Shown: in pieces, positions 1 through 64,000 of the stretch
How the letters are laid out: each line of letters begins with the position of its first letter
How positions within the stretch are numbered: the first letter of the stretch is position 1
Assembly (NCBI RefSeq): GCF_000231115.1
Contig: NW_006889843.1
Location: 1-64,000 of the forward strand
From: Vittaforma corneae ATCC 50505
Taxonomy: Eukaryota; Microsporidia; Nosematidae
Length of the DNA stretch: 64,000 nt
Direction: 5' to 3'
Made by a program: the position numbers and the translations under genes
The notes under the pieces: model-generated
The model's database searches: none
The model's input: only the letters and a program-made list of their open reading frames with translations
What the model was told of the DNA's origin: nothing

Positions 1-3000
1 ATATTAATTGTTCTCTTCTAATAATTTTATTAAGTTTACAATGTTGTACTGTATGATGAAAATAAAAATACTCTATCGGATGTGAATTGTATTAACAATG
101 TGTTATAAAAATAAAAAAGCAATAGTCATTAATCTATTAATTAGGACATGCTCTATACATAGTTACATTGAAAAGTATTTTAATTGAATGTTGAAGTTCA
201 AAATATTGAATGATAAAACTCGTGTGAATTATCAAGTTAAAATTTCCAAAAATAGAGGATAATTATTATTTCAAACATCTATAAATTGATGTATTGATTT
301 ATATAAATTTAGAAATTTTCATACTGTTTATTGATATAATAGGTCCTTTAAATACAAAGAATGTTTATGATGTGCCTTGTCTAGTATGAAATTATTATAT
401 CTAAGCAAGTACTCTTCTAAAAACTTATGCTTTGTTTTTGAACAGGAATTAAAAATTTTCACTTTTAAATGATTTGAAAATACCAAACTATTAAACCGAT
501 AGGCACATTCTTCCAAAAAAAGGAATCGCGCTATTTTTAATTTTTAGTGGTAAATTGTCAGACATGACGTTACTACATTATATCATTAAAACAGATGGCG
601 ATTTAATAAAATATAATATTAAAAACGTAAAAAGTTGATGTTTCATAAATCTACCAGGATAGTGACCATTTTTTATTCTAATGTAGCGTTGAGCTTTCTT
701 TAAATAACACTTGAAAGTTCGTAGCATCTTGGCATCTTACGATATATTTTTTGCTTTCGTTAACTTTTTACTTAATCTCAGCCGTATAGTTCTTAATTTT
801 AAATCAACATACATTCATGTATGTTCCGGTTCATATGAAAAACTGCGATGATCAGTATACTTTCTCCTTAAAATTTTCAATTATCTTCCAAAATAAAATT
901 GTCTTTGTTTTTAAGACCAGATAAATATATTTAATGGTACTATGCAGGATTGATATATTCGAAATTATAGAAGACATCAATTTGATCATATGGTTAGTTC
1001 AAACTCCTTAAAAATTGTATTTGCCGTCATATTAGAGGGACTAACTCCCTTTTTTATTCGTAATTAGATTAATAACTACACGATTGTGGCTCAAAGTTGG
1101 GCAATTCGATGGTAAGTAAAAACAGCTTCCTTATTAATATTCTTTGGAAAGTGCTTTCTTGAGATGAAATATAAAGCGTGCAGTTTTAGCCTTTATTTAA
1201 GAAAAATCTGCATGTGCTAATTAGAAGGCCTTCGACTTCTCTTGTTTATTGCAAAAAAAACGATCATATCCAATTTTACAAACAAACACTCATCATTTTA
1301 TCATGAGAAATCATGATTGTAAATACTAATTAAAACAAATCACTTTCTAGTGATTTTTAAAGCCATTAAAGTCTATCAAATAGGGCAATTTTTAATTATA
1401 TGATCATATATTGATGAGGTGTTTATTTTTATAGGCATTTTATTTGTCATTAAAAGCTTTAAACGCACGATGATTCATTTATACCAGCAAAATATAATTA
1501 AATCTTAAAGACATAGTGCCCCGTCATATTGTTCGGAGTTGCAAATGCAATGCCAATAGGTTTATGAATTGATCATTGCATTATTAAATTGTATAACAAT
1601 GCTCTGTGGTATAATCTGATGGTACCAAATCTTATATTTGAATTCTTTTAATGATCCATCATATTTTCTTAATAATAAATTGAGTATGCCAATAAACCTT
1701 TACTTAATACATGTTCTTCTCAATGTTAAGGGTTTTAGAATATATACGCAAGAGTATATAGTTAATTGGCATGACAATCGATAAATTTTTAAGAGAAATT
1801 GAAAATCTGGCCCTTCGATTTTTTTGATAGTACTTTTAATATCAATCTAAGATTGACATATTTCATAAATAATTTAATTAACTTGTATGTGGTTTTCTTT
1901 CTTTGCAGCCATATAAATCAAAACATTGCTTTTGTGTATTATTTAAATTGCATTTTGACAAATATGTAATTTGTATCTTTGTAAACCACACATATTCAAA
2001 CTTATGAAACAATCCAATGAAATACAATGTTGGTTATGCTTAATAAGGAATAAATAGAAAACAAAAACCGGAGTTTCGTAGTATGTGAGTGAATGCCTGC
2101 ATTTGGTCTAATATGTGGAGGTGTTTTGTTTAAAACTAAAAAAACTTTTGGCAATTTATAAATCATTGTATATAAATTAAAAATTGAAAACATTGGTTTA
2201 AAACTGATGATCTTGTAATCAATCCTTTTGGATTTTAAAATCTCCGTTTCTTCTTAGAAGTTATATTGTGAAGATTTAAAAATATAAAGCTAGCATGTTG
2301 TGGATATTAAGGGAAGTGGCACCAACAATAAAATTTTTATAGTTTTTCTAGTTTGTGCGTGTTATTAGCTAGTTGATAAAGGGCACACCAAATCTTCTTC
2401 ACCTTGAATTTAGATCAGTATTAAAATAATGGGAAAGATGTATTTGAGCATACTCAAAAGTATAGATACTTTTGAGTTCCATTTTTAACAATCTTATATA
2501 GAATTTTGCCAATACTCATGTTGTTATGAATACTACATAGAGCCCAGCGACAATATAATATATGATTGATTAACACATGGGGATTGTTTGCGAAAATACT
2601 TGAAATTAAATGTTTTGGGAATTCAATCCTTTTTATATTTAATATTTTAATATCAATCCCTTTCGTTTTTTAATTTTGAGAAATGTGTGTAATATAATAA
2701 ATAATCTATATTAGTCAAATAAATTCCACAAAATATCACACACTCATAAGAGTAAATATGCTGATTCAAATAAATGATATATATTGTTGGAAAACAATAA
2801 TATACTTTGCAATCAAATTAAAACCAATCTTTCAAACACACAATTTGAGACAATGTCTTATCACTGTAAAGTGCTGGGGATTCTATAAAATAAAAAAAAT
2901 TTAAAAACCTCTAAAATGCAGATGCCCACGCCAAATACACGCATCTATTTATAATAAATAAAATACTTTAAAAAGAGTAAAAGCAGAACGGCTTTTATCA

Positions 3001-6000
3001 AAAATCAAGCTATTTAAAAATAATAAATATAATAGCAAATAAGACAAGTTGGGCTATATTAAAAAATTTTCAATCGGACTTTTAGCCTAGAAATAAAAAT
3101 TTATAAGATCCAAAATTATACATGATGGTTTGTTCTAAGCTTTAATTTATTCAAAAATAATAAGTATTTTGAACAATGAGACTAAATGAAAACCCCTAAC
3201 ATTAAGCTCCTGGAAAAGACAGCCTCATCCATTTATCTTGTCATAAAACCACATCAAAGACACTAAAGAAATGAAAATACCTATACAGATTGAAAGATTT
3301 TACGTTCATGTACTTCCATAAGAGTAGTTTTAAATTTAAGTGCAGCATTTCCATGTCGTCATCGTGGAAAATATTCATGAAATTACTGCAAATTTTGATG
3401 TGATAGCATTGCACATATTTATTAAAATATTTTATATGCCAATTCTCTTATTAGAAGCTTTTATAAAATCCAACCTCAAGCATCTTGATGGAGATAGAAT
3501 AAACAGGAAGAAATATGAAAATGCTGTTGAGTCACCGTCTCTTATTATAGAGATGAATGCTAGATTTTTATTAAAAGCCCATTTTAAGTATATGCAATGG
3601 TTGTTCAGAGATTTAGCTCTTTTATTTTATGAGATAAGCTCAGATTATTTATTTCTAAAAACCACTTATAAGCATTAAGGTAAAATTATATGATAAAAAT
3701 ATTGTGGAGAGCTTTCTTTTCATATTCATTCCAAAAATCTTCATCTGATGTATGTGTGGCTTCAACAAACTTAATATGTGTAATTATCGAAGCTTGTGAA
3801 ATTTACAAGTATTGATTGAGCAAAAATTCATGCCAAGATGCAGATTAAAACCTTTGCTCTTTTAAATATCAAGTAAAAGTTAAAAAATAAAATATACACT
3901 CTCATTCATCTGATTTTAAATATTTCGTTATAACTTTATATTTTTAAGTAATTATATTCTATATGATACATTAGATACAGTATAACAAATAAATAAAGAT
4001 ATCAAGACAACATATCATATTGAGTATTCTTTATTATCATCGTGGTCTCTCGAGATCATCATCCAAATTAACATATTAAATATGTTGGTTGCACAATAGA
4101 ATTTATAAAAATTTCAATCTATAATTAACTTGATATAAATTTGATGCAATTAAATTTCAATAAATTAAAGCAGCTATGATTTAATTTTTAATCTTTTATT
4201 ACTGTATTTTTTTAGGAGGTTATTTGCATCCCATTTAGATACTTAATTGAAGTTTCTATATATGATGTTAAATGTTAATAAAAATCAAGATTATTTGGTG
4301 TTGTTTTATCATCACATCATTTAACTATAATCGCTTATGATATCATAAGTTATAAATGGATAATTTCTAGTAAAATGCAGGCTAATTAACATGGTTATAT
4401 TTTCATATTGCTGTTGTTAACGTTACTTGGAATGTGGTGTTATTTTTTAAGTACACATGTATATGTTTACACCACAAGAAATGAAAAGAACGATTCAAAC
4501 AGTTAAATTTATAAAATAATATGAGACATGTTATACATCCATTGTATAATTTATTGAATGTGGTATATATCGCCAATGAACATACGTAAATAACAAATGA
4601 AAGACAAAATCATCATATTCCACCTATTTATTAATGTTTTGGTGTGATAAAAACATAGGGTGTTCTTGTCAGTCTTAAACATCAATTCAAAAATTTACGG
4701 TGTACTAACACTCAGATGTTACACTCACATCTCGAAGCCTAAATTCAGATTATATCTTCATGTATTGACATAATATCATAATGGGTTATAATGCCAGAAT
4801 AGCATACTCAGCTTAGACGAATATAAGATGTCTGCACAATTGTACTATTCTGCAGGCAGAGTATCTAGAAATATAAAACTAGATATGGATTGTTTTTACA
4901 ATGGCTTTGAACCTTGTGAACAAAACAATTTTCATCTATCTGACAAATAGATTTAAACCCAATTGAATCCACAGCAAAATATAACTGTAACTAATTTTAA
5001 TGCCTCAATAACTTTCATCTCTGTCAGACCATTATGCCATAGGTTTGTCTTTTGATCAGAAAGTTATAACATAAAGATACGAAGCAAAAATGGTCTTAAT
5101 CCTTCAAAATGTATACTCTTTATATTTATATGTATGGTGGCTATTGATTCAGAATTGACAAAGTTCATTTGCTGTATCTTTTCCATTATATCTGAGGAAC
5201 ATGGCATATATTATATGGAGTTTTCTTTATCTAACAGTATATTGAAATGGGTAATCTGCCAGACTCTTGTATTCAAAATTACTCATTTTCTTTTAGTCAA
5301 GAATTAAAATCGTTACTTCTAATATATCATATGGTATTGCTGCTGGGTAATATAATCTAATTTGTTTAATCTTTGTAGAATACAATTAATAAAGTCCTAA
5401 AATTGTATTCCATGTTCATTTTATTGGAAATGTGGAAAGGCATCATGCTTTGAGTTTACCTCCTGATTTCGAAACATTCAACATTCAAAGTAAATATTAC
5501 AGATATTTATAAACAGTGCCGTTCAATATAAAATATATTGTCACCCAAGGATATTATTTTTTTGGATAACAAGAAGTAACGTCTTTTTGTCTATATCTAC
5601 GCAGTACCACCATTCAATATTTGAATTAGTAAGTGAACAAGCACCCAGGTTAAAGATAAGTGTATATTTGTGATGAGATATAATATATATGAGAGCAGAA
5701 CTTGTCTCGATATGCCAACTTCATCAATCTAATCAAATCCGTTTCTAAATATAAAAATGATTTTTAATGTTTATCATCTCTAAAATAATGTTTCATTGAT
5801 CAATAACTATTAATCATGTACTTTCGAAATTAATTAATACTAAGAAACATAAGGTCTAGATCTCCAGGACCAATAACTTTTTGATATTGAAAAATAAAGG
5901 TACGATTGTGTCTATTTTCTGGATTCACATTCGAATCAACAATTTTATCTTATTTATTTCAATTTTGCTATCATGAGTACTGACCATAAGTATGCACAAA

Positions 6001-7989
6001 TAATTTCTAAACAACGGTGATATTGGTTGTCACATGAGATAATCCTGTGTCTTACTCGTATAAAGGCCCACCCACATTTACTATTGATAGAATTTTTTAC
6101 AAAAATATAAAATTGATAAGAGATATAAAAGCCTATCTCTAAACAGATCAAGGAAATACAAATTGTAGCATAAAAAACATGGCGTCATTATATACAGATT
6201 TTATAAAAGGGGAAATCTTAATGACTTAAAAATTGTTTATACATCTTAAAACCACATGAAGATTCAGAATCCTTATGAAAAAATATACTTAAAAAATCCC
6301 AGCACTGTCTACAAAATGATTTATGCATGCATGTTGTTACCGATCATACTAAGTGATGTTCTTGTGATGAAATTGTGTAAAAATTTTACAACAGATTTAA
6401 TGAGAGATATCATTAAAAAAGATAGATTAGGGGAAATGATGTGGCTAAATATAAATTAATAAACAAGAAAATATGATCTTAATTGATTAAATTTACGGGA
6501 TACTCACAACTTTTCGTAAATTGATATTTTTTAGATTAAGCATTTAAACGTTAACTCCTAAAATAACAACCACAGCAAGTTCTTATAAAAATATTTAATG
6601 AACAAAATTCTTTACAAATTCACATACAAATGTTCATCGCAAGAATATGTTTGTGCTATTCAACTCGAAATGCCAGTTTTTACATTTGTAGTTAATATAT
6701 TTTGCACAGCAATGACAGTATTAAATCTATCTACATCATAGATTATATTAGAATAATAATGTATGCTTCTATTTTTTCTGCAAGCATAATTTCTCGGATT
6801 TTATTTATACGCGCAGAAATCTATATATTTTATTTTCTGAAAGTTTTATAACGTGCTAACTCGTGATACTCCATAGACATAGGTTTAAGGTGTATTGATT
6901 GACAAGTTTATGCAATATATTTCTGATTTCTCAAAGTATTTGAGTATAAAAATTCATCCGACAGTTTTAGCATCAGCGAATTCAACTTTCTAATCCATTG
7001 TTTAATCTGATAAATCACTGATGGATTTATTCACATGTTAACCGGCCATTTGGGCTTGCTAATTACAAGATCTAAAATGGCAAAAATTTTTGTCAACTTT
7101 TGCTTGATGTACCTTTTTTGTTGTGGTTAAAATTTTTAGTAAAACAAATCAAATGCTTTTTACAAAAGCCTAACTATTCAATGTTTTGAAAATCTAAATA
7201 TTATATATAGTATGTTTACAATATAAATTATTTATTAATTCAACACTTAATATTCAATCATTCAAACAAATAATCACATAACAAAATTGATCATAAAGAA
7301 TCCTTAGAAAACTAAAAACTTCCCCCAAATACAAGCATATTGGCAAACCATGATGATTATTTGAAGTCAAGCAATGAAATCAATTTATTTCATAAATACA
7401 AGCATCATATAATCATGGTAATTATGTATTATAATGGCCGATACTCCATTCTAGAACTCTTAGCAAACTTTATAACTTTTATATTATAAATATTTTTAAA
7501 ATAAAGTCAATTGACTCGAATTAATATTGATAAAGGAGATTCACATTTATTTTAAATACTTATTCCATTGTTTGATTTGTGAACACTTTGCAATCTTTGT
7601 TAATAAAATAAAATCTTCATTGGCAGTCATGCCAATCAGATATTAAATAGTAAGAATCATTGAATAATCCAGAATTGTCGTTTCGAAATCAAATGACAAT
7701 TAAAATAGCAGTATTAATATTATTTATGAAAATATGTTTATCTATGGACTTTGTTGTATCTATAGATATATCTAAATTGCGTACATATGATATTTGAAGT
7801 ATTTTTGGCTTTGTATATTTGTATATCAATGAGCTTTAAGTTTTATTACTGTCCTATTTTAAATACATGTGTGTTTTTAGCCATTCCAGTTTCGTTTTAA
7901 AACAGGCATTATTGTATGTTTTGCTTGATTTTGATCTATAAAACCCTATCTTACCGAAACGAAATGATGCTATTTGCGAATAAGTTATT
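1..7989. other. AT-rich gene desert, left part
   Basis: I see no convincing gene in this 8 kb. Open frames are short, start with non-ATG codons or have random-looking composition. The longest (3340-3678, plus, 112 codons from a GTG) and a 67-codon ATG frame at 6256-6459 match no family I know. There are no telomeric tandem repeats, tRNA genes or obvious long terminal repeats. One compact palindrome is listed separately. Such a stretch is unusual beside the roughly one gene per 1.2 kb seen later, and could be subtelomeric, an AT-rich island or decayed transposon sequence. Confidence 0.6.
2452..2477. repeat. 12-bp inverted repeat with 2-base spacer
   Basis: The left arm ACTCAAAAGTAT is followed by AG and then its exact reverse complement ATACTTTTGAGT. 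In AT-rich DNA of this length some palindromes arise by chance, but 12 perfect pairs is on the long side. No gene is nearby. No function is assigned. Confidence 0.5.
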
Positions 7990-10260
7990 CAATGCCCACA
8001 ATATTTATAAAAGATAATAGATGTTACCTGCATGAAAGAATTCATTGCTATAAAACACTCAACGAGCCATTGCAAGCATTACAATGGCGAATCGAAGGTT
8101 GCTCGTCAATTGAAGAATCTTCAAAATAGGCTATGGCGTCATATTTCATATTTGTGTCCGGGAGCAGCTAATAACCATCTAGCGCATTTTTCTTATTATC
8201 TTTTAGATAATCCTTCAACGCAACCACGTATTTGATATGTGAATGTACCTTCTCGAGCTAAATATCAATTATCTATTCAATTTATCATCCAGACACAAAT
8301 AATATGCTCACGAATTGGTTCTGAATGGTACAAAAGCAAATTGAGTAGTGATATTAAAAAATCTTATCAACTATCGTATTTAAAAAGCATGTATTATAAT
8401 TTTTACATTTTTATTAATAAACTATTCATCAAATTTTTTAATTTATTTATACATTTCCGGTGTTTAGAATAACTCCTACGATTATAATGCTTTTTTGATT
8501 GAATGGGAAATATAGGTAAGCTTTTATTCTACTATATTTATTGCTTAATTGCTCTTTGAAATTTTTTTGATCAAGCCAATAGCTTTATAATGTTCTATTA
8601 TTTTAATGATCCAAGCATGCATAGTCTATAATGATTAATGGTGTGATTTGATAGCCTGAAAAATGGCATTTATAGTATAAAATTATATAGGTTTTGTTTG
8701 TGTGTTTACTTTTTCGACAATCCAACTCACTTAAATGCGTTTATCGTGCTGAAGGTAAAAATCAAACAAATTGCATTTTCTATTTTGAAATACGATGGGT
8801 CAAATAGATCAATAAAGTAGAAGCTCACCTTTTATACCATGTTTTATGTACTATTACGCAATGAGCATGCAAAATTAAATGACTGCAAACTTCGCTTCAA
8901 TGGGGTTTTTAATACATTTAGACTGTCGACAAACTTTCAGTCGTGGTTTAGAAATTCGTTCTTTTGCAGTCAAGTAAATAGCAAGTATCGTCTACAACAA
9001 CAATTCAGATCAATATGCGCATATGGAGACAATATATGGTGGCGATTACTTGACTTACATAACGGTTCTCGCATTGCAATAACAAACAACCTTTGCTGAT
9101 CCTTAGTGGCATAAATGTTCTATCCAGCTCAATTACATAGTGGCAACTAGTACCTTTTCAAATCGCGATATGCCTTGATTGTCTAAACTCCGAAACTCTA
9201 AGATATTTTAAGTTCAGCACATTTATTAACTGCGATTCAGTCACAAGAGATTGTGTTGACAAGTCTTCCATATGAGCTATGCTTTGGCATACATATACAA
9301 ACTTGTATCTCAAAACGAGACTCCGTGTGCCCATATTTTGAAGTGTTGAGTTAGTCCATATTTCCAGTCACATGTTTCAAAAGTAATTTTCTTGCCAAAT
9401 TTCCTCTGTCGATATGAGTGTCTAGACTAAATGCAATTTTCAGTGACACTACTTTACAAATGTTGCATAATCTTACTTCTAACAGTCCCCGCAAGTATTT
9501 AGCCAATGGCCCGCCCATTTACTTTTGATCAGCATTCACATTTAATGCTGGATAACGGAAAGAGTAAAAGGAAGGTTGGAAATTTAACCTTAAATCTTAA
9601 GTGTTTAAATCACAAGGTCCACGATATGATTTCAAGGCACTACTCACAAAACTTTTTAAGTTGTTTAAAATCCGAGATAAAGCAGAGCGGTTCACCATTG
9701 GGTCCAAAATCTTGAGTGTTTTATACTTGCCCAAGCACATTCTTTGGAATGTTTTTGATAAAAATTCACTTCATATCAAGACATCCCAATGAGGATCAAA
9801 AGAATCATATGCACATCAAATAAAGTGAGTTACAAACAAGGGACCATTAGTTAACAGAGATCAAAGAATTGTGCATGATGTCACATCTGCAACTTAGTCA
9901 GATTTTGTTTTTGGTGCTATATAGACATCAGCTCTTCAATAAACTTGGCTTACTTCTCTAAAAATTCAACGTTGTGAAGCAAGAATTCCATATGAGTGTG
10001 TGGCGTTGGATAAAAAGCCCAATAGGCAAGTATCCTGTGGTAAACTATAGAAGACAAAAGATTGAGTGGTATCACCTAGACAATATAATCATTCTGCAAG
10101 CTATTCAGAGGACTAAAGGCGGCTGGGCTTCTAAGGTGCACACCCAGAATGCTTTGAATTCTCTAGAACAGGCATGATACGGTGCGCTGTATAGAAACCA
10201 TGGCACATCCGAAGTATTTTTATGTCTCATTGGCGGGAATAGTTGTGGTTGGTGATGTAT
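7990..10260. other. GC-richer island in the desert, possible decayed element
   Basis: Composition here, especially 8.85-10.25 kb, is visibly less AT-rich than on either side. Several plus-strand frames of 60-86 codons lie close together in different frames (8032-8235, 8839-9099, 9506-9715, 9601-9792, 9974-10177). Some have protein-like composition, for example the Trp-rich segment WRWIKSPIGKYP near 10000. None is recognisable. A decayed gene or mobile element broken by frameshifts and stops is plausible but not shown; no terminal repeats or target-site duplications were found. Confidence 0.3.
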
Positions 10261-11928
10261 GATTATATTTCGGCCATTTCATATTCCGTACCTTAATAAA
10301 AACAAGAGCATCAAATAAAGATGAAGAAATGCTTAAAAAGATTTTAAAAACGCATGGCATTGCTTGTAAAATTTAAAAGTAAAGTCTGTACGATCCTATA
10401 ATCATACTTCTTCGATCTTCTGTATATATCATACAAAGTTGGTTGAAATTGTATATGAAAGCATATGCTCATAAAAACAATTTATAAAAATTTTTATTTA
10501 ACACATCGACTCAAATTAACCACGTAATAGACATTTTGCAGCCAATAATATTTATTAAAATTAGTCAGGGGAGATATATTAACAAAAATTTGTACTCCAA
10601 GGTTAAAATACATATTCAAATTTGTGATTCAACCATTAAAAATTATGAATATCATTCGATACTGATTTTATCAATTATAAGACTAAATTCATTAACTCCC
10701 GGAGAACATTTACGCAATTTTATCACATCACTGTATAACTTACTAGTAGGCAATAAAATGTTTCGAGCACAATAAAATAATGAATTTATAATTAAATATA
10801 AAAATAAAACCCAAGACCTTACAGATAAGTAGTTGATTTTTTACTATGTACTGGAATGTGTTTGCTATGCAAGAGGCCGATATGCATCGTTCTAATGGAC
10901 TTTTATTCATTACAACCACTTTTCTAGCAAAATAAAAATGACTAGAGGAATCCAGGACTTGAAAATTTTTAGTGGCCATTAAGATTTCATCTTTTCATAC
11001 ATATGGACAAAAATTATTGGCTTTTTGGCATATCTAGTCTTAAATATGGGGTAAACTTTTAGGTGCTAATTTTAAACACCCCTGCATTTCCAATAGACTT
11101 GTTTTATAAGAGAATGATTTGAAGCGAAGAAATGCAAATTACCTTTTTTACTTAAGAGAAAAATTACACCATATAATAAGAAAATACTCAACTTATTTCA
11201 AGCTATGAAACGATCAAAGTGGAATTTAATTATAAGGGTCAAACCAATTTCATCATAAATATTAAAGTTGAAGATTCCTGATACTTCTTCATTAGAAATC
11301 TCAATCCTATAGAATTCCAATACGATCTAAACATAAGCAATCTCGTTTCAATCATTGAATCTATTTGATCTTTCCTTTCAATATCCTAAGTTTTCTAGTT
11401 TAGCTTAAATTTCATGCCAGATAAAAGCTATTTTGTTCTATGCGTCTCTACAAATATTTCCTTTCCACTTAAAAGTTTAAACAATATAAACACAGAGTTC
11501 TAGGGAAACTTTGGATTATTATATTGAAACAGGAATGATGACATGTTACTCACATATCAGTGATACTATTAAAAATATCGAATTCCATTCTGTACATTAA
11601 TTAAAAATCGCAATTTAACAACAGCTTCTTGATATTTATTAAGATACATTGTGGTTGTGTGGTTAATCTACATGGATATGTAAAGTCTTGTGATTGTTAG
11701 CTGGAGATTGATACGACTCCATGATTCATAGCTTACGAAACCAACAATTCATGATTAAGTAACATTGCGGAAAGCTTGATAATTGATTATTATTAACTAC
11801 ATTAAGCACATACTTTTTTGAACAATAGTAATTGTTTGTTTTTAATTAAAAACAAACAAACATCCATAGTATTTTAAATTAAAAAAATAATTAAACATAT
11901 TTATAGTCTAATTTTACCTATCCCACAC
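10261..11928. other. AT-rich intergenic, right part of desert
   Basis: Nothing gene-like is seen apart from a long palindrome just upstream of hexokinase, listed separately. Short frames at 10536-10775 (plus) and 10743-10979 (minus) have no recognisable content. Confidence 0.55.
11832..11859. repeat. Perfect 28-bp palindrome upstream of hexokinase
   Basis: Both 14-base arms match exactly and meet at a central TTAATTAA, with arms rich in TTGTTTG/CAAACAA. It ends 69 bases before the hexokinase ATG and sits at the boundary between gene desert and gene-dense sequence. It could be a regulatory site, a cruciform or chance. No known protein site is claimed. Confidence 0.55.
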
Positions 11929-13293
11929 ATGAAGCTTATTTTTTATATTTCAATACTATGCCGCTGTTTATATATTGTTAGAAGAAAACGACATTCCTAT
12001 TTCCCAATGTTATCATTAGAAGATCAAAAAATTATGTACGATAGATATCTTTCATTGATTATATATGAGCAAGAAAGACCTGAATTTGAAAATTTTGAGG
12101 ATTCAATGATTGATATTAAGGAGGTCAACAAGTTTAGAAGCCAAATTAAAAACAATATGGATATAACCGTTCTGGTAATTGATTTGGGTGGATCATCACT
12201 AAAAATATCTCTCATAAAATGTATCTATAAAAAAGACAACATAAATCCTGAATTTGATGTTATTAAAAATAAAAGATTAGACTTTGCAGTAGAAAATAAC
12301 ATTGAACCTTTGAGTAAATATTCCTGGAACAATTGGGTGGCCAAAAAAACAAATGAATTCTTAAATGAGTTAAAAAATGAAGCACCAAGCATTCAGGTTC
12401 CCGAAACAGCAGCTCTATCATTTTCATTTACGATAAAGCAAACATCTCTTTCCTCAGCTGAATTTGTAGCATGTAAAAAACATTGGTGGTTTTCACCTGA
12501 GGGACTAAATAGTAATAACATTGTTGAAGATCTGAATAAAAGTTTAAATTCGGAAAAAATAAAAATAAAGGCAAACTGTGTATTGAATGATGTAATTGCA
12601 ACATTGATGACCGGATTTGCCTTGAATCTAAAAAATCCGATAGGCATGATTATTGGAACAGGCACGAACGCAGGATATTTGATAAAGAAAAATGATAAGG
12701 TGATGCTTGTAAATACTGAATGGGCAGCATTTGATATTGATAATATTTTTAATATTGATGAGTGTTCAAAAAAGTTCTTTGTTGATGAACAAACAAAATC
12801 AGAATATCGAAAGCTCGAAGTGTTAACGGCAGGGATGAAACTCGAAGCAATTATTAAAGAAAGAATTAAAGAACTCGAAGTATTTGAAGAGTCAGAGATC
12901 GATAGTTTAGATACATTTAAACTATATGATATTTACAAGAAAGTATCAAATAGTGATGTAAATAGAGAAAATATAACATTATTTGAAAGAACAATATGCG
13001 AAGTGTTTAAAGATTTTAAGAAAAGAACATACAAAATATTGGCACCAATGATCTTAGCTGCAGCACAGAACAATGATGAGTTTTCATTGATTACAAATGG
13101 CACTATTTTAGGAATGGGGTATGATAATATATTATTGAGAAAAGAGCTATCAAAATGTAACAAAAACATCTTACCAAAGCCCAAACGACTTATAGGTATT
13201 TACTACCATGAAAATGCATCGTTAATAGGTGCAGCATTCACCAGCATTATATTTTCCAGATGGCACAATCAAATGCCCTTAGCATCAAATTGA
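11929..13293 (+). CDS. Hexokinase with N-terminal secretion-type leader
   Basis: This is an ATP-dependent sugar kinase of 454 residues. Visible family motifs are the phosphate-1 loop DLGGSS (about 85-90), the sugar-binding segment SFSFTIKQ (about 164-171), the catalytic Asp in LNDVIATL (about D221), the second phosphate loop GTGTNAGY (about 243-250) and NTEWAAF (about 262-268). The first 17 residues are hydrophobic and followed by a basic stretch, consistent with a signal peptide. Secreted hexokinases acting in the host are known in microsporidia, so export to the host cell is inferred. The ATG follows a CCC run (TATCCCACACATG). The sugar-binding and ATP-binding segments are divergent but the catalytic Asp is retained. 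It is the first gene after the long desert. Confidence 0.9.
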   Translation: MKLIFYISILCRCLYIVRRKRHSYFPMLSLEDQKIMYDRYLSLIIYEQERPEFENFEDSMIDIKEVNKFRSQIKNNMDITVLVIDLGGSSLKISLIKCIYKKDNINPEFDVIKNKRLDFAVENNIEPLSKYSWNNWVAKKTNEFLNELKNEAPSIQVPETAALSFSFTIKQTSLSSAEFVACKKHWWFSPEGLNSNNIVEDLNKSLNSEKIKIKANCVLNDVIATLMTGFALNLKNPIGMIIGTGTNAGYLIKKNDKVMLVNTEWAAFDIDNIFNIDECSKKFFVDEQTKSEYRKLEVLTAGMKLEAIIKERIKELEVFEESEIDSLDTFKLYDIYKKVSNSDVNRENITLFERTICEVFKDFKKRTYKILAPMILAAAQNNDEFSLITNGTILGMGYDNILLRKELSKCNKNILPKPKRLIGIYYHENASLIGAAFTSIIFSRWHNQMPLASN

Positions 13294-13650
13294 ATAAACC
13301 ACATTTTCATATACATTTTCAATATTAATCAATAGCCAATTAAATAGTCATATCAACGCAAAACTTAATTTTTAGAGACATAAAACTAATTAAAAACGGC
13401 ATTTATTTACTTAGTGGAATTTGAGTATAAAACTGTGAAAATCTCAAATTAAATCGACTTATTTGACGTGTTTCTCAACCACGATTACCAAATCATAGTT
13501 GTCAATGATGAAGGATTTTATTTAGTTTTAAGGAGATATTTAATATTACTAAATTTGTATGCCTCTCCATTAACAGTTATTGAGATCAATACGTTTAAAT
13601 ATGTTTATGTATTATAAAATATAAATAGTATACTCTTTTAAATTTCTTCA
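13294..13650. other. Intergenic, nothing seen
   Basis: AT-rich spacer between the convergent hexokinase and Hop2 genes. No ORF, tRNA or notable repeat was found. Confidence 0.6.
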
Positions 13651-14303
13651 TTATTCTTCTATTCCAACATCCCTTAGGAAATCCTTCTTTTTGATTCCAC
13701 ATCCCTCGCATATTGTATCGATAATGTTTTTGTATATTTGTGTTCTCTTCATTAATTCTTTTTTAATATTTAAACATACCTTCTTTTTCTTATTAAATTC
13801 TTCATAACTTACACATTCCTGTTTTCCCTTGCCTTTGTATTCCTTAACAATAGCTTTCATTTTCTCAATAGCTCTTTTTAATTCATCAATACTCAGTTGG
13901 TTCTCATATCCATTTAGAACCTGATCTAGCTTCTTGCATTCTTCTTTGAGTTTAATTAGCTCTGCCACATGCCTTTCATAGTTCCACTTCAGATATCTCA
14001 AAATCTTGTCATCTATGGTCTGATCCTGTTTCGTATCAATTTCATCTGTGTAAATGCTTTCATCAATCTCAAATGTCATGTCTTGTGTAAGACAATATAC
14101 TTTTGATTTTCCTATTGTTCTCATAAAGATCTTCCCTTTAGATACCAAGTCATCCAGTATTTTCTGGACTGTAGCCTTTTTACAGTTTTTAAACTGTAAC
14201 ATAACTTCATTTGCTATCACCGGCTTATTTGAATAGTAGAAGAAAGTATAAATTGTATCTCTTAATTGCCTATACTCTGCCCTTTCATCTTGGGAATTGC
14301 CAT
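13651..14303 (-). CDS. HOP2: Hop2/TBPIP homologous-pairing protein (single frameshift at the start)
   Basis: Hop2 partners Mnd1 and assists Dmc1/Rad51 strand exchange in meiosis. The protein has an N-terminal winged helix (AEYRQLRDTIYTF... then KKATVQKILDDLVSKGKI and KSKVYCL), a central coiled coil, and the C-terminal signature FLRDVGIEE that matches the family end. The only in-frame ATG is inside the winged helix. The upstream ATG at 14303, directly preceded by a C5 run, is in another frame. One missing base near 14299-14302 joins it to the main frame and gives about 217 residues, the usual family length. I take this as a sequencing indel, but a real mutation is possible. Confidence 0.8.
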
Positions 14304-14671
14304 TGGGGGAGTTTTGTTGAAAAATTTTGTTAGTAAAGAATAAAACTGGACATAAAATTTAATAAAATCGAATCACTATTGTCTAACTTATCAATTATAA
14401 AATATTAAAATATATTGGCCAATCTAACTGCAGTTAAATTGACGACAAAATGCGAGATAAATTTTAGGATTTACACATATATTATATTAAGTCTTAACGG
14501 CGAATCCTTTCCACTTTCAATCTAAATGAGACAAATAGTATTTCTAGAATATCACCAGTAAATATAAAGAGCTTGCTTCTTATTCATGTAATTAGTAAAT
14601 AAAATTAAGTACGGACACGTGACAGTGAGATAATAATAAATTCTATTGTATTTAATTTATATGTTTAAATT
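14304..14671. other. Intergenic, nothing seen
   Basis: AT-rich spacer between the Hop2 start and the end of the WD40 gene. No feature could be supported. Confidence 0.55.
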
Positions 14672-15813
14672 TCAAATATGTCTTAGATCAACAATCAACG
14701 GGAACTGATCAGTGCATACTAAAAGCATGTCTCCTGAACCTGAAAAACTCAGATCAGTGATATTAACATTCAGAGGAATCTTCATCGTATCATTTGATCG
14801 AACATCTGTCATTTTTAAATGTTTTTCACTAGAATGTACAAGCACATGTTCCTTAACGTCTAAACTCAGACTTACGTCACCCGTAGACCATATTTTTTGT
14901 CTTTGATTTACATCGTACAAAAACACCCCAGAAAGACCATGCCCAAAAAACTGATATGTTGTAAATCTCCTATGTAATGATGCACCCAAATTCTCTATCT
15001 CAAACATACTTTCTTTAAATAAAAACCCGACTTCTCCGGTCTTTCGAGGTTGATATTCCAAATTTATTATAAGTGAGGGACTTAATTCTACTAGTGTGTC
15101 CAACGAACGAAGTAATATTGCCTGAATTATAAAGCACGATATTATTATCAGCACAACTACACACAAACTTATCATCTGAAACAGCTCTAACGTCTAGCAC
15201 CCCAGAATCAGAAATCTCAATTCTTTTTCTATAAAATATTGTACCATCAAGGGAAGAGGAAAGAAGATGGCCGTTTTCATGATATAAAGATGTGACAGTA
15301 TCAGTATGACAGGGCCTAATAATTTCATTTTGACTAATTGGATCAAAATAAACAACTTCCCCTAGAAAATAAACCAACACAGATTTTATCTGCTCCTGCA
15401 ATTATCGAACTCGCAGGTGGGAATTTCTTTTGAAAAAGCAAATCCCTTTTAAAATATCCTTGAAGTGTGAAATCGGCAGTCAAAATTGCAAGATTATGAC
15501 CAGTCCAACATGTTTTAAGAGTATTTTGTGTCTTTTCAAGGGGATTGATGTTAGTAATATCCAAAAATCTAGATTTATAATGCTTACATATCTTCTTGTC
15601 ACCCTCTCTGCACTTATGTTTCTTGTATAAATTGAGTTTTTCTGCACACTGAACTACTTTACCACCTTTTAAATGTTGTTTACCGTATAAAAACATCAAT
15701 CCACATTCAACCACAGTTTTTAAATCATATTCTGGAGTATTTTCTTTGTTCATGCATTTCCCATTGTGCTTATCAATTAAATCTTGAATCTCTTGCTCAG
15801 AGAGTGAGAACAT
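14672..15813 (-). CDS. WD40-repeat protein broken by two frameshifts
   Basis: Three overlapping minus-strand frames (15343-15813, 15015-15401, 14672-15175) read as one beta-propeller protein of about 379 residues. Repeat-like segments include SLYHENGHLLSSSLDGTIFY and GHTSRIKSLTYNKFGISTSK. Each junction needs removal of one base: the first near the plus-strand C4/A4 runs at 15359-15369, the second near the A5 run at 15021-15025. The start codon follows AACCC. The N-terminal 100 residues are Lys- and Cys-containing and not recognised. The specific WD40 family is unclear; a ribosome-biogenesis or scaffold role would be a guess. Confidence 0.65.
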
Positions 15814-16095
15814 GGGTTAAAAAAGCCAATTAAAGAAAAAAGTGAATCATTAAAAAACTACATAAACGAGAAGATGAAAGAATAAAATTGTTCCTTTTAT
15901 GCTTATTTACATATAAGCTAGATCCAGGCGGTGTGTAAGTTAGAATAAAAAGGACTAGTAGCAGCACAACTATACTTTCATCAAGCACATTAGCTAATGT
16001 TGTTTACTTTCTACAGGTATATTTTCCATTTTTGATTGAAAGCTTGCCTACTCGTTTTCTCATTGACTATTCTTTCTCAATCCCAACCCAAGGAC

Positions 16096-16589
16096 ATGAC
16101 ATTTCAAAAGATTGTAGATTACATCAAAAAGAAACAAAAAAATTTGAAAATACTGGTAATGGGACTTGACAATGCAGGAAAGACAGCCATCATAAATTCT
16201 TACTTTAAACTACGATTAGATTCAGCACCAACGTTTGGTTATAAGATTCATAGCATACTCTACAAGGATTATAAACTAAACATAGTCGACATTGGAGGTC
16301 AATACTGCTTTAGAGAGTATTGGTCTAACTATTTTGAAAGAACAGATGGCATATTGTTTATTATAGATTGTACAGATGTAGGGACTGCAGTGAGTATCTG
16401 AATCAGCTTATAGACCTTAATGTCCCAATATGTATAATGATTAATAAAATAGACCTAAATCCTAGCTTTAATATACAGGATATAGCCACTAGAATTGATC
16501 ATATAAAGAATATAAAAGCATTTTCCACAACTATTTATGATCATAAAAGCATAGAGAACGGTGTTGAATGGCTTCTAACTAATGTATAA
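16096..16589 (+). CDS. ARF-like small GTPase, ARL2-like (one frameshift)
   Basis: A GTP-binding switch protein of the ARF/ARL family, about 164 residues. Visible are P-loop GLDNAGKT, the effector-region Thr-Phe (PTFGYK), the G3 segment VDIGGQ (Asp in place of the usual Trp-Asp order) and G4 NKIDL. The sequence MTFQKIVDYIKKKQKNLKIL matches the ARL2 N-terminal pattern, so I start at 16096 rather than the upstream in-frame ATG at 16036; CCC runs precede it. The frame breaks at the GGG at 16381-16383, where one additional base restores continuity. ARL2 works in tubulin folding; that role is inferred. Compared with ARL2 about 20 residues are missing overall. Confidence 0.75.
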
Positions 16590-16689
16590 CACATTCCCAA
16601 TTTAATCATCAAATAAATTTAAGATTCAACCTACTGTACATATTTTATAAATGTATGTGTTTCATCATTTTTCCATTTTTAGCCTTGAG

Positions 16690-17181
16690 ATGAGTTCAGA
16701 AGAAACAGATAAAAATGAACTGGAGTTAATTGAAAAAGAAAGCCCAAAAGAGGTAGAAAAGAGAGATGATACAGACAAAAGGGAGAATTTAGAAAGTGAC
16801 TCATCTTTGGAAGAAAGTCTTTTCTCACAGGAATCACTCTACAAACAAGTGGATGATTCTGAGATAAAAAGAGCAATCTCAGAGATGAATGAAGCAGATC
16901 TACAAAGAAATGAAACATTTAAAAGATCGAAGTTCCCCAAATCTGCCATTAAAAAGCACATCAGCTCAATAATAGGACAAGCAGTGAATCCAAATATGAT
17001 TATTGCAGTAGCAGGATTGTCAAAAGTGTTTGTGGGTGAGATGGTAGAAGAAGCAAAGAAAATACAACAAGAAATGAATGATGACGGTGCTTTACTCCCA
17101 TCACACATCCATGAGGCATATAGAAGACTTTGTAGAAAGATCCCAAATATGAAATTGAATAACAAGGCACCCTGGGCATGA
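16690..17181 (+). CDS. TAF11: TFIID subunit TAF11 (histone-fold)
   Basis: TAF11 pairs with TAF13 in TFIID. The 163-residue protein has an acidic, disordered first half and then the family's histone fold: SKFPKSAIKKHIS, NPNMIIAVAGLSKVFVGEMV, and HIHEAYRRLCRKIPNMK. These match the human hTAFII28 pattern closely in order and spacing. I use the ATG at 16690 because the 13 codons upstream are hydrophobic and unlike the family; an alternative ATG is at 16651. Intact, 100 bases downstream of the ARL gene on the same strand. Confidence 0.88.
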   Translation: MSSEETDKNELELIEKESPKEVEKRDDTDKRENLESDSSLEESLFSQESLYKQVDDSEIKRAISEMNEADLQRNETFKRSKFPKSAIKKHISSIIGQAVNPNMIIAVAGLSKVFVGEMVEEAKKIQQEMNDDGALLPSHIHEAYRRLCRKIPNMKLNNKAPWA

Positions 17182-17549
17182 AAATATAAAGAGAAATAGG
17201 CCTTTGATATTTAAAGTAACAGCTTGAAATGCAAATTTTTATGTCTTAAGCTTTGTATGTGCCATAGTTATTAAAAACAATTAAAACAGGGATATTTGAA
17301 CATTAAATAAAGAAAATGCAGCATCGTGGCTGTCATTTTAATTGCTATTCATTTATACTTTACTTGAATGAGTTGTCGAATATGTAATTTAAATGCTAGG
17401 ATTAAAATGACACAAAGACTATGAACAACTATCAATCAATCACTAATAAAACAAAAGACGGATCCAACATGTATTTTCAAACATGATTTCGCTTATGCTT
17501 CTCTCTTTTCGCTTGAAAATTTTTATCAAGAGTAAAATTTTTCACCCTT
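17182..17549. other. Intergenic, nothing seen
   Basis: Spacer between TAF11 and eS12. No further ORF or RNA gene could be supported. Confidence 0.5.
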
Positions 17550-17909
17550 ATGTCTCAATTAGTAGAATCTTTACAGGAAGATCTTACAGTTCAATCTGCA
17601 TTAAAAAAAGTACTCCAGGTTTGTAGAAACCACGATTCACTCAAAATAGGGGCAAGCGAAGTCGTTAGATGCTTATATCAAAATGCACCCTTGCAGCTTA
17701 TTATTATTCCCGAAGATCTTTTTGAGGACTATAAAACAATCATAATGAAAAAAGCAGAGGAACTGAGCATTCCAGTTGTTAAAATCGAGTCTAGACAAGA
17801 GCTTGGAGAACTCATGCCATTTTCAGCTAGAAAGATAGGAGCTGTTGGTGTTGTTGATTTTATTCATGATAGCAGAGAAAAAGCTTTTATTTTCAGTGTA
17901 TCTCAATAA
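17550..17909 (+). CDS. RPS12: 40S ribosomal protein eS12 (L7Ae fold)
   Basis: A 119-residue small-subunit ribosomal protein of the L7Ae/L30e fold. The order ALKKVLQVCRNHDSLKIG, a hydrophobic beta strand LQLIIIPEDL, then ELSIPVVKIESRQELGEL and a C-terminal VGVVDFIHDSREKAF follows human RPS12. NHP2 and eL30 share the fold, but the HDSLKIG and ELGE segments favour eS12. It starts at ACCCTTATG, a typical microsporidian start context, and is slightly shorter than the human protein. Confidence 0.82.
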   Translation: MSQLVESLQEDLTVQSALKKVLQVCRNHDSLKIGASEVVRCLYQNAPLQLIIIPEDLFEDYKTIIMKKAEELSIPVVKIESRQELGELMPFSARKIGAVGVVDFIHDSREKAFIFSVSQ

Positions 17910-18163
17910 ATTAAGAGATTATAAAAATTTAAACTTGAACTACGGTTGATTGTAAGAAACCATACTTATTTAGAGAGTATTGAAAGTAAGCTATTTTATT
18001 ATGGTAAGTGGGAAGATGATTGTAGAATGGGTATTTATCTAAAATACATGACTATTTATTAATATTCCATGAGCTTGTCGATACTTTGGTAGTTCATTCA
18101 AGCAAATATCATTATGTCAATATTTTTTAATCATTTTATATAAGAAAATTAATTTTTAATACC

Positions 18164-19162
18164 ATGGAAAATGAAAAGCGCAAAAGAACATGCTGTATTC
18201 TAGCAAATATTAGAAAATCAGCAGAAGAAAACAAAAAAAGACGCAATAGAAAATGGATTGCTATGCTATTAATATTTTTATTATCGTTTAGTGGGTTTGT
18301 AGTATGTTATTATGGATTAGAAAACAAATCAGATGAACGTATTGAAATGGATCAAAAATATTTTAAATTGAGAGGATGTGATAAGACACAGAGTGACAAG
18401 AAGGTAGATAATGTAGCGGAGTTAATAAAAACAATGCCTGAGGAAAAAGAGGAAGAAAAGGAACAGTCACTAGTGAATACTCCAAATGAAACCAAGCAGG
18501 TGACTAGCAAAGATAGTACAAACAGCGCCTTGCTTGAAAATAAGAGCAAACCAATAGGAAGTCAAGTGCTTGATGAAGATCTCTGTTTGGAATGCAGCAC
18601 TTCACAAACATTACATGGGGAAAATGTGCATCAAGAAGAACAAAACATTGAACATAGGACTGATCTCAGAGGTACAAAAGGAAAGCTCAGGTACTTGGAT
18701 AGATACTTTACATTTGAGAATTTTATGGCAGATCCAGTTGGATCAATAAAGAAGTTAGAGCACAACAACATTTTCAAGATGGTGTCAATTCCCAAAATAC
18801 TATTAATATTCATAAGAAGGAGGTTGAAAACTGCTGAAAACCCTGTTAAAAATTTTTTTGAAAATTATCGATATTGCAACAAAAGACTTAGTGCATACAG
18901 CAAAGAAAGCATAAAAAGATCATTCTTTGAGTGGGTTCAAACAATGAAGCATAAAATTGAAAACAAGGAAGACAGGATTGAGTGTGAAAGCAAAAGTTTC
19001 TTTGATGTAGCTTTAAAGACAATTTTAAAGGACTACTGCAAAGATTTATTGATGAAAATATTTGTAAATAATAAAAAAGAAAAGCATAAAGAACAGCAAA
19101 AAGAAGTGGAAAAGCAGATAGAAGTGGGGACAATAGAAAGAAGTCGAACGACCCTGAAATGA
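18164..19162 (+). CDS. Lys/Glu-rich type II membrane protein, unknown
   Basis: A 332-residue protein that I do not recognise. A very basic N-terminus (ENKKRRNRKW) is followed by one hydrophobic segment, about residues 31-50 (IAMLLIFLLSFSGFVVCYYG), then a long charged region rich in Lys, Glu and Ser. This predicts a signal anchor with the C-terminal bulk in the lumen or outside. The middle is probably disordered; the last 120 residues look helical. It could be an ER or surface protein. Confidence 0.6.
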   Translation: MENEKRKRTCCILANIRKSAEENKKRRNRKWIAMLLIFLLSFSGFVVCYYGLENKSDERIEMDQKYFKLRGCDKTQSDKKVDNVAELIKTMPEEKEEEKEQSLVNTPNETKQVTSKDSTNSALLENKSKPIGSQVLDEDLCLECSTSQTLHGENVHQEEQNIEHRTDLRGTKGKLRYLDRYFTFENFMADPVGSIKKLEHNNIFKMVSIPKILLIFIRRRLKTAENPVKNFFENYRYCNKRLSAYSKESIKRSFFEWVQTMKHKIENKEDRIECESKSFFDVALKTILKDYCKDLLMKIFVNNKKEKHKEQQKEVEKQIEVGTIERSRTTLK

Positions 19163-19337
19163 ATATAATTTATTAAAATATTAGCTGTGTTACTTTTAGT
19201 TAAAAACTTATATTATGTTGGAAGTAAGTCCAAGTACAAAAGTATTTATTTAATTACATAATTTTATGGCCTACTTTTAATACCACTTCCAATACAATAT
19301 ATATTTTATTATTATATTCTTTCCTGATTCCTATCAC

Positions 19338-19420
19338 CTCTCAATAGCTCAGTGGTAGAGCAGCTGACTGTAGAAGATGTAGTTATCAGCGGGTCGCTGG
19401 TTCGACTCCGGCTTGGGAGA
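19338..19420 (+). tRNA. tRNA-Tyr (GTA) with 11-base intron
   Basis: The cloverleaf folds cleanly. The acceptor is CTCTCAA/TTGGGAG with A as discriminator, D stem GCTC/GAGC, anticodon stem GCTGA/TCAGC, T stem GCTGG/CCGGC and T loop TTCGACT. The anticodon GTA is at 19370-19372. Eighteen bases lie between the anticodon stem halves, so after a 7-base loop an 11-base intron remains, placed canonically after position 37 (19374-19384). The mature tRNA is 72 bases. A run of T directly after the gene is a Pol III terminator. Confidence 0.93.
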
Positions 19421-19428
19421 TTTTTTTT
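19421..19428 (+). terminator. Pol III oligo-T terminator of tRNA-Tyr
   Basis: Eight T follow immediately after the discriminator base of the tRNA. Confidence 0.85.
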
Positions 19429-19463
19429 GTTTTTCTTTTCTACCCAAGCTAGCCGAAAGTAGA

Positions 19464-19649
19464 ATGGAAACAAGTCGGGACATTTCAGAAGCTGCCAAAA
19501 CAATTCATGACTTAAACAGGCGAATGGATTTTCTTATCAGTACACTCAAAGAGGTAGATAGCGATCTCGAAAACATTATCACACTGAGCGGTGACATTAA
19601 AGCACTAGACAATAATCTTAGAAAGTTCCAGCAAAGGCAGCAAAATTAA
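19464..19649 (+). CDS. Small coiled-coil protein, 61 residues
   Basis: A short helical protein with heptad-like spacing of Leu/Ile/Met (IHDLNRRMDFLISTLKEV, LENIITLSGDIKALDNNL). Size and character resemble small kinetochore (DASH) or BLOC-type subunits, but I cannot assign a family. The ATG is at 19464, 22 bases after a TACCC run and only 43 bases after the tRNA-Tyr gene. Confidence 0.5.
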   Translation: METSRDISEAAKTIHDLNRRMDFLISTLKEVDSDLENIITLSGDIKALDNNLRKFQQRQQN

Positions 19650-20029
19650 AAATAAATAAGAATTTGATTGTCGAAGGAGATTAAAATGAAGGATAGTTAA
19701 CTGTTGAAGTAGAGCTAAAAATAAGGACATGTTAGTTATATTGACATTTATGATATGTTTTCAATCAAATTAACATTGACAGCACAGTTTATCTGGCAAT
19801 TGCCATGCCTATTGATTTAGCAATGCTTGCCACACTCCTTTTAAAGCTTTTAATAGGTTAGTTAGTTTTTATGATTTTGTAAACACCATCCTAACAGTTT
19901 TAATTTCACATTCACAGCAGGCTTTAATGCATACTTTTTATAGTTCATATTAGTGATTTATTTTATTAACGTTTGATCAGGTTTTGTTCCAATTTTAAGA
20001 GTTTATTTTTGAGATTTCGTATAGTCCTC
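19650..20029. other. Intergenic, nothing seen
   Basis: AT-rich spacer before the Ran-binding-domain gene. No supported feature. Confidence 0.5.
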
Positions 20030-20833
20030 ATGGACATTAAAGAGGAAAAGTGTAGAGCTAAGGAGTCAGAAGATCAGCTGAATAGTGTTCCAGACAGCAC
20101 TGCCAATTCAGAAACACTTAAACAACAGGGGAATAGCCTAGAAAACAGCAATGAAAGCAAGATAGATAACGATAGTTTTCTCAATGCTGAGGAACGCACT
20201 GAAGAGAGTTTTCACTCCGAAAATGAGTCTGTGAAGAAGATCAAGTCAAATGAAGAATGTGATATTAACAAACAAGATACCATCAATACCGATCGTGCAA
20301 CCTGTCAATCAAGTGGCGATATTGAAAGAGGTAGAAAGGATAGAATAAATAATAAAAGTGAGGAAAGCATAAAACCATACAGCAGTATTTTTGATAGAGA
20401 AAAAACCAGTTGCTTTAGTAAAAACATCTTCACCGAGCCTGGAACAAGCAAGGTAAAGAAAGAATCAACTTTTCTAAAAATGGACTTGAATAAAAGGATT
20501 GAGGAGAAGAAAGACAACGTAAAGGAAACAGGCAGTGACTTTATTGCCAAGTGCAAATTGGCCTATTTCGAGGATGAAGAATGGACCGATGTTGGGTGGG
20601 GTGAAATTCATTTGAAAGATGGTTATTTTTATTTTATCAGAGATTTTTTAAAGACTGTCATTTTAAAGTTTTGTGCAGACAAAGGGCATTTTAAAAAAGA
20701 AGAAGCGTGCATTGTTTTTAAGGCAAAGGGAAAAAAGAGTCTTGGAAATTCATTTGAAATTGTAGAGAGAAAATACAAGGCTGAATTTGAAAATAAAAAA
20801 TTAATAGTTGAGTTTTTAAATAAATTACCTTAA
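20030..20833 (+). CDS. Ran-binding-domain protein (RanBP1/Nup2-like)
   Basis: A 267-residue protein. Its first 170 residues are Ser/Glu/Lys-rich and probably disordered. The C-terminal 95 residues match the Ran-binding fold: a start like KCKLAYFEDEEWTDVGWGEI, a strand region with FKAKGKKSLGNSFEI and a final VEFLNKL. The Trp-containing opening (EWTDVGWGEI, compare EWKERGTGD in RanBP1) is the main evidence. RanBP1 and Nup2/Nup50 act in nuclear transport; the long disordered leader favours a Nup2/Nup50-type protein. I start at ATG 20030; an in-frame upstream ATG at 19973 adds an unlikely hydrophobic stretch. Confidence 0.68.
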   Translation: MDIKEEKCRAKESEDQLNSVPDSTANSETLKQQGNSLENSNESKIDNDSFLNAEERTEESFHSENESVKKIKSNEECDINKQDTINTDRATCQSSGDIERGRKDRINNKSEESIKPYSSIFDREKTSCFSKNIFTEPGTSKVKKESTFLKMDLNKRIEEKKDNVKETGSDFIAKCKLAYFEDEEWTDVGWGEIHLKDGYFYFIRDFLKTVILKFCADKGHFKKEEACIVFKAKGKKSLGNSFEIVERKYKAEFENKKLIVEFLNKLP

Positions 20834-21295
20834 AAGTAAATCATGCTGGAATGATGATTGGCAAACTACAAGTACTTTAAATAGGCAAAGACCTCAGGCC
20901 TTTTATAAGAGCCATGCTAAGAAGACAGTTTTGACAGAAATGAAAGCTATAAATAAAAATTAGAAGATTGTGTTTTGAATACTTGCATATTCACTCTAAA
21001 CTTGTCAATTTGAAAATTGACAGTTTGATTTTAAGCCATATTTGCATTATCGATAATTAAAGTTTCAATCCTAGTTAAAGAGACAATCAGTTTAAATATT
21101 GTTGAATTGTTTCAATAGTGTTTATCACAGTGAGCCAAATTGTGGGTGTTCATTAATGACATAGTCGAATATTCAAACACTTGGAATGTATTTTATTGTT
21201 AGTTTTTCAATAGAAATGTTTAATATAGTGTATTATTGCAGATACAATCGATCATAAAACTCATTCTTAAGCCGCTTTTGATACTTGACAGGTAG
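20834..21295. other. Intergenic up to the first assembly gap
   Basis: Contains a 9-base inverted repeat at 21003-21022 (TGTCAATTT, GA, AAATTGACA). At the gap edge is a 17-base copy of sequence also found at 22821-22837. A minus-strand frame open into the gap and ending at 21233 starts LPVKYQKRLKNEF after the gap edge; it may or may not be coding. Confidence 0.4.
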
Positions 21296-21704
21296 NNNNN
21301 NNNNNNNNNNNNNNNNNNNNNNNNNNNNNNNNNNNNNNNNNNNNNNNNNNNNNNNNNNNNNNNNNNNNNNNNNNNNNNNNNNNNNNNNNNNNNNNNNNNN
21401 NNNNNNNNNNNNNNNNNNNNNNNNNNNNNNNNNNNNNNNNNNNNNNNNNNNNNNNNNNNNNNNNNNNNNNNNNNNNNNNNNNNNNNNNNNNNNNNNNNNN
21501 NNNNNNNNNNNNNNNNNNNNNNNNNNNNNNNNNNNNNNNNNNNNNNNNNNNNNNNNNNNNNNNNNNNNNNNNNNNNNNNNNNNNNNNNNNNNNNNNNNNN
21601 NNNNNNNNNNNNNNNNNNNNNNNNNNNNNNNNNNNNNNNNNNNNNNNNNNNNNNNNNNNNNNNNNNNNNNNNNNNNNNNNNNNNNNNNNNNNNNNNNNNN
21701 NNNN
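21296..21704. other. Assembly gap (409 N)
   Basis: Unknown bases. By comparison with the second LRR paralog the gap should contain the promoter, start codon and first ~70 residues of the first LRR gene, and perhaps a copy of the small ORF seen at 22853. The 17-base repeat touching its left edge supports a repeat-caused assembly break. Confidence 0.95.
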
Positions 21705-22512
21705 CAATCCACTAAGCTCTTTCCATCCAAAGACTGAACCAAAGATTTTCATTGATGAAAATGATGTCTTCATGGCTTTCTTGAATCACCTTAAAGTTAT
21801 TGACATCATCAACAGACGTTTACAAAATTCAAAACTGATTAATCTAAAAGACTACCAAGAGTATCAGGACGAGATCCATGAAATTTTTGCTTTGCACATG
21901 TATAATACATGTCTTCAATTGCAATCGGATCTCGACAAATACAACGATACTCCTACGGATGAAACGATTCGAGAGCTTGAATGTAATATGCTTAATTATG
22001 ATTTCAAAAAAGTCATGATGCACGGCTTTAAAATGAGATACACTCCTGTCAGAGTTTTAAAATTTTTTAATGATGAATGTGGAACAGAATGTTTCGATTT
22101 TTCAAAAACGAATATTAATATTGACATGTTGAATAGTGCCAATCTCAACAATATCGAAGAATTAGACTTGTCTGAAATGGAATTAACACAATTTCCTTGC
22201 TTGTCTAGTTTTAAAAACCTTAGGCATCTCTATTTAGATCATAATATGATTGTGGCATTTGAGCCTGGAAATTATTTTGATGAAGAGACAGGTGCATACA
22301 GAACAATGCCAAGGTTAGAAGAAATAAGCTTATTATGGAACTCCACATCTAGTATTGATGTGGAAATCACAAAGGTATTTATCAGTGGAACTACAAAAAT
22401 ATGCTTGAACGAAACAGAATTCTATTGTACATGCGACAGTATGAAAAAGAGTCTGAAAGACACACACATTAAGCTATCTTTAAAACAAGAAGATGAATTG
22501 ATGGCTGGATAA
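21705..22512 (+). CDS. LRR family protein copy 1, 5' end in gap
   Basis: The reading frame is open from the gap edge, upstream of the first ATG at 21772, and aligns with the two downstream paralogs from residue ~70 onward. The family layout is a helical region with EYQ(E)Y..DEI, a linker ending (T)P..VLKFFND(E)C, then two to three leucine-rich repeats (IEELDLSEMELTQFP, LRHLYLDHNM) and the tail SMKKSLK. No recognised catalytic motif. By analogy the missing start should carry a secretion leader. The LRR face suggests a protein-binding role, possibly with host proteins. Confidence 0.8.
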
Positions 22513-22852
22513 GCTTAAATTAAATCTTTAATTTAATCATTTCCATAAAAGTATAATCATCAATCATTAATGGACATGCTTATTAAAATGGTCCAAGACG
22601 TGCAATGCTAGAACGAACATTCTATAACTAGCTTTTATGCAATACTGTTTATCATTTGGGTATAATTTCTGGAATCTTTAAAATTAGTTAAAATCCATCA
22701 AAATTTAAACTTTAGTCATAAATTGCATTGCATACATCACAGACACACGAGTACGAGTCTAGGCCCCGTTGATTTCATGCTTAGCTGTTAAATGGAGACT
22801 TTCAGTCAGTAAAATTTTTCTTGATACTTGACAGGTAATCCAGAATCGACCT
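22513..22852. other. Intergenic between LRR copy 1 and a small ORF
   Basis: Contains the second copy of the 17-base repeat at 22821-22837 (matching 21278-21294). Nothing else is recognised. Confidence 0.5.
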
Positions 22853-23026
22853 ATGAGCAGTTTCATGCAGAATCTCATGCCACCACCAGCCATGAACAAG
22901 TTGGTATTAAAAGTAAAGAATGAACAGGCCGTCAAGTCTTTAGATACAACTCAGAAGCCAACCTGGCAGAGGCATGAATTGTACACAGGTGGGAGGCATT
23001 ACATGCCAATTTCCACCAAGACTTAG
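22853..23026 (+). CDS. Possible small protein, 57 residues
   Basis: An ATG frame reading MSSFMQNLMPPPAMNKLVLK near its start and PTWQRHELYTGGRHYMPIS near its end. It has Pro, Trp, Tyr and Gly content unlike random AT-rich translation, so I think it may be real. No family is recognised and there is no signal peptide. It lies between the 17-base repeat and the promoter of the second LRR gene; an equivalent copy may be hidden in the 21296-21704 gap. Confidence 0.4.
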   Translation: MSSFMQNLMPPPAMNKLVLKVKNEQAVKSLDTTQKPTWQRHELYTGGRHYMPISTKT

Positions 23027-23060
23027 TCATTATCTGATTCTTGATTTTAAAATAGCACAT

Positions 23061-23113
23061 GCTGATAAATTAAATTGATTAGCTTTTTGTAAAAAGTATA
23101 AATACAAAATTTG
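23061..23113 (+). promoter_or_regulatory. Promoter shared by LRR paralogs, copy 2
   Basis: The segment from CTGATAAATTAAAT through TTTTTGTAAAAAGTATAAATACAA is almost identical to 25152-25205 before the third LRR gene. A TATA-like TATAAATA at 23097-23104 starts 28 bases before the ATG at 23125. Confidence 0.7.
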
Positions 23114-23124
23114 CACCCACACCC

Positions 23125-24150
23125 ATGCACGGTTTGTCACTGTCAAGCAGAACAGCTCTCAGTCTTATGAGAGTATTATCGATAGGATTTCCTATGCTAT
23201 TTCCCATAAATGTTGGTTGTACCTCTACGCATGAATGCGATGTAAAAAAGCCAGAAGTACAAGACAAAGACTCTTCCAAAGACGTTGCTGAAAATGGCCA
23301 GTCCAATACTCAAAAGAAAGATGAGGATTCATCTAAGTCTTCAGACTCAGAAACACTCAAAGTTTTTAAGGACGACAATGGCTTTCTTACTAAGTTAATG
23401 GGCTATCCTGAAGTCTCGGAGGTTTTCAATGAGTACTTTGAGAAAATAAAACTAACACGTCTTGATGAATATCAAGCTCACAGGGACGAGATTTGGGAGG
23501 TTGTGGTTATGCACCTGTGCAATTGCAATCCTGAAATTGAAGATGAAGTTCTAAAAAGAGGTGATGCTGCTGTAATTAAAGGGAAAATGCAAGAGCTCAT
23601 GATGGGTTCATCCATATCGTTACTTGAAGAAATTAAGTTGGATGGTGTCCGATTCAAAACCACCCCTGTCGAAGTTTTTAAGTTTTTCAATGATTATTGT
23701 AGAACGAAAATTTTAAGCTTATCTGGAACAACTAACGTTAATGTTGATGTGTTGAATAGTGTCAACTTGGATAAAATAAAGACAGTAAAGCTATGTTATA
23801 ATGGCTTGACAAGTCTACCCTGTCTATCTAACTTTACCAATCTTCAGCGTCTTGATTTGGAAGGCAATAATATTGAAACGCTTGAAGCTAAAAATTATTA
23901 CGACCAGGAAAGAAATGATTTCAAGACAATGCCAAAGTTGGCAGATCTGAAGCTGCATAAAAATCCAATAGGATGTGTCAATTCGAACGTCTTGCAGGTG
24001 TTTACCGACAGCTCTGCAATAATACATCTGTCTAATGTAGTTATATTTTGTACCTATGACAGTATGAAAAAGAAACTGAAAGGTTCGGGAATTAAGTTCA
24101 TTGATTCATCTACTGGGCAAGAAGTAAAACAATCAGAAGTTAGCAACTGA
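23125..24150 (+). CDS. LRR family protein copy 2, with secretion-type leader
   Basis: The intact reference member, 341 residues. The first ~30 residues (MHGLSLSSRTALSLMRVLSI then GFPMLF) are hydrophobic and end at a Cys-containing region, consistent with a signal peptide. A Ser/Lys/Asp-rich disordered spacer to residue ~70 is followed by a helical domain and LRRs (IKTVKLCYNGLTSLP, LQRLDLEGNNIETLE, LADLKLHKNPIGCV). The C-terminus has SMKKKLKGSGIKFID. The start follows ACACCC. Microsporidia such as Trachipleistophora are known for secreted LRR families; interaction with host proteins is inferred. Confidence 0.8.
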   Translation: MHGLSLSSRTALSLMRVLSIGFPMLFPINVGCTSTHECDVKKPEVQDKDSSKDVAENGQSNTQKKDEDSSKSSDSETLKVFKDDNGFLTKLMGYPEVSEVFNEYFEKIKLTRLDEYQAHRDEIWEVVVMHLCNCNPEIEDEVLKRGDAAVIKGKMQELMMGSSISLLEEIKLDGVRFKTTPVEVFKFFNDYCRTKILSLSGTTNVNVDVLNSVNLDKIKTVKLCYNGLTSLPCLSNFTNLQRLDLEGNNIETLEAKNYYDQERNDFKTMPKLADLKLHKNPIGCVNSNVLQVFTDSSAIIHLSNVVIFCTYDSMKKKLKGSGIKFIDSSTGQEVKQSEVSN

Positions 24151-25151
24151 TTAAATTTGTTTTTTAAAACAGTATAGTATAATATAAGCTTAAGAATGGA
24201 GTATGTTTCAATACTATTTTTTACTTTATGGGTTGTATTAGCCTACTTTTCTTTGACTCAGTCTCTGACTACTGTCAACTTATTTACTCAAAGCCAGAAG
24301 ACTAGCGAAGAGGGGTGGACTCCACAGAGACCCTATCGGTGTAGACTCAAGAAGCTTCCTTCGATATACTCTCCTATACTTGACAAGTCTTTTAGTCTCT
24401 ACCCTACCATATTTAACTAAATATAACTCTAATAGCATATGAATTGCACTACCCGTCACAGTAATCGTGTATAGCTTTTTATTCCGGACACAAACACAAT
24501 TTCATCCTCCATCCATGCATAATTGATATATATGAAAACCAGCTGTTGCTGTAAATAGGTGGCCTTGAATATTCACTTTGATGATGCTGGCAGAGAGACT
24601 GCTGCATTGTTAAGGACATGGAAAAGAATATGGAGTAGAGTGCATCTATACTTATTACAGAGGAACAATGCACATTGCTAACAAATCCAGAATGAGATGT
24701 ATCTCACTTGTTGCATCATTGCCTAGAAATCATTAGTGGCTTTGAATGTGCTGTACTATTCTGCACTAGTGTCATCAAACCATTTGTCTGTCCAGTCCAT
24801 TAATAGCCATGCAGTTACTATGCACATCAGCTTAGTCATTGCTGTTGCATCTGAATCTGTCTCAATATCAGATCACGGACAGTAGTGCATATGAAATCTT
24901 GAGCATTCTCAAGCTTACCGATCAAGTCCAGTCTCCTGGACAAACTTTTCTAATTAACAATTCTATTTGCTACTTGGATTGAGACCAATCTATCACATAC
25001 TGTCTTATCACATACGTACAGGCATATTTGAATAAAGGCAATAGAAAAAGCATGAATATTCTGAGAATGTAGGTGGTTTGTGCGCAGACCTACTGGCTAT
25101 ATTTTGGCTGAGACTGTTTCTTGAACATTCCCTGTCATACTAAAAAAATCA
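24151..25151. other. 1-kb intergenic between LRR copies 2 and 3
   Basis: Holds a 74-codon plus-strand ATG frame at 24196-24420 that opens with a hydrophobic leader (MEYVSILFFTLWVVLAYFSL) and could encode a small secreted protein, though nothing else supports it. At about 24370 ATACTTGACAAGT weakly resembles the 17-base repeat seen beside copies 1 and 2. The rest shows no feature. Confidence 0.4.
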
Positions 25152-25205
25152 ACTGATAAATTAAATCAATCAGATTTTTGTAAAAAGTATAAATACAAGT
25201 TTTGT
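25152..25205 (+). promoter_or_regulatory. Promoter shared by LRR paralogs, copy 3
   Basis: Nearly identical to 23061-23113. TATAAATA at 25188-25195 begins 28 bases before the ATG, the same spacing as in copy 2. Confidence 0.7.
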
Positions 25206-25215
25206 ATTCACACCC

Positions 25216-26237
25216 ATGCACGGTTTATCACTACCAATTAAAACTGTAACTGGCCTGATCGAAGTACTGTCGGTTGGATTTCCTATGCTATTCTCCGCAG
25301 ATGCTAGTTGCACCGTAATGAGTAAAGAGCAAGGGTCTTTAGAAGAGCAGGTTCAAAGTATTCATATCTCTGATGATGAATCCGACGACACCTTACCCAA
25401 TGAAACTCCCAAGCTCAGTGTTTTTAAGGACAAAGATGATGGCTGTTTTACTGCTTTTATGAAGGATTCTAGAATTATTAAAATAATCGAAGAGTACTTT
25501 AAAAATCTGAATCATATCCAACGTGAGGAGTATGAAAAGAATATAAATGAGATTAACGAAATTGTGGGAATGAAGCTGTATAATTATTGCACTGAAACGA
25601 TGAGTGGATGTTTAAGTAAAGACGAAATCCTAAACGAAGATGGTAGTCTTAAAGAAAAAATAGCTCAACAAGCAGAGGGATATTTCGAAATTAGCTTCAA
25701 AGAGTGGGAATCTAAATTTAAAAGGATTGAAGTATCAGGTTTTGAATTTGATCATATTCCGACCAAGGCATTGAAGTTCTTGACTGAATACCTTGAAACT
25801 GATGAATTGAGCATATCAGAAACACTATTGACATTGCTGCATTGAACAGTTCAGATCTCAGTAAGATAACAACATTGTTGTTGACTGGTGTTGGATTGAC
25901 AGAGATACCATGCCTATCTGAACTCACTGGTCTTGAATACATGTGCTTGGATAATAATCGAATTGAACACATCAGTCTTCAAAACTATTTTGATGATAAG
26001 ACAAGGAAGTACAAACCCATGATAGGTTTGAGGCACCTGGACTTGTATGGAAATCCTATATCAAAGGTTAATATAAGCATTACAAAAGTTTTCACAAATA
26101 AATCCATCTTAATAAGTATGGACAAGACACGTTTACGCTATCCGTTTAGTAATATGAAAAAGAAACTAGACAAAGTAGATATCGAGCTTATTGAGAAAGA
26201 TTTAGAGAGTGAGAATGAGTCTGATGTCAAGAGCTGA
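25216..26237 (+). CDS. LRR family protein copy 3 (one frameshift)
   Basis: Two frames, 25216-25845 and 25842-26237, together match copy 2 along its length (leader MHGLSLPIKTVTGLIEVLSV, helical domain, LRRs ITTLLLTGVGLTEIP and LEYMCLDNNRIEH, tail NMKKKLDKV). The break is at the AAA at 25820-25822; one additional A restores continuity and gives about 340 residues against 341 in copy 2. In the rejoined version the segment aligns residue for residue with copy 1. This argues for a recent or artefactual single-base loss rather than an old pseudogene. Confidence 0.72.
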
Positions 26238-26421
26238 TTAAATTCGTCTTTAATACTGATTTAAAACACTTTTATTCATATACTCTCTTCAATCTTTATC
26301 TCTACACTAATGTCCCTTGAGCTGTTACTATTGAATGCCATCATATGATTCTTAGACACTGACAAACACGCACTTATATGTACGCCGGTTACTTTGTCTA
26401 TTCACTCGAAATAGAAGAGTC
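26238..26421. other. Intergenic, nothing seen
   Basis: Spacer downstream of the third LRR gene with no supported feature. Confidence 0.5.
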
Positions 26422-26790
26422 ATGCCCAACACTACACTCAAAGCTGGACTTAAAGTGTTCATTGGCAGAGAATACGCTGGTTTTGTGAAGCCACCACTTG
26501 CATAGCCTGGCATTCCATGAGCTTGGACTTATCAAAGCAACTGCAGATATCTCAAACTCCATTTCGCTGTCCTTGGAAACACACGAATACTGAAGCCATG
26601 GCTATAGGTTAGCAAGCACCCTGTCTATCAAGATATAATAGAGCAGAAGCTACTGAATGCCAAACTCGCTGACCTGTCTCCAGAGGAAGACTGCAATCTA
26701 TCCTCAAAGCTAGTTTACTACCTATATTTTAAGTCCTCCACCACAATCAACTTGATCCCTACAAAGGCTTGGCTCTACAACAATCATTAA
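26422..26790 (+). pseudogene. Possible gene remnant with broken frames
   Basis: Three plus-strand fragments have coding-like composition in successive frames: 26422-26505 (MPNTTLKAGLKVFIGREYAG...), about 26498-26593 (AFHELGLIKATADISNSIS...) and 26608-26790 (PVYQDIIEQKLLNAKLADLS... ending near TKAWLYNNH). Together they look like one protein of about 120 residues broken by several indels and a stop. No family is recognised. Unlike the other broken genes here it needs more than one repair, so decay is more likely. Confidence 0.35.
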
Positions 26791-26932
26791 AATTAAACAG
26801 CTATATCTTTATCACTGTCTTGTCGTTCTATACCTTTGTTTGCCTCACATTTCGCATTGCTAGCAAATATTTAATATCTAGTCTGCCATTGGTTCTTTAT
26901 ACTGTATTTATTCAAAATATTCAAACCCCTTA

Positions 26933-29005
26933 ATGAAAGTATTTTACTGTGTGAAGAGCACTCAAATAGACCTTCTCAAGGACAAACCTACGCTACATAA
27001 ATCTTCAAAAATAAAAGTTAAATTCACAGAACCAAGGGCTATTGTGAAAAGAGAATTTACCTCGGTTGATAACATAGAGTACCTTGATGTAACTGAAAAC
27101 CTAAGACTGGCAAGGATATATGACAGATTAATGAATAGAGAAATCTTCGAGACAATGTTTGAAGACCTAGACCACCACAATGTCTTTGAAGAGTACAGGC
27201 TATTTAATGAACAGTTCTACGAGAAACTAAGGGACGTCGTCACTGAAGACGATCTGATTGTTGTCAACGACTCCTCGCTTTTTTTGCTTCCGGGCATGAC
27301 AAGGGCCAGGGTTGCTTTCAGGAATCTGAAGTTTGAGGGCTGCTTCATAGAGAAGGTCCCGTTCTACAGACATATTCTCAAAAACCTAGCCCTGGCTCAG
27401 AAGTTCTTCGACTGCAAGGAAAGCCTGGACTCCTTTGCCAACTACATGATGTGCTCATACGAGATGCGGGACGTGGAAAGGGGCGGGTGCTGGTACCTGA
27501 AGCCGTATGTAGACAAGTTTGCAGTCATAGACACGCTGGAGCATATCCTGGAGCTGTGCATCCAGAAGACTAGAGATCCAGCCTGTTTGGTCGAAAGCAA
27601 CTTCCCGGACAGATTCAATTACGAACTGCTAAGGTACCTGCATGACTTGGAAGTGCCAAAGACCAGGATGTGTGTTCTTACCGATGTGAATCTGATTCAC
27701 ATTGAGCCATTTATTGTGAAGCATCCACACATCCACGTGAGGTATCTCAGGACTGGTGTAGATCTGAACGAGGAGACATCCAGAATGGCTCAATACCTCA
27801 AAAAGATGTACAGCAGTAGCTTTTCTGTTGCTGACCCTGTTGAGTACTCCCACGTCGTGGCAGAGATGTTCTTCTGTGATGCTTTTGTGGGAACACAATA
27901 CAGAGAGATTGCCCAGCTGTTTGGGAGGCCTGTGGTGGTGGACAGCTATGACCCATTCGAGCTTGCAGACGAGATAGAAAAGGCAATGTACACACCCAAG
28001 AAGTACTCAGTGATAGGCGAAGAGGAGTATCTGAAAGAGTTCATGGAGGTAAATGGATACAAAATAGTACTAAGCCAGCTCCCAGGTGAGGATGGAACAA
28101 TTGACAGACTCTCTAAAGAAATCTGTGCGTTGATCTGCAGACCACCCAAGCTCCAATCTGAAATCGAGTATTACAAAAAAATAATAGGAGGCACTGAAAA
28201 TGGGGTGTATATGAAAAGAGGATCAAAACTACCCGCCGAACACAAAGAATCGTACCATCCAATAATATTTGGTGAAAACAGCTACTTCGATCTCAAGAGC
28301 AAGAGGAGAATGAAGATACCAGAACCGCTGAATGCAGAACAAGCCAAAATGCTCTGGGAGAAGTCTAGCAAAACAATCCTATTAGACTACGACGGCACCC
28401 TAACACCGATAGTTGAAGATCCCGACAAGGCCGTGCTCAGCGCAAGGGCCAAGGAGATTCTCATGAACCTGTCCAAAGCAGGCAGGGTAGTCATATGCTC
28501 AGGAAGATCAAAGGCAAAGTTGGATGAGTGGATTCCAAAGGAGATCGAGGTTTATGCAGAGCATGGGGCATTCCAAAGAGTAAACGGTGAGTGGTCGACT
28601 ATAAGAGAAAAAAACAACATACTTGGAGTAGCACGTGAAATCATGGAATACTATTCCAAAAGAACCCCGGGCACAGTGATTGAAGAGAAAACTTCCGGAC
28701 TGTGTTTTCATTATCGAATGGCCAGGAGCTTCTGTGTTGGTAAGCTTTACTCACTCTTGAGGAAAGTAGGGGAAGAGAATGTTCAGCTAGGAAAGATGAT
28801 AGTTGAGTTAAAGGCAGCTAGAAAAGACAATGTCTGTAGAATGCTCGACCCTGCTATTTGCGTGGGCGATGACCGGACAGACGAGGACATGTTCAGGGTG
28901 TGCAAAGGCATCTCAATTAAGATAGGAGAGGGGGAGTCGCATGCCAATTTCTGCATTGAGGATGTTGATGGATTGCTTGATTTTCTGTCTGCACTGGCTC
29001 AATAA
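26933..29005 (+). CDS. Trehalose-6-phosphate phosphatase with degenerate synthase domain (Tps2-like)
   Basis: Removes phosphate from trehalose-6-phosphate, the last step of trehalose synthesis. Of 690 residues, the C-terminal third is a HAD phosphatase with all motifs: DYDGT (about 485), the SGRS segment of motif II, Lys-containing motif III and GDDRTDE (about 644). The N-terminal part follows the GT20 synthase fold (NDSSLFLLPGM, YMMCSYE, FVGTQYREIAQLFGRPVVV) but lacks the usual substrate-binding sequence, as in yeast Tps2. The gene is noticeably GC-richer than its neighbours, perhaps reflecting high expression. The ATG follows AAACCCCTTA. Trehalose is important in microsporidian spores. Confidence 0.9.
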   Translation: MKVFYCVKSTQIDLLKDKPTLHKSSKIKVKFTEPRAIVKREFTSVDNIEYLDVTENLRLARIYDRLMNREIFETMFEDLDHHNVFEEYRLFNEQFYEKLRDVVTEDDLIVVNDSSLFLLPGMTRARVAFRNLKFEGCFIEKVPFYRHILKNLALAQKFFDCKESLDSFANYMMCSYEMRDVERGGCWYLKPYVDKFAVIDTLEHILELCIQKTRDPACLVESNFPDRFNYELLRYLHDLEVPKTRMCVLTDVNLIHIEPFIVKHPHIHVRYLRTGVDLNEETSRMAQYLKKMYSSSFSVADPVEYSHVVAEMFFCDAFVGTQYREIAQLFGRPVVVDSYDPFELADEIEKAMYTPKKYSVIGEEEYLKEFMEVNGYKIVLSQLPGEDGTIDRLSKEICALICRPPKLQSEIEYYKKIIGGTENGVYMKRGSKLPAEHKESYHPIIFGENSYFDLKSKRRMKIPEPLNAEQAKMLWEKSSKTILLDYDGTLTPIVEDPDKAVLSARAKEILMNLSKAGRVVICSGRSKAKLDEWIPKEIEVYAEHGAFQRVNGEWSTIREKNNILGVAREIMEYYSKRTPGTVIEEKTSGLCFHYRMARSFCVGKLYSLLRKVGEENVQLGKMIVELKAARKDNVCRMLDPAICVGDDRTDEDMFRVCKGISIKIGEGESHANFCIEDVDGLLDFLSALAQ

Positions 29006-29133
29006 ATAAGACTATAAGTTATTTTTCTAAAATCTATATTGAATATTTTTGGTGCTAGATTTTACACAATATTAACTATTAAAACGTGTACCTAAGACAT
29101 CAGATCTTAAATTAGGTTAGTTGATTGTATTTA

Positions 29134-29625
29134 CTATTCTAATATTTCAGCTCCTAAAACACATGCATCTATAACAATACTTCTGACAATCCTAGCCAAT
29201 TCCCTGGCTTTCTCCAAATTCTCGCAATTTGCATACGCAAATCCTCTGGAAGCTTTCTTTTCTTTATCAAAAATAAGGTTTAATCTTGTGTAGGGTCTTA
29301 AAACGCTCTGCCCTGGCTGCTCATCTTTAAACCTCTGGAAAATTGCCTCAACAAGCTGTGACTGTGTCACATGTATGGGAACATTGGTTATTTTCACTGA
29401 GACTTCACTCTGAACTCTGCTCATCATCGATGGCTGGAAGATTGTTGATGGCCTATACACAGACGATTCTTCAGTTTCAATCTTGATCTCCTGTTCAGTA
29501 TTGTAAAGTATAAAGGGAATAGGCATCGCTTCTGTGGCCTGTTCCTTACCTGCTCTTCCGAAAGGAACGATCTTTGATCTTTCTTTAATACTTTCCAAGT
29601 CTGGCTTGAATTTAACTGTTTCCAT
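29134..29625 (-). CDS. RRM protein, eIF3g-like
   Basis: A 163-residue protein. Residues ~70-160 form an RNA-recognition motif (VSVKITNVPIHVTQSQLVE..., RNP1-like KKASRGFAYANC, then a helix and strand). The N-terminal segment SKIVPFG and the position of a single C-terminal RRM resemble eIF3g, a subunit of the initiation factor eIF3 scaffold. The zinc-knuckle of larger eIF3g proteins is not seen. A generic RRM protein is the alternative. Confidence 0.5.
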   Translation of the reverse strand: METVKFKPDLESIKERSKIVPFGRAGKEQATEAMPIPFILYNTEQEIKIETEESSVYRPSTIFQPSMMSRVQSEVSVKITNVPIHVTQSQLVEAIFQRFKDEQPGQSVLRPYTRLNLIFDKEKKASRGFAYANCENLEKARELARIVRSIVIDACVLGAEILE

Positions 29626-29749
29626 GGCATAAAATATAAAGAAAAATAAAAACTACGGAAAGCATATTGCAAAAGGAGCTCTACGTACCGTAAGACAAAG
29701 TTTTAATGTAAGGCCTATCTTAATACACTGTTAAAGTACATTCCCTGTG

Positions 29750-30049
29750 CTATATCTTTTTATTGATTCTTTCACAAATCCCCTTGAAAAATGAAGCACT
29801 CTCATGCTTTTCCTCTTCATCCAACGCTTTCCACATCTTTCTTAGGAAAACATTGTTTATACTCTGCTCATTTCGTATTTGTATTTCATTTTCAGCTATT
29901 TTTCTTCTTAAGGCCTCATTGGAGGATATTAACGGCTGTATGAATTCCTCCTTTTCACTTTCAGTGTAAAATTCCATAACCTGTCTCAACTCATCCGTAC
30001 TTAAATCGTCTATCTGGGATTCCTCAGTAATTTTTGGAGGCTTGTCCAT
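29750..30049 (-). CDS. Small acidic coiled-coil protein, 99 residues
   Basis: Unrecognised. Helical, Glu-rich (STDELRQVMEFYTESEKEEF, KIAENEIQIRNEQ). The start is chosen at 30049 because CTACCCCATGG gives the microsporidian CCC context; the frame extends 13 codons further upstream to a less likely start. Confidence 0.55.
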   Translation of the reverse strand: MDKPPKITEESQIDDLSTDELRQVMEFYTESEKEEFIQPLISSNEALRRKIAENEIQIRNEQSINNVFLRKMWKALDEEEKHESASFFKGICERINKKI

Positions 30050-30223
30050 GGGGTAGCAGAAAATCAAACTGTACGATTTAAAAGACAATAACGGTGCTTA
30101 GACCATCGGATAAATGGTTTATTGTGAAATAAGCAGGTTGAATAGCCATTTCCCCTTCTTTCGCTTAGAAGCACATTTTGTGGCATATTTTTTACTCTAA
30201 CATACTTTCTGCACCCTTGAAAC

Positions 30224-31076
30224 ATGCCCACAATAATCCTAAACTACACCAAAGAAGATGATGATTTAAAGTTCATAATTTACTGCTTAGATCAAACAGC
30301 CATATTTTTCAAAAAGTGATAGGCTTTCTCTACGAACCGACAGTTTCTTTGAAAGCCTAGATTCAGTTATTGAACAAGTATTCGTGCTGTACAACGAGGA
30401 ATTCACCCAAAAGAAGTTGAATGAGTTCAAAAGGCTTAGGAAGTCTCCCCGAATGCCACAAATGGAGTTCTCATTGATGAATATTCTCTGCTATATCAAC
30501 ACTGTCAAAGCTCTGCTTGCCAGTGGCTCTCTTAAAAACAAAGATGTTATTGATCAGTTCACAAAGTTGTTAGCTGATAAAGGGATTGATTTTGATCCTG
30601 AATTTTATATGCTTGAAATAAGAGCAGGCAAAATTACATCAATACAGAATGCAGAAGGATTGGACAAACTGTATTGTGAAAATGTAAGGGCGGACAAAGA
30701 CTATTTCATATGCTCTGGACTGAGGAATGTCTATGAGAAGGAAGAACTATTGAACAACACCTACCTCTTTGTTTTAAATATTAAAAAAGCCAAGTTCAGG
30801 GATCTGGAAAGTGAAGGTATGATATGTTGTGCTGAGGGTGACAGGATTGAGGCTTTGAGGGTTGACGTAGAAGAAGGTAGCAAAATTGAGTTAGAAGATC
30901 ACCTAACAATTTTTGATAATATTGAGTATGGCAAGGTGGACTTGAGCAAGAATGCATTTAGAAATGTTCTTTCTAAGTTTATGATAGTTGATCATTGCCT
31001 GGTATTTAAAAATACCAAAGTCAAGGTTGGGGGAAAGCACATTTTAACCAAAACAGCCGAGGGCATTGTTCGTTAG
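30224..31076 (+). CDS. Arc1/EMAPII-like tRNA-binding protein (one frameshift)
   Basis: The C-terminal ~110 residues are an EMAPII-type OB fold: MLEIRAGKITSIQNAEGLDK, CSGLRNVYEKEELL, and LNIKKAKFRDLESEGMI, matching Arc1p/p43. Such proteins bind tRNA and hold aminoacyl-tRNA synthetases together. The N-terminal ~170 residues are helical, like the GST-like half of Arc1. The main open frame begins at 30384 with a GTG, but an ATG at 30224 shortly after a CACCC run reads into it if one A is removed from the A5 at 30311-30315, giving about 283 residues. Inference: assembly indel. Confidence 0.72.
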
Positions 31077-31265
31077 AAGTTCAATAAAAGAATTTGCCAG
31101 CATCCGTGTTTAGTGCTTTTACATTACCCATTTAATAATCAACAAGGATGTCCAATTCTACATAAAGGCAAATGACAACACAGCACCTACCGTCTTACCG
31201 TTATTATATTAAAAATGAAGTATTGATTATGAGGCTATTTCTTTGTACAAAACATTGCTTTTTAT

Positions 31266-32806
31266 TTAGATTTTGTCATATTTATTATCAAAAATAAAAA
31301 ACACAGGGTTCTCCTTCCACTTTCTAATAAAATTCTTTGCCCATATACTTTCTCTCTCAATTTTAATATCGTTTATGTTCTTAACTGAACTGAAGACACC
31401 ATCATATCCGTCAATCTTACATGATGAATGTGCGCTGATTTTATAGTTTCGATCTAACATTTCATCAATTTCTAATGCTCGGGCTGTCTTGATCAGAGTA
31501 GACCCATATTTAAAAATATCCCTTAAATACCTTTCGTGAAGTTCATTCTCGAAGCAGCCATTTCTAAAAGAATCTTGGCTTGGAAGGTAGTATTCACAGA
31601 AAGACGGAACACCTAAGCCACAGCAATCTGACACGCTTTTGATAATATTAACATTGTCTATTATATAGTCCTTTACTTCGCTAACAATGCTCAGTATTTC
31701 AACTTCATCGTTTGGGTCCTCTTTTGATACGCCATCTTTCACAGAAATCGTTTCTAAGTTTATCCGCTCAATATTGATTCGAGTACATTTATTATCATCA
31801 AATAGTCTCACTGTGGAGTCTTTGGTTTTCCCACTTTTAGTACCTGTTTTATATGCATGCGGTGCTGAGACTGTGCTATTGGTGCATGCATTTCTTTCAT
31901 CTTTCTCAACTATGCTATTTTGATGATTGTTAATACTGGTATGTTTAATGTTGGCCTGGGTGCTTCTATATATATTTGAAACACTGCCAGTAGAATGATC
32001 AGCAGAAATATACCACTGCTGCCATCACTAAAACTATCGATATTATTACTAACCTTCTCCAAATGTATAAAACAACACCTACTGCCGTACGGACAATTTC
32101 CCTCATTCCAAAAAGTCTTGCATATCTCAGTTTTATACTTTGGGTGTCTTTTCACTGTTCTAAGCTCGCTAGGACTATGGCAAAATTGACATCTATCCCC
32201 ATATTTACAGAATCCTACTTCGCTAAAGCTTCTACACATTTCCGTCTTATATAGTATAACTCTCTTATTTTGATAGAGCACCCTTTCATCAACCAGTGGA
32301 TTTTCAATAAACTTCTTGCTAAAGATTGCTTTAGGTTCCTGAGGGATGTGTTTAATGATAGGATTGCTATCGACCGAGCTATGATCAAGCTTTTCCAGCT
32401 TCCATGATTTGGAAATTAAATTATATGTAGAATGATGCTGATTATTTTCATTATGCCGATACTGTTCATTCTTAGTAGAGGGAGAATGCTGATATTCTTG
32501 AGTAATTTCGCAACTACAATCGATGTTCGGTAGACCATCGCTAACATCACACTGCAAAATACCCTTCATCTCAACCTCACCTGCATCCTCGGTCGTATAT
32601 GGTTCATTTTCTGGTATATCATGGATTTGATCAAAATTTTGATTAACCTGATCATTTGCGTCAAAATTTTCATTTTTAGAACCACAGTACTCCCATACAG
32701 CGCCATATTCTGCCCCAACATTAATACTTACACCTTGAACACCTATGTTATTTGCACCTTCATTGCTTTGATTGTTTATAAACTTTTTGGCGCCAAAATT
32801 TCGCAT
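31266..32806 (-). CDS. Tandem CCCH zinc-finger protein, TIS11-like (one frameshift)
   Basis: Two CCCH fingers with the TTP/TIS11 lead-in and spacing: YKTEMCRSFSEVGFCKYG...CQFCH, then YKTEICKTFWNEGNCPYG...CCFIH. This family binds AU-rich RNA and controls mRNA decay. The fingers are in frame 31910-32806; shortly after, the frame changes. Adding one base at the plus-strand AAA 32006-32008 joins it to frame 31266-31811 and gives about 513 residues, with a Ser/Asn-rich linker and an unrecognised C-terminal region. Without the repair the protein would end in an odd hydrophobic tail. Confidence 0.78.
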
Positions 32807-33287
32807 ATTAAATCAAAGGGGAAAAGTATTTGAACATCTTATTTATTTTGCAAACAAACAAATAAGGGATATATTAAAATTAATCTGAGGAGACAACAAA
32901 TAAAGCCAGAAGGATGAGTGTAATGGGTCTAAGGCACTGTGGGATTAAGATGTGGTTTTCAGTACAGCTTTCAAGGGGTGATGTAAAAATTTTACCCCAA
33001 ATTATTTTTGGAAAAGGATATCAACATGCATAGACGAGTCAGTATTCCATCAATCACAAACTATGAAGTATGCTTAACACAATAAAGCGTGAATGAGTAT
33101 TGTCTACTCTGAGATGGACAGAGCCCTTCTCTTTCAGCCAAATAAATGAATGTATTACAATGGGCAATACCCTCATTTGAGATAAATAACAAAATGCCGT
33201 TCAAAAAAGACATAAATAGGTGTATGACAGAGTGTATAAATGAGTGCAAAAGCAAATAGAACATGCTCTTCTTGTACTTTACATTAT
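32807..33287. other. Intergenic, no firm feature
   Basis: A minus-strand frame at 33061-33264 has a hydrophobic beginning and could be a short secreted peptide, but this is weak. No RNA gene was recognised. Confidence 0.4.
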
Positions 33288-34331
33288 TTAATTACCCATT
33301 GTAACAAGATACAGCCCATTCTTGACGATCTTGCAACGGTCCTTAGGATTGACTCTTCTTACTTTTATACATTCACTATCATACTTTACACAATAAAGGT
33401 GCTCTTTAAAAAGTACATAGACACATGAGTGGTCATTTACATAAAGACAGAAGCCTGGCCCAAACTTCTGTTTTATCTTTTTGAATATTCTCCTTAAAAG
33501 CCAAGGATCATTCAGTATTTTAATGGGTAAGTGAAACTTGCCGTTTAAGACATAGACAGTATCTCTCACTTTTTTGTCCTTTACTTTTTCAATTAAAAGG
33601 ACTTTTCTTTCTCCACCGATCCTTTTACAAGTGAGATGATACTGTTTTGAATATACTTCAAGCTCTTTTCTCCTACGTCCACTGCGCTTGGACACTTTTT
33701 TGCATACTTTTGGGAAGGTCCTACACTCAGTTCTATTACAACTAAATCCATCTTCAGGACACCAACTGTCAAAGTCTCTGGTTTCACATATCAATTCATT
33801 TTCAATAAGGACAGGGTTAAATTCAACGATGGGGGGCTCATTATTTTGACAGACTGGGTTTACATAAACCACTTCATTTTGACAGACTGGATTTACACAA
33901 ACCACTTCATTTTGGCAAGGATTAAAGAAGGGAGACTCACATGGAGCACAGGGGCAAATGGGATATACTATCTTCTTATCACACACTTCATGTACAAACA
34001 CTATTTTTTCAACATTGTTGCCACACATTTTGAAATACACCGCATATTCAGGTAGGTCATAGGGGAGTGCTGGGACTACTGCTCCGTTCTGATACACTAC
34101 ATAGATTCCATCTGCTGCATCCCATCCTGAGACCTGGGCCCTTTGGATGCCACAGCGTGCCATCTCATCCATGATCTGGCGGAGGTTAAACGAAGTAGCT
34201 TTACCTGGCTGGTACTCATTACTGGCTTGTACCTGACTCTTTGTCAGGATGCAGTCATTGCAAGTCCATTGAAGAGTGCTCCCTATTAAAACAAAGATGC
34301 TTAGGATCATCGATATATGCATGAAATTCAT
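33288..34331 (-). CDS. Secreted Cys-rich protein, spore-wall or polar-tube candidate
   Basis: A 347-residue protein with a clear signal peptide (MNFMHISMILSIFVLIGSTL) and many Cys residues throughout. Residues ~138-162 contain near-exact 11-residue repeats of the type CQNEVVxVNPV, encoded by a ~33-base tandem repeat at about 33843-33910. A basic, heparin-binding-like cluster (KKVSKRSGRRRKE) lies near residue 215-225. Secretion, Cys content and basic cluster are reminiscent of microsporidian endospore protein EnP1 and polar-tube proteins, but I cannot show homology. It is probably an extracellular spore protein. Confidence 0.6.
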   Translation of the reverse strand: MNFMHISMILSIFVLIGSTLQWTCNDCILTKSQVQASNEYQPGKATSFNLRQIMDEMARCGIQRAQVSGWDAADGIYVVYQNGAVVPALPYDLPEYAVYFKMCGNNVEKIVFVHEVCDKKIVYPICPCAPCESPFFNPCQNEVVCVNPVCQNEVVYVNPVCQNNEPPIVEFNPVLIENELICETRDFDSWCPEDGFSCNRTECRTFPKVCKKVSKRSGRRRKELEVYSKQYHLTCKRIGGERKVLLIEKVKDKKVRDTVYVLNGKFHLPIKILNDPWLLRRIFKKIKQKFGPGFCLYVNDHSCVYVLFKEHLYCVKYDSECIKVRRVNPKDRCKIVKNGLYLVTMGN

Positions 34332-34806
34332 GGAATGGTGCTTTCCTCGATATTTATGTGAGATAAGCTTAAATTATTGAAAATTACAAATAAATACGTT
34401 CTAAAATTAAATTTCGAACAAAAAGACGTATTTTAGAACAAAACAAAACCTTCTATGGATAAAATTCACCATGTTGCTTGTTTTTTGAGTATCCACACAT
34501 TGTAATTTCTTAAGCAAAACCTTATCATTTTCTTATTAATGTTTTTGATATTTTGTGATGAAATATTAAAATGTCATAATTAGCATGCAATAATAAATAA
34601 AAACTGAACGTGCTACATCAAAATGGTACTTTATTTTATGGTTCTACGTCTCTGTGATATAATCATCCATCTTTCAGCCTTGCTAATGCCTGTAAATATG
34701 TACCAGCCAGATATATTTCTTACAGTAATTTACCATAAAGACTAACGTAATCACAGCTTTATAGAAGAATATTCACTTATATTCATTTAGTTGCTTGCCA
34801 GCCCCA
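34332..34806. other. Intergenic, nothing seen
   Basis: Divergent spacer between the Cys-rich protein and the next membrane protein, so it should hold both promoters. No motif stands out beyond AT-richness. Confidence 0.45.
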
Positions 34807-35346
34807 ATGGAATTAGGCCACCTCTTCACAGGACATGCCATTCTTGTCTCAAGCCTCATTGCAACAATTACAATCACTGAAAGCACGAGATATGCTTCTT
34901 CTCTCAGATACATCACCGAATTGCCTTTTATTAAGGTCGCTGGCGAAAGGGGAGCTGTTCTCCTTCTCTTTGCTATTTCCATTATTGTTCTCATTGCCAT
35001 GGACTTTCTTGCATCACAGGCAAAAGTCAGTGGACTGAAAAAATTCTATAGAAGAGCTAAGAAAGCCAAGACTGCTCATGTTGAGCGCACCTTAATAACT
35101 TTTATTACATTTATCTGTGCTTATATCTTTCAGAGTCTAAACTTCAGAACATACAATTTGCTTGGTATTGCACTTCTAATGATGAATCTAAACACACTTC
35201 TCTATCTGTTTGAAATTGAGTTTGTAAAGGCCTGGCTGTATCTCTCCTTCTTATTTTGCAATACACTGGTATTATGCTTTACGTTTATTTACAATGCAGA
35301 AAAGTACTATTCGATAGTCGTGAGTCTTATAAGTATTAGGTTTTAG
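34807..35346 (+). CDS. Polytopic membrane protein, 179 residues, unknown
   Basis: About five hydrophobic segments (for example HAILVSSLIATITI, AVLLLFAISIIVLIAM, LITFITFICAYIF, LLGIALLMMNLNTLLYLF, LYLSFLFCNTLVLCFTFIY) with a basic loop LKKFYRRAKKAK. This topology suits an ER or Golgi membrane protein. The BAP29/31-like pattern (basic loop after TM2, charged TM) was considered but not established. The start is at 34807 with GCCCCAATG context, not the upstream non-ATG opening of the frame. Confidence 0.6.
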   Translation: MELGHLFTGHAILVSSLIATITITESTRYASSLRYITELPFIKVAGERGAVLLLFAISIIVLIAMDFLASQAKVSGLKKFYRRAKKAKTAHVERTLITFITFICAYIFQSLNFRTYNLLGIALLMMNLNTLLYLFEIEFVKAWLYLSFLFCNTLVLCFTFIYNAEKYYSIVVSLISIRF

Positions 35347-35669
35347 AAAGAGCGCCAACTACTAGTCAAGCGTATTAAATTTAACCGTACTTTTAATGAA
35401 TAACACAGCATCTTACTTTATGTAAAAGCCAACTACCCTTTCACTAGTTGCCCAAGCTTTAGAAGCTAAAGTTGCATTTAGCAAATGAAAGGAAGTATAC
35501 TTTTTATTTAAAGAGCTTATGTAGCTAACGAAAGAGTAGCTGTATTTATCGGTTTTCAGTCAAATGCCCATACTGTTAGATCCTTTTTAAGTGTCCACGA
35601 TAATATAACTATACTATATAACGGTGATTTACATAAAATTAACACACAGTTGCATAATCATCTATCTAT
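35347..35669. other. Intergenic, nothing seen
   Basis: Convergent spacer. Nothing else supported. Confidence 0.45.
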
Positions 35670-35825
35670 TTAATGATTTGATGAGGCACCCATGCTTGGA
35701 TTTGCACTGGACTGAGTGGATGATGAAAGACCAGATGATTTCTTGCCTGATGGTGAAGAATTAGACTTCTTTGAAAAGAGGAAGCAGTGGGCTGCAGTGA
35801 AGAGTATGGTCAAGTTAATGAACAT
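35670..35825 (-). CDS. Small Ser-rich protein with hydrophobic leader, 51 residues
   Basis: A short gene: hydrophobic leader MFINLTILFTAAHCFLF, a basic patch SKK, then a Ser/Gly/Lys-rich tail (SSPSGKKSSGLSSSTQSS) to the stop. The ATG is directly preceded by TCCCCT, the CCC start context shared by real genes here, which is the best argument that it is real. It could be a secreted peptide or a single-pass membrane peptide. Sec61-beta has a similar Ser-rich segment but with the membrane anchor at the other end, so I do not assign it. Confidence 0.55.
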   Translation of the reverse strand: MFINLTILFTAAHCFLFSKKSNSSPSGKKSSGLSSSTQSSANPSMGASSNH

Positions 35826-36171
35826 AGGGGAACGAATTTCTTCGAATATATATGTTTACCCCCTTAAAATGGATCAATAAATTGATATTCTTGTTTTCAT
35901 TGATAGTATTAAAGGAGCTAAATTATATTAAAAAGCAAATAGCCCAATGAAAAGAAAGGGCAAATAACAACCACAAGAAAACACTGCAGTGCAATGTCTG
36001 CAAGGCATAGGCCAAGTTGCAGCACCAATAACAGCTAGTTACGAATCAGATAAAAGAAGTGAAGCAAACGAACAATGTTTCAAATGCTTTAGATCAATTT
36101 TACAACAAAATACAAAACAAAGCAGCAGATCAAAGAGTAGTGTAGTAGCTTTCCAATAAATGCATATTTAA

Positions 36172-36825
36172 TTATTTATCAGATCCTAATCCTTGTGAAG
36201 CATAAAAGCTCTTTGTCTTTTTATTTGAATAGTACATTGTAAATATTGTCGCAATAATCTTTAAAAACAATACATAGACCACCTTCTTCATTATCTTTTC
36301 ATATAACCTTTTGTACACCAACTCATCCTCCTCATCCATTCCCTGAATAGCAATATTCTGCTTAACAAATTCAAGCACACGTTCAATGAGATTCTCAGCC
36401 CGGGAAACCTCAACATCGTTCGTAGACACTATACTTGGTCTATTGGCTTCTCCGGAAAATACCTTCACATCCAAGCCAAAGGTCTTCTTGGCATTGTCTT
36501 CATCTTCAATAACTAATTCAAGAAGAATGTAGTATGAATCTCTCTCGGGTGTAGTAAAGAAAAACGTATTCATCTCAGAGGATTTCTCGTCCTGGTAGAG
36601 TAGCGCCTTCAGATTGTTTGGCTCTCCCTTGTAAACCTTCACTCGAGTGTACATAGATCTATCATTAATGGTCTGAAAGAAGCTACCAATACGCTCTTTG
36701 GCTTCCGATTGTATGAAGTGAACAGTGTTTGCCTCGCTTAGAACATAGCTCCAGACTCCATAGTTGTTTTTAGGATGAAGTTCTTCTATCAGGCAGGAAA
36801 CCAATCCAAATAAAAGGCTGAGCAT
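36172..36825 (-). CDS. p24/emp24-family cargo receptor
   Basis: p24 proteins sort cargo between ER and Golgi in COPII/COPI vesicles. The 217-residue protein shows the family layout: signal peptide MLSLLFGLVSC, a beta-rich GOLD-like domain (YSYILLELVIEDE-type strands), a helical coiled segment (AENLIERVLEFVKQN), one C-terminal membrane span (VVYVLFLKIIATIFTMYY) and a short basic tail starting SNKKTK. The start at 36825 follows ACCCCAACA and removes an unlikely N-terminal extension. Sequence identity to canonical p24s is low. Confidence 0.65.
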   Translation of the reverse strand: MLSLLFGLVSCLIEELHPKNNYGVWSYVLSEANTVHFIQSEAKERIGSFFQTINDRSMYTRVKVYKGEPNNLKALLYQDEKSSEMNTFFFTTPERDSYYILLELVIEDEDNAKKTFGLDVKVFSGEANRPSIVSTNDVEVSRAENLIERVLEFVKQNIAIQGMDEEDELVYKRLYEKIMKKVVYVLFLKIIATIFTMYYSNKKTKSFYASQGLGSDK

Positions 36826-36999
36826 TGTTGGGGTCAGAAACAAAAGAAAACTAAGCCCGTTACAGTCCACATAATAAATAAAGCATGTCCTATACCTAAA
36901 TAGAAGTATACACATATCTACTAACAGTCAAATGATAGCACGATAGTAATAACAAACTTAGAGTTTCTAAGAGTATTTTATGTAATTTATTGCCAGTTA

Positions 37000-38484
37000 T
37001 CATTTTTTAGTTAGGTCTATCACCCTGAAACTTTGCCTTTTATTTGGTTGTTGTGGTGCTTCATCTACCTTCGGGATGCTCTTCTTAAAACTAGGAAACT
37101 TGAGTTCTTTTTTGTATTCCACCGAAAACTGTGATATTTCCTTTTGCTTTTGTAAAAAAGGGACTCTTCCAATAATTCTAAGACATGTCTCCTTTCCTAC
37201 ACACTCTTCAATTTCAGCTATCATTTCCGTGAGCGGCTTTATACCCGAAATATATTTTTCTATAATCTGGGATATCTCATTATAAAAGTTGGGGGAAATA
37301 TCTTTGAGTATGTTCACTCTTTGTGAATTTATGGTCTGTGCCTGATGGACAATCTGACGATTAAGGAAGGAAGGAACTGAAGAACTATCCCTTGAAATAT
37401 TGCTCTGATTGAATGATGGAAAAAATGGCTCATTAATCAGAGGATTAAGTATATTCACTCCTCTGGTGTACAAACTCTCCTCCTCGCTGCGTGCTCTTGA
37501 ATCATGCAGGGAAAATACTGTTGGGTTTTTTTCATTCTTCAGACAAACATCATTCAGTTGCATTTCCAGGCCATGGTGTGCCAAAGAGTGGGCACAGATC
37601 TCGCTCTTATAGGCATAGACATAGCAATGATTTTTAACACAAACGGGGTTGTCACAGCAGTAATGCTTACTCCTGAAATGAGTCTCAAGTTCAGAGAAGT
37701 TTCTGTAGAACTGAAATTTAACACCCATAGAGTCACAGACAGTGCATAGCTGATGTTCCTCGTTGCAGTGCTTCTTAGCCAGGTCCTTATTGTATATCCA
37801 AAATGAGCAGAATGGACAGTGCACATGCCCATCAAATCCTGATTCCTTTAGCTGGCCTTTCCTATGCAAGCTTAGTGTTTCAGGAGTATATGAAAAATAT
37901 TCATACCAGAATTGATGGTTATTTTCAAGACAGGTGCCACAAAGCAGAGAAGAGTGCTTGGATTTAAAATGTGTCATAAGCTCTTTTTTAGTGTTAAACT
38001 GCTGTCTGCACTCTTTACATTTGATCAGCAATAAGCTTCTGACTTTTTGATGAACTTCGTCATTTTTAAACTTAGCAAACCCATCCTCTATCATCAAATG
38101 CTTATTCCACATTTGTGCAGTCAAATCATTGTTTAGAATACTGCCATCGTCATTTTTTGGTCTGTCGAGATTAATGGTTTTTAATGACATTGAAAGCTCA
38201 TCTGTCGAAGCAAGCATAAGATTCGTCGTCTTTTCACTGCTTGAATTCTCGATTTTGCCATCATTCTCTTTGTTACTCCAACAGCATTTCTCATTTACGG
38301 ATTCCTCACAACTTGATTTCTCAAAAATAGGCTTTTGGCTCTCGTACTTGCACATTGGACATCGCATATCTCCGTAAAGATAAATAAGCCTTGTTGCACA
38401 TTTGTAGCATATTTTATGACTACATCTGTATTTAGCTAAATAAAGATACTTCTCACAACAAATGTGGCATTCTGTATCTGACAT
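37000..38484 (-). CDS. HEL2: Hel2/ZNF598-type RING and C2H2 ubiquitin ligase
   Basis: Hel2/ZNF598 senses collided ribosomes and ubiquitinates small-subunit proteins. The 494-residue protein begins with a RING (CHICC...CSHKICYKC...CPMC, residues 6-46). A series of zinc-finger segments follows in the family's order: CKECRQQFNTKKELMTHFKS, CGTC, HCPFCSFWIYNKDLAKKHC, CTVCDSMGVKFQFYRNFSEL and the CC...C...H segment ending LAHHG. The C-terminal half is low in motifs. The start is supported by CTACCCCAT shortly upstream. Retention in a reduced genome is notable. Confidence 0.85.
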   Translation of the reverse strand: MSDTECHICCEKYLYLAKYRCSHKICYKCATRLIYLYGDMRCPMCKYESQKPIFEKSSCEESVNEKCCWSNKENDGKIENSSSEKTTNLMLASTDELSMSLKTINLDRPKNDDGSILNNDLTAQMWNKHLMIEDGFAKFKNDEVHQKVRSLLLIKCKECRQQFNTKKELMTHFKSKHSSLLCGTCLENNHQFWYEYFSYTPETLSLHRKGQLKESGFDGHVHCPFCSFWIYNKDLAKKHCNEEHQLCTVCDSMGVKFQFYRNFSELETHFRSKHYCCDNPVCVKNHCYVYAYKSEICAHSLAHHGLEMQLNDVCLKNEKNPTVFSLHDSRARSEEESLYTRGVNILNPLINEPFFPSFNQSNISRDSSSVPSFLNRQIVHQAQTINSQRVNILKDISPNFYNEISQIIEKYISGIKPLTEMIAEIEECVGKETCLRIIGRVPFLQKQKEISQFSVEYKKELKFPSFKKSIPKVDEAPQQPNKRQSFRVIDLTKK

Positions 38485-38666
38485 TGTTTGGATATGGGGT
38501 AGAAGAGAGATGACAACATTAGCACAATCTGTCGCTTCTAAGAATAAAAACGCACACTATTAGCATAGTGCTATCTGTTCTTTAAACAATTATTGTAGTA
38601 TTTATGAGAGTGATTTAAGCATAAGTAACTAAATGCTAAAATAAAAAGGATAGTGCAATATGATGT

Positions 38667-40226
38667 TTAATCGTTGAAATACACAATCTCAGGATGCGGT
38701 CCAACACCTTCGCAATTGTCGTAAACAATTTCTGCTACATTCAAGGCTAGCTTATCACAATTCATCTGATCAGGGCATTCGGCAAACACTCTTACAAGAT
38801 CTTCTGTTCCAGAAGGACGTACAAAGGCCCGACCCTTGAATCTCAAAACTTGCTCATCAATCTTCTTTTGAATATCAGGCTCAAGAACACAATTGTCTTG
38901 ATCCACCTTAATCACATTCTTATCCTTGATTTTAACTGTTAATTGTCTTGAACAATTCTCTTTGTACTTAGTAAGATCACTTAGGGATCTAAGGGTAGCC
39001 TTTAGGACGAGGAAATTTGCCAAAGCATCCCCAACACAAGGATCGAACATCTGCGTAAGAATTTTCAAAATGGACGTATTGGGTAGAGACTCAGTCTTTT
39101 CCAGAAGTCTCTTTGAAAACACTACAGAGCCATGGCCGTTAGGTTCAAAGTATACTCCAACATCATATTTCCTAGCCTCTTTTACAAAATTCTTAACACC
39201 TGTCTGTGCCAATACAACCTTAAAACCACTATTTCTCAAGTAGTTCATAGCTCCCATATTTGAATAATGGCTTAGAACAATTCCTATTTCAGGAGTAAGA
39301 TTTTCCCTTTCAAGTTCCTTTTTGATTAGTTCAGCAATGAATACACACTGTGCATCTCCATCTAATATTTTAGACTCCTGAGTATAAAGTATCAGCCTGT
39401 CCACATCACCATCAAAAGAAGCACACAATGCATAATCCGTCTTTTTCAACTTGGGTGCTATCCTGTGCACCTTGACAAAGTCTGCACCACATTCCTTATT
39501 CAAAACACCATGCTTTGGATCATTTAATATTTCTACACTGAAGTCTTTATCTTTTTCCAGAATCTCATTCATCTTAGTTGTTCCAACACCATTGGCAGTA
39601 TCAATACCAAACCCCATATCGGCACCTGTCAGTTTTCTCAAATTTAGGAAGTCATTGTAAAGATGGTCTACGTATACCGATTTCTCAATAATCTTGTTAC
39701 TCTCATTGCATTTTCTTATTAAAAAATGCATTTCAGGACAGGAAACAAGTCCATAGTCAAATACATTACACCTATAACTCTCAAGAACCTCTTTTATATT
39801 CTTTGTGAGCTGAATGCCTGATTCTCGCGTATCTCTTCCTATAATGACGTTTCCTCTAATTGAATTGCTTATACCAGTGAAATTGCTGTTTTGTCTGAAT
39901 ATTTTGTTGATAATGGAATTAAAATCTTGATCATGACAGTTTACCAGTTCATCGGAAGCAATCTCCCAAGTTTCATCAAGCATATTCCCATTGAAATCGA
40001 TGAATTTGACACCATTGTATTCTATTGGATTGTGTGACGCCGTTATGTAAAGACCAATAAACTTCCCGGCAAAGGTTGCACTCCTGATGCATGATATAAG
40101 ACTAGCTCTGCAGACCACGTTGTTGAGATCAGGAGTGTTCAATCTATACCCTGCTGTACCGTAGAATGCTGCTGCTAGTGGCTTGGTTAAATTCTTATTT
40201 AAAGGAGGTGCTTTGTTATTTCTCAT
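38667..40226 (-). CDS. AGM1: Phosphoacetylglucosamine mutase
   Basis: Converts N-acetylglucosamine-6-phosphate to the 1-phosphate on the route to UDP-GlcNAc and chitin, a main spore-wall polymer. The 519-residue protein has the alpha-D-phosphohexomutase motifs: the active-site loop TASHNP (Ser about residue 64), the metal-binding DGDVDR segment, the sugar-binding FEPNGHG and the phosphate-binding RPSGTEDLVRV. The FEPNGHGSV form and overall length favour AGM1/PGM3 over phosphoglucomutase. Start context is GCCCCTGATG. Confidence 0.9.
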   Translation of the reverse strand: MRNNKAPPLNKNLTKPLAAAFYGTAGYRLNTPDLNNVVCRASLISCIRSATFAGKFIGLYITASHNPIEYNGVKFIDFNGNMLDETWEIASDELVNCHDQDFNSIINKIFRQNSNFTGISNSIRGNVIIGRDTRESGIQLTKNIKEVLESYRCNVFDYGLVSCPEMHFLIRKCNESNKIIEKSVYVDHLYNDFLNLRKLTGADMGFGIDTANGVGTTKMNEILEKDKDFSVEILNDPKHGVLNKECGADFVKVHRIAPKLKKTDYALCASFDGDVDRLILYTQESKILDGDAQCVFIAELIKKELERENLTPEIGIVLSHYSNMGAMNYLRNSGFKVVLAQTGVKNFVKEARKYDVGVYFEPNGHGSVVFSKRLLEKTESLPNTSILKILTQMFDPCVGDALANFLVLKATLRSLSDLTKYKENCSRQLTVKIKDKNVIKVDQDNCVLEPDIQKKIDEQVLRFKGRAFVRPSGTEDLVRVFAECPDQMNCDKLALNVAEIVYDNCEGVGPHPEIVYFND

Positions 40227-40680
40227 CAGGGGCTGTTGTGAATTTTTTATTTAATCTTTTTTCTAGGTTAGAAACATAATAAGAAACCAATACAAAGTTG
40301 AGGAATGAAAATTTGTGTGAAAATTTTAACACACGAGCAAATGATTTGCTGAAGTATGAAACGAGCAATAGAAAATAAAGATGCAAATTCAAATTGGTGA
40401 ATTTTGGATGCATGGCAAAGTATAATGAAACAGGAAATCACAGCTCTGTTGTAATACAAACCTTTATAGAATGATCCCATTGAATTGTAAAGAATGTGGC
40501 AAGACTATTTTTTATGATAACAAACCATTACAAAGATGGAAGATATGTAATAATCTGTTTAATATTTCATTAAGAATTGATTTACAGATTTAGCCAAATT
40601 AAGCTTAACTAGCAAATAGATGTCTACACTTTGACTTTAATGCATAATCTTTGATACCGGAAAGGTGAAGTTGCACTCAT
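40227..40680. other. Intergenic, nothing seen
   Basis: Spacer between two minus-strand genes. Minus-strand frames at 40216-40413 and 40268-40480 are hydrophobic and AT-driven; I do not consider them genes. Confidence 0.45.
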
Positions 40681-41706
40681 TTATGCCACTGTTGAGTTTA
40701 GATGTCCAATTACCCTGTCTCTAGAGCTCTGTGATGAAAACTCTACTATTGTCAAGTTCAAGCCCAATAAATATGAAATGACACCTTGATTCTTGCAAGT
40801 GAGTTTTAAAGTGAGTGTTCCAATTGGTGACATGTCTGTTATGGCCAGTTTATATTCCCTCACATTGCCTGTTGCTGTTTTCATATCGTCTACATCACCT
40901 GTTTCTGTGATAACTATGCTTCTGGGATAGAGAATAAACACTCCACACTCCCAGCTTCCCCATCCTTCCTTGATTCTAACATCCTCTTTCAAAATGTACT
41001 GTGGCTTGGCTCTGCACGCATCATCTATTTTAAGTTCATTTTCGAGTAAGGTTTTGAATTTTTGGAAATTAATATTGTCCCACTTGTCTAAAGCCAAGCT
41101 TGGATATTCAAATTTTGACTGCTGATTCTTCAACAGATTATTCACAAACAAATGCAGTCTTTTATATTCGTTGTCCAAGGCTGAGATGCATTCATTTATG
41201 GATTTAACTGCCATTTCAATGTTGGCTTTTAGTGCTGGCAAATTCTGCAAAATTAGCTCATTTCTTTGTTCTTCAATAGACAGTAGACTGAGTTGCTCTT
41301 TCAAGCCGCTTGCATTAGTATCATTGGCATTTCTACATTGCTCTTTGTGTATGTTTTCACAGAGCGCTTTGTCTTGGTCATAAAAATTTTTCAAATTTTC
41401 CTGAAATTTTCGGAGATCCCCACAAATTTTTTGATGTAAAATTTTAGAAGAATCTAATGGATTGCTCTGTAGGAATGTACAGATGATTTCTGACTGACTC
41501 CACTCTTCCTGTACGAACTTCAAAGAAGTATAAATTAATAAACCTGAACTCGCTCTGTTCTTAGACATCAGTCTTTCAGTATTCTTATTTAAAGCATTTG
41601 AGTATTCTCTTTTCATTTTTATGACCAGCTCATAAATTGACATATCATCTTCAATACTGGTCTTTAATACCTGAAAAATTTCAACAATTTTATTGACTGT
41701 GTTCAT
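40681..41706 (-). CDS. Coiled-coil protein with PH-like C-terminus, unknown
   Basis: The first ~230 of 341 residues are helical with an opening (VNKIVEIFQVLKTSIEDDMS, then YELVIKMKREYSNALNKN) that recalls F-BAR/BAR domains. The last ~110 are strand-rich with GWGSWECGVFILYPRSIVIT and a final helix FSSQSSRDRVIGHLNS, which could be a PH fold. A BAR-PH membrane-binding protein is a guess based on this layout. Confidence 0.45.
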   Translation of the reverse strand: MNTVNKIVEIFQVLKTSIEDDMSIYELVIKMKREYSNALNKNTERLMSKNRASSGLLIYTSLKFVQEEWSQSEIICTFLQSNPLDSSKILHQKICGDLRKFQENLKNFYDQDKALCENIHKEQCRNANDTNASGLKEQLSLLSIEEQRNELILQNLPALKANIEMAVKSINECISALDNEYKRLHLFVNNLLKNQQSKFEYPSLALDKWDNINFQKFKTLLENELKIDDACRAKPQYILKEDVRIKEGWGSWECGVFILYPRSIVITETGDVDDMKTATGNVREYKLAITDMSPIGTLTLKLTCKNQGVISYLLGLNLTIVEFSSQSSRDRVIGHLNSTVA

Positions 41707-41933
41707 TGAATTTCCAATTTATTTTATACGCCTTTCTAATATATTTTAAAACGTAAACAGTTTAAAACAAAAGCTCTCTGTTTATTCTTGTGTGAAAGAA
41801 CATGCTTTAAAGATGCTGACAAAGTAGAAAAAACTTGTTGTTAATGCTTGTCTTAGGCCAGGCGTGGTTGCGATTTATAAGTAAATTTAACCCAAAGCCT
41901 GATCCTTACCAGCAAGCACAAAACAAAACCGAC

Positions 41934-42015
41934 CGACAAGTACAGGATTCGAACCTGTGAACGGAGACCGTATCAGTTTTCTAGACTGACGCCTTAACCA
42001 CTCGGCCAACTTGTC
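41934..42015 (-). tRNA. tRNA-Ser (AGA)
   Basis: Perfect 7-bp acceptor GACAAGT/ACTTGTC with G discriminator, D arm GGCCGAGTGGTTAAGGC, anticodon stem TCAGT/ACTGA around loop CTAGAAA (anticodon AGA), a long type II variable arm and T arm with TTCGAATC. No intron. An oligo-T (TTTTGTTTT) follows within a few bases. It is divergent from Kae1, whose ATG is 73 bases away. Confidence 0.94.
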
Positions 42016-42088
42016 TATAAAGCAGACTATATATACCCTTATTTGTAGGCTACAATTTATCAAAATCCCAATTCTCCTGGCTGCTCTC

Positions 42089-43075
42089 ATGATTGTGCTG
42101 GGAATTGAAGGAAGTGCAAATAAGCTGGGAGTAGGGATTGTTAGAGACAAGGAAATTCTTGCAAATCTGAGAAAAACGTACGTGCCACCAGCAGGAGAAG
42201 GTTTCATTCCTGCCAAGGCTGCAGAACACCACAGAGAACAGATCCTACAGCTAGTTGAAGACTCACTTAGAGCTGCCTGCATTTCACTAGAGCAAGTAGA
42301 TGCATTCGCATACACACGTGGGCCTGGAATACAGCAGTCACTTGTGGTAGTAGCCACGGCTATTAGGACATTGGCCTTAATGCACAACAAACCGATCATA
42401 CCCGTGAATCATTGTATTGCACACATTGAAATGGGAAGACTGGTCACCAATGCGGACAATCCCGTTATACTATACGTAAGTGGAGGCAATACACAAATAA
42501 TAGCATACTCAGAGAAGAGATATAAGATATTTGGAGAGACGCTTGACGTAGCCGTGGGTAATTGTCTAGATAAACTAGCAAGAGTATTAAACCTTGATAA
42601 CTATCCTTCTCCAGGGTTGTCAATAGAAAAAAAGGCAAGAGAGGGCAGAAGCTACATAGAACTGCCTTATACGATAAAGGGGATGGATATGTGCTTCAGT
42701 GGAATATTATCACAGTTAAAGAAGCTTGTTGGGAGGCATAGTGTCGAAGATTTGTGCTATTCAGCACAGGAGACAATGTTCAGCATCTTAATTGAGGGAA
42801 CGGAAAGATGTATGTCATTTGTTGGATCAAAGGAAGTACTGATAGTTGGAGGTGTTGGATGTAATGAGAGATTACAAGAAATGATGAACATAATGGTACA
42901 AGCAAGAGGAGGAGTGCTTCATGCGACAGATGAGAGATTCTGTATTGACAATGGTGCCATGATTGCGTATACTGGACTGTTAATGTATCAGAGTGGACAG
43001 CAAGTTGAGATTGAGGATTGCGATGTAACACAGAGATTTAGGACGGATTCAGTGGAGGTTACATGGCGTAATTAA
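42089..43075 (+). CDS. KAE1: KEOPS subunit Kae1 (tRNA t6A synthesis)
   Basis: Transfers threonylcarbamoyl to A37 of ANN-reading tRNAs. The 328-residue protein has the Kae1/OSGEP/TsaD signatures: MIVLGIEGSANKLGVGIV at the start, the metal-binding NHCIAHIEMGR (about residues 107-117), YVSGGNTQII, a nucleotide-binding region DVAVGNCLDKLAR, and the final IDNGAMIAYTGLL with a metal-binding Asp. I start at 42089, in line with the family; the frame extends upstream into tRNA-Ser sequence, which is not coding. A CCC lies about 20 bases upstream. Confidence 0.93.
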   Translation: MIVLGIEGSANKLGVGIVRDKEILANLRKTYVPPAGEGFIPAKAAEHHREQILQLVEDSLRAACISLEQVDAFAYTRGPGIQQSLVVVATAIRTLALMHNKPIIPVNHCIAHIEMGRLVTNADNPVILYVSGGNTQIIAYSEKRYKIFGETLDVAVGNCLDKLARVLNLDNYPSPGLSIEKKAREGRSYIELPYTIKGMDMCFSGILSQLKKLVGRHSVEDLCYSAQETMFSILIEGTERCMSFVGSKEVLIVGGVGCNERLQEMMNIMVQARGGVLHATDERFCIDNGAMIAYTGLLMYQSGQQVEIEDCDVTQRFRTDSVEVTWRN

Positions 43076-43218
43076 GTAATAAACAGTATTTACGTCTTGA
43101 TAAAAGCAATTTATGTTGGAATGCTGCCAACAATTGAAGGAAATATAAAGTAAATTGACACTGAGAAGACAGGGTTTGTTGAGATCCATTGCAGAAAATT
43201 ACTATTTAAAATTTCAGC

Positions 43219-43356
43219 ATGGAAAAGTACTCAGTTGATCTAATAAGGGTTAATAAAAACAAATACATCCGACTTCTACATGCAATTTATTGTCTGGAAG
43301 GTCTTTTATCCTCTACGATCTTTCCTTTTATTATTTATTTAAATATTCTTCAGTGA
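43219..43356 (+). CDS. Possible small membrane protein, 45 residues
   Basis: ATG frame with a basic N-terminal half and one hydrophobic C-terminal segment (LLSSTIFPFIIYLNILQ), preceded by a TATTTAAA at 43203-43210. It would resemble a tail-anchored peptide. Only composition and position support it; chance is quite possible. Confidence 0.25.
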   Translation: MEKYSVDLIRVNKNKYIRLLHAIYCLEGLLSSTIFPFIIYLNILQ

Positions 43357-43371
43357 ATATTAAACTGCATA

Positions 43372-44811
43372 TTAATTGCGTTGCAAAGAACACGATGCTT
43401 TCAACACTTCTAAACATGCCATCTGCAAAGGCTTTGTAAACTCAACCGGGCCATCATCATTAAAACAATGTATCCTTGTTCCATCATGTCCTATTGAGAC
43501 CTTTGTGCCATCATTAAAATCAAATACAAATACAAAATTAGTCATAATGAAAAGCAATCCATCTTTGATTTTCTTTACTTTTGCTACGAAGACTGCCGAG
43601 TTCCTATTAGCTGCCGAGCTCAACACCGTTCTACACGAAATGGAGGCAAAATGAGTAATAAAATAAAGAATGTGACCGTGATACTGCTCCAATGATTTAG
43701 GCATACTTTCAATGAGATGCTCTTCTGTGACAAACACTTTCCTTCCATTTTCATTCATTGTTTTAACCAAAACTAAAGTATTGGTTTTTAAATACACATT
43801 AATAAGGTTTTGGTAGTATATCCCACACACACCCGACTTTAAGACATACCCCACACCTTTAAAGGAGTTGATGGGCATGGAGAATATGACATGCTCGTCG
43901 CAAAATGCCCCAGTCGCGTATGCTCGACTCTCTAAATTCTTGTAAATTCGATAGGTTAAGTTTTCTCTTTGTGTCAAAAATTTGTGATGCAAAATCTGCT
44001 CAAGATCAGGTCTTTCCCGTGGATTGCTAATCAAAATCCTAGTAATTAAGTCAATTGCCTCGCTGCTCAATAGACTGTCCTCAGGGAATATGTACTTGTT
44101 AAGCTCTATAAGTCGGTATATCTCTTCTATATCTTTCTGTTGGAAGGGTGGTACTCCTACGAGCAAGGTGTAGATAATGACACCCAGTGACCAGATATCA
44201 GCCTCAAATGAATGGCCACCTGCCTTACCGAATAGTACCTCTGGTGCTATGTAATTTGGAGTGCCACAGACAGTCTTTCTTTTTTCCCCATTCCTAATAA
44301 TAGCGCTCAATCCAAAGTCCCCTATTTTCAGGTTTAGATTTCCGTCTAAGAAAAGATTGGCCAGTTTTAAATCCCTATGCACCACACTTTTCTGATGATG
44401 TAGATACATTAGCCCCTTTACCAACTGCGATACAAACTTAGAAACATATTTCTCTTTTAATTTTCCATTTCTTTTCAATAGTTCATCCAAAGCACCACGC
44501 TCGCACAGCTCCAGAACCATAAAGACGTACTCCGAATTCCTAAAACTTGTATACATTTTGACAACATTTGGATGGTCCAAGGACGAATGAATGCTTATTT
44601 CACTCTGAAGTTTTTGTAGGACCTTCTCGCTCTTCAAGTCTGTCAATTTGATGATTTTCATGGCAAAGTTCTCACCTGTTTCTATTGTGGCCAGGAAACA
44701 TTGCGCATATGCGCCCCTACCTATGAGTTTTCTAAGCGTGTAGGTGGTAGCTTGGATAGGGTCTGTTATTTGGGTATTGATTGGAAAATAGAGCTCTCCC
44801 TTTGTTCCCAT
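43372..44811 (-). CDS. Polo-like kinase
   Basis: A 479-residue mitotic Ser/Thr kinase. The kinase domain (about 28-282) has the Gly loop GRGAYAQC (with the typical polo-type Ala), catalytic HRDLKLANLFL, DFG, and the activation-segment CGTPNYIAPEVLFGKAGGHS, then WSLGVIIYTLLVGVPPF, all typical of Polo. The C-terminal ~170 residues correspond to polo boxes (INSFKGVGYVLKSGVCGIYY and the YHGHILYFITHF region), which target the kinase. The start has TGAACCCCAATG context. Key regulator of spindle and cytokinesis; no residue appears to be missing. Confidence 0.92.
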   Translation of the reverse strand: MGTKGELYFPINTQITDPIQATTYTLRKLIGRGAYAQCFLATIETGENFAMKIIKLTDLKSEKVLQKLQSEISIHSSLDHPNVVKMYTSFRNSEYVFMVLELCERGALDELLKRNGKLKEKYVSKFVSQLVKGLMYLHHQKSVVHRDLKLANLFLDGNLNLKIGDFGLSAIIRNGEKRKTVCGTPNYIAPEVLFGKAGGHSFEADIWSLGVIIYTLLVGVPPFQQKDIEEIYRLIELNKYIFPEDSLLSSEAIDLITRILISNPRERPDLEQILHHKFLTQRENLTYRIYKNLESRAYATGAFCDEHVIFSMPINSFKGVGYVLKSGVCGIYYQNLINVYLKTNTLVLVKTMNENGRKVFVTEEHLIESMPKSLEQYHGHILYFITHFASISCRTVLSSAANRNSAVFVAKVKKIKDGLLFIMTNFVFVFDFNDGTKVSIGHDGTRIHCFNDDGPVEFTKPLQMACLEVLKASCSLQRN

Positions 44812-45072
44812 TGGGGTTCAAAATTTTTACAAATGGGCGTATTAAATAGTTTTAGACCACAAAATCATGAAACATATTAATTGCTTACGGGCATAGGCTG
44901 TTTATATATAAAATGAAGATGCACACGTGCCAGGAAATTTTAACTTAGATGGTTAAATGGTAGAAGCATTTAGTATGATGGATGTTGGTTGGGTTATATG
45001 CACTGTTAGTCAATGTGGCTCTATGACTCCATAGTGTATAAATATCTTTTATACAACAAAAGTTTTACACCC

Positions 45073-45546
45073 ATGGCCCTACAAAAAGACCATTTCCTTA
45101 CCCAGCTCTTCTTTCTCAGACCTACAGAAGAGCATCTCAAGTCTTTAGCTCTGTATTTAAAAGCCTTTGAGGATGATTTTGGGACTATCAAAGAAGGAAT
45201 AGAGTACACTCATCATGTTTCAAGTATCCATCATAGAATAACTCTGTATTATCTCATAAATGAGCTATTAAACATGAGAATCTCACAAAAGCTAAAAGCT
45301 GAGCTTAAAAATTTCACAAAAGAAAAGTTTCACAAGGACATTCAGCTTTCATTGGGATATGAGACTCTCAATAAAAGGATTCTGGAGCTTGAGAGTGTGT
45401 GGAGACACAAACGAACAATAGGCTTTGGAGACAAATACAATTTAGAAGAAGTAATATCTAAGATTAAGGAATCATTCTACGACAGGGCTAAGTTTATAGA
45501 AGTGCTGAAAGAACTATTAGAACAATGCAAACATCCAGAAAACTAG
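45073..45546 (+). CDS. CID/RPR-domain-like protein (Rtt103/Pcf11 type)
   Basis: A 157-residue all-helical protein. HHVSSIHHRITLYYLINELL resembles the CID helices that contact the RNA polymerase II tail, and RILELESVWRHKRTIGFGDK matches the later CID helix. The domain alone fills the protein, with no further recognisable part. If correct it would function in 3'-end processing or termination. Start at 45073 with ACACCCATGG context; the in-frame ATG at 45013 is less likely. Confidence 0.5.
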   Translation: MALQKDHFLTQLFFLRPTEEHLKSLALYLKAFEDDFGTIKEGIEYTHHVSSIHHRITLYYLINELLNMRISQKLKAELKNFTKEKFHKDIQLSLGYETLNKRILELESVWRHKRTIGFGDKYNLEEVISKIKESFYDRAKFIEVLKELLEQCKHPEN

Positions 45547-45655
45547 TCGCATTTTATGCTACTGCACATCAATTAAATCCTACATTTCCAAAGCATGGTC
45601 TTAATGTAAACACTATGTAAATTAGCAAACAACCTCTTTCGAATTAATTTATTGC

Positions 45656-47146
45656 TTACTCAGTGCCTTGGTATTCTTCGAAATGGACATGAAGCCTTTC
45701 TGCATCGCCCTCCCCATATACTCCTGGGTAGCATCCAAGAAGCCTTGCAATTATGTTCCTGTTTTCGTCCTCACTCTTAAGAACAAATCCTTTATTTCCA
45801 AGCTTGCTGGCAATAAGCAACGAGAAATAATTGAAGATAAGCTCTACTCTTCTCTTCGTTAATTTCTCCTTATAGACATCCCTCTTAACAACAAGATCCC
45901 TGACATTAGTTGATTTCTTGATCTCTTCTTCAATATCCTCTACTATTCCATTAATCTTGGTCTTCAGTTCATTGTACTTACTATCTCCATTCTGGGGATT
46001 ACTAGATGGTTCAAAGTAAGACACAGCAAACAAATAATAATAGTAGAGCCTGTTGAGAATATGAACATCGAAGGCATGCGGCTTCAATAACGCAAGCCTA
46101 TTCAAAAACAAGTTGAACTGGGTTCTTAGCTCCTCAGGGGTGGGCATATTTCCCTCCTTGATGAATAAGGACTCAAGTTCCAACTGCTTGATGATCTCTT
46201 CAACAATACTGTAGAATTCAACACTACATTGAACCTTATCGTCCACGAAACTAACGATAGGCTCTTTACTTTCATCTTCCAAGTAAGCCACAAGCTTCAT
46301 GAAGGATTCGTAAACATCCACATATTTCTTGTATCCTGCAAACTGCTTCTCCGATAGAATAATTGGCTTCTCCAACTTCTTACCGTTAATATGGGAAATA
46401 CATGGCTTACCATTCTCAACTCCTGTAGTAACAACCTCTTGGTTATTTTTGAAGAATTTTCTCACCTGCTCCTTGGTGATGGCAACATAGTTCTTAGGAG
46501 CTTGTAGTACCATCTTACCCTGAGCATTTCTTTCCTCCTTAGCCCTCAGGTCTGAGATGTAGCGAAGATACACGTATCTAAATGACAAGAAATTGATTTC
46601 TGCATCCAAAGCATTTTTGTTGTATGGCTCTCCATTATTATTAATAGCAAATATTTTAAATGTTTTCCTTGGCTTAATAACAAAAGTATCAGTGAAGCTT
46701 CCAACAAAGTACAAAGGAGTAGTATTCTCCTCAGTAACTAGCGTTTGCGGCTTGATTTCCTCCTTGAGCTGCTCCAGTCTTGTCTTGGCCCACTCGAATG
46801 TATTTTTGTTCCACCATGAATTCTCGTAATTTTTTATAATATATTCTAACTCTTTCAACTCTCCACTATACAGTTTAGGATTGTAGATTGGTTGAACTGC
46901 CGAAGAGAAGAAGCTGAAAAGCTCAGTCTTATCTTCTGTGTTTGGGTCAATGTACGCATACATAGCTCTCGATGCATCCGGATCACAATAGTCCTTTCTC
47001 CAGCGAAAATATGCCGGACCCGCGTATTCCGGAGTATACAAGATGTATCCAAAAATCAGAGCAACAATAACTTTGAATGTATAGATTCCAACTGCACCGT
47101 AGAACCCATATTCAAGCGTCCTGCCGACTTTCGACAAAGTGCTCAT
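45656..47146 (-). CDS. Orphan single-pass membrane protein, 496 residues
   Basis: Not recognised. One membrane segment near the N-terminus (VIVALIFGYILYTP, about residues 26-39), then an aromatic-rich region (YAGPAYFRWRKDYCDPD) and a long, mostly helical, Lys/Glu-rich body. Composition is GC-richer and codon use more regular than neighbours, suggesting strong expression. Start context is GGAGGGGCATG, the GGG counterpart of the CCC motif. An abundant microsporidia-specific ER or surface protein is possible. Confidence 0.65.
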   Translation of the reverse strand: MSTLSKVGRTLEYGFYGAVGIYTFKVIVALIFGYILYTPEYAGPAYFRWRKDYCDPDASRAMYAYIDPNTEDKTELFSFFSSAVQPIYNPKLYSGELKELEYIIKNYENSWWNKNTFEWAKTRLEQLKEEIKPQTLVTEENTTPLYFVGSFTDTFVIKPRKTFKIFAINNNGEPYNKNALDAEINFLSFRYVYLRYISDLRAKEERNAQGKMVLQAPKNYVAITKEQVRKFFKNNQEVVTTGVENGKPCISHINGKKLEKPIILSEKQFAGYKKYVDVYESFMKLVAYLEDESKEPIVSFVDDKVQCSVEFYSIVEEIIKQLELESLFIKEGNMPTPEELRTQFNLFLNRLALLKPHAFDVHILNRLYYYYLFAVSYFEPSSNPQNGDSKYNELKTKINGIVEDIEEEIKKSTNVRDLVVKRDVYKEKLTKRRVELIFNYFSLLIASKLGNKGFVLKSEDENRNIIARLLGCYPGVYGEGDAERLHVHFEEYQGTE

Positions 47147-47605
47147 GCCCCTCCTTTTCTAAAATTTTTTAAACCAAAAGGAGAAAATTTTTAAAGAAAA
47201 GAAAAATAAAAGAAAAATTAAAAAACAACCAAATATTAATAGAGCTCAGATGTGCTTAAATAGCTACATATTGGCTGTATTTGATTTATCGGTTGGTTGG
47301 CTTTGTGAACTTTAGTCTCCGAAGCTTAGTCTAAACAACTGGCGGGATTTAGGCATATCAAGTACGCTTCAAAACATCATGCATGTTAGTTCTGGCTTTA
47401 TTTTGAGCGAACTTATCTTATATACTGAAACTTTGTCGATTGGATTCTCACTAAATTTAATCAATACTCACATCTATTACATATCGTCTTGCTTTTAATG
47501 CAAGACAGCTATAGCCTAAACCAGTTGATTGCAGAAATATAAATACATTTACATGCCATATGAGTAGCAATAATAGCAATACAAATATTCCATTCAGCAA
47601 TACCT
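47147..47605. other. Intergenic, nothing firm
   Basis: Contains a 7-bp hairpin GTCTTGC...GCAAGAC at about 47487-47507 and some GC-richer stretches. A non-coding RNA here is possible but I cannot name one. Confidence 0.4.
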
Positions 47606-48214
47606 TCAGACATTTCTCACCACTACAGCAGTGCTAATATCGTTTTCAAAGCTAAATACAACTATGCAGTTTTGATAGCAGCACAGGACTAAGTCCGTGC
47701 CAAGCTCTTCTACTATTTTCAGGTCTTTTCCAGAAACACATATCTCAAAACAGTCAACCCCATCAACCCTCTGTGCATCAAGAACATTTCTTGTCTTGAC
47801 ATATCCACTTGTCTGGAGTAGCAACTTGTTTTTTGAAAAGATTATAAAGGTATTGTCTATTGATATGCACTTGAATATGGGAACTTTTGCAGTTAATATC
47901 GGATTTTCAAATTCAAATGTGTAATTTAAGCTTATAAGTTCAATCTTCTTACAAATTTTAGCCATCTTATCACCAACAGTACTTTCAAAGCTGTACTTTA
48001 GAACGCCATCTTCAATTACAAACTCCGTGGTGCTTCTCATTAGATCAGAAAGATCCTTGCTCTCAATCCCAAACTCGGTGTCACAAAGATTTGGTAGGCA
48101 AACTGAAATTGAGGACGAGGAAATGCTCGAGTGTGTTACGTGGGCCTTTTGAGAATATTTTTGGATAAATAGCACTTTTTGAAGCAAATATGGTGAATTC
48201 TGAATATTTCCCAT
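47606..48214 (-). CDS. Beta-rich protein, 202 residues, possible sliding-clamp fold
   Basis: Not firmly recognised. Strand-rich, with segments such as EFVIEDGVLKYSF, FKCISIDNTFIIFSKNKLLL and the ending DLVLCCYQNCIVVFSFE. The last part weakly resembles the C-terminal strands of Hus1/Rad1/PCNA-type clamps. The start CACCCATGGG shares a palindrome with the divergent gene at 48213. Confidence 0.45.
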   Translation of the reverse strand: MGNIQNSPYLLQKVLFIQKYSQKAHVTHSSISSSSISVCLPNLCDTEFGIESKDLSDLMRSTTEFVIEDGVLKYSFESTVGDKMAKICKKIELISLNYTFEFENPILTAKVPIFKCISIDNTFIIFSKNKLLLQTSGYVKTRNVLDAQRVDGVDCFEICVSGKDLKIVEELGTDLVLCCYQNCIVVFSFENDISTAVVVRNV

Positions 48215-48217
48215 GGG
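48210..48217. promoter_or_regulatory. Palindromic CCCATGGG shared by two divergent starts
   Basis: The octamer supplies a CCC-ATG start context on both strands. The minus start codon is 48214-48212 and the plus start codon 48213-48215, so they overlap by two bases. Each 5' leader must lie inside the other gene's coding region if both genes are expressed. Confidence 0.65.
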
Positions 48218-48422
48218 TGAAGAACGAGTTGAAGTTGAAGATGCATGTAAGGGAACTTATGCACCTTATTCAAGTGACATTTCCTATGCAGTTGATAATA
48301 GCAAGGTCGTTGATTTGGATTACGTTATGCACCAAAATATCCATGAACTACCTACTGTTGGTTATGTCTGGTTAAATATTGAGGATGCTCATGCCATCGA
48401 TATTTATGATTTTGGACTGTAG
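48213..48422 (+). CDS. Small acidic protein, 69 residues
   Basis: Unrecognised. Acidic and aromatic, with ISYAVDNSKVVDLDYVM and VWLNIEDAHAIDIYDFGL; composition looks protein-like and not AT-random. The start is TTTCCCATGG. It ends 53 bases before RPAC1 on the same strand. Its reality depends on the shared start palindrome; the opposite gene and this one do not overlap beyond the start. Confidence 0.5.
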   Translation: MGEERVEVEDACKGTYAPYSSDISYAVDNSKVVDLDYVMHQNIHELPTVGYVWLNIEDAHAIDIYDFGL

Positions 48423-48475
48423 AATAGCATACTGAAAAGGCTTTGTTCAGCTTTTTACAGCCCAAAAATTTTCGC

Positions 48476-49372
48476 ATGTACAGAGTAGAAGCCGAGGCAA
48501 CAGTAAAGGACTTCGAAATCTCAAATGCGAGTTTGGACGAGTTCATAAACAATCTTCAGCTCAAAATCATATCAAAAACCGCTAGCTCAATAGAATTTGA
48601 TATTCTTAACTGCCATCCCTCGATTGCTAATACTCTAAGAAGAATCCTCATCTCAAAAGTCCCCACAATGGCAATACATTACGTGTCTGTGTATGAAAAC
48701 AATACAGTCTTTCCTGATGAGTACATAGCCCACAGACTTGGACTTATTCCACTTGAAGCCAATCCTGAATATTTCAGTTATTTCAAGGACGAAGAAACTT
48801 TTGAGAATGTTCTTAATTTTAGGATAGATAAAACAGCCGACAAAGAGCCTGTAAACCTGATGTCGGATGATATTGAGTTTGTACCTGCTGAAGGACAAGA
48901 TCATTTTAGCTTCCGCTTTAAGCCAAATGTATTAGTCTGTAAAATGGTACCTGGGAATCAGGTTGAGATGACTTTCAAGGCAATAAAAGGAAGAGGAGAG
49001 CAGCATGCCAAGTGGAGTCCAGTTTCTCTATGCTCCTACCGAATAATGCCAAAGATAATTTTAGAGAAGGACTTTTACGGAGAGGATGCAAAAGAGCTTC
49101 AGGCATGCTTTAGTCCAGGTGTCATTGAGATCATCAACAACAAGGCAGTTGTTGCAAATCCAAGATTAGAAAGTATGAGCAGAGAGGCCCTGAGGCACGA
49201 AAAATTCAAAGATTCAGTAAAAATACTGCGAGAGAGTGGATGGTTTTGTTTTAATGTTGAGACAATAACGCTTGATCCTATCCAGGTGCTAAAGATGGGA
49301 CTTGAGGAATTAATAAGAAGCTGCAAGGAGCTAAAGGAGGAGGTACGATTGGAGGGGGAGAGCTATGGATGA
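48476..49372 (+). CDS. RPC40: RNA polymerase I/III subunit RPAC1 (AC40)
   Basis: Alpha-like subunit shared by Pol I and Pol III, 298 residues. Motifs include FDILNCHPSIANTLRRILIS (the alpha motif), PDEYIAHRLGLIPLEA, and GRGEQHAKWSPVSLCSYRIMP, which follows the AC40 form rather than Rpb3. The C-terminus FNVETITLDPIQVLKMGLEE matches the dimerisation helix region. The start is taken at 48476 after CAGCCCAAAAATTTTCGC; the upstream part of the frame starts with TTG. Confidence 0.92.
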   Translation: MYRVEAEATVKDFEISNASLDEFINNLQLKIISKTASSIEFDILNCHPSIANTLRRILISKVPTMAIHYVSVYENNTVFPDEYIAHRLGLIPLEANPEYFSYFKDEETFENVLNFRIDKTADKEPVNLMSDDIEFVPAEGQDHFSFRFKPNVLVCKMVPGNQVEMTFKAIKGRGEQHAKWSPVSLCSYRIMPKIILEKDFYGEDAKELQACFSPGVIEIINNKAVVANPRLESMSREALRHEKFKDSVKILRESGWFCFNVETITLDPIQVLKMGLEELIRSCKELKEEVRLEGESYG

Positions 49373-49589
49373 CAGTAATATGCATTTCCAAGTAAATTAG
49401 TATTTTTAATACGCATTCTCGCTATTTATTATTATTTCTATAATTTCTTACTTCTTTGATGGATTTCTTTAGAACAGGCTCACTAGATTATTTGCATGTC
49501 TTACTGCATTTACTAGCTTTCTTGTTTGATCTTTTAGCAAAGATGGGTATTCAATCCTTATTCTTTTATTTTAGTCTACTTGCTTACCC

Positions 49590-50006
49590 ATGAGTAACCC
49601 TTTGAATTGCTGCTGTCCAAATCAAAAGTACACAATTTACATCACAGGATCCATGGAGGATAAGAGAATATTTTGTGAGAAAGTATTCAACATTAAACTA
49701 AGAGACATCTCCTTTTCTGAGAACTTGGTGCATTTCAATGGAACTAGCCTTATCCTACTTGTTATTGCAAACGAAGGGGATCTAAGAGATGTTCATCAAA
49801 TGCATATGAAAATGGCGAATGCAGTGATATTGCTTAGAGACCGGGATGAGAACGTGGAGACTGACAAGAAGACTTTGTTTGTCAGAATGAATGGAAAGTC
49901 GCAGCTAGAAAGTGAGAATAATTTGATTGTACGATCAGTCATTAAGGGATCATATGAAGATGCAAGAGATGGTGTAAAAGAGCTAACCAAGTTAATAAAG
50001 CATTAG
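49590..50006 (+). CDS. GTPase-like protein lacking the P-loop, unknown
   Basis: A 138-residue protein with the strand-helix alternation of a small GTPase (YTIYITGSMEDKRIFCEKVF, then GTSLILLVIANEGDLRDV, ANAVILLRDRDE), but the GxxxxGK[S/T] loop is replaced by GSMEDKR and no NKxD is visible. An N-terminal Cys cluster (NCCCPNQ) could be lipid-modified. A pseudo-GTPase is a guess. Start context TTACCCATG. Confidence 0.45.
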   Translation: MSNPLNCCCPNQKYTIYITGSMEDKRIFCEKVFNIKLRDISFSENLVHFNGTSLILLVIANEGDLRDVHQMHMKMANAVILLRDRDENVETDKKTLFVRMNGKSQLESENNLIVRSVIKGSYEDARDGVKELTKLIKH

Positions 50007-50248
50007 TTTGTTATTTTAAGGATGGATATTGTAGAAACTTAATGAGAGATTTAATTTATAGTATATTTCACTAGCCAATGTATTAATATATTTAATACTT
50101 TATATACATACAATGCATTGGTGGGATGTGGAGGGTACTGTTATACATGCAGGTGGCAACTCATTTTCCGTTATCTATTTTCCAACTGAAAGCACACCAG
50201 GTATTTTGAGCTTTCAAAATTTATCTTTTCTCCCACCCTCAAGTGAAT

Positions 50249-51598
50249 ATGGGCATTTCACAACCCGTAATTAATTTCATCCAAGGCCTAAAAGATCTAA
50301 AATCACTCTATCGGGACCCATTGTTTTCTGTTTGCATTCTTAGAGTGCTGGATAAGGACACATCAGCCCTTCTCTTTGATCTCCTCAGATTGAATTTAGA
50401 TTTAAATACGATTAAAGCACTTCCAAACGTCAAGGAAAGCCTTGGCACATTGCTTTCTCTGGGACTAATCAGGAAAATAGACAGCAAAATATCCTTGGAT
50501 TCGGAGTATCGTTCGTCTTTACTCGAGTCCTTTTGTCTGAACCACTTTGACAGAAAGTTTAAACCTATTAGTATTAATGACTTGAAAAGTATAAATCTGA
50601 AATTAGAGTGCTTAGATAGTGGAAATGCTAATAGTAAATTAGAAAAGATTGCCGAGGAGAAGATTCACTCAATTTTGGAGTATATAGCCTCCGATTCAAG
50701 CATTAATCTCGCTGGAGTCCAAGACATTTTATTTTACTGCGAGTTAAAAGACACTTTACAACAAATAACCAACAAGGGATTTGAGTTTCTTTTGCTTGCA
50801 CGAAAAGACCAGCTGTGGTTTTTGATTGTCAACGCAATTAAGTACCACAGCAGGGATTCATTGGAGGAGTCGGAAATGTTTATAAGCCTAGCTGAAATTT
50901 TGATGAAAAGGAGGTGTGGACCATATATCTGCAGTAGTTTTTCAAGCTGGCATTCATTTCTGGATTCGATCGGGGTACTTTTCGTGATTAGTCAAGACAA
51001 TAATCTAGTGTTTTACGTTAATAATTCCGTACTGTACGACAAAGTGCCACTGGCAGACTCAGCCATGACACACCATGGCACAGCTGGCATAGACGATATC
51101 TATGATATTGATTATACCAAACCAAATATACCGATCAACAAGGCTTCAAACAAGTTCATAGTTCTGGAAACAAACTTCAAGATATATGCATACACAAGTA
51201 CTGCATATGACAAAAGCGTGCTTTCACTCTTTAGTAAGACGGTCTATGTCTTTCCGAACTTGATTAAGGCATGTTTCGATGAAGAGTCACTACTTTCGGC
51301 CTTTAATAAGGGTATAACTGCCAAGCAAATTATCAAATATTTACAGGAACACAGTGAGGAGGTGCCAAAAAACATTGTTAATCAGATTAGCATTTGGGAG
51401 CATAGACAGCACAGGATCAGAGCCAGGAATGGGTATTTGTACCACGATTTCATACATTTGAGCGATTTCCATCGCGTGCTAAGGTATGTTGAATCAAAGG
51501 GAGGATTAATTTACAGGGACGAAGTGAAAAGAATGATTGTGGGAGAAGAGAGAATACATGAATCTGTTAAAAATTTTATTAAAGAAATGCAAAAATAG
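50249..51598 (+). CDS. TFB2: TFIIH subunit p52/Tfb2
   Basis: Core TFIIH subunit that anchors and stimulates the XPB helicase in transcription and repair. The 449-residue protein ends with the strongest match: FIVLETNFKIYAYTSTAYD, LFSKTVYVFPNLIKACF, GITAKQIIKYLQEHS, ISIWEHRQHRIRA, then a C-terminal dimer module HLSDFHRVLRYVESKGGLIY. The N-terminal half has winged-helix-like helices (FIQGLKDLKSLYRDPLFS). Start at 50249; the GTG two codons earlier is unlikely, and TCTCCCACCC lies upstream. Confidence 0.9.
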   Translation: MGISQPVINFIQGLKDLKSLYRDPLFSVCILRVLDKDTSALLFDLLRLNLDLNTIKALPNVKESLGTLLSLGLIRKIDSKISLDSEYRSSLLESFCLNHFDRKFKPISINDLKSINLKLECLDSGNANSKLEKIAEEKIHSILEYIASDSSINLAGVQDILFYCELKDTLQQITNKGFEFLLLARKDQLWFLIVNAIKYHSRDSLEESEMFISLAEILMKRRCGPYICSSFSSWHSFLDSIGVLFVISQDNNLVFYVNNSVLYDKVPLADSAMTHHGTAGIDDIYDIDYTKPNIPINKASNKFIVLETNFKIYAYTSTAYDKSVLSLFSKTVYVFPNLIKACFDEESLLSAFNKGITAKQIIKYLQEHSEEVPKNIVNQISIWEHRQHRIRARNGYLYHDFIHLSDFHRVLRYVESKGGLIYRDEVKRMIVGEERIHESVKNFIKEMQK

Positions 51599-51753
51599 TG
51601 TAAAAAATAAATCACCAGCCAATAGCTGATTTGTATGAACTGTGCCGTATTCTTACAGTTAAATATGCAATCTATGCACGCTTTTGAGATTTTATAATTA
51701 ATATAATAGTATTTTAACAGAATATTGGCAAGCTATTTGAATACAGTTTCTAT

Positions 51754-52191
51754 TTAGTGAACGGCCTCCTTAATTTCAAATGCAATCATGCACCCAACAC
51801 CAGCAACAACAATGGCCTCTCTTTCAGGCAGCTTGTTTTCGACCACAAACAGATTCTTGTCGTTTCCTAAGTCAAGATCCACATCAGAAACGAGAAAGTC
51901 AGCCAGAATCGTGTTGGAGTCGTATTTTATAAGAAACTTCCCATTTTCTGTTGTAACTGTGCACTTATTATTAGACTCTGCTATCTCAACTCCCATATTT
52001 TTTGCCTGTTCATAGCACTTCTGGTTATACTCGTCTCTAGTTGCATCTAATCCCGGCACAAAAGTACATTTGTAGTCCAAGGCAAAACTATGACGAATGA
52101 CCAAGTGCCTTATATTGGCAGTGAAGAGATAAATTGCACAGGTATATGTTGCAGGAGAGTCTCCCAGGATCACAATTCTTTTTTCAGCCAT
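51754..52191 (-). CDS. Miniature thioredoxin-reductase-like protein lacking the NADPH domain
   Basis: A 145-residue protein whose two ends match the FAD domain of thioredoxin reductase: RIVILGDSPATYTCAIYLFT plus FVPGLDATRDEYNQKCYEQA from the first half, and LPEREAIVVAGVGCMIAFEI, the usual family C-terminus, from the second. The inserted NADPH domain with the redox CxxC, about 120 residues in the family, is absent, as are the ATG and GD motifs; the dinucleotide loop is GDSPAT rather than GSGPAG. The reading frame is open and continuous. It is most likely non-catalytic, perhaps a flavin- or protein-binding remnant. Start at 52191; an upstream in-frame ATG at 52254 adds a hydrophobic stretch. 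Confidence 0.7.
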   Translation of the reverse strand: MAEKRIVILGDSPATYTCAIYLFTANIRHLVIRHSFALDYKCTFVPGLDATRDEYNQKCYEQAKNMGVEIAESNNKCTVTTENGKFLIKYDSNTILADFLVSDVDLDLGNDKNLFVVENKLPEREAIVVAGVGCMIAFEIKEAVH

Positions 52192-52475
52192 GCAAAATTT
52201 GGCTGGAAAAATTTTTAAGAAATAAAAGAGATACTTGGACACATCAAAGGACATTTATTAAACTAGCCAGACACGTTTATTGAAAATAGAAAACCTATAA
52301 CCACGATCTATTTGTCCTGTGCAAATAGAGTCAAGATGGGTAATATCAGAAATAAAAAAGCTGCAATATTTGATAGACTATGTGGAGGTGGCTGTGCTCG
52401 TCTAGATAAGCCATCCAACAGACAAGGTTGTTTATTTTTATTAAATATCCGCACATTTCAAACCCTAAGTGGGAA

Positions 52476-53102
52476 ATGAGCACTCCAAATAAAATCCTTA
52501 AGTTTCTCAAAGGTGCATTTACAAGAAAGAACGACGAGGATGTTCCAGAAACACTTACAAATCCAATAGACAGCTCTCCCAAATGGTCAGACGGCAAGGA
52601 GGCCATCTGTATCAAGAAGAGCGAGTACGATTCACTTCAGATGGAGATATTCAACCAGACCGAAATAATAAAAAAGCTAAAAAGAATGAATGAGGAAAGT
52701 CAATCAGTGATAAACGATTACGAAAACACATTTGAGGCATTATCCCTTGCTAGTAATCTGAGTAGAGATTGTAGCAAAGGCACTACGACAAAAAATGCCA
52801 TTGTTGAGCTGGAAAAACTAAGAAGTAATGAACAAAGATTAAAATCACACATCCAAGCATTGAAAAGAGACTTGCTCCTCTGTGAGGAGAAGGCGGAGAA
52901 TGAAATAATCCATAAAGAGCAGATAGTGGACAGCTTGAAGAATGAAATTGAAGAACTAAATTTCCAAATAAAGCGCAAGAATTCCAAAATTCAGGAACTG
53001 AATTATGCTATTTCAGAAATGAAAGTAGAGCTTGAAAAGAAGAATGAATATTTGATAGAGCTGAGTGTTATTTGCCGAGAATTATTAAGAGAGTATCATT
53101 AG
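52476..53102 (+). CDS. TACC-like coiled-coil protein
   Basis: A 208-residue protein that is almost entirely coiled coil after a basic N-terminus (KILKFLKGAFTRKND). The ending VELEKKNEYLIELSVICREL aligns with the C-terminus of TACC proteins (LERALQQKNQEIEELTKICDEL), and VINDYENTFEALS matches the earlier TACC segment. TACC proteins recruit XMAP215-type polymerases to spindle poles. A general coiled coil is the alternative. AACCCTAAGTGGGAAATG precedes the start. Confidence 0.55.
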   Translation: MSTPNKILKFLKGAFTRKNDEDVPETLTNPIDSSPKWSDGKEAICIKKSEYDSLQMEIFNQTEIIKKLKRMNEESQSVINDYENTFEALSLASNLSRDCSKGTTTKNAIVELEKLRSNEQRLKSHIQALKRDLLLCEEKAENEIIHKEQIVDSLKNEIEELNFQIKRKNSKIQELNYAISEMKVELEKKNEYLIELSVICRELLREYH

Positions 53103-53449
53103 GAGAAGAATTGATATTGGGAGTTAAAAGTACACTAGACATGGCCATGTAATTAGCTGAATGCCCTTTGTTAGGTTTATTTCCAACGGAAATGTCGAGA
53201 AGCATAATGGCAGTCCTTTTATAAGGCCCCAATTTCAAAAAACTGGCTAGCTCTGAGATGTTTGACTGGATTTATGCCTCTTCAATATCCACTCCTAGGT
53301 TGATTATTCTTGGGACACGTTGGCCTATTTTAAATAGACAGCACAATATCTTCACCGGCTACTGCAGTGCGAACAGTCAACCTGTCATTTACTTGTTATA
53401 TGCAAAATGTTTTTATTAAGTGTATATATTTTTAATATATGTTTGCTGC
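53103..53449. other. Intergenic, one doubtful short ORF
   Basis: A 53-codon ATG frame at 53258-53419 (MFDWIYASSISTPRLIIL...) has no support. No other feature was seen. Confidence 0.4.
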
Positions 53450-53773
53450 ATGAAAGAGAGGGGACAGGAATGGGTGGATGAAACTGTCCATTGCAAAATT
53501 CTCACCGACTCGCAGATCGAAACTTTGGAAAGGTTTATGATCCGCCACAATCTAAAGCTCAGCAAAAAGGACGTGTCTAAGGCAGCCAAAAATCTCAAAA
53601 TTCCAATCAAAAGCGCCCTGGTGTATTTCCAGAGTGTCCAAAAAGAACTGGTGAACAGTGGATTTGGAACGAATAAAGAACTGTTAAGTAAAATCAGGAA
53701 AATATACAAGAAGATTAAAAGAATACACAGAGAATACAACAAAGATAAGCCATACATAAACACTATGCAATAA
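53450..53773 (+). CDS. Divergent homeodomain-like protein
   Basis: A 107-residue protein with a three-helix pattern matching a homeodomain: ILTDSQIETLERFMIRHNLK (helix 1), SKKDVSKAAKNLKI (helix 2) and SALVYFQSVQKELV (recognition helix; usual WFQNRR reduced to YFQSVQ). The C-terminal 40 residues are basic. DNA binding is inferred; the lost Trp and Arg make it weak. Microsporidia do have several homeobox genes, including mating-locus ones. Confidence 0.5.
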   Translation: MKERGQEWVDETVHCKILTDSQIETLERFMIRHNLKLSKKDVSKAAKNLKIPIKSALVYFQSVQKELVNSGFGTNKELLSKIRKIYKKIKRIHREYNKDKPYINTMQ

Positions 53774-53947
53774 AGAACTCCTTGCTTCAGCTATGATTGA
53801 TAAACTTAGCACTTGGAGTGTTTGTTGCAAAATAGCACCTGGCTATTAAATATTAAATTGGTAAAATTTAATCTTAAATTACACCCTCCTTGAGTTTTAT
53901 GCACTGTAAAAATCTTTTAAAAATTTTCATATTTTTCTGAGCCTTGT

Positions 53948-55216
53948 ATGTGTGAAGAGGAATGTAAAATAGTTGAAAAACAAGCCACCATAAACATCGG
54001 AACAATAGGGCATGTGGCTCATGGAAAAACAACCATCGTACAGTGCATCAGTGGGATAAGCACAATAAAATACAAGGCAGAATTAGAACGTAACATTACA
54101 ATAAAATTGGGATATGCAAATGCAAAGATATATGAGTGTGAGTGTCCAAGACCCCAAAAATACTCAAGCGTGGCAGGCAAATGCGGAACCTGTTCGACCC
54201 AAAGAAAATTAGTACGACATGTCAGCTTTGTTGACTGTCCAGGACACGATGTCTTGATGGCAACAATGCTCACCGGAACAGCGATCATGGATGCAGCGCT
54301 TCTTCTTGTTGCTGCTAATGAGCCATGCCCTCAATCGCAGACTACAGAGCATCTCTTTGCCGTTGAGGTAATGAATCTTAAGAAAATAGTTGTTATCCAG
54401 AATAAGATAGATTTAGTTACGAAGGAGCAAGCCATCGAACAGTATGGCCAAATAAAAGAATTTCTTAAGACATCACAGGTGGAGGGGCCAATCGTGCCTG
54501 TTTCTGGGCAACTGAATATTAATATCGATGCCGTTCTTGATTATATTGTCAATTATATTGAGGTACCTAAAAGAGATAGAAATGAGAAGGCAAAGATGAT
54601 TATCATACGGTCATTTGATGTTAACAAGCCAGGTACAAAGATAGAAGATTTGAATGGTGGCGTCATTGGCGGATCACTGGTTTCAGGAATGCTGGGAATA
54701 GGAGATGAGATAGAAATTCGACCAGGACACTACTACAAAGACGGTGACGAGTTTGTGTGTAAGCCTTTTGTAACGAATATTACTAGTCTTAAAGCAGAGA
54801 AAACAGCACTAGACAAGGCCTATCCAGGAGGGCTGATTGGGGTTGGCACAAATCTCGACCCAAGCTTCTGCAAGTCGGATAGGATTGTTGGCATGGTGAT
54901 GGGTCTGAAGGGCACACTTCCGCCTGTCTACAGTGTGATAACAGTTAGATGCACACTATTCCAGAAGACGGTGTCAGGCTCGAAGGAAAACCTGAAGGTA
55001 GACGAGTCTATTTTGCTGAACATTGGCAGCACAACGACTGGGTGTAAATTAATAGAGCTTCAAGATGAATCTGTTGCAGTTTTTGATCTTTTAAAGCCGT
55101 GCTGCTGTGAGCATGGCGAAAAGATTGCAATTTCTAGGAAAATCAAAAATAACTGGAGATTGATAGGATATGGAACAATCTGTGAAGGAAAAGAAGTTAG
55201 ACCAAGATATGATTAA
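53948..55216 (+). CDS. GCD11: Translation initiation factor eIF2 gamma
   Basis: GTPase subunit of eIF2, which delivers initiator tRNA. The 422-residue protein has G1 IGHVAHGKTT, G3 DCPGHD, G4 NKID, and the gamma-specific zinc segment (CECPRP... CGTC) between them. MLTGTAIMDAALLLVAANEP and the C-terminal barrels with GVGTNLDPSFCKSDRIVG follow the family. The length is near the archaeal aIF2-gamma size. Confidence 0.95.
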   Translation: MCEEECKIVEKQATINIGTIGHVAHGKTTIVQCISGISTIKYKAELERNITIKLGYANAKIYECECPRPQKYSSVAGKCGTCSTQRKLVRHVSFVDCPGHDVLMATMLTGTAIMDAALLLVAANEPCPQSQTTEHLFAVEVMNLKKIVVIQNKIDLVTKEQAIEQYGQIKEFLKTSQVEGPIVPVSGQLNINIDAVLDYIVNYIEVPKRDRNEKAKMIIIRSFDVNKPGTKIEDLNGGVIGGSLVSGMLGIGDEIEIRPGHYYKDGDEFVCKPFVTNITSLKAEKTALDKAYPGGLIGVGTNLDPSFCKSDRIVGMVMGLKGTLPPVYSVITVRCTLFQKTVSGSKENLKVDESILLNIGSTTTGCKLIELQDESVAVFDLLKPCCCEHGEKIAISRKIKNNWRLIGYGTICEGKEVRPRYD

Positions 55217-55391
55217 AAGTCAGTGCGGTTTTTCCTATTAATAAAATTTTATTGGCAAATGGGCCAGTCTATCCGTTCATATTTCTATTGTGCTGGCCAT
55301 CAAATTGTAGTAAATATGGACCATGCAATATAAAAGATGGCAAACAACTTTCTCCTTCAAGGAATACTTCGGGTTTGCATTCTATAAAAGC

Positions 55392-56186
55392 TTAATGCTT
55401 GTTTGCCTTAATCTTTACGAAATCTTCCAGCCTGTCATATTCTAATATTCCCTTTGCACAGAAATTGTAAATAATCCTCAGAAGGCTTACTCTGTCAATT
55501 TCCAGCTCTTTTCCTATCGTCTCAACCTTGCATTCGTTCTCTTTTACAATTTTGAAAAGAACCCGTGCCCATTCCTCGTTTCGACCTTTCAGCTTGTCTA
55601 AAACCCTTTGCTTGGCGTATGCACCAAATGTATTCTCCTTTATGAAAGCAAGATTCTTCATGGCACCTGGTTCTAAATCATATATTCCTCGAATAGTATT
55701 CTTGTTTAGTTCGTACTCCGCATTCAACTCTCCATGTGACCTAAGTCTTGTTAATATCTGGGAGAGCTCTTCGGCAGTCTTGTTTCCGTACTTCTGTGAC
55801 ACACTAATCTTCATATTTGCCAACTCAATCTCTCTGGCATCACATTCAGCCTCTAAATTCTTGTAGTCTTTGATAATTTTCAGCTTTTCAACAATATCCT
55901 CCTGTTCGTTGGTAGGCAAATTCAAATATTCATTTTTGAGAATAAAAATTACTTTTGTCATTTTGTCTTCAAAGTCTTCAGTGGCTTGTATGTTTGGAAG
56001 GCTGTAGTAGGAAAGAATTGTGTTCAGCTGATTGTAAGACTCAGGAATGTCAAAGGCAGGCGGAAGAGGGGAATTGGTTATTTGCGGAAGACCATGCTCA
56101 ACAAGATGATTTGAGTTGTTCTCCTTGCTATTTATGAACTCTGCTGGTGTTTTTTTATTGCATTGTACCTCTTTATTGTCTTCCAT
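55392..56186 (-). CDS. Coiled-coil protein with winged-helix-like C-terminus, unknown
   Basis: 264 residues, not recognised. An N-terminal Asn/Pro-rich tail, a central helical region (EDIVEKLKIIKDYKNLEAEC) and a C-terminus KECKVETIGKELEIDRVSL-like (positions ~215-255) with a helix-turn-helix pattern. Start context TTAACCCCAATG. Could belong to a chromatin or kinetochore complex. Confidence 0.55.
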   Translation of the reverse strand: MEDNKEVQCNKKTPAEFINSKENNSNHLVEHGLPQITNSPLPPAFDIPESYNQLNTILSYYSLPNIQATEDFEDKMTKVIFILKNEYLNLPTNEQEDIVEKLKIIKDYKNLEAECDAREIELANMKISVSQKYGNKTAEELSQILTRLRSHGELNAEYELNKNTIRGIYDLEPGAMKNLAFIKENTFGAYAKQRVLDKLKGRNEEWARVLFKIVKENECKVETIGKELEIDRVSLLRIIYNFCAKGILEYDRLEDFVKIKANKH

Positions 56187-56448
56187 TGGGGTTAAAATAG
56201 AAGTGACTCAAAACCATTAGGCGGAAAGCAATATTAGAAATAAGACACCTATGCACAGTATTCCAGTAATGTTTTGCTAGCCTGAATACAATTATGCAAT
56301 TTAGTACTGCAAATAAGCTTGAAAACAGTCACGTAGATTCTAGAGGCGGCCTTGATGTATCCTTCCATTTGGCTCATTTTACTGCAGATTTACTTCCCTG
56401 TCAATACTTTCTTACTGATCTTGCATCGATCTATTGTGCATCCCCAAA

Positions 56449-56916
56449 ATGGTGAGGATGCCGAGAACAAACAACGATAGCTCAGACTTTGACGACTCTG
56501 ATGATGAGTTTATGAAGACGTACACAAAGAATCTTATGAAAAGACTCTCAAACTTTCAGGAATACACAGACGAGGAAGAGCTGATTGATCTTACGACAGA
56601 AAGGAAGATAATTGTGCATTTTTACTCACCTGCCTTCAAAAAGTGCCAGAAAATGAACGAAGCATTGAAACAGGTTTCTGTGAAATTCCCAAGCCTGAAT
56701 TTTGGATGCATTAACGTTGAAAAATGCCCCAAAATGTGTGCTTCGTTGAAAATAAAGGTTCTGCCGTTTTTGGCATTCTTCAAGGATGGATTTTTTGTAG
56801 ATGAGATTGTTGGGTTTGAAAAATTTGGAAACTGCAATATTTTGAAGATAGAAATGTTAGAAGAGTACATTAAGGAGAGTGAAATGTGCAGGAACACAGG
56901 AATAAATAGTAATTGA
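56449..56916 (+). CDS. PLP1: Phosducin-like thioredoxin-fold protein (TXNDC9/Plp1)
   Basis: PLP3-group proteins modulate the CCT chaperonin during tubulin folding. The 155-residue protein has an acidic start (SSDFDDSDDEF), a helix and the conserved thioredoxin-fold core: RKIIVHFYSPAFKKCQKMNE, CINVEKCPKMCASLKIKVLP, FFKDGFFVDEIVGFEKFGN. The order matches TXNDC9. The redox CxxC is absent, as expected in this family. Starts at TCCCCAAAATG. Confidence 0.82.
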   Translation: MVRMPRTNNDSSDFDDSDDEFMKTYTKNLMKRLSNFQEYTDEEELIDLTTERKIIVHFYSPAFKKCQKMNEALKQVSVKFPSLNFGCINVEKCPKMCASLKIKVLPFLAFFKDGFFVDEIVGFEKFGNCNILKIEMLEEYIKESEMCRNTGINSN

Positions 56917-57329
56917 TGACATATTGATATTTACTTAAGCATAATGAGTACGAACATCACATCCCATAAGTTGAGACTAAGTCATGGCAATGATTGTCTA
57001 TTGTATAATTGAGAGTAATATTGGCATGCATGTTAACTTGCCTCCATGGCTCTCATTTCTATCAAAATGTCAAATGCATTAGTAGATTTGACATTTTGAT
57101 AAAGCATAAAATTTTAAAGATGCCAAGTTCGTTGATGAGCTGTAGTTTAATAGACAGTCAACTTTAAAAGAGAATGTATCACAACACATAAAGACATATA
57201 TCCGATCTACTTACAACCTCTTAGATAGTCTTTATCAACACTAAGTGTAGGAATTTTTTTATTTGTTTTTTTTAATTTTTATGATATTTTTTAGATTTTA
57301 AAATTTTGTGGATTCGTTCCCCTCAAAAT
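56917..57329. other. Intergenic with a strong hairpin
   Basis: Contains the 16-bp inverted repeat listed separately, and a T-rich stretch (57246-57300) before the next gene. No ORF supported. Confidence 0.5.
57060..57101. repeat. 16-bp perfect inverted repeat with 10-base loop
   Basis: Left arm TATCAAAATGTCAAAT and right arm ATTTGACATTTTGATA pair perfectly around GCATTAGTAG. It lies 144 bases after TXNDC9. It would form a stable hairpin in RNA or DNA; terminator, RNA element or remnant of a small inverted-repeat transposon are all possible. Confidence 0.75.
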
Positions 57330-58019
57330 ATGAATACTTGGGGAGAATACTTTACGGAAAAGTTAGATGATTTATATAATATGGCTACTGATTCTAGTGG
57401 TGCAGTTATACCAGAAAATGTACTGACAGAGTTACAAGATGAGCCCTTTGGTCCGTTAATGGTAAAAATGTACAAGTTTTTCAATTGCAGCGCAGGACTG
57501 AATCTGTATCTTGGTGTTTTATGCATTGTGGTTCTACTGGCCTATTTACTGATCAATCATGAGAATTATTATAAGTACAACCCCCTTCTTACTATAGGAT
57601 ACTGTCTTTTGTTCTTCAAAATTGTATTCTATGCATACACATGTGGTGTAATGTCAAGTCTCATTGGAGATGTTTCACCTGCTGGTAGTCTACCAATATA
57701 CTACAACATTTTATACCTGTATGGTGCTGGGGTTTTGTTTGTTGAATTTCTGATGCTGGGACTTTTACAAGACCTGCTTCTTTTGGATAGAAAGACAAGA
57801 TTTACATTTTTGTTCAAGGACCCCTTTGTGATTCTTCGTACTCTAATTATTGTGGGACTTTATTATACTTTCTTGTCGATTCCAGCAAAAATTGACCTAA
57901 AAGGAATGATTATTGTTGTAATATCACTTGCAATGCAACTATTCTTACTCTATATCTTACCAATCATCCTTCACTTTTCCGTATCCATAGTTGTTAAATT
58001 TATAAAGAAAGTTACATAA
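57330..58019 (+). CDS. Polytopic membrane protein, 229 residues, unknown
   Basis: Five or six hydrophobic segments (LNLYLGVLCIVVLLAYLLI, LLTIGYCLLFFKIVFYAY, ILYLYGAGVLFVEFLMLGLL, LIIVGLYYTFL, IIVVISLAMQLFLLYILPII) after a soluble acidic N-terminus. No family recognised. Start at 57330 follows TTCCCCTCAAAAT. Its stop codon overlaps the ATG of the following small gene (TAATG). Confidence 0.65.
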   Translation: MNTWGEYFTEKLDDLYNMATDSSGAVIPENVLTELQDEPFGPLMVKMYKFFNCSAGLNLYLGVLCIVVLLAYLLINHENYYKYNPLLTIGYCLLFFKIVFYAYTCGVMSSLIGDVSPAGSLPIYYNILYLYGAGVLFVEFLMLGLLQDLLLLDRKTRFTFLFKDPFVILRTLIIVGLYYTFLSIPAKIDLKGMIIVVISLAMQLFLLYILPIILHFSVSIVVKFIKKVT

Positions 58020-58177
58020 TGCGCTACATAGTTGCAGTTGTCAGCCTTCTTTTTACATCTAAGCCTGAATTAGGACAAGAACAGAGCATACACAGTAGTT
58101 TTGTCTCAGAAGCAAATGATACAATAATCATTGACGAAGGTGTGAAAAGACGTTTAAATCATACGTTCAATAAGTAA
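58019..58177 (+). CDS. Small secreted protein, 52 residues
   Basis: Begins MRYIVAVVSLLFTSKPELGQ, a good signal peptide, followed by a short polar mature part with an N-glycosylation-like NHTF near its end. The ATG uses the last A of the upstream stop codon, so coupling by reinitiation on one mRNA is possible. No family recognised. It ends 24 bases before an assembly gap. Confidence 0.5.
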   Translation: MRYIVAVVSLLFTSKPELGQEQSIHSSFVSEANDTIIIDEGVKRRLNHTFNK

Positions 58178-58201
58178 ATTTTCAGTTTAATTAACTTACT
58201 T

Positions 58202-58959
58202 NNNNNNNNNNNNNNNNNNNNNNNNNNNNNNNNNNNNNNNNNNNNNNNNNNNNNNNNNNNNNNNNNNNNNNNNNNNNNNNNNNNNNNNNNNNNNNNNNNN
58301 NNNNNNNNNNNNNNNNNNNNNNNNNNNNNNNNNNNNNNNNNNNNNNNNNNNNNNNNNNNNNNNNNNNNNNNNNNNNNNNNNNNNNNNNNNNNNNNNNNNN
58401 NNNNNNNNNNNNNNNNNNNNNNNNNNNNNNNNNNNNNNNNNNNNNNNNNNNNNNNNNNNNNNNNNNNNNNNNNNNNNNNNNNNNNNNNNNNNNNNNNNNN
58501 NNNNNNNNNNNNNNNNNNNNNNNNNNNNNNNNNNNNNNNNNNNNNNNNNNNNNNNNNNNNNNNNNNNNNNNNNNNNNNNNNNNNNNNNNNNNNNNNNNNN
58601 NNNNNNNNNNNNNNNNNNNNNNNNNNNNNNNNNNNNNNNNNNNNNNNNNNNNNNNNNNNNNNNNNNNNNNNNNNNNNNNNNNNNNNNNNNNNNNNNNNNN
58701 NNNNNNNNNNNNNNNNNNNNNNNNNNNNNNNNNNNNNNNNNNNNNNNNNNNNNNNNNNNNNNNNNNNNNNNNNNNNNNNNNNNNNNNNNNNNNNNNNNNN
58801 NNNNNNNNNNNNNNNNNNNNNNNNNNNNNNNNNNNNNNNNNNNNNNNNNNNNNNNNNNNNNNNNNNNNNNNNNNNNNNNNNNNNNNNNNNNNNNNNNNNN
58901 NNNNNNNNNNNNNNNNNNNNNNNNNNNNNNNNNNNNNNNNNNNNNNNNNNNNNNNNNNN
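58202..58959. other. Assembly gap (758 N)
   Basis: Unknown bases between a small secreted gene and uridine kinase. A further gene could fit. Confidence 0.95.
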
Positions 58960-59136
58960 AAAGCATAGTTGACAGAATCATAAAATACTTGTTTTAGATA
59001 TGGCCAATTTTAGGGGACTTTGCTATTTATAGACTAAATCAGCATATTTCTAGCATCCAACCGCTAAACTTTGGCAGTTGCATTCTTTTTCCTTTCTATC
59101 AAAAATATCTAATTTTTCTACCCAAGAGCCTGCGAG

Positions 59137-60000
59137 ATGTGTCCGAAATCTGACAACTTCGTGAAAAACATCTTTGGCGGAGACTTCGATCCAAAGAAAA
59201 AGTATGTAATTGCCATACAAGGTGTGTCGACCAGTGGAAAGTCAACATTCGTGGAAAAATTAAAAGATGTGCTGGCGAATAGATGTAGGAAGTCCTGTAA
59301 AGTAGTGGCAGTGTCAACAGACAACTTTTACATGGACAATCCATTTAAAACACAATCGCAGGAGGAGATTGGCAGATATGACTTTGACAATCCAGCAGCC
59401 ATAGACTGGAATGCAATGTTCAAATGCTTCAAATCATATCTCAGCGACGATAAAAAATGTACTAAAAGTTCGTATGATTTTATATCAAAAATTAGAAGCG
59501 AAACCCAAATTGAAAACCCAGGATTTAACGTAATTATTGTTGAAGGAATTTTTGCCCATAATTTATTTAATGAAAAAATTTTTAACGTTTCACAGTACGA
59601 TAGTTTCAATTCCGCAAAGGAAGTAACGGCTCCATACATTGAGAACACGTACATTAACAAACTGCCAAAGTTTAAAATATTAAAGCTATTTTTAGACTTA
59701 GACAAAGAGACCATGCTTCGAGCCAGAATCAGAGTCGATAGACTAAGATCAAAAATGTCCAAGGAGGAGTCCATTGCCCGTTTCAATAACTTTGTGTATC
59801 CAGCGACTTTAAAGTGGGTAAAAACGGCAAACTCCTGCAACACTCATAAGATACTAGCAAGGGGTACCAGAAATATTGATGAGTGCAGCAAGGTATTTAC
59901 TGAGATAGCAAACTTTTTTGGAGCAGGTATTACGGAGGAATATCTCAGCAGTTATCTGAGCCAACTGGCTAACGCTATTCATGAAGATGAGATGGATTAA
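59137..60000 (+). CDS. Uridine/cytidine kinase
   Basis: Phosphorylates uridine or cytidine in pyrimidine salvage. The 287-residue protein shows P-loop GVSTSGKST, the substrate Asp in STDNFYMD, DFDNPAAIDW, the VEGIFAHN segment, and LFLDLDKETMLRARIRVDR with catalytic Arg residues. All follow UCK order. It is slightly longer than human UCK2 at both ends. ACCCAAGAGCCTGCGAGATG is the start context. Confidence 0.88.
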   Translation: MCPKSDNFVKNIFGGDFDPKKKYVIAIQGVSTSGKSTFVEKLKDVLANRCRKSCKVVAVSTDNFYMDNPFKTQSQEEIGRYDFDNPAAIDWNAMFKCFKSYLSDDKKCTKSSYDFISKIRSETQIENPGFNVIIVEGIFAHNLFNEKIFNVSQYDSFNSAKEVTAPYIENTYINKLPKFKILKLFLDLDKETMLRARIRVDRLRSKMSKEESIARFNNFVYPATLKWVKTANSCNTHKILARGTRNIDECSKVFTEIANFFGAGITEEYLSSYLSQLANAIHEDEMD

Positions 60001-60157
60001 ATTAGTTATTTTTGATTAAACATCATAAATGCTTTGCTAATATAGAGACATTATTGTATAATAAAAAGTTGAGATACTCTCTTTGAATAGAACCATAGCT
60101 GTGTTGTCTATAATTTATTAAAAACAAACCATGGTTTAATGCCATAGCTGCAGTTTA

Positions 60158-61699
60158 TCATTTCTTGATGAATAGCACCCTTTTATTGAGGTTGCAGGGT
60201 CTACCTAATATCTGTACATTAAGATTCTTTTGTTTGGCACATTTTGTTATATTTTCCAGTTCAATATTGGCTGTATAGTCAACATATTTGGTATCCAGCA
60301 GATCAAAAACAATGTTGTTTTTACAGTGCTGCAATTTTTCGGAAACACTTTGAATGTTCACGTGGGTTAGCGGACCCTGAACTTTAACAACCATTGTGTT
60401 TTCAACCTCCTGGAGCACCACCGAAGCTTCGCTGCCAACTTTCCGTGAGAAGTAGTACGAAATTGCAAGATTGGTAATGGTACCTAAAATAAGCACGATC
60501 AAAGCATTCATACTAGATACAACCGCAATAAAACTCAGAAATGCCAAAACAATCTTGTCGATTGTTGTAAGAGTGGGGAATAGCTGGAGATATCCAAGCA
60601 TAATAGAAAACCCTATGAATTGCGATAAAAGAGAAATTGCAAATGTAGGAAGAAGGGGAGTGACGTACTGGTAAATAATAAAGAGAAAAAGCAGGGAAAC
60701 ACCTGCAAGTATGGAATGGAGCTTTTTATCTGCACCACATATTCTGAACAGAACTGAGCCAGTGCAACTAATATGAATTGGGAAGCGTAAAATAGAAGAA
60801 AAAAGACTTGCTAGTCCAAAGCTTCTCAGTTCTTTGTCGTAGTCAACGTCCAAGTTGAAGTGTTTTGAGTAGTATGGCAGTGTTGTAGAAAATGAAATTA
60901 TTGGAGAAATACCAACTGTGGTAACTTGAGCAAGGTTGTACACCAACTTCTTTAAATCAATCGTGCCCTTAGTTGCCGAATGCATGAATGAACTGCAGTT
61001 CAGCGGAGTGCCTTCATCTGTGATAAAGAGACCATTCTCTACTAAAAATTTAGGATCATAAAATACTTTTGACAAATTCATCAAAACTATCAGGGCTATC
61101 AGGTACAGTATAAGAAACCTTGGGTTTTTTGTTGATTTCAGAATAGCCATGGCTATAACAGTAATTGCGAAGGAAACAAAGCAAAGAGCAATTGACAGTT
61201 CTGTTTTATTTTCAACCAGAAGTCTTTTGAATCCTACGTAGATGTTAAAGACTGCTGTAGCAACCATCAAAGAGTCTATGACATTTAGCGGTATTTTTGA
61301 CAGTATGCTGCCCATTTTAAACAAGTATATCGAAAGGCAAATGAAGAATGTTAAGAGAGAGGCCAACGAAAGGCATAGAAGGGTGTTAGTTAGCGCATCT
61401 TCAGGGTTTGTATAGCTCTGGGATATTAATTTTGAAGATTCAAAAAGCTCAAACATTGGAATGACTAAAAATCCGCTGTCAATTGAAGAAAAGATTGGAA
61501 AAGATATCTGTCCACAGAGGGTTGAAACAAAAAAAATACACTTTGACTCATCTTTAAACCATCCAAAGCCATTTTCCAGCAGCAAGGGACCGAATGTTTC
61601 TATGAATATCGGCGTGATTATCAATACACTGAAGATTGAGAGCATGTATGAGACGAGCCTTTTGTATACGAGTGCGTATCTCATGGGCAAATTTCTCAA
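60158..61699 (-). CDS. SulP-family anion transporter with STAS domain
   Basis: A 513-residue polytopic transporter with about ten to twelve membrane segments and a C-terminal cytosolic STAS domain (NTMVVKVQGPLTHVNIQSV, NNIVFDLLDTKYVDYTANIE). Core segments such as FGLASLFSSILRFPIHISCT and FIGFSIMLGYLQLFP follow the SulP/SLC26 layout. Likely sulfate or another anion; substrate cannot be read from sequence. Import of inorganic nutrients from the host is a plausible role. Confidence 0.78.
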   Translation of the reverse strand: MRNLPMRYALVYKRLVSYMLSIFSVLIITPIFIETFGPLLLENGFGWFKDESKCIFFVSTLCGQISFPIFSSIDSGFLVIPMFELFESSKLISQSYTNPEDALTNTLLCLSLASLLTFFICLSIYLFKMGSILSKIPLNVIDSLMVATAVFNIYVGFKRLLVENKTELSIALCFVSFAITVIAMAILKSTKNPRFLILYLIALIVLMNLSKVFYDPKFLVENGLFITDEGTPLNCSSFMHSATKGTIDLKKLVYNLAQVTTVGISPIISFSTTLPYYSKHFNLDVDYDKELRSFGLASLFSSILRFPIHISCTGSVLFRICGADKKLHSILAGVSLLFLFIIYQYVTPLLPTFAISLLSQFIGFSIMLGYLQLFPTLTTIDKIVLAFLSFIAVVSSMNALIVLILGTITNLAISYYFSRKVGSEASVVLQEVENTMVVKVQGPLTHVNIQSVSEKLQHCKNNIVFDLLDTKYVDYTANIELENITKCAKQKNLNVQILGRPCNLNKRVLFIKK

Positions 61700-61897
61700 A
61701 TAAGTTTTAGAGATATAAAGGAGAAATCCTCCTTAATTAAGCTTAACCACGTAGTCTCATGCATGTTCAACAGAGCTCCACCTGTCGAAATGATACACGG
61801 TGCAATATAGAAGAGCAAACAGTATTAGTAAACTAGTAGCTAAATAGAATATAGCATAGACATCCAAAAGATCGTTTTAAGCTACAACTTTATTTAC

Positions 61898-62179
61898 TTA
61901 ATCCTTTTTCATGCACAGCACTCCGGGTGCAATACACGCGACGGCTAGTAACAAGTATACAACTGTAATGAGCCAGAACCATCCTCCAAGGTCTCCAGCA
62001 CCATCGACTGCAGTAAGTGTTAGATAATATATACCACCCTCTAATGATGTTTTGACACTAGTAAAGAGACCACATAGTAACAGTACTATACCTATTGTAG
62101 CAAATATAGCTCCTAGTATAAACAGAACAATGCTTAAAGGCTTACGGCCTGAACCTGACGACGACTGTGTATCTGCCAT
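61898..62179 (-). CDS. Small two-span membrane protein, TMEM230-like
   Basis: 93 residues with a Ser-rich N-terminus (ADTQSSSGSGRK) and two membrane spans (LSIVLFILGAIFATIGIVLLL and FWLITVVYLLLAVACIAPGV). The spacing and LFILGAIFATIG-type first span resemble DUF872/TMEM230, which works in vesicle traffic. The match is by pattern only. Confidence 0.5.
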   Translation of the reverse strand: MADTQSSSGSGRKPLSIVLFILGAIFATIGIVLLLCGLFTSVKTSLEGGIYYLTLTAVDGAGDLGGWFWLITVVYLLLAVACIAPGVLCMKKD

Positions 62180-62658
62180 GGTATTAGAAGATAAAGTTTT
62201 CTTATATATTTTTTATTTTCAAACAGCATCAATGGACAAATTAATTCCGAGGTTTTAAAACATAATGAACAAATGAGCATTGTCAGGAAATTGGTGTAGC
62301 CAATCAGAAAAACGTCATAATTGATAGATGCTAATCAAACTAATGCTTGTATCATTTGGTGTTATATCGTAAAATAGAAAATACTTGGATGAAATCAGCT
62401 GTCAGTGAGTAGAGATGCTGGCGAGCATGCATCATCAAATAATTGAGCCAATGAAAACCATTCAGATCTCTATTACGATGCTATCTCAACCAACAGCCTG
62501 CCTAGCATGTGAGCGAATTGCTGATTTAGATAGAAAACCGTTATCGGCTGCCGACGTAAGATAGTAATATCTAATCAAAGCAAACATACTGTGCATTTTG
62601 AATTACAAATTTATCTTATATCTCGTGCTTATTCATATATGCATATTAATTCTACAGT
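62180..62658. other. Intergenic, nothing seen
   Basis: Spacer between two minus-strand genes, somewhat GC-richer near 62430-62560. A non-coding RNA could hide here, but none is recognised. Confidence 0.4.
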
Positions 62659-63483
62659 TCAAAATGATTGGCCGCAGCTAGCCGAAGGAACTGTTTCATC
62701 GGGTGGTATGTCAATTCTTTCTATTTTGATTTTTTTTGTTTTTAAAACAATGCCATATTTTGTACTTTCAAGGCTGTTTACCCTGAATGCTCCAACAGAG
62801 CTAACTTTCAACAGCTCAAGATAGCCGATGTAATATGACGTTTCATGAGGAAAGAGCAAGTTAGAGCGGATCTGAATAATGTTATCGAAAAAGACAGACG
62901 TTTCTTCATCAACAAGGAACTTTGGAAGCGAGAGAAACACAGTGTGTTTATTTAGTCTAGCATATTTTTTAATTTCAAAAAGAGTCTTAAAAATTTGATC
63001 GGGTGTAAACTGTCCAAAAAGTGGCGAAAAAAGAGAGAAGATCACCGTCTTTAAGGCTTCCTTCGATTTCAAAATGCATAACAGTTCATCTAAACTATTC
63101 ACTATCATTTCTTTGGGCAATGGCTGCTTCGACAGTAAGTTCCATTTGAACTTCGGTTCAGCGGGGCTCATGCTTTTATAGCGCCAGGCTATGAGTAGGT
63201 TTTTTGGTACTTCTGGCTCTTCTTCAGATTCCTTTTGCGCATAAAGGAATCTCAGAAGCAGCTTGTCTTCGCAGCTAAGCACAAGACATTGCTGGTTTCT
63301 GTCGGTGCATGAAGAAACGAATGTTTGAAGCATTGTATTATGGAAGAACGAGTTTTGATCCTCGTAGATGCAGCTTACGGTTCCATCGGAAAGCTCTATA
63401 AGCTTGTCTAATGTGGGAATGCCACTTGAAATCGAGCTTGAGGATGTTTCAGAGGGTTTTTGGCACTTTACAAAGCCGCTCAT
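62659..63483 (-). CDS. ELP4: Elongator complex subunit Elp4
   Basis: One of three RecA-like subunits (Elp4/5/6) of Elongator, which modifies U34 of tRNA. The 274-residue protein has the PAXNEB features SSGIPTLDKLIELSDGTVSC (the SGIPSLD start of the fold), LVLSCEDK, the diagnostic IAWRYKS and a later LNKHTVFLSLPKFL. As in other Elp4 proteins the P-loop is not conserved. Confidence 0.85.
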   Translation of the reverse strand: MSGFVKCQKPSETSSSSISSGIPTLDKLIELSDGTVSCIYEDQNSFFHNTMLQTFVSSCTDRNQQCLVLSCEDKLLLRFLYAQKESEEEPEVPKNLLIAWRYKSMSPAEPKFKWNLLSKQPLPKEMIVNSLDELLCILKSKEALKTVIFSLFSPLFGQFTPDQIFKTLFEIKKYARLNKHTVFLSLPKFLVDEETSVFFDNIIQIRSNLLFPHETSYYIGYLELLKVSSVGAFRVNSLESTKYGIVLKTKKIKIERIDIPPDETVPSASCGQSF

Positions 63484-63719
63484 TTTAATGCTTGGAGGGC
63501 TTGAGAATACAAAAACGATTCATGGTGTTGAAAGGTTGTCTCTATGACTGCAAACAATAAAGTCCAATGCTAAAGGCCAGTTCGTTGAAGTGAAAAGCAA
63601 AAGCATGTAGAAATTCTACTAGATAGATAGCTAATGTTAAGTAAATGAACATATTTATTAATTATGTTTGAAATACAGTCACACAGCCAGGCCACAAAGC
63701 AGCAATGCACCACACAGTT

Positions 63720-64000
63720 TTAGCTCCCAATCCGACCTGAAATAGCATTCAATAAGTCTTCGGATTTTTCAAAGTTTTCAGTGATTTTTTCAATAAAACG
63801 CTCAAACGACGGCAAGCTTTTCATGTTCTGCAAAACACCAACGCTTTTTGATATCCTGTTTTGATAAAACTGTGCAGTGTTTTCAATTATCACAGAAAAC
63901 AACTCAACGATGCACGTGGCTTCAAAGCAGTTTGGATCATCAAAGTCTTTGAATACCCCAGATAAATGTACTTTACGGTCTAGGCTCCTGCACAAGATAC
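63720..64000 (-). CDS. Partial gene cut by the window end, unknown
   Basis: The frame is open to the right edge, so the start lies outside. The visible ~93 residues are helical (ELFSVIIENTAQFYQNRISK, SFERFIEKITENFEKSEDLL) with no recognisable motif. Confidence 0.55.
   Translation of the reverse strand, partial: ILCRSLDRKVHLSGVFKDFDDPNCFEATCIVELFSVIIENTAQFYQNRISKSVGVLQNMKSLPSFERFIEKITENFEKSEDLLNAISGRIGS

Follow-up and report, generated by a model that had tools for sequence, protein, structure and literature searches.

A FAD-domain-only relative of thioredoxin reductase in Vittaforma corneae, likely member of a microsporidian pseudoenzyme family

What remains of a thioredoxin reductase (TrxR) when its NADPH domain and CxxC dithiol are gone, and can such a remnant be kept as a protein in its own right? 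The question is raised by a short gene of the microsporidian Vittaforma corneae ATCC 50505, located in the window analysed here, that is, the first 64,000 nucleotides of contig NW_006889843.1. The initial annotation read its product as a reductase turned into a small non-catalytic protein, and the present analysis supports the conversion into a small protein without the catalytic parts of the reductase, the non-catalytic character being argued from the lost motifs. This product, hereafter mini-TrxR, seems likely to be a non-catalytic binding protein and to represent an old pseudoenzyme family that arose from a TrxR-type gene. Microsporidia, which are known gene shedders, would then have kept a TrxR core without the catalytic half and near one length, and mini-TrxRs would document cleanly how a redox enzyme turns into a pseudoenzyme in nature, and their small size should make production and testing straightforward.

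An open frame with same-length relatives

The minus strand holds an open frame of 145 codons, as had been claimed, with its ATG at 52191 and a stop codon ending at 51754, and the single translated frame of the plus strand over the same stretch holds two stops. A further in-frame ATG lies upstream at 52254; nevertheless, 28 of the 30 family members start within three residues of the 52191 ATG, and the other two, P0025 and P0018, start 9 and 24 residues earlier, respectively. Codon usage is gene-like, since the frame scores 0.304 on a measure trained on 12 genes of the window, which score 0.19–0.38 themselves, and the other five frames score from −0.10 to 0.09. A chance origin of the frame is excluded by the existence of 29 homologs.

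These homologs were collected in two steps, with 15 recovered by a first protein search and 29 by a profile search (142–168 amino acids, 39–77% identity, all E ≤ 1.2e-35), which supplies the orthologs of the same length that the initial annotation had proposed to look for. The profile search admitted lengths of about 80–254 only, so that fusions to larger proteins would escape it, and no further relatives were found up to E 1 among its 1491 candidates. A scan of viral and genome contigs found no relatives either, and the search of the V. corneae genome gave a single match, with no second copy.

Three homologs carry a species name, namely those of Glugoides intestinalis (GINT2_001231), Pancytospora philotis (PAPHI01_0103), and Enteropsectra breve (ENBRE01_1889). 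According to PMC10393165, V. corneae forms with Enteropsectra and Pancytospora the sister group of Enterocytozoon, and PMC12449221 places Glugoides in Enterocytozoonida; all four identified holders therefore belong to one order, Enterocytozoonida. TrxRs are also listed for Ecytonucleospora hepatopenaei, Enterospora canceri, Nosema, Vairimorpha, Encephalitozoon, Hamiltosporidium, and Dictyocoela, with one more whose code reads as Antonospora. No mini-TrxR named for any of these was found, which is weak evidence of absence, since only about a quarter of the database proteins are named. A name given by the source accompanies 6 of the 29 homologs, the three with a species name being called “hypothetical protein” and three others “thioredoxin reductase”. 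The latter (P0004, P0009, and P0011, of 143–144 amino acids) owe this name to one source, though they have no NADPH domain and no CxxC of any kind; some annotation thus credits these records with a reductase, which mini-TrxRs probably are not.

A separate full-length TrxR, which the initial annotation had suggested searching for, is present in the V. corneae assembly (2.9 Mb, 35 contigs), though in two overlapping frames on contig 3 (160106–161015). The frames score 223.6 and 119.2 bits against TIGR01292, neither passing the cut-off alone, and the break sits in a homopolymer-rich stretch. Over 96% of its length, the C-terminal frame shows 100% identity to VICG_00567 of V. corneae ATCC 50505, a protein of 195 amino acids that starts inside the second frame and shows the same truncation. 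The TrxR proteins of relatives are full length, and the break may be a sequencing error or a real loss. With this separate gene, even in two frames, the idea that mini-TrxR is the sole TrxR gene of the organism was rejected.

A predicted reductase fold with damaged cofactor motifs

The relationship to TrxR is seen in several comparisons. TIGR01292 (NCBIfam) matches its residues 5–94 at E 9.9e-5 with 21.3 bits, below the cut-off of 343.45, and Pyr_redox_2 (PF07992) matches at E 0.013 with 15.4 bits, below the gathering score of 26.1; across the family, PF07992 matches at E ≤ 1 occur in 25 of the 30 members, the best at 5.6e-6. TrxRs make up most of the best matches in a single-sequence search of the PDB, and all four alignments shown there include a short, colinear second stretch at the C terminus. 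The 30-member profile matches PDB TrxRs with a best E of 3.7e-7 and aligns mini-TrxR residues 121–140 to residues 289–308 of 4up3, this C-terminal stretch being the best-scoring one against both 4up3 and 4a5l (289–308 in each). A profile–profile comparison with 16 full-length TrxRs gave 96% probability over 103 N-terminal columns, the C-terminal piece falling outside that alignment. Weak matches to other PDB or Pfam entries, Rab-8A and beta-fructosidase among them, were dismissed as chance.

The N-terminal homology and the colinear C-terminal piece bear out the earlier reading that the two ends of the FAD domain are joined with the NADPH/CxxC domain gone. In the alignment used for counting, about residues 116–267 of the full-length TrxR P0037 are absent; a smaller alignment sets the right edge at a different place, which leaves the junction ambiguous. 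As aligned, the deletion somewhat exceeds the NADPH domain, taking in the beginning of the second FAD segment; the GPGGQL loop has become shorter as well. None of the 30 members has an NADPH domain. The TrxR dithiol motif (C[AS][IV]C), found in all of the 61 full-length TrxRs used for comparison, falls in the missing segment, and any CxxC occurs in one mini-TrxR only (P0012, CDGC) and not in the window protein.

The model of mini-TrxR is predicted to retain the FAD-domain fold of TrxR, with near whole-model structural matches to TrxRs by VIA-align; Foldseek aligned most of the listed TrxRs over only about 100–125 columns with TM of about 0.5, the near full-length matches coming from VIA-align. 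Mean pLDDT over residues 41–50 is 66 in the window model and 85 in that of E. breve. Low-Mr TrxR (TrxB/TRR1; TIGR01292) and mini-TrxR share the order of FAD-domain elements, the N-terminal beta-alpha-beta unit, and the C-terminal R.A..AG.GC helix. Unlike low-Mr TrxR, however, mini-TrxR has neither the NADPH domain nor the TrxR CxxC, its FAD motifs are damaged, and nine columns have been fixed anew.

Motifs were recounted in the 30 mini-TrxRs and in 61 full-length TrxRs (P0032–P0093, 295–355 amino acids), which rank above the first named archaeal match and are taken as microsporidian, 10 of them having a species name. GxGxx[GA] is found in none of the mini-TrxRs, and the altered flavin-binding loop reported earlier stands, the window protein having GDSPAT where TrxR has GSGPAA. 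The second glycine, Gly in 60/61 TrxRs, is Ser or Thr in every mini-TrxR, and at the third position Ala is found in 60/61 of the TrxRs themselves; G10 and P13 are retained throughout the mini-TrxRs and A14 in 25/30. The ATG and GD motifs had been described as lost. This is correct for the TG of ATG, present in 61/61 TrxRs and reduced to two Thr and one Gly in the whole mini-TrxR family, and for the Gly of GD (0/30), but not for the Asp of GD, which is kept in 15/30, the window protein not among them. The Gln of RQA, present in every TrxR, has become Glu125 in all mini-TrxRs but one, and the Arg or Lys at position 124 that precedes it is kept in 26/30.

At least 90% conservation with the same residue in both families is seen in 8 columns (G10, P13, Y16, P46, G47, A126, A130, and G133). 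Nine others are conserved to the same degree in each family but with a different residue (from TrxR to mini-TrxR, S to D11, A to C18, T to L38, T to Y40, V to C42, G to K52, M to C59, I to V101, and Q to E125). A further 21 columns reach 90% in mini-TrxRs only, some of them, such as Q62 and C134, having residues that are common in TrxR too, and 91 TrxR-conserved columns fall below 90% in mini-TrxRs, most of which still have some residue, not a gap, in 33 of these columns. The positions that contact flavin and phosphate were assigned by alignment to the contact positions of TrxB/TrxR. The residues fixed at these old cofactor contacts suggest a pocket rebuilt for stability or for a new ligand or partner. 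Features are collected in Table 1.

Table 1. Features of the mini-TrxR gene in window coordinates
Feature	Coordinates	Strand	Basis
Coding sequence of the 145-aa mini-TrxR (FAD-domain-only, likely pseudoenzyme), ATG to stop	51754..52191	-	Open frame, homologs, codon score
Residues 10-15, GDSPAT, replacing the FAD pyrophosphate loop GSGPAA; D11 in 29/30, Ser/Thr at the second-glycine position in 30/30	52147..52164	-	Family alignment
Cys18, 30/30 mini-TrxRs; Ala in 92% of 61 full-length TrxRs	52138..52140	-	Column comparison
Residues 33-43, shortened and rebuilt loop replacing TrxR GPGGQLTTTT; contains Tyr40 and Cys42	52063..52095	-	Alignments
Cys42, 30/30 mini-TrxRs; column Val (1.00) in 61 full-length TrxRs	52066..52068	-	Column comparison
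Cys59, 28/30 mini-TrxRs (others Ser, Thr); Met in 98% of 61 TrxRs	52015..52017	-	Column comparison
Residues 106-109, junction; TrxR ~116-267 (NADPH domain, CxxC, start of second FAD segment) absent, exact edge ambiguous	51865..51876	-	Two alignments
Residues 123-141 (EREAIVVAGVGCMIAFEIK), counterpart of the TrxR C-terminal RQA..AA..GC helix; Gln (61/61) to Glu125 (29/30)	51769..51825	-	Profile match to PDB, alignments
Cys134, 30/30 mini-TrxRs; Cys in 47/61 full-length TrxRs	51790..51792	-	Column comparison

Constraint, age and origin

Of the 142 well-filled columns in the mini-TrxR alignment, 38 reach at least 90% conservation and 21 show no variation at all; when uniform rates were simulated 200 times under LG along the fitted tree, the means were 6.5 and 0.3 and the maxima 14 and 3, respectively. 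As judged from the alignment, the family is under site-specific constraint, in the sense of uneven rates among sites and not of dN/dS, and the neutral substitution pattern that would have spoken for a recent pseudogene is unlikely. The TrxR gene of the same assembly is frame-broken, so that small errors are possible in it; nevertheless, 29 homologs of the same length in other records and a number of conserved columns well beyond what uniform rates would give led us to reject both an assembly deletion and a recent pseudogene, whose probability is practically negligible.

Among the three named species, mini-TrxRs are 40–42% identical to each other, TrxRs are 58–63% identical over the whole chain and 55–61% over the shared columns, and each mini-TrxR is only 17–22% identical to the TrxR of its own species. 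Read from these identities, the stem of the family saw much change followed by constraint, and mini-TrxRs still change faster than TrxR. They form one clade with 100/100 support and a stem of about 2.8 changes per column in IQ-TREE (42 rows, 15 of the 30 mini-TrxRs, bootstrap not settled), and a clade with support of 1.0 in FastTree with all 30 members (142 rows). FastTree support at the seven nodes printed ranges from 0.29 to 0.97, and the clade is not firmly placed within TrxR.

The spacing between helix 1 and strand 2, counted from P13 to the end of the strand, is 19 residues in all mini-TrxRs and 17 in 60 of the 61 TrxRs taken as microsporidian (21 in P0089), a two-residue shortening that is a possible lineage marker. 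In a mixed set of 51 lower-ranked TrxRs, mostly bacterial-looking, the spacing is 19 in 37, 17 in 10, 18 in 3, and 26 in 1. Mini-TrxR does not have the appearance of a straightforward recent duplicate of today's microsporidian TrxR, and the difference in spacing therefore points to an old split or to a gene from elsewhere. Thus, mini-TrxR probably split off before the TrxR shortening or arrived by transfer from another lineage, although the spacing may also have been lengthened again in mini-TrxRs. A hmmsearch of 118 TrxR rows placed 23 bacterial- or archaeal-looking rows first (30.9–44.2 bits) and the best microsporidian row at 29.8 bits; however, other bacterial-looking rows score lower, and slow versus fast evolution could yield this ranking, to which the spacing is preferable as an origin character.

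Candidate functions, known relatives and other redox genes

The favoured course of events would start with a TrxR-type gene that lost a portion of its second FAD segment along with the NADPH/CxxC domain; what was left of the FAD domain, its core, would have been kept in Enterocytozoonida as a small folded protein. The places of flavin and phosphate would now be taken by Asp11 and Ser12 at the start of helix 1, Tyr40, Cys42, and Glu125, and the protein probably acts by binding a partner or ligand, with the rebuilt pocket and the helices next to it as the binding surface. With the domain missing, mini-TrxR can neither use NADPH nor work through the TrxR dithiol. Flavin use is unlikely because the second glycine is lost, an Asp lies beside the phosphate site, the GPGGQL loop is missing, ATG and GD are damaged, and the Gln has become Glu. 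Therefore, mini-TrxR most likely has no bound flavin and no reductase activity.

Retention of the GD Asp in half of the family slightly weakens the binding reading and slightly strengthens an alternative in which mini-TrxR would be a small flavin protein with altered FAD or nucleotide binding, as TTHA0370 may be. The intact fold, G10, P13, and mostly A14, the basic residue 124, and the near-top match to 2cvj agree with this alternative, which nevertheless seems very doubtful against the loss of the second loop glycine in 30/30, the Asp beside the phosphate site and the Glu at the flavin site (29/30 each), the missing GPGGQL loop, and the loss of most of the TG of ATG and all of the G of GD. 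Low-Mr TrxR is a homodimer formed via its FAD domains, and mini-TrxR might pair with a full-length subunit and regulate TrxR, a proposal that overlaps with the binding reading. It would accord with the presence of a full-length TrxR gene in all four identified holders (frame-broken in V. corneae) and with a predicted fold equal to that of the dimerising domain. However, the two families have few conserved residues in common (8), which look structural, identity to the TrxR of the same species is low, and other named microsporidia have TrxR with no mini-TrxR found under their names, so that such a heterodimer appears unlikely.

Another possibility, held only tentatively, is that C18, C42, C134, and mostly C59 come together within the old flavin pocket or next to it and there form a switchable disulfide or bind a metal or a cluster, making mini-TrxR a redox sensor or metal carrier and not a pure adaptor; this would be compatible with the binding reading and its most specific form. 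Three of the nine switched columns became Cys, C18, C42, and C134 are found in every member, and mini-TrxR has 5 Cys in 145 residues, compared with a Cys share of 2.2% in 12 other proteins of the window. Nevertheless, the change of Ala, Val, and Met to Cys may reflect no more than packing of the core, two members have Ser or Thr at C59, C134 is ancestral, and CxxC is confined to a single member. A narrower form, in which the emptied pocket was rebuilt as a Cys site (C18, C42, and C134, and close to them C59 and D11) for a metal, an iron–sulphur cluster, or a sulfur species in a small carrier or sensor, is quite unlikely; if true, a flavoenzyme core would have turned into a carrier or sensor serving one order of microsporidia. 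The reading as a binding protein without flavin remains the preferred one.

Among the structural matches of the model are clostridial FFTR (6gnc, 6gnd), GliT, HlmI, and DepH, flavoenzymes that use the TrxR fold with a changed electron donor or chemistry; unlike mini-TrxR, they keep the second domain (target lengths 278–318). Rab GDI/REP, which use a flavoprotein-like fold without flavin in protein binding, may serve as an analogy only, as they belong to a different flavoprotein branch and no relation is claimed. The near-top match TTHA0370 (PDB 2cvj, 180 amino acids), a “thioredoxin reductase-related protein” of Thermus thermophilus, consists, as does mini-TrxR, of the FAD-domain part without the NADPH domain, and presumably carries FAD; however, it is bacterial and only 16–20% identical by VIA. 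It is absent among the 43 PDB sequences found at E ≤ 10 with the mini-TrxR profile, and fold likeness alone does not decide descent. In PMC4859513, TTHA0370 is grouped with oxidoreductases structurally similar to flavin-dependent halogenases. It may therefore be no TrxR descendant.

The initial annotation knew of no described family of this kind. In the accessible parts of the open-licence literature on TrxR and microsporidia, Vittaforma, TTHA0370, TrxRs lacking the NADPH domain, TrxR pseudoenzymes, and the Glugoides, Pancytospora, and Enteropsectra genomes, no description of the mini-TrxR family was found; the broader statement has to be qualified, as the structure of the bacterial FAD-domain-only, TrxR-related TTHA0370 had already been solved. 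Mini-TrxRs would be best described as a TrxR-fold pseudoenzyme family, with a FAD-domain-only TrxR-related structure already known in bacteria.

The V. corneae genome has one peroxiredoxin-type match and five thioredoxin-fold matches. Two eukaryotic glutathione-synthesis families gave no match, a result without weight because the controls were without match as well. On contig 8 (115265–115756), a frame of 326 amino acids with Pyr_redox_2 matches looks by eye like an adrenodoxin/ferredoxin reductase, separate from TrxR. A frame of 174 amino acids on contig 1 (99649–99750) has a dinucleotide-binding start, with PF07992 at 19.5 bits, below the cut-off; by eye, it is the N-terminal part of a glycerol-3-phosphate dehydrogenase, the frame of which stops early in this assembly. 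About 4 kb from mini-TrxR, the window also encodes a thioredoxin-fold protein of 160 amino acids (56434–56916, plus strand; PF00085, E 2.1e-9), which looks phosducin-like by eye and is probably unrelated to mini-TrxR.
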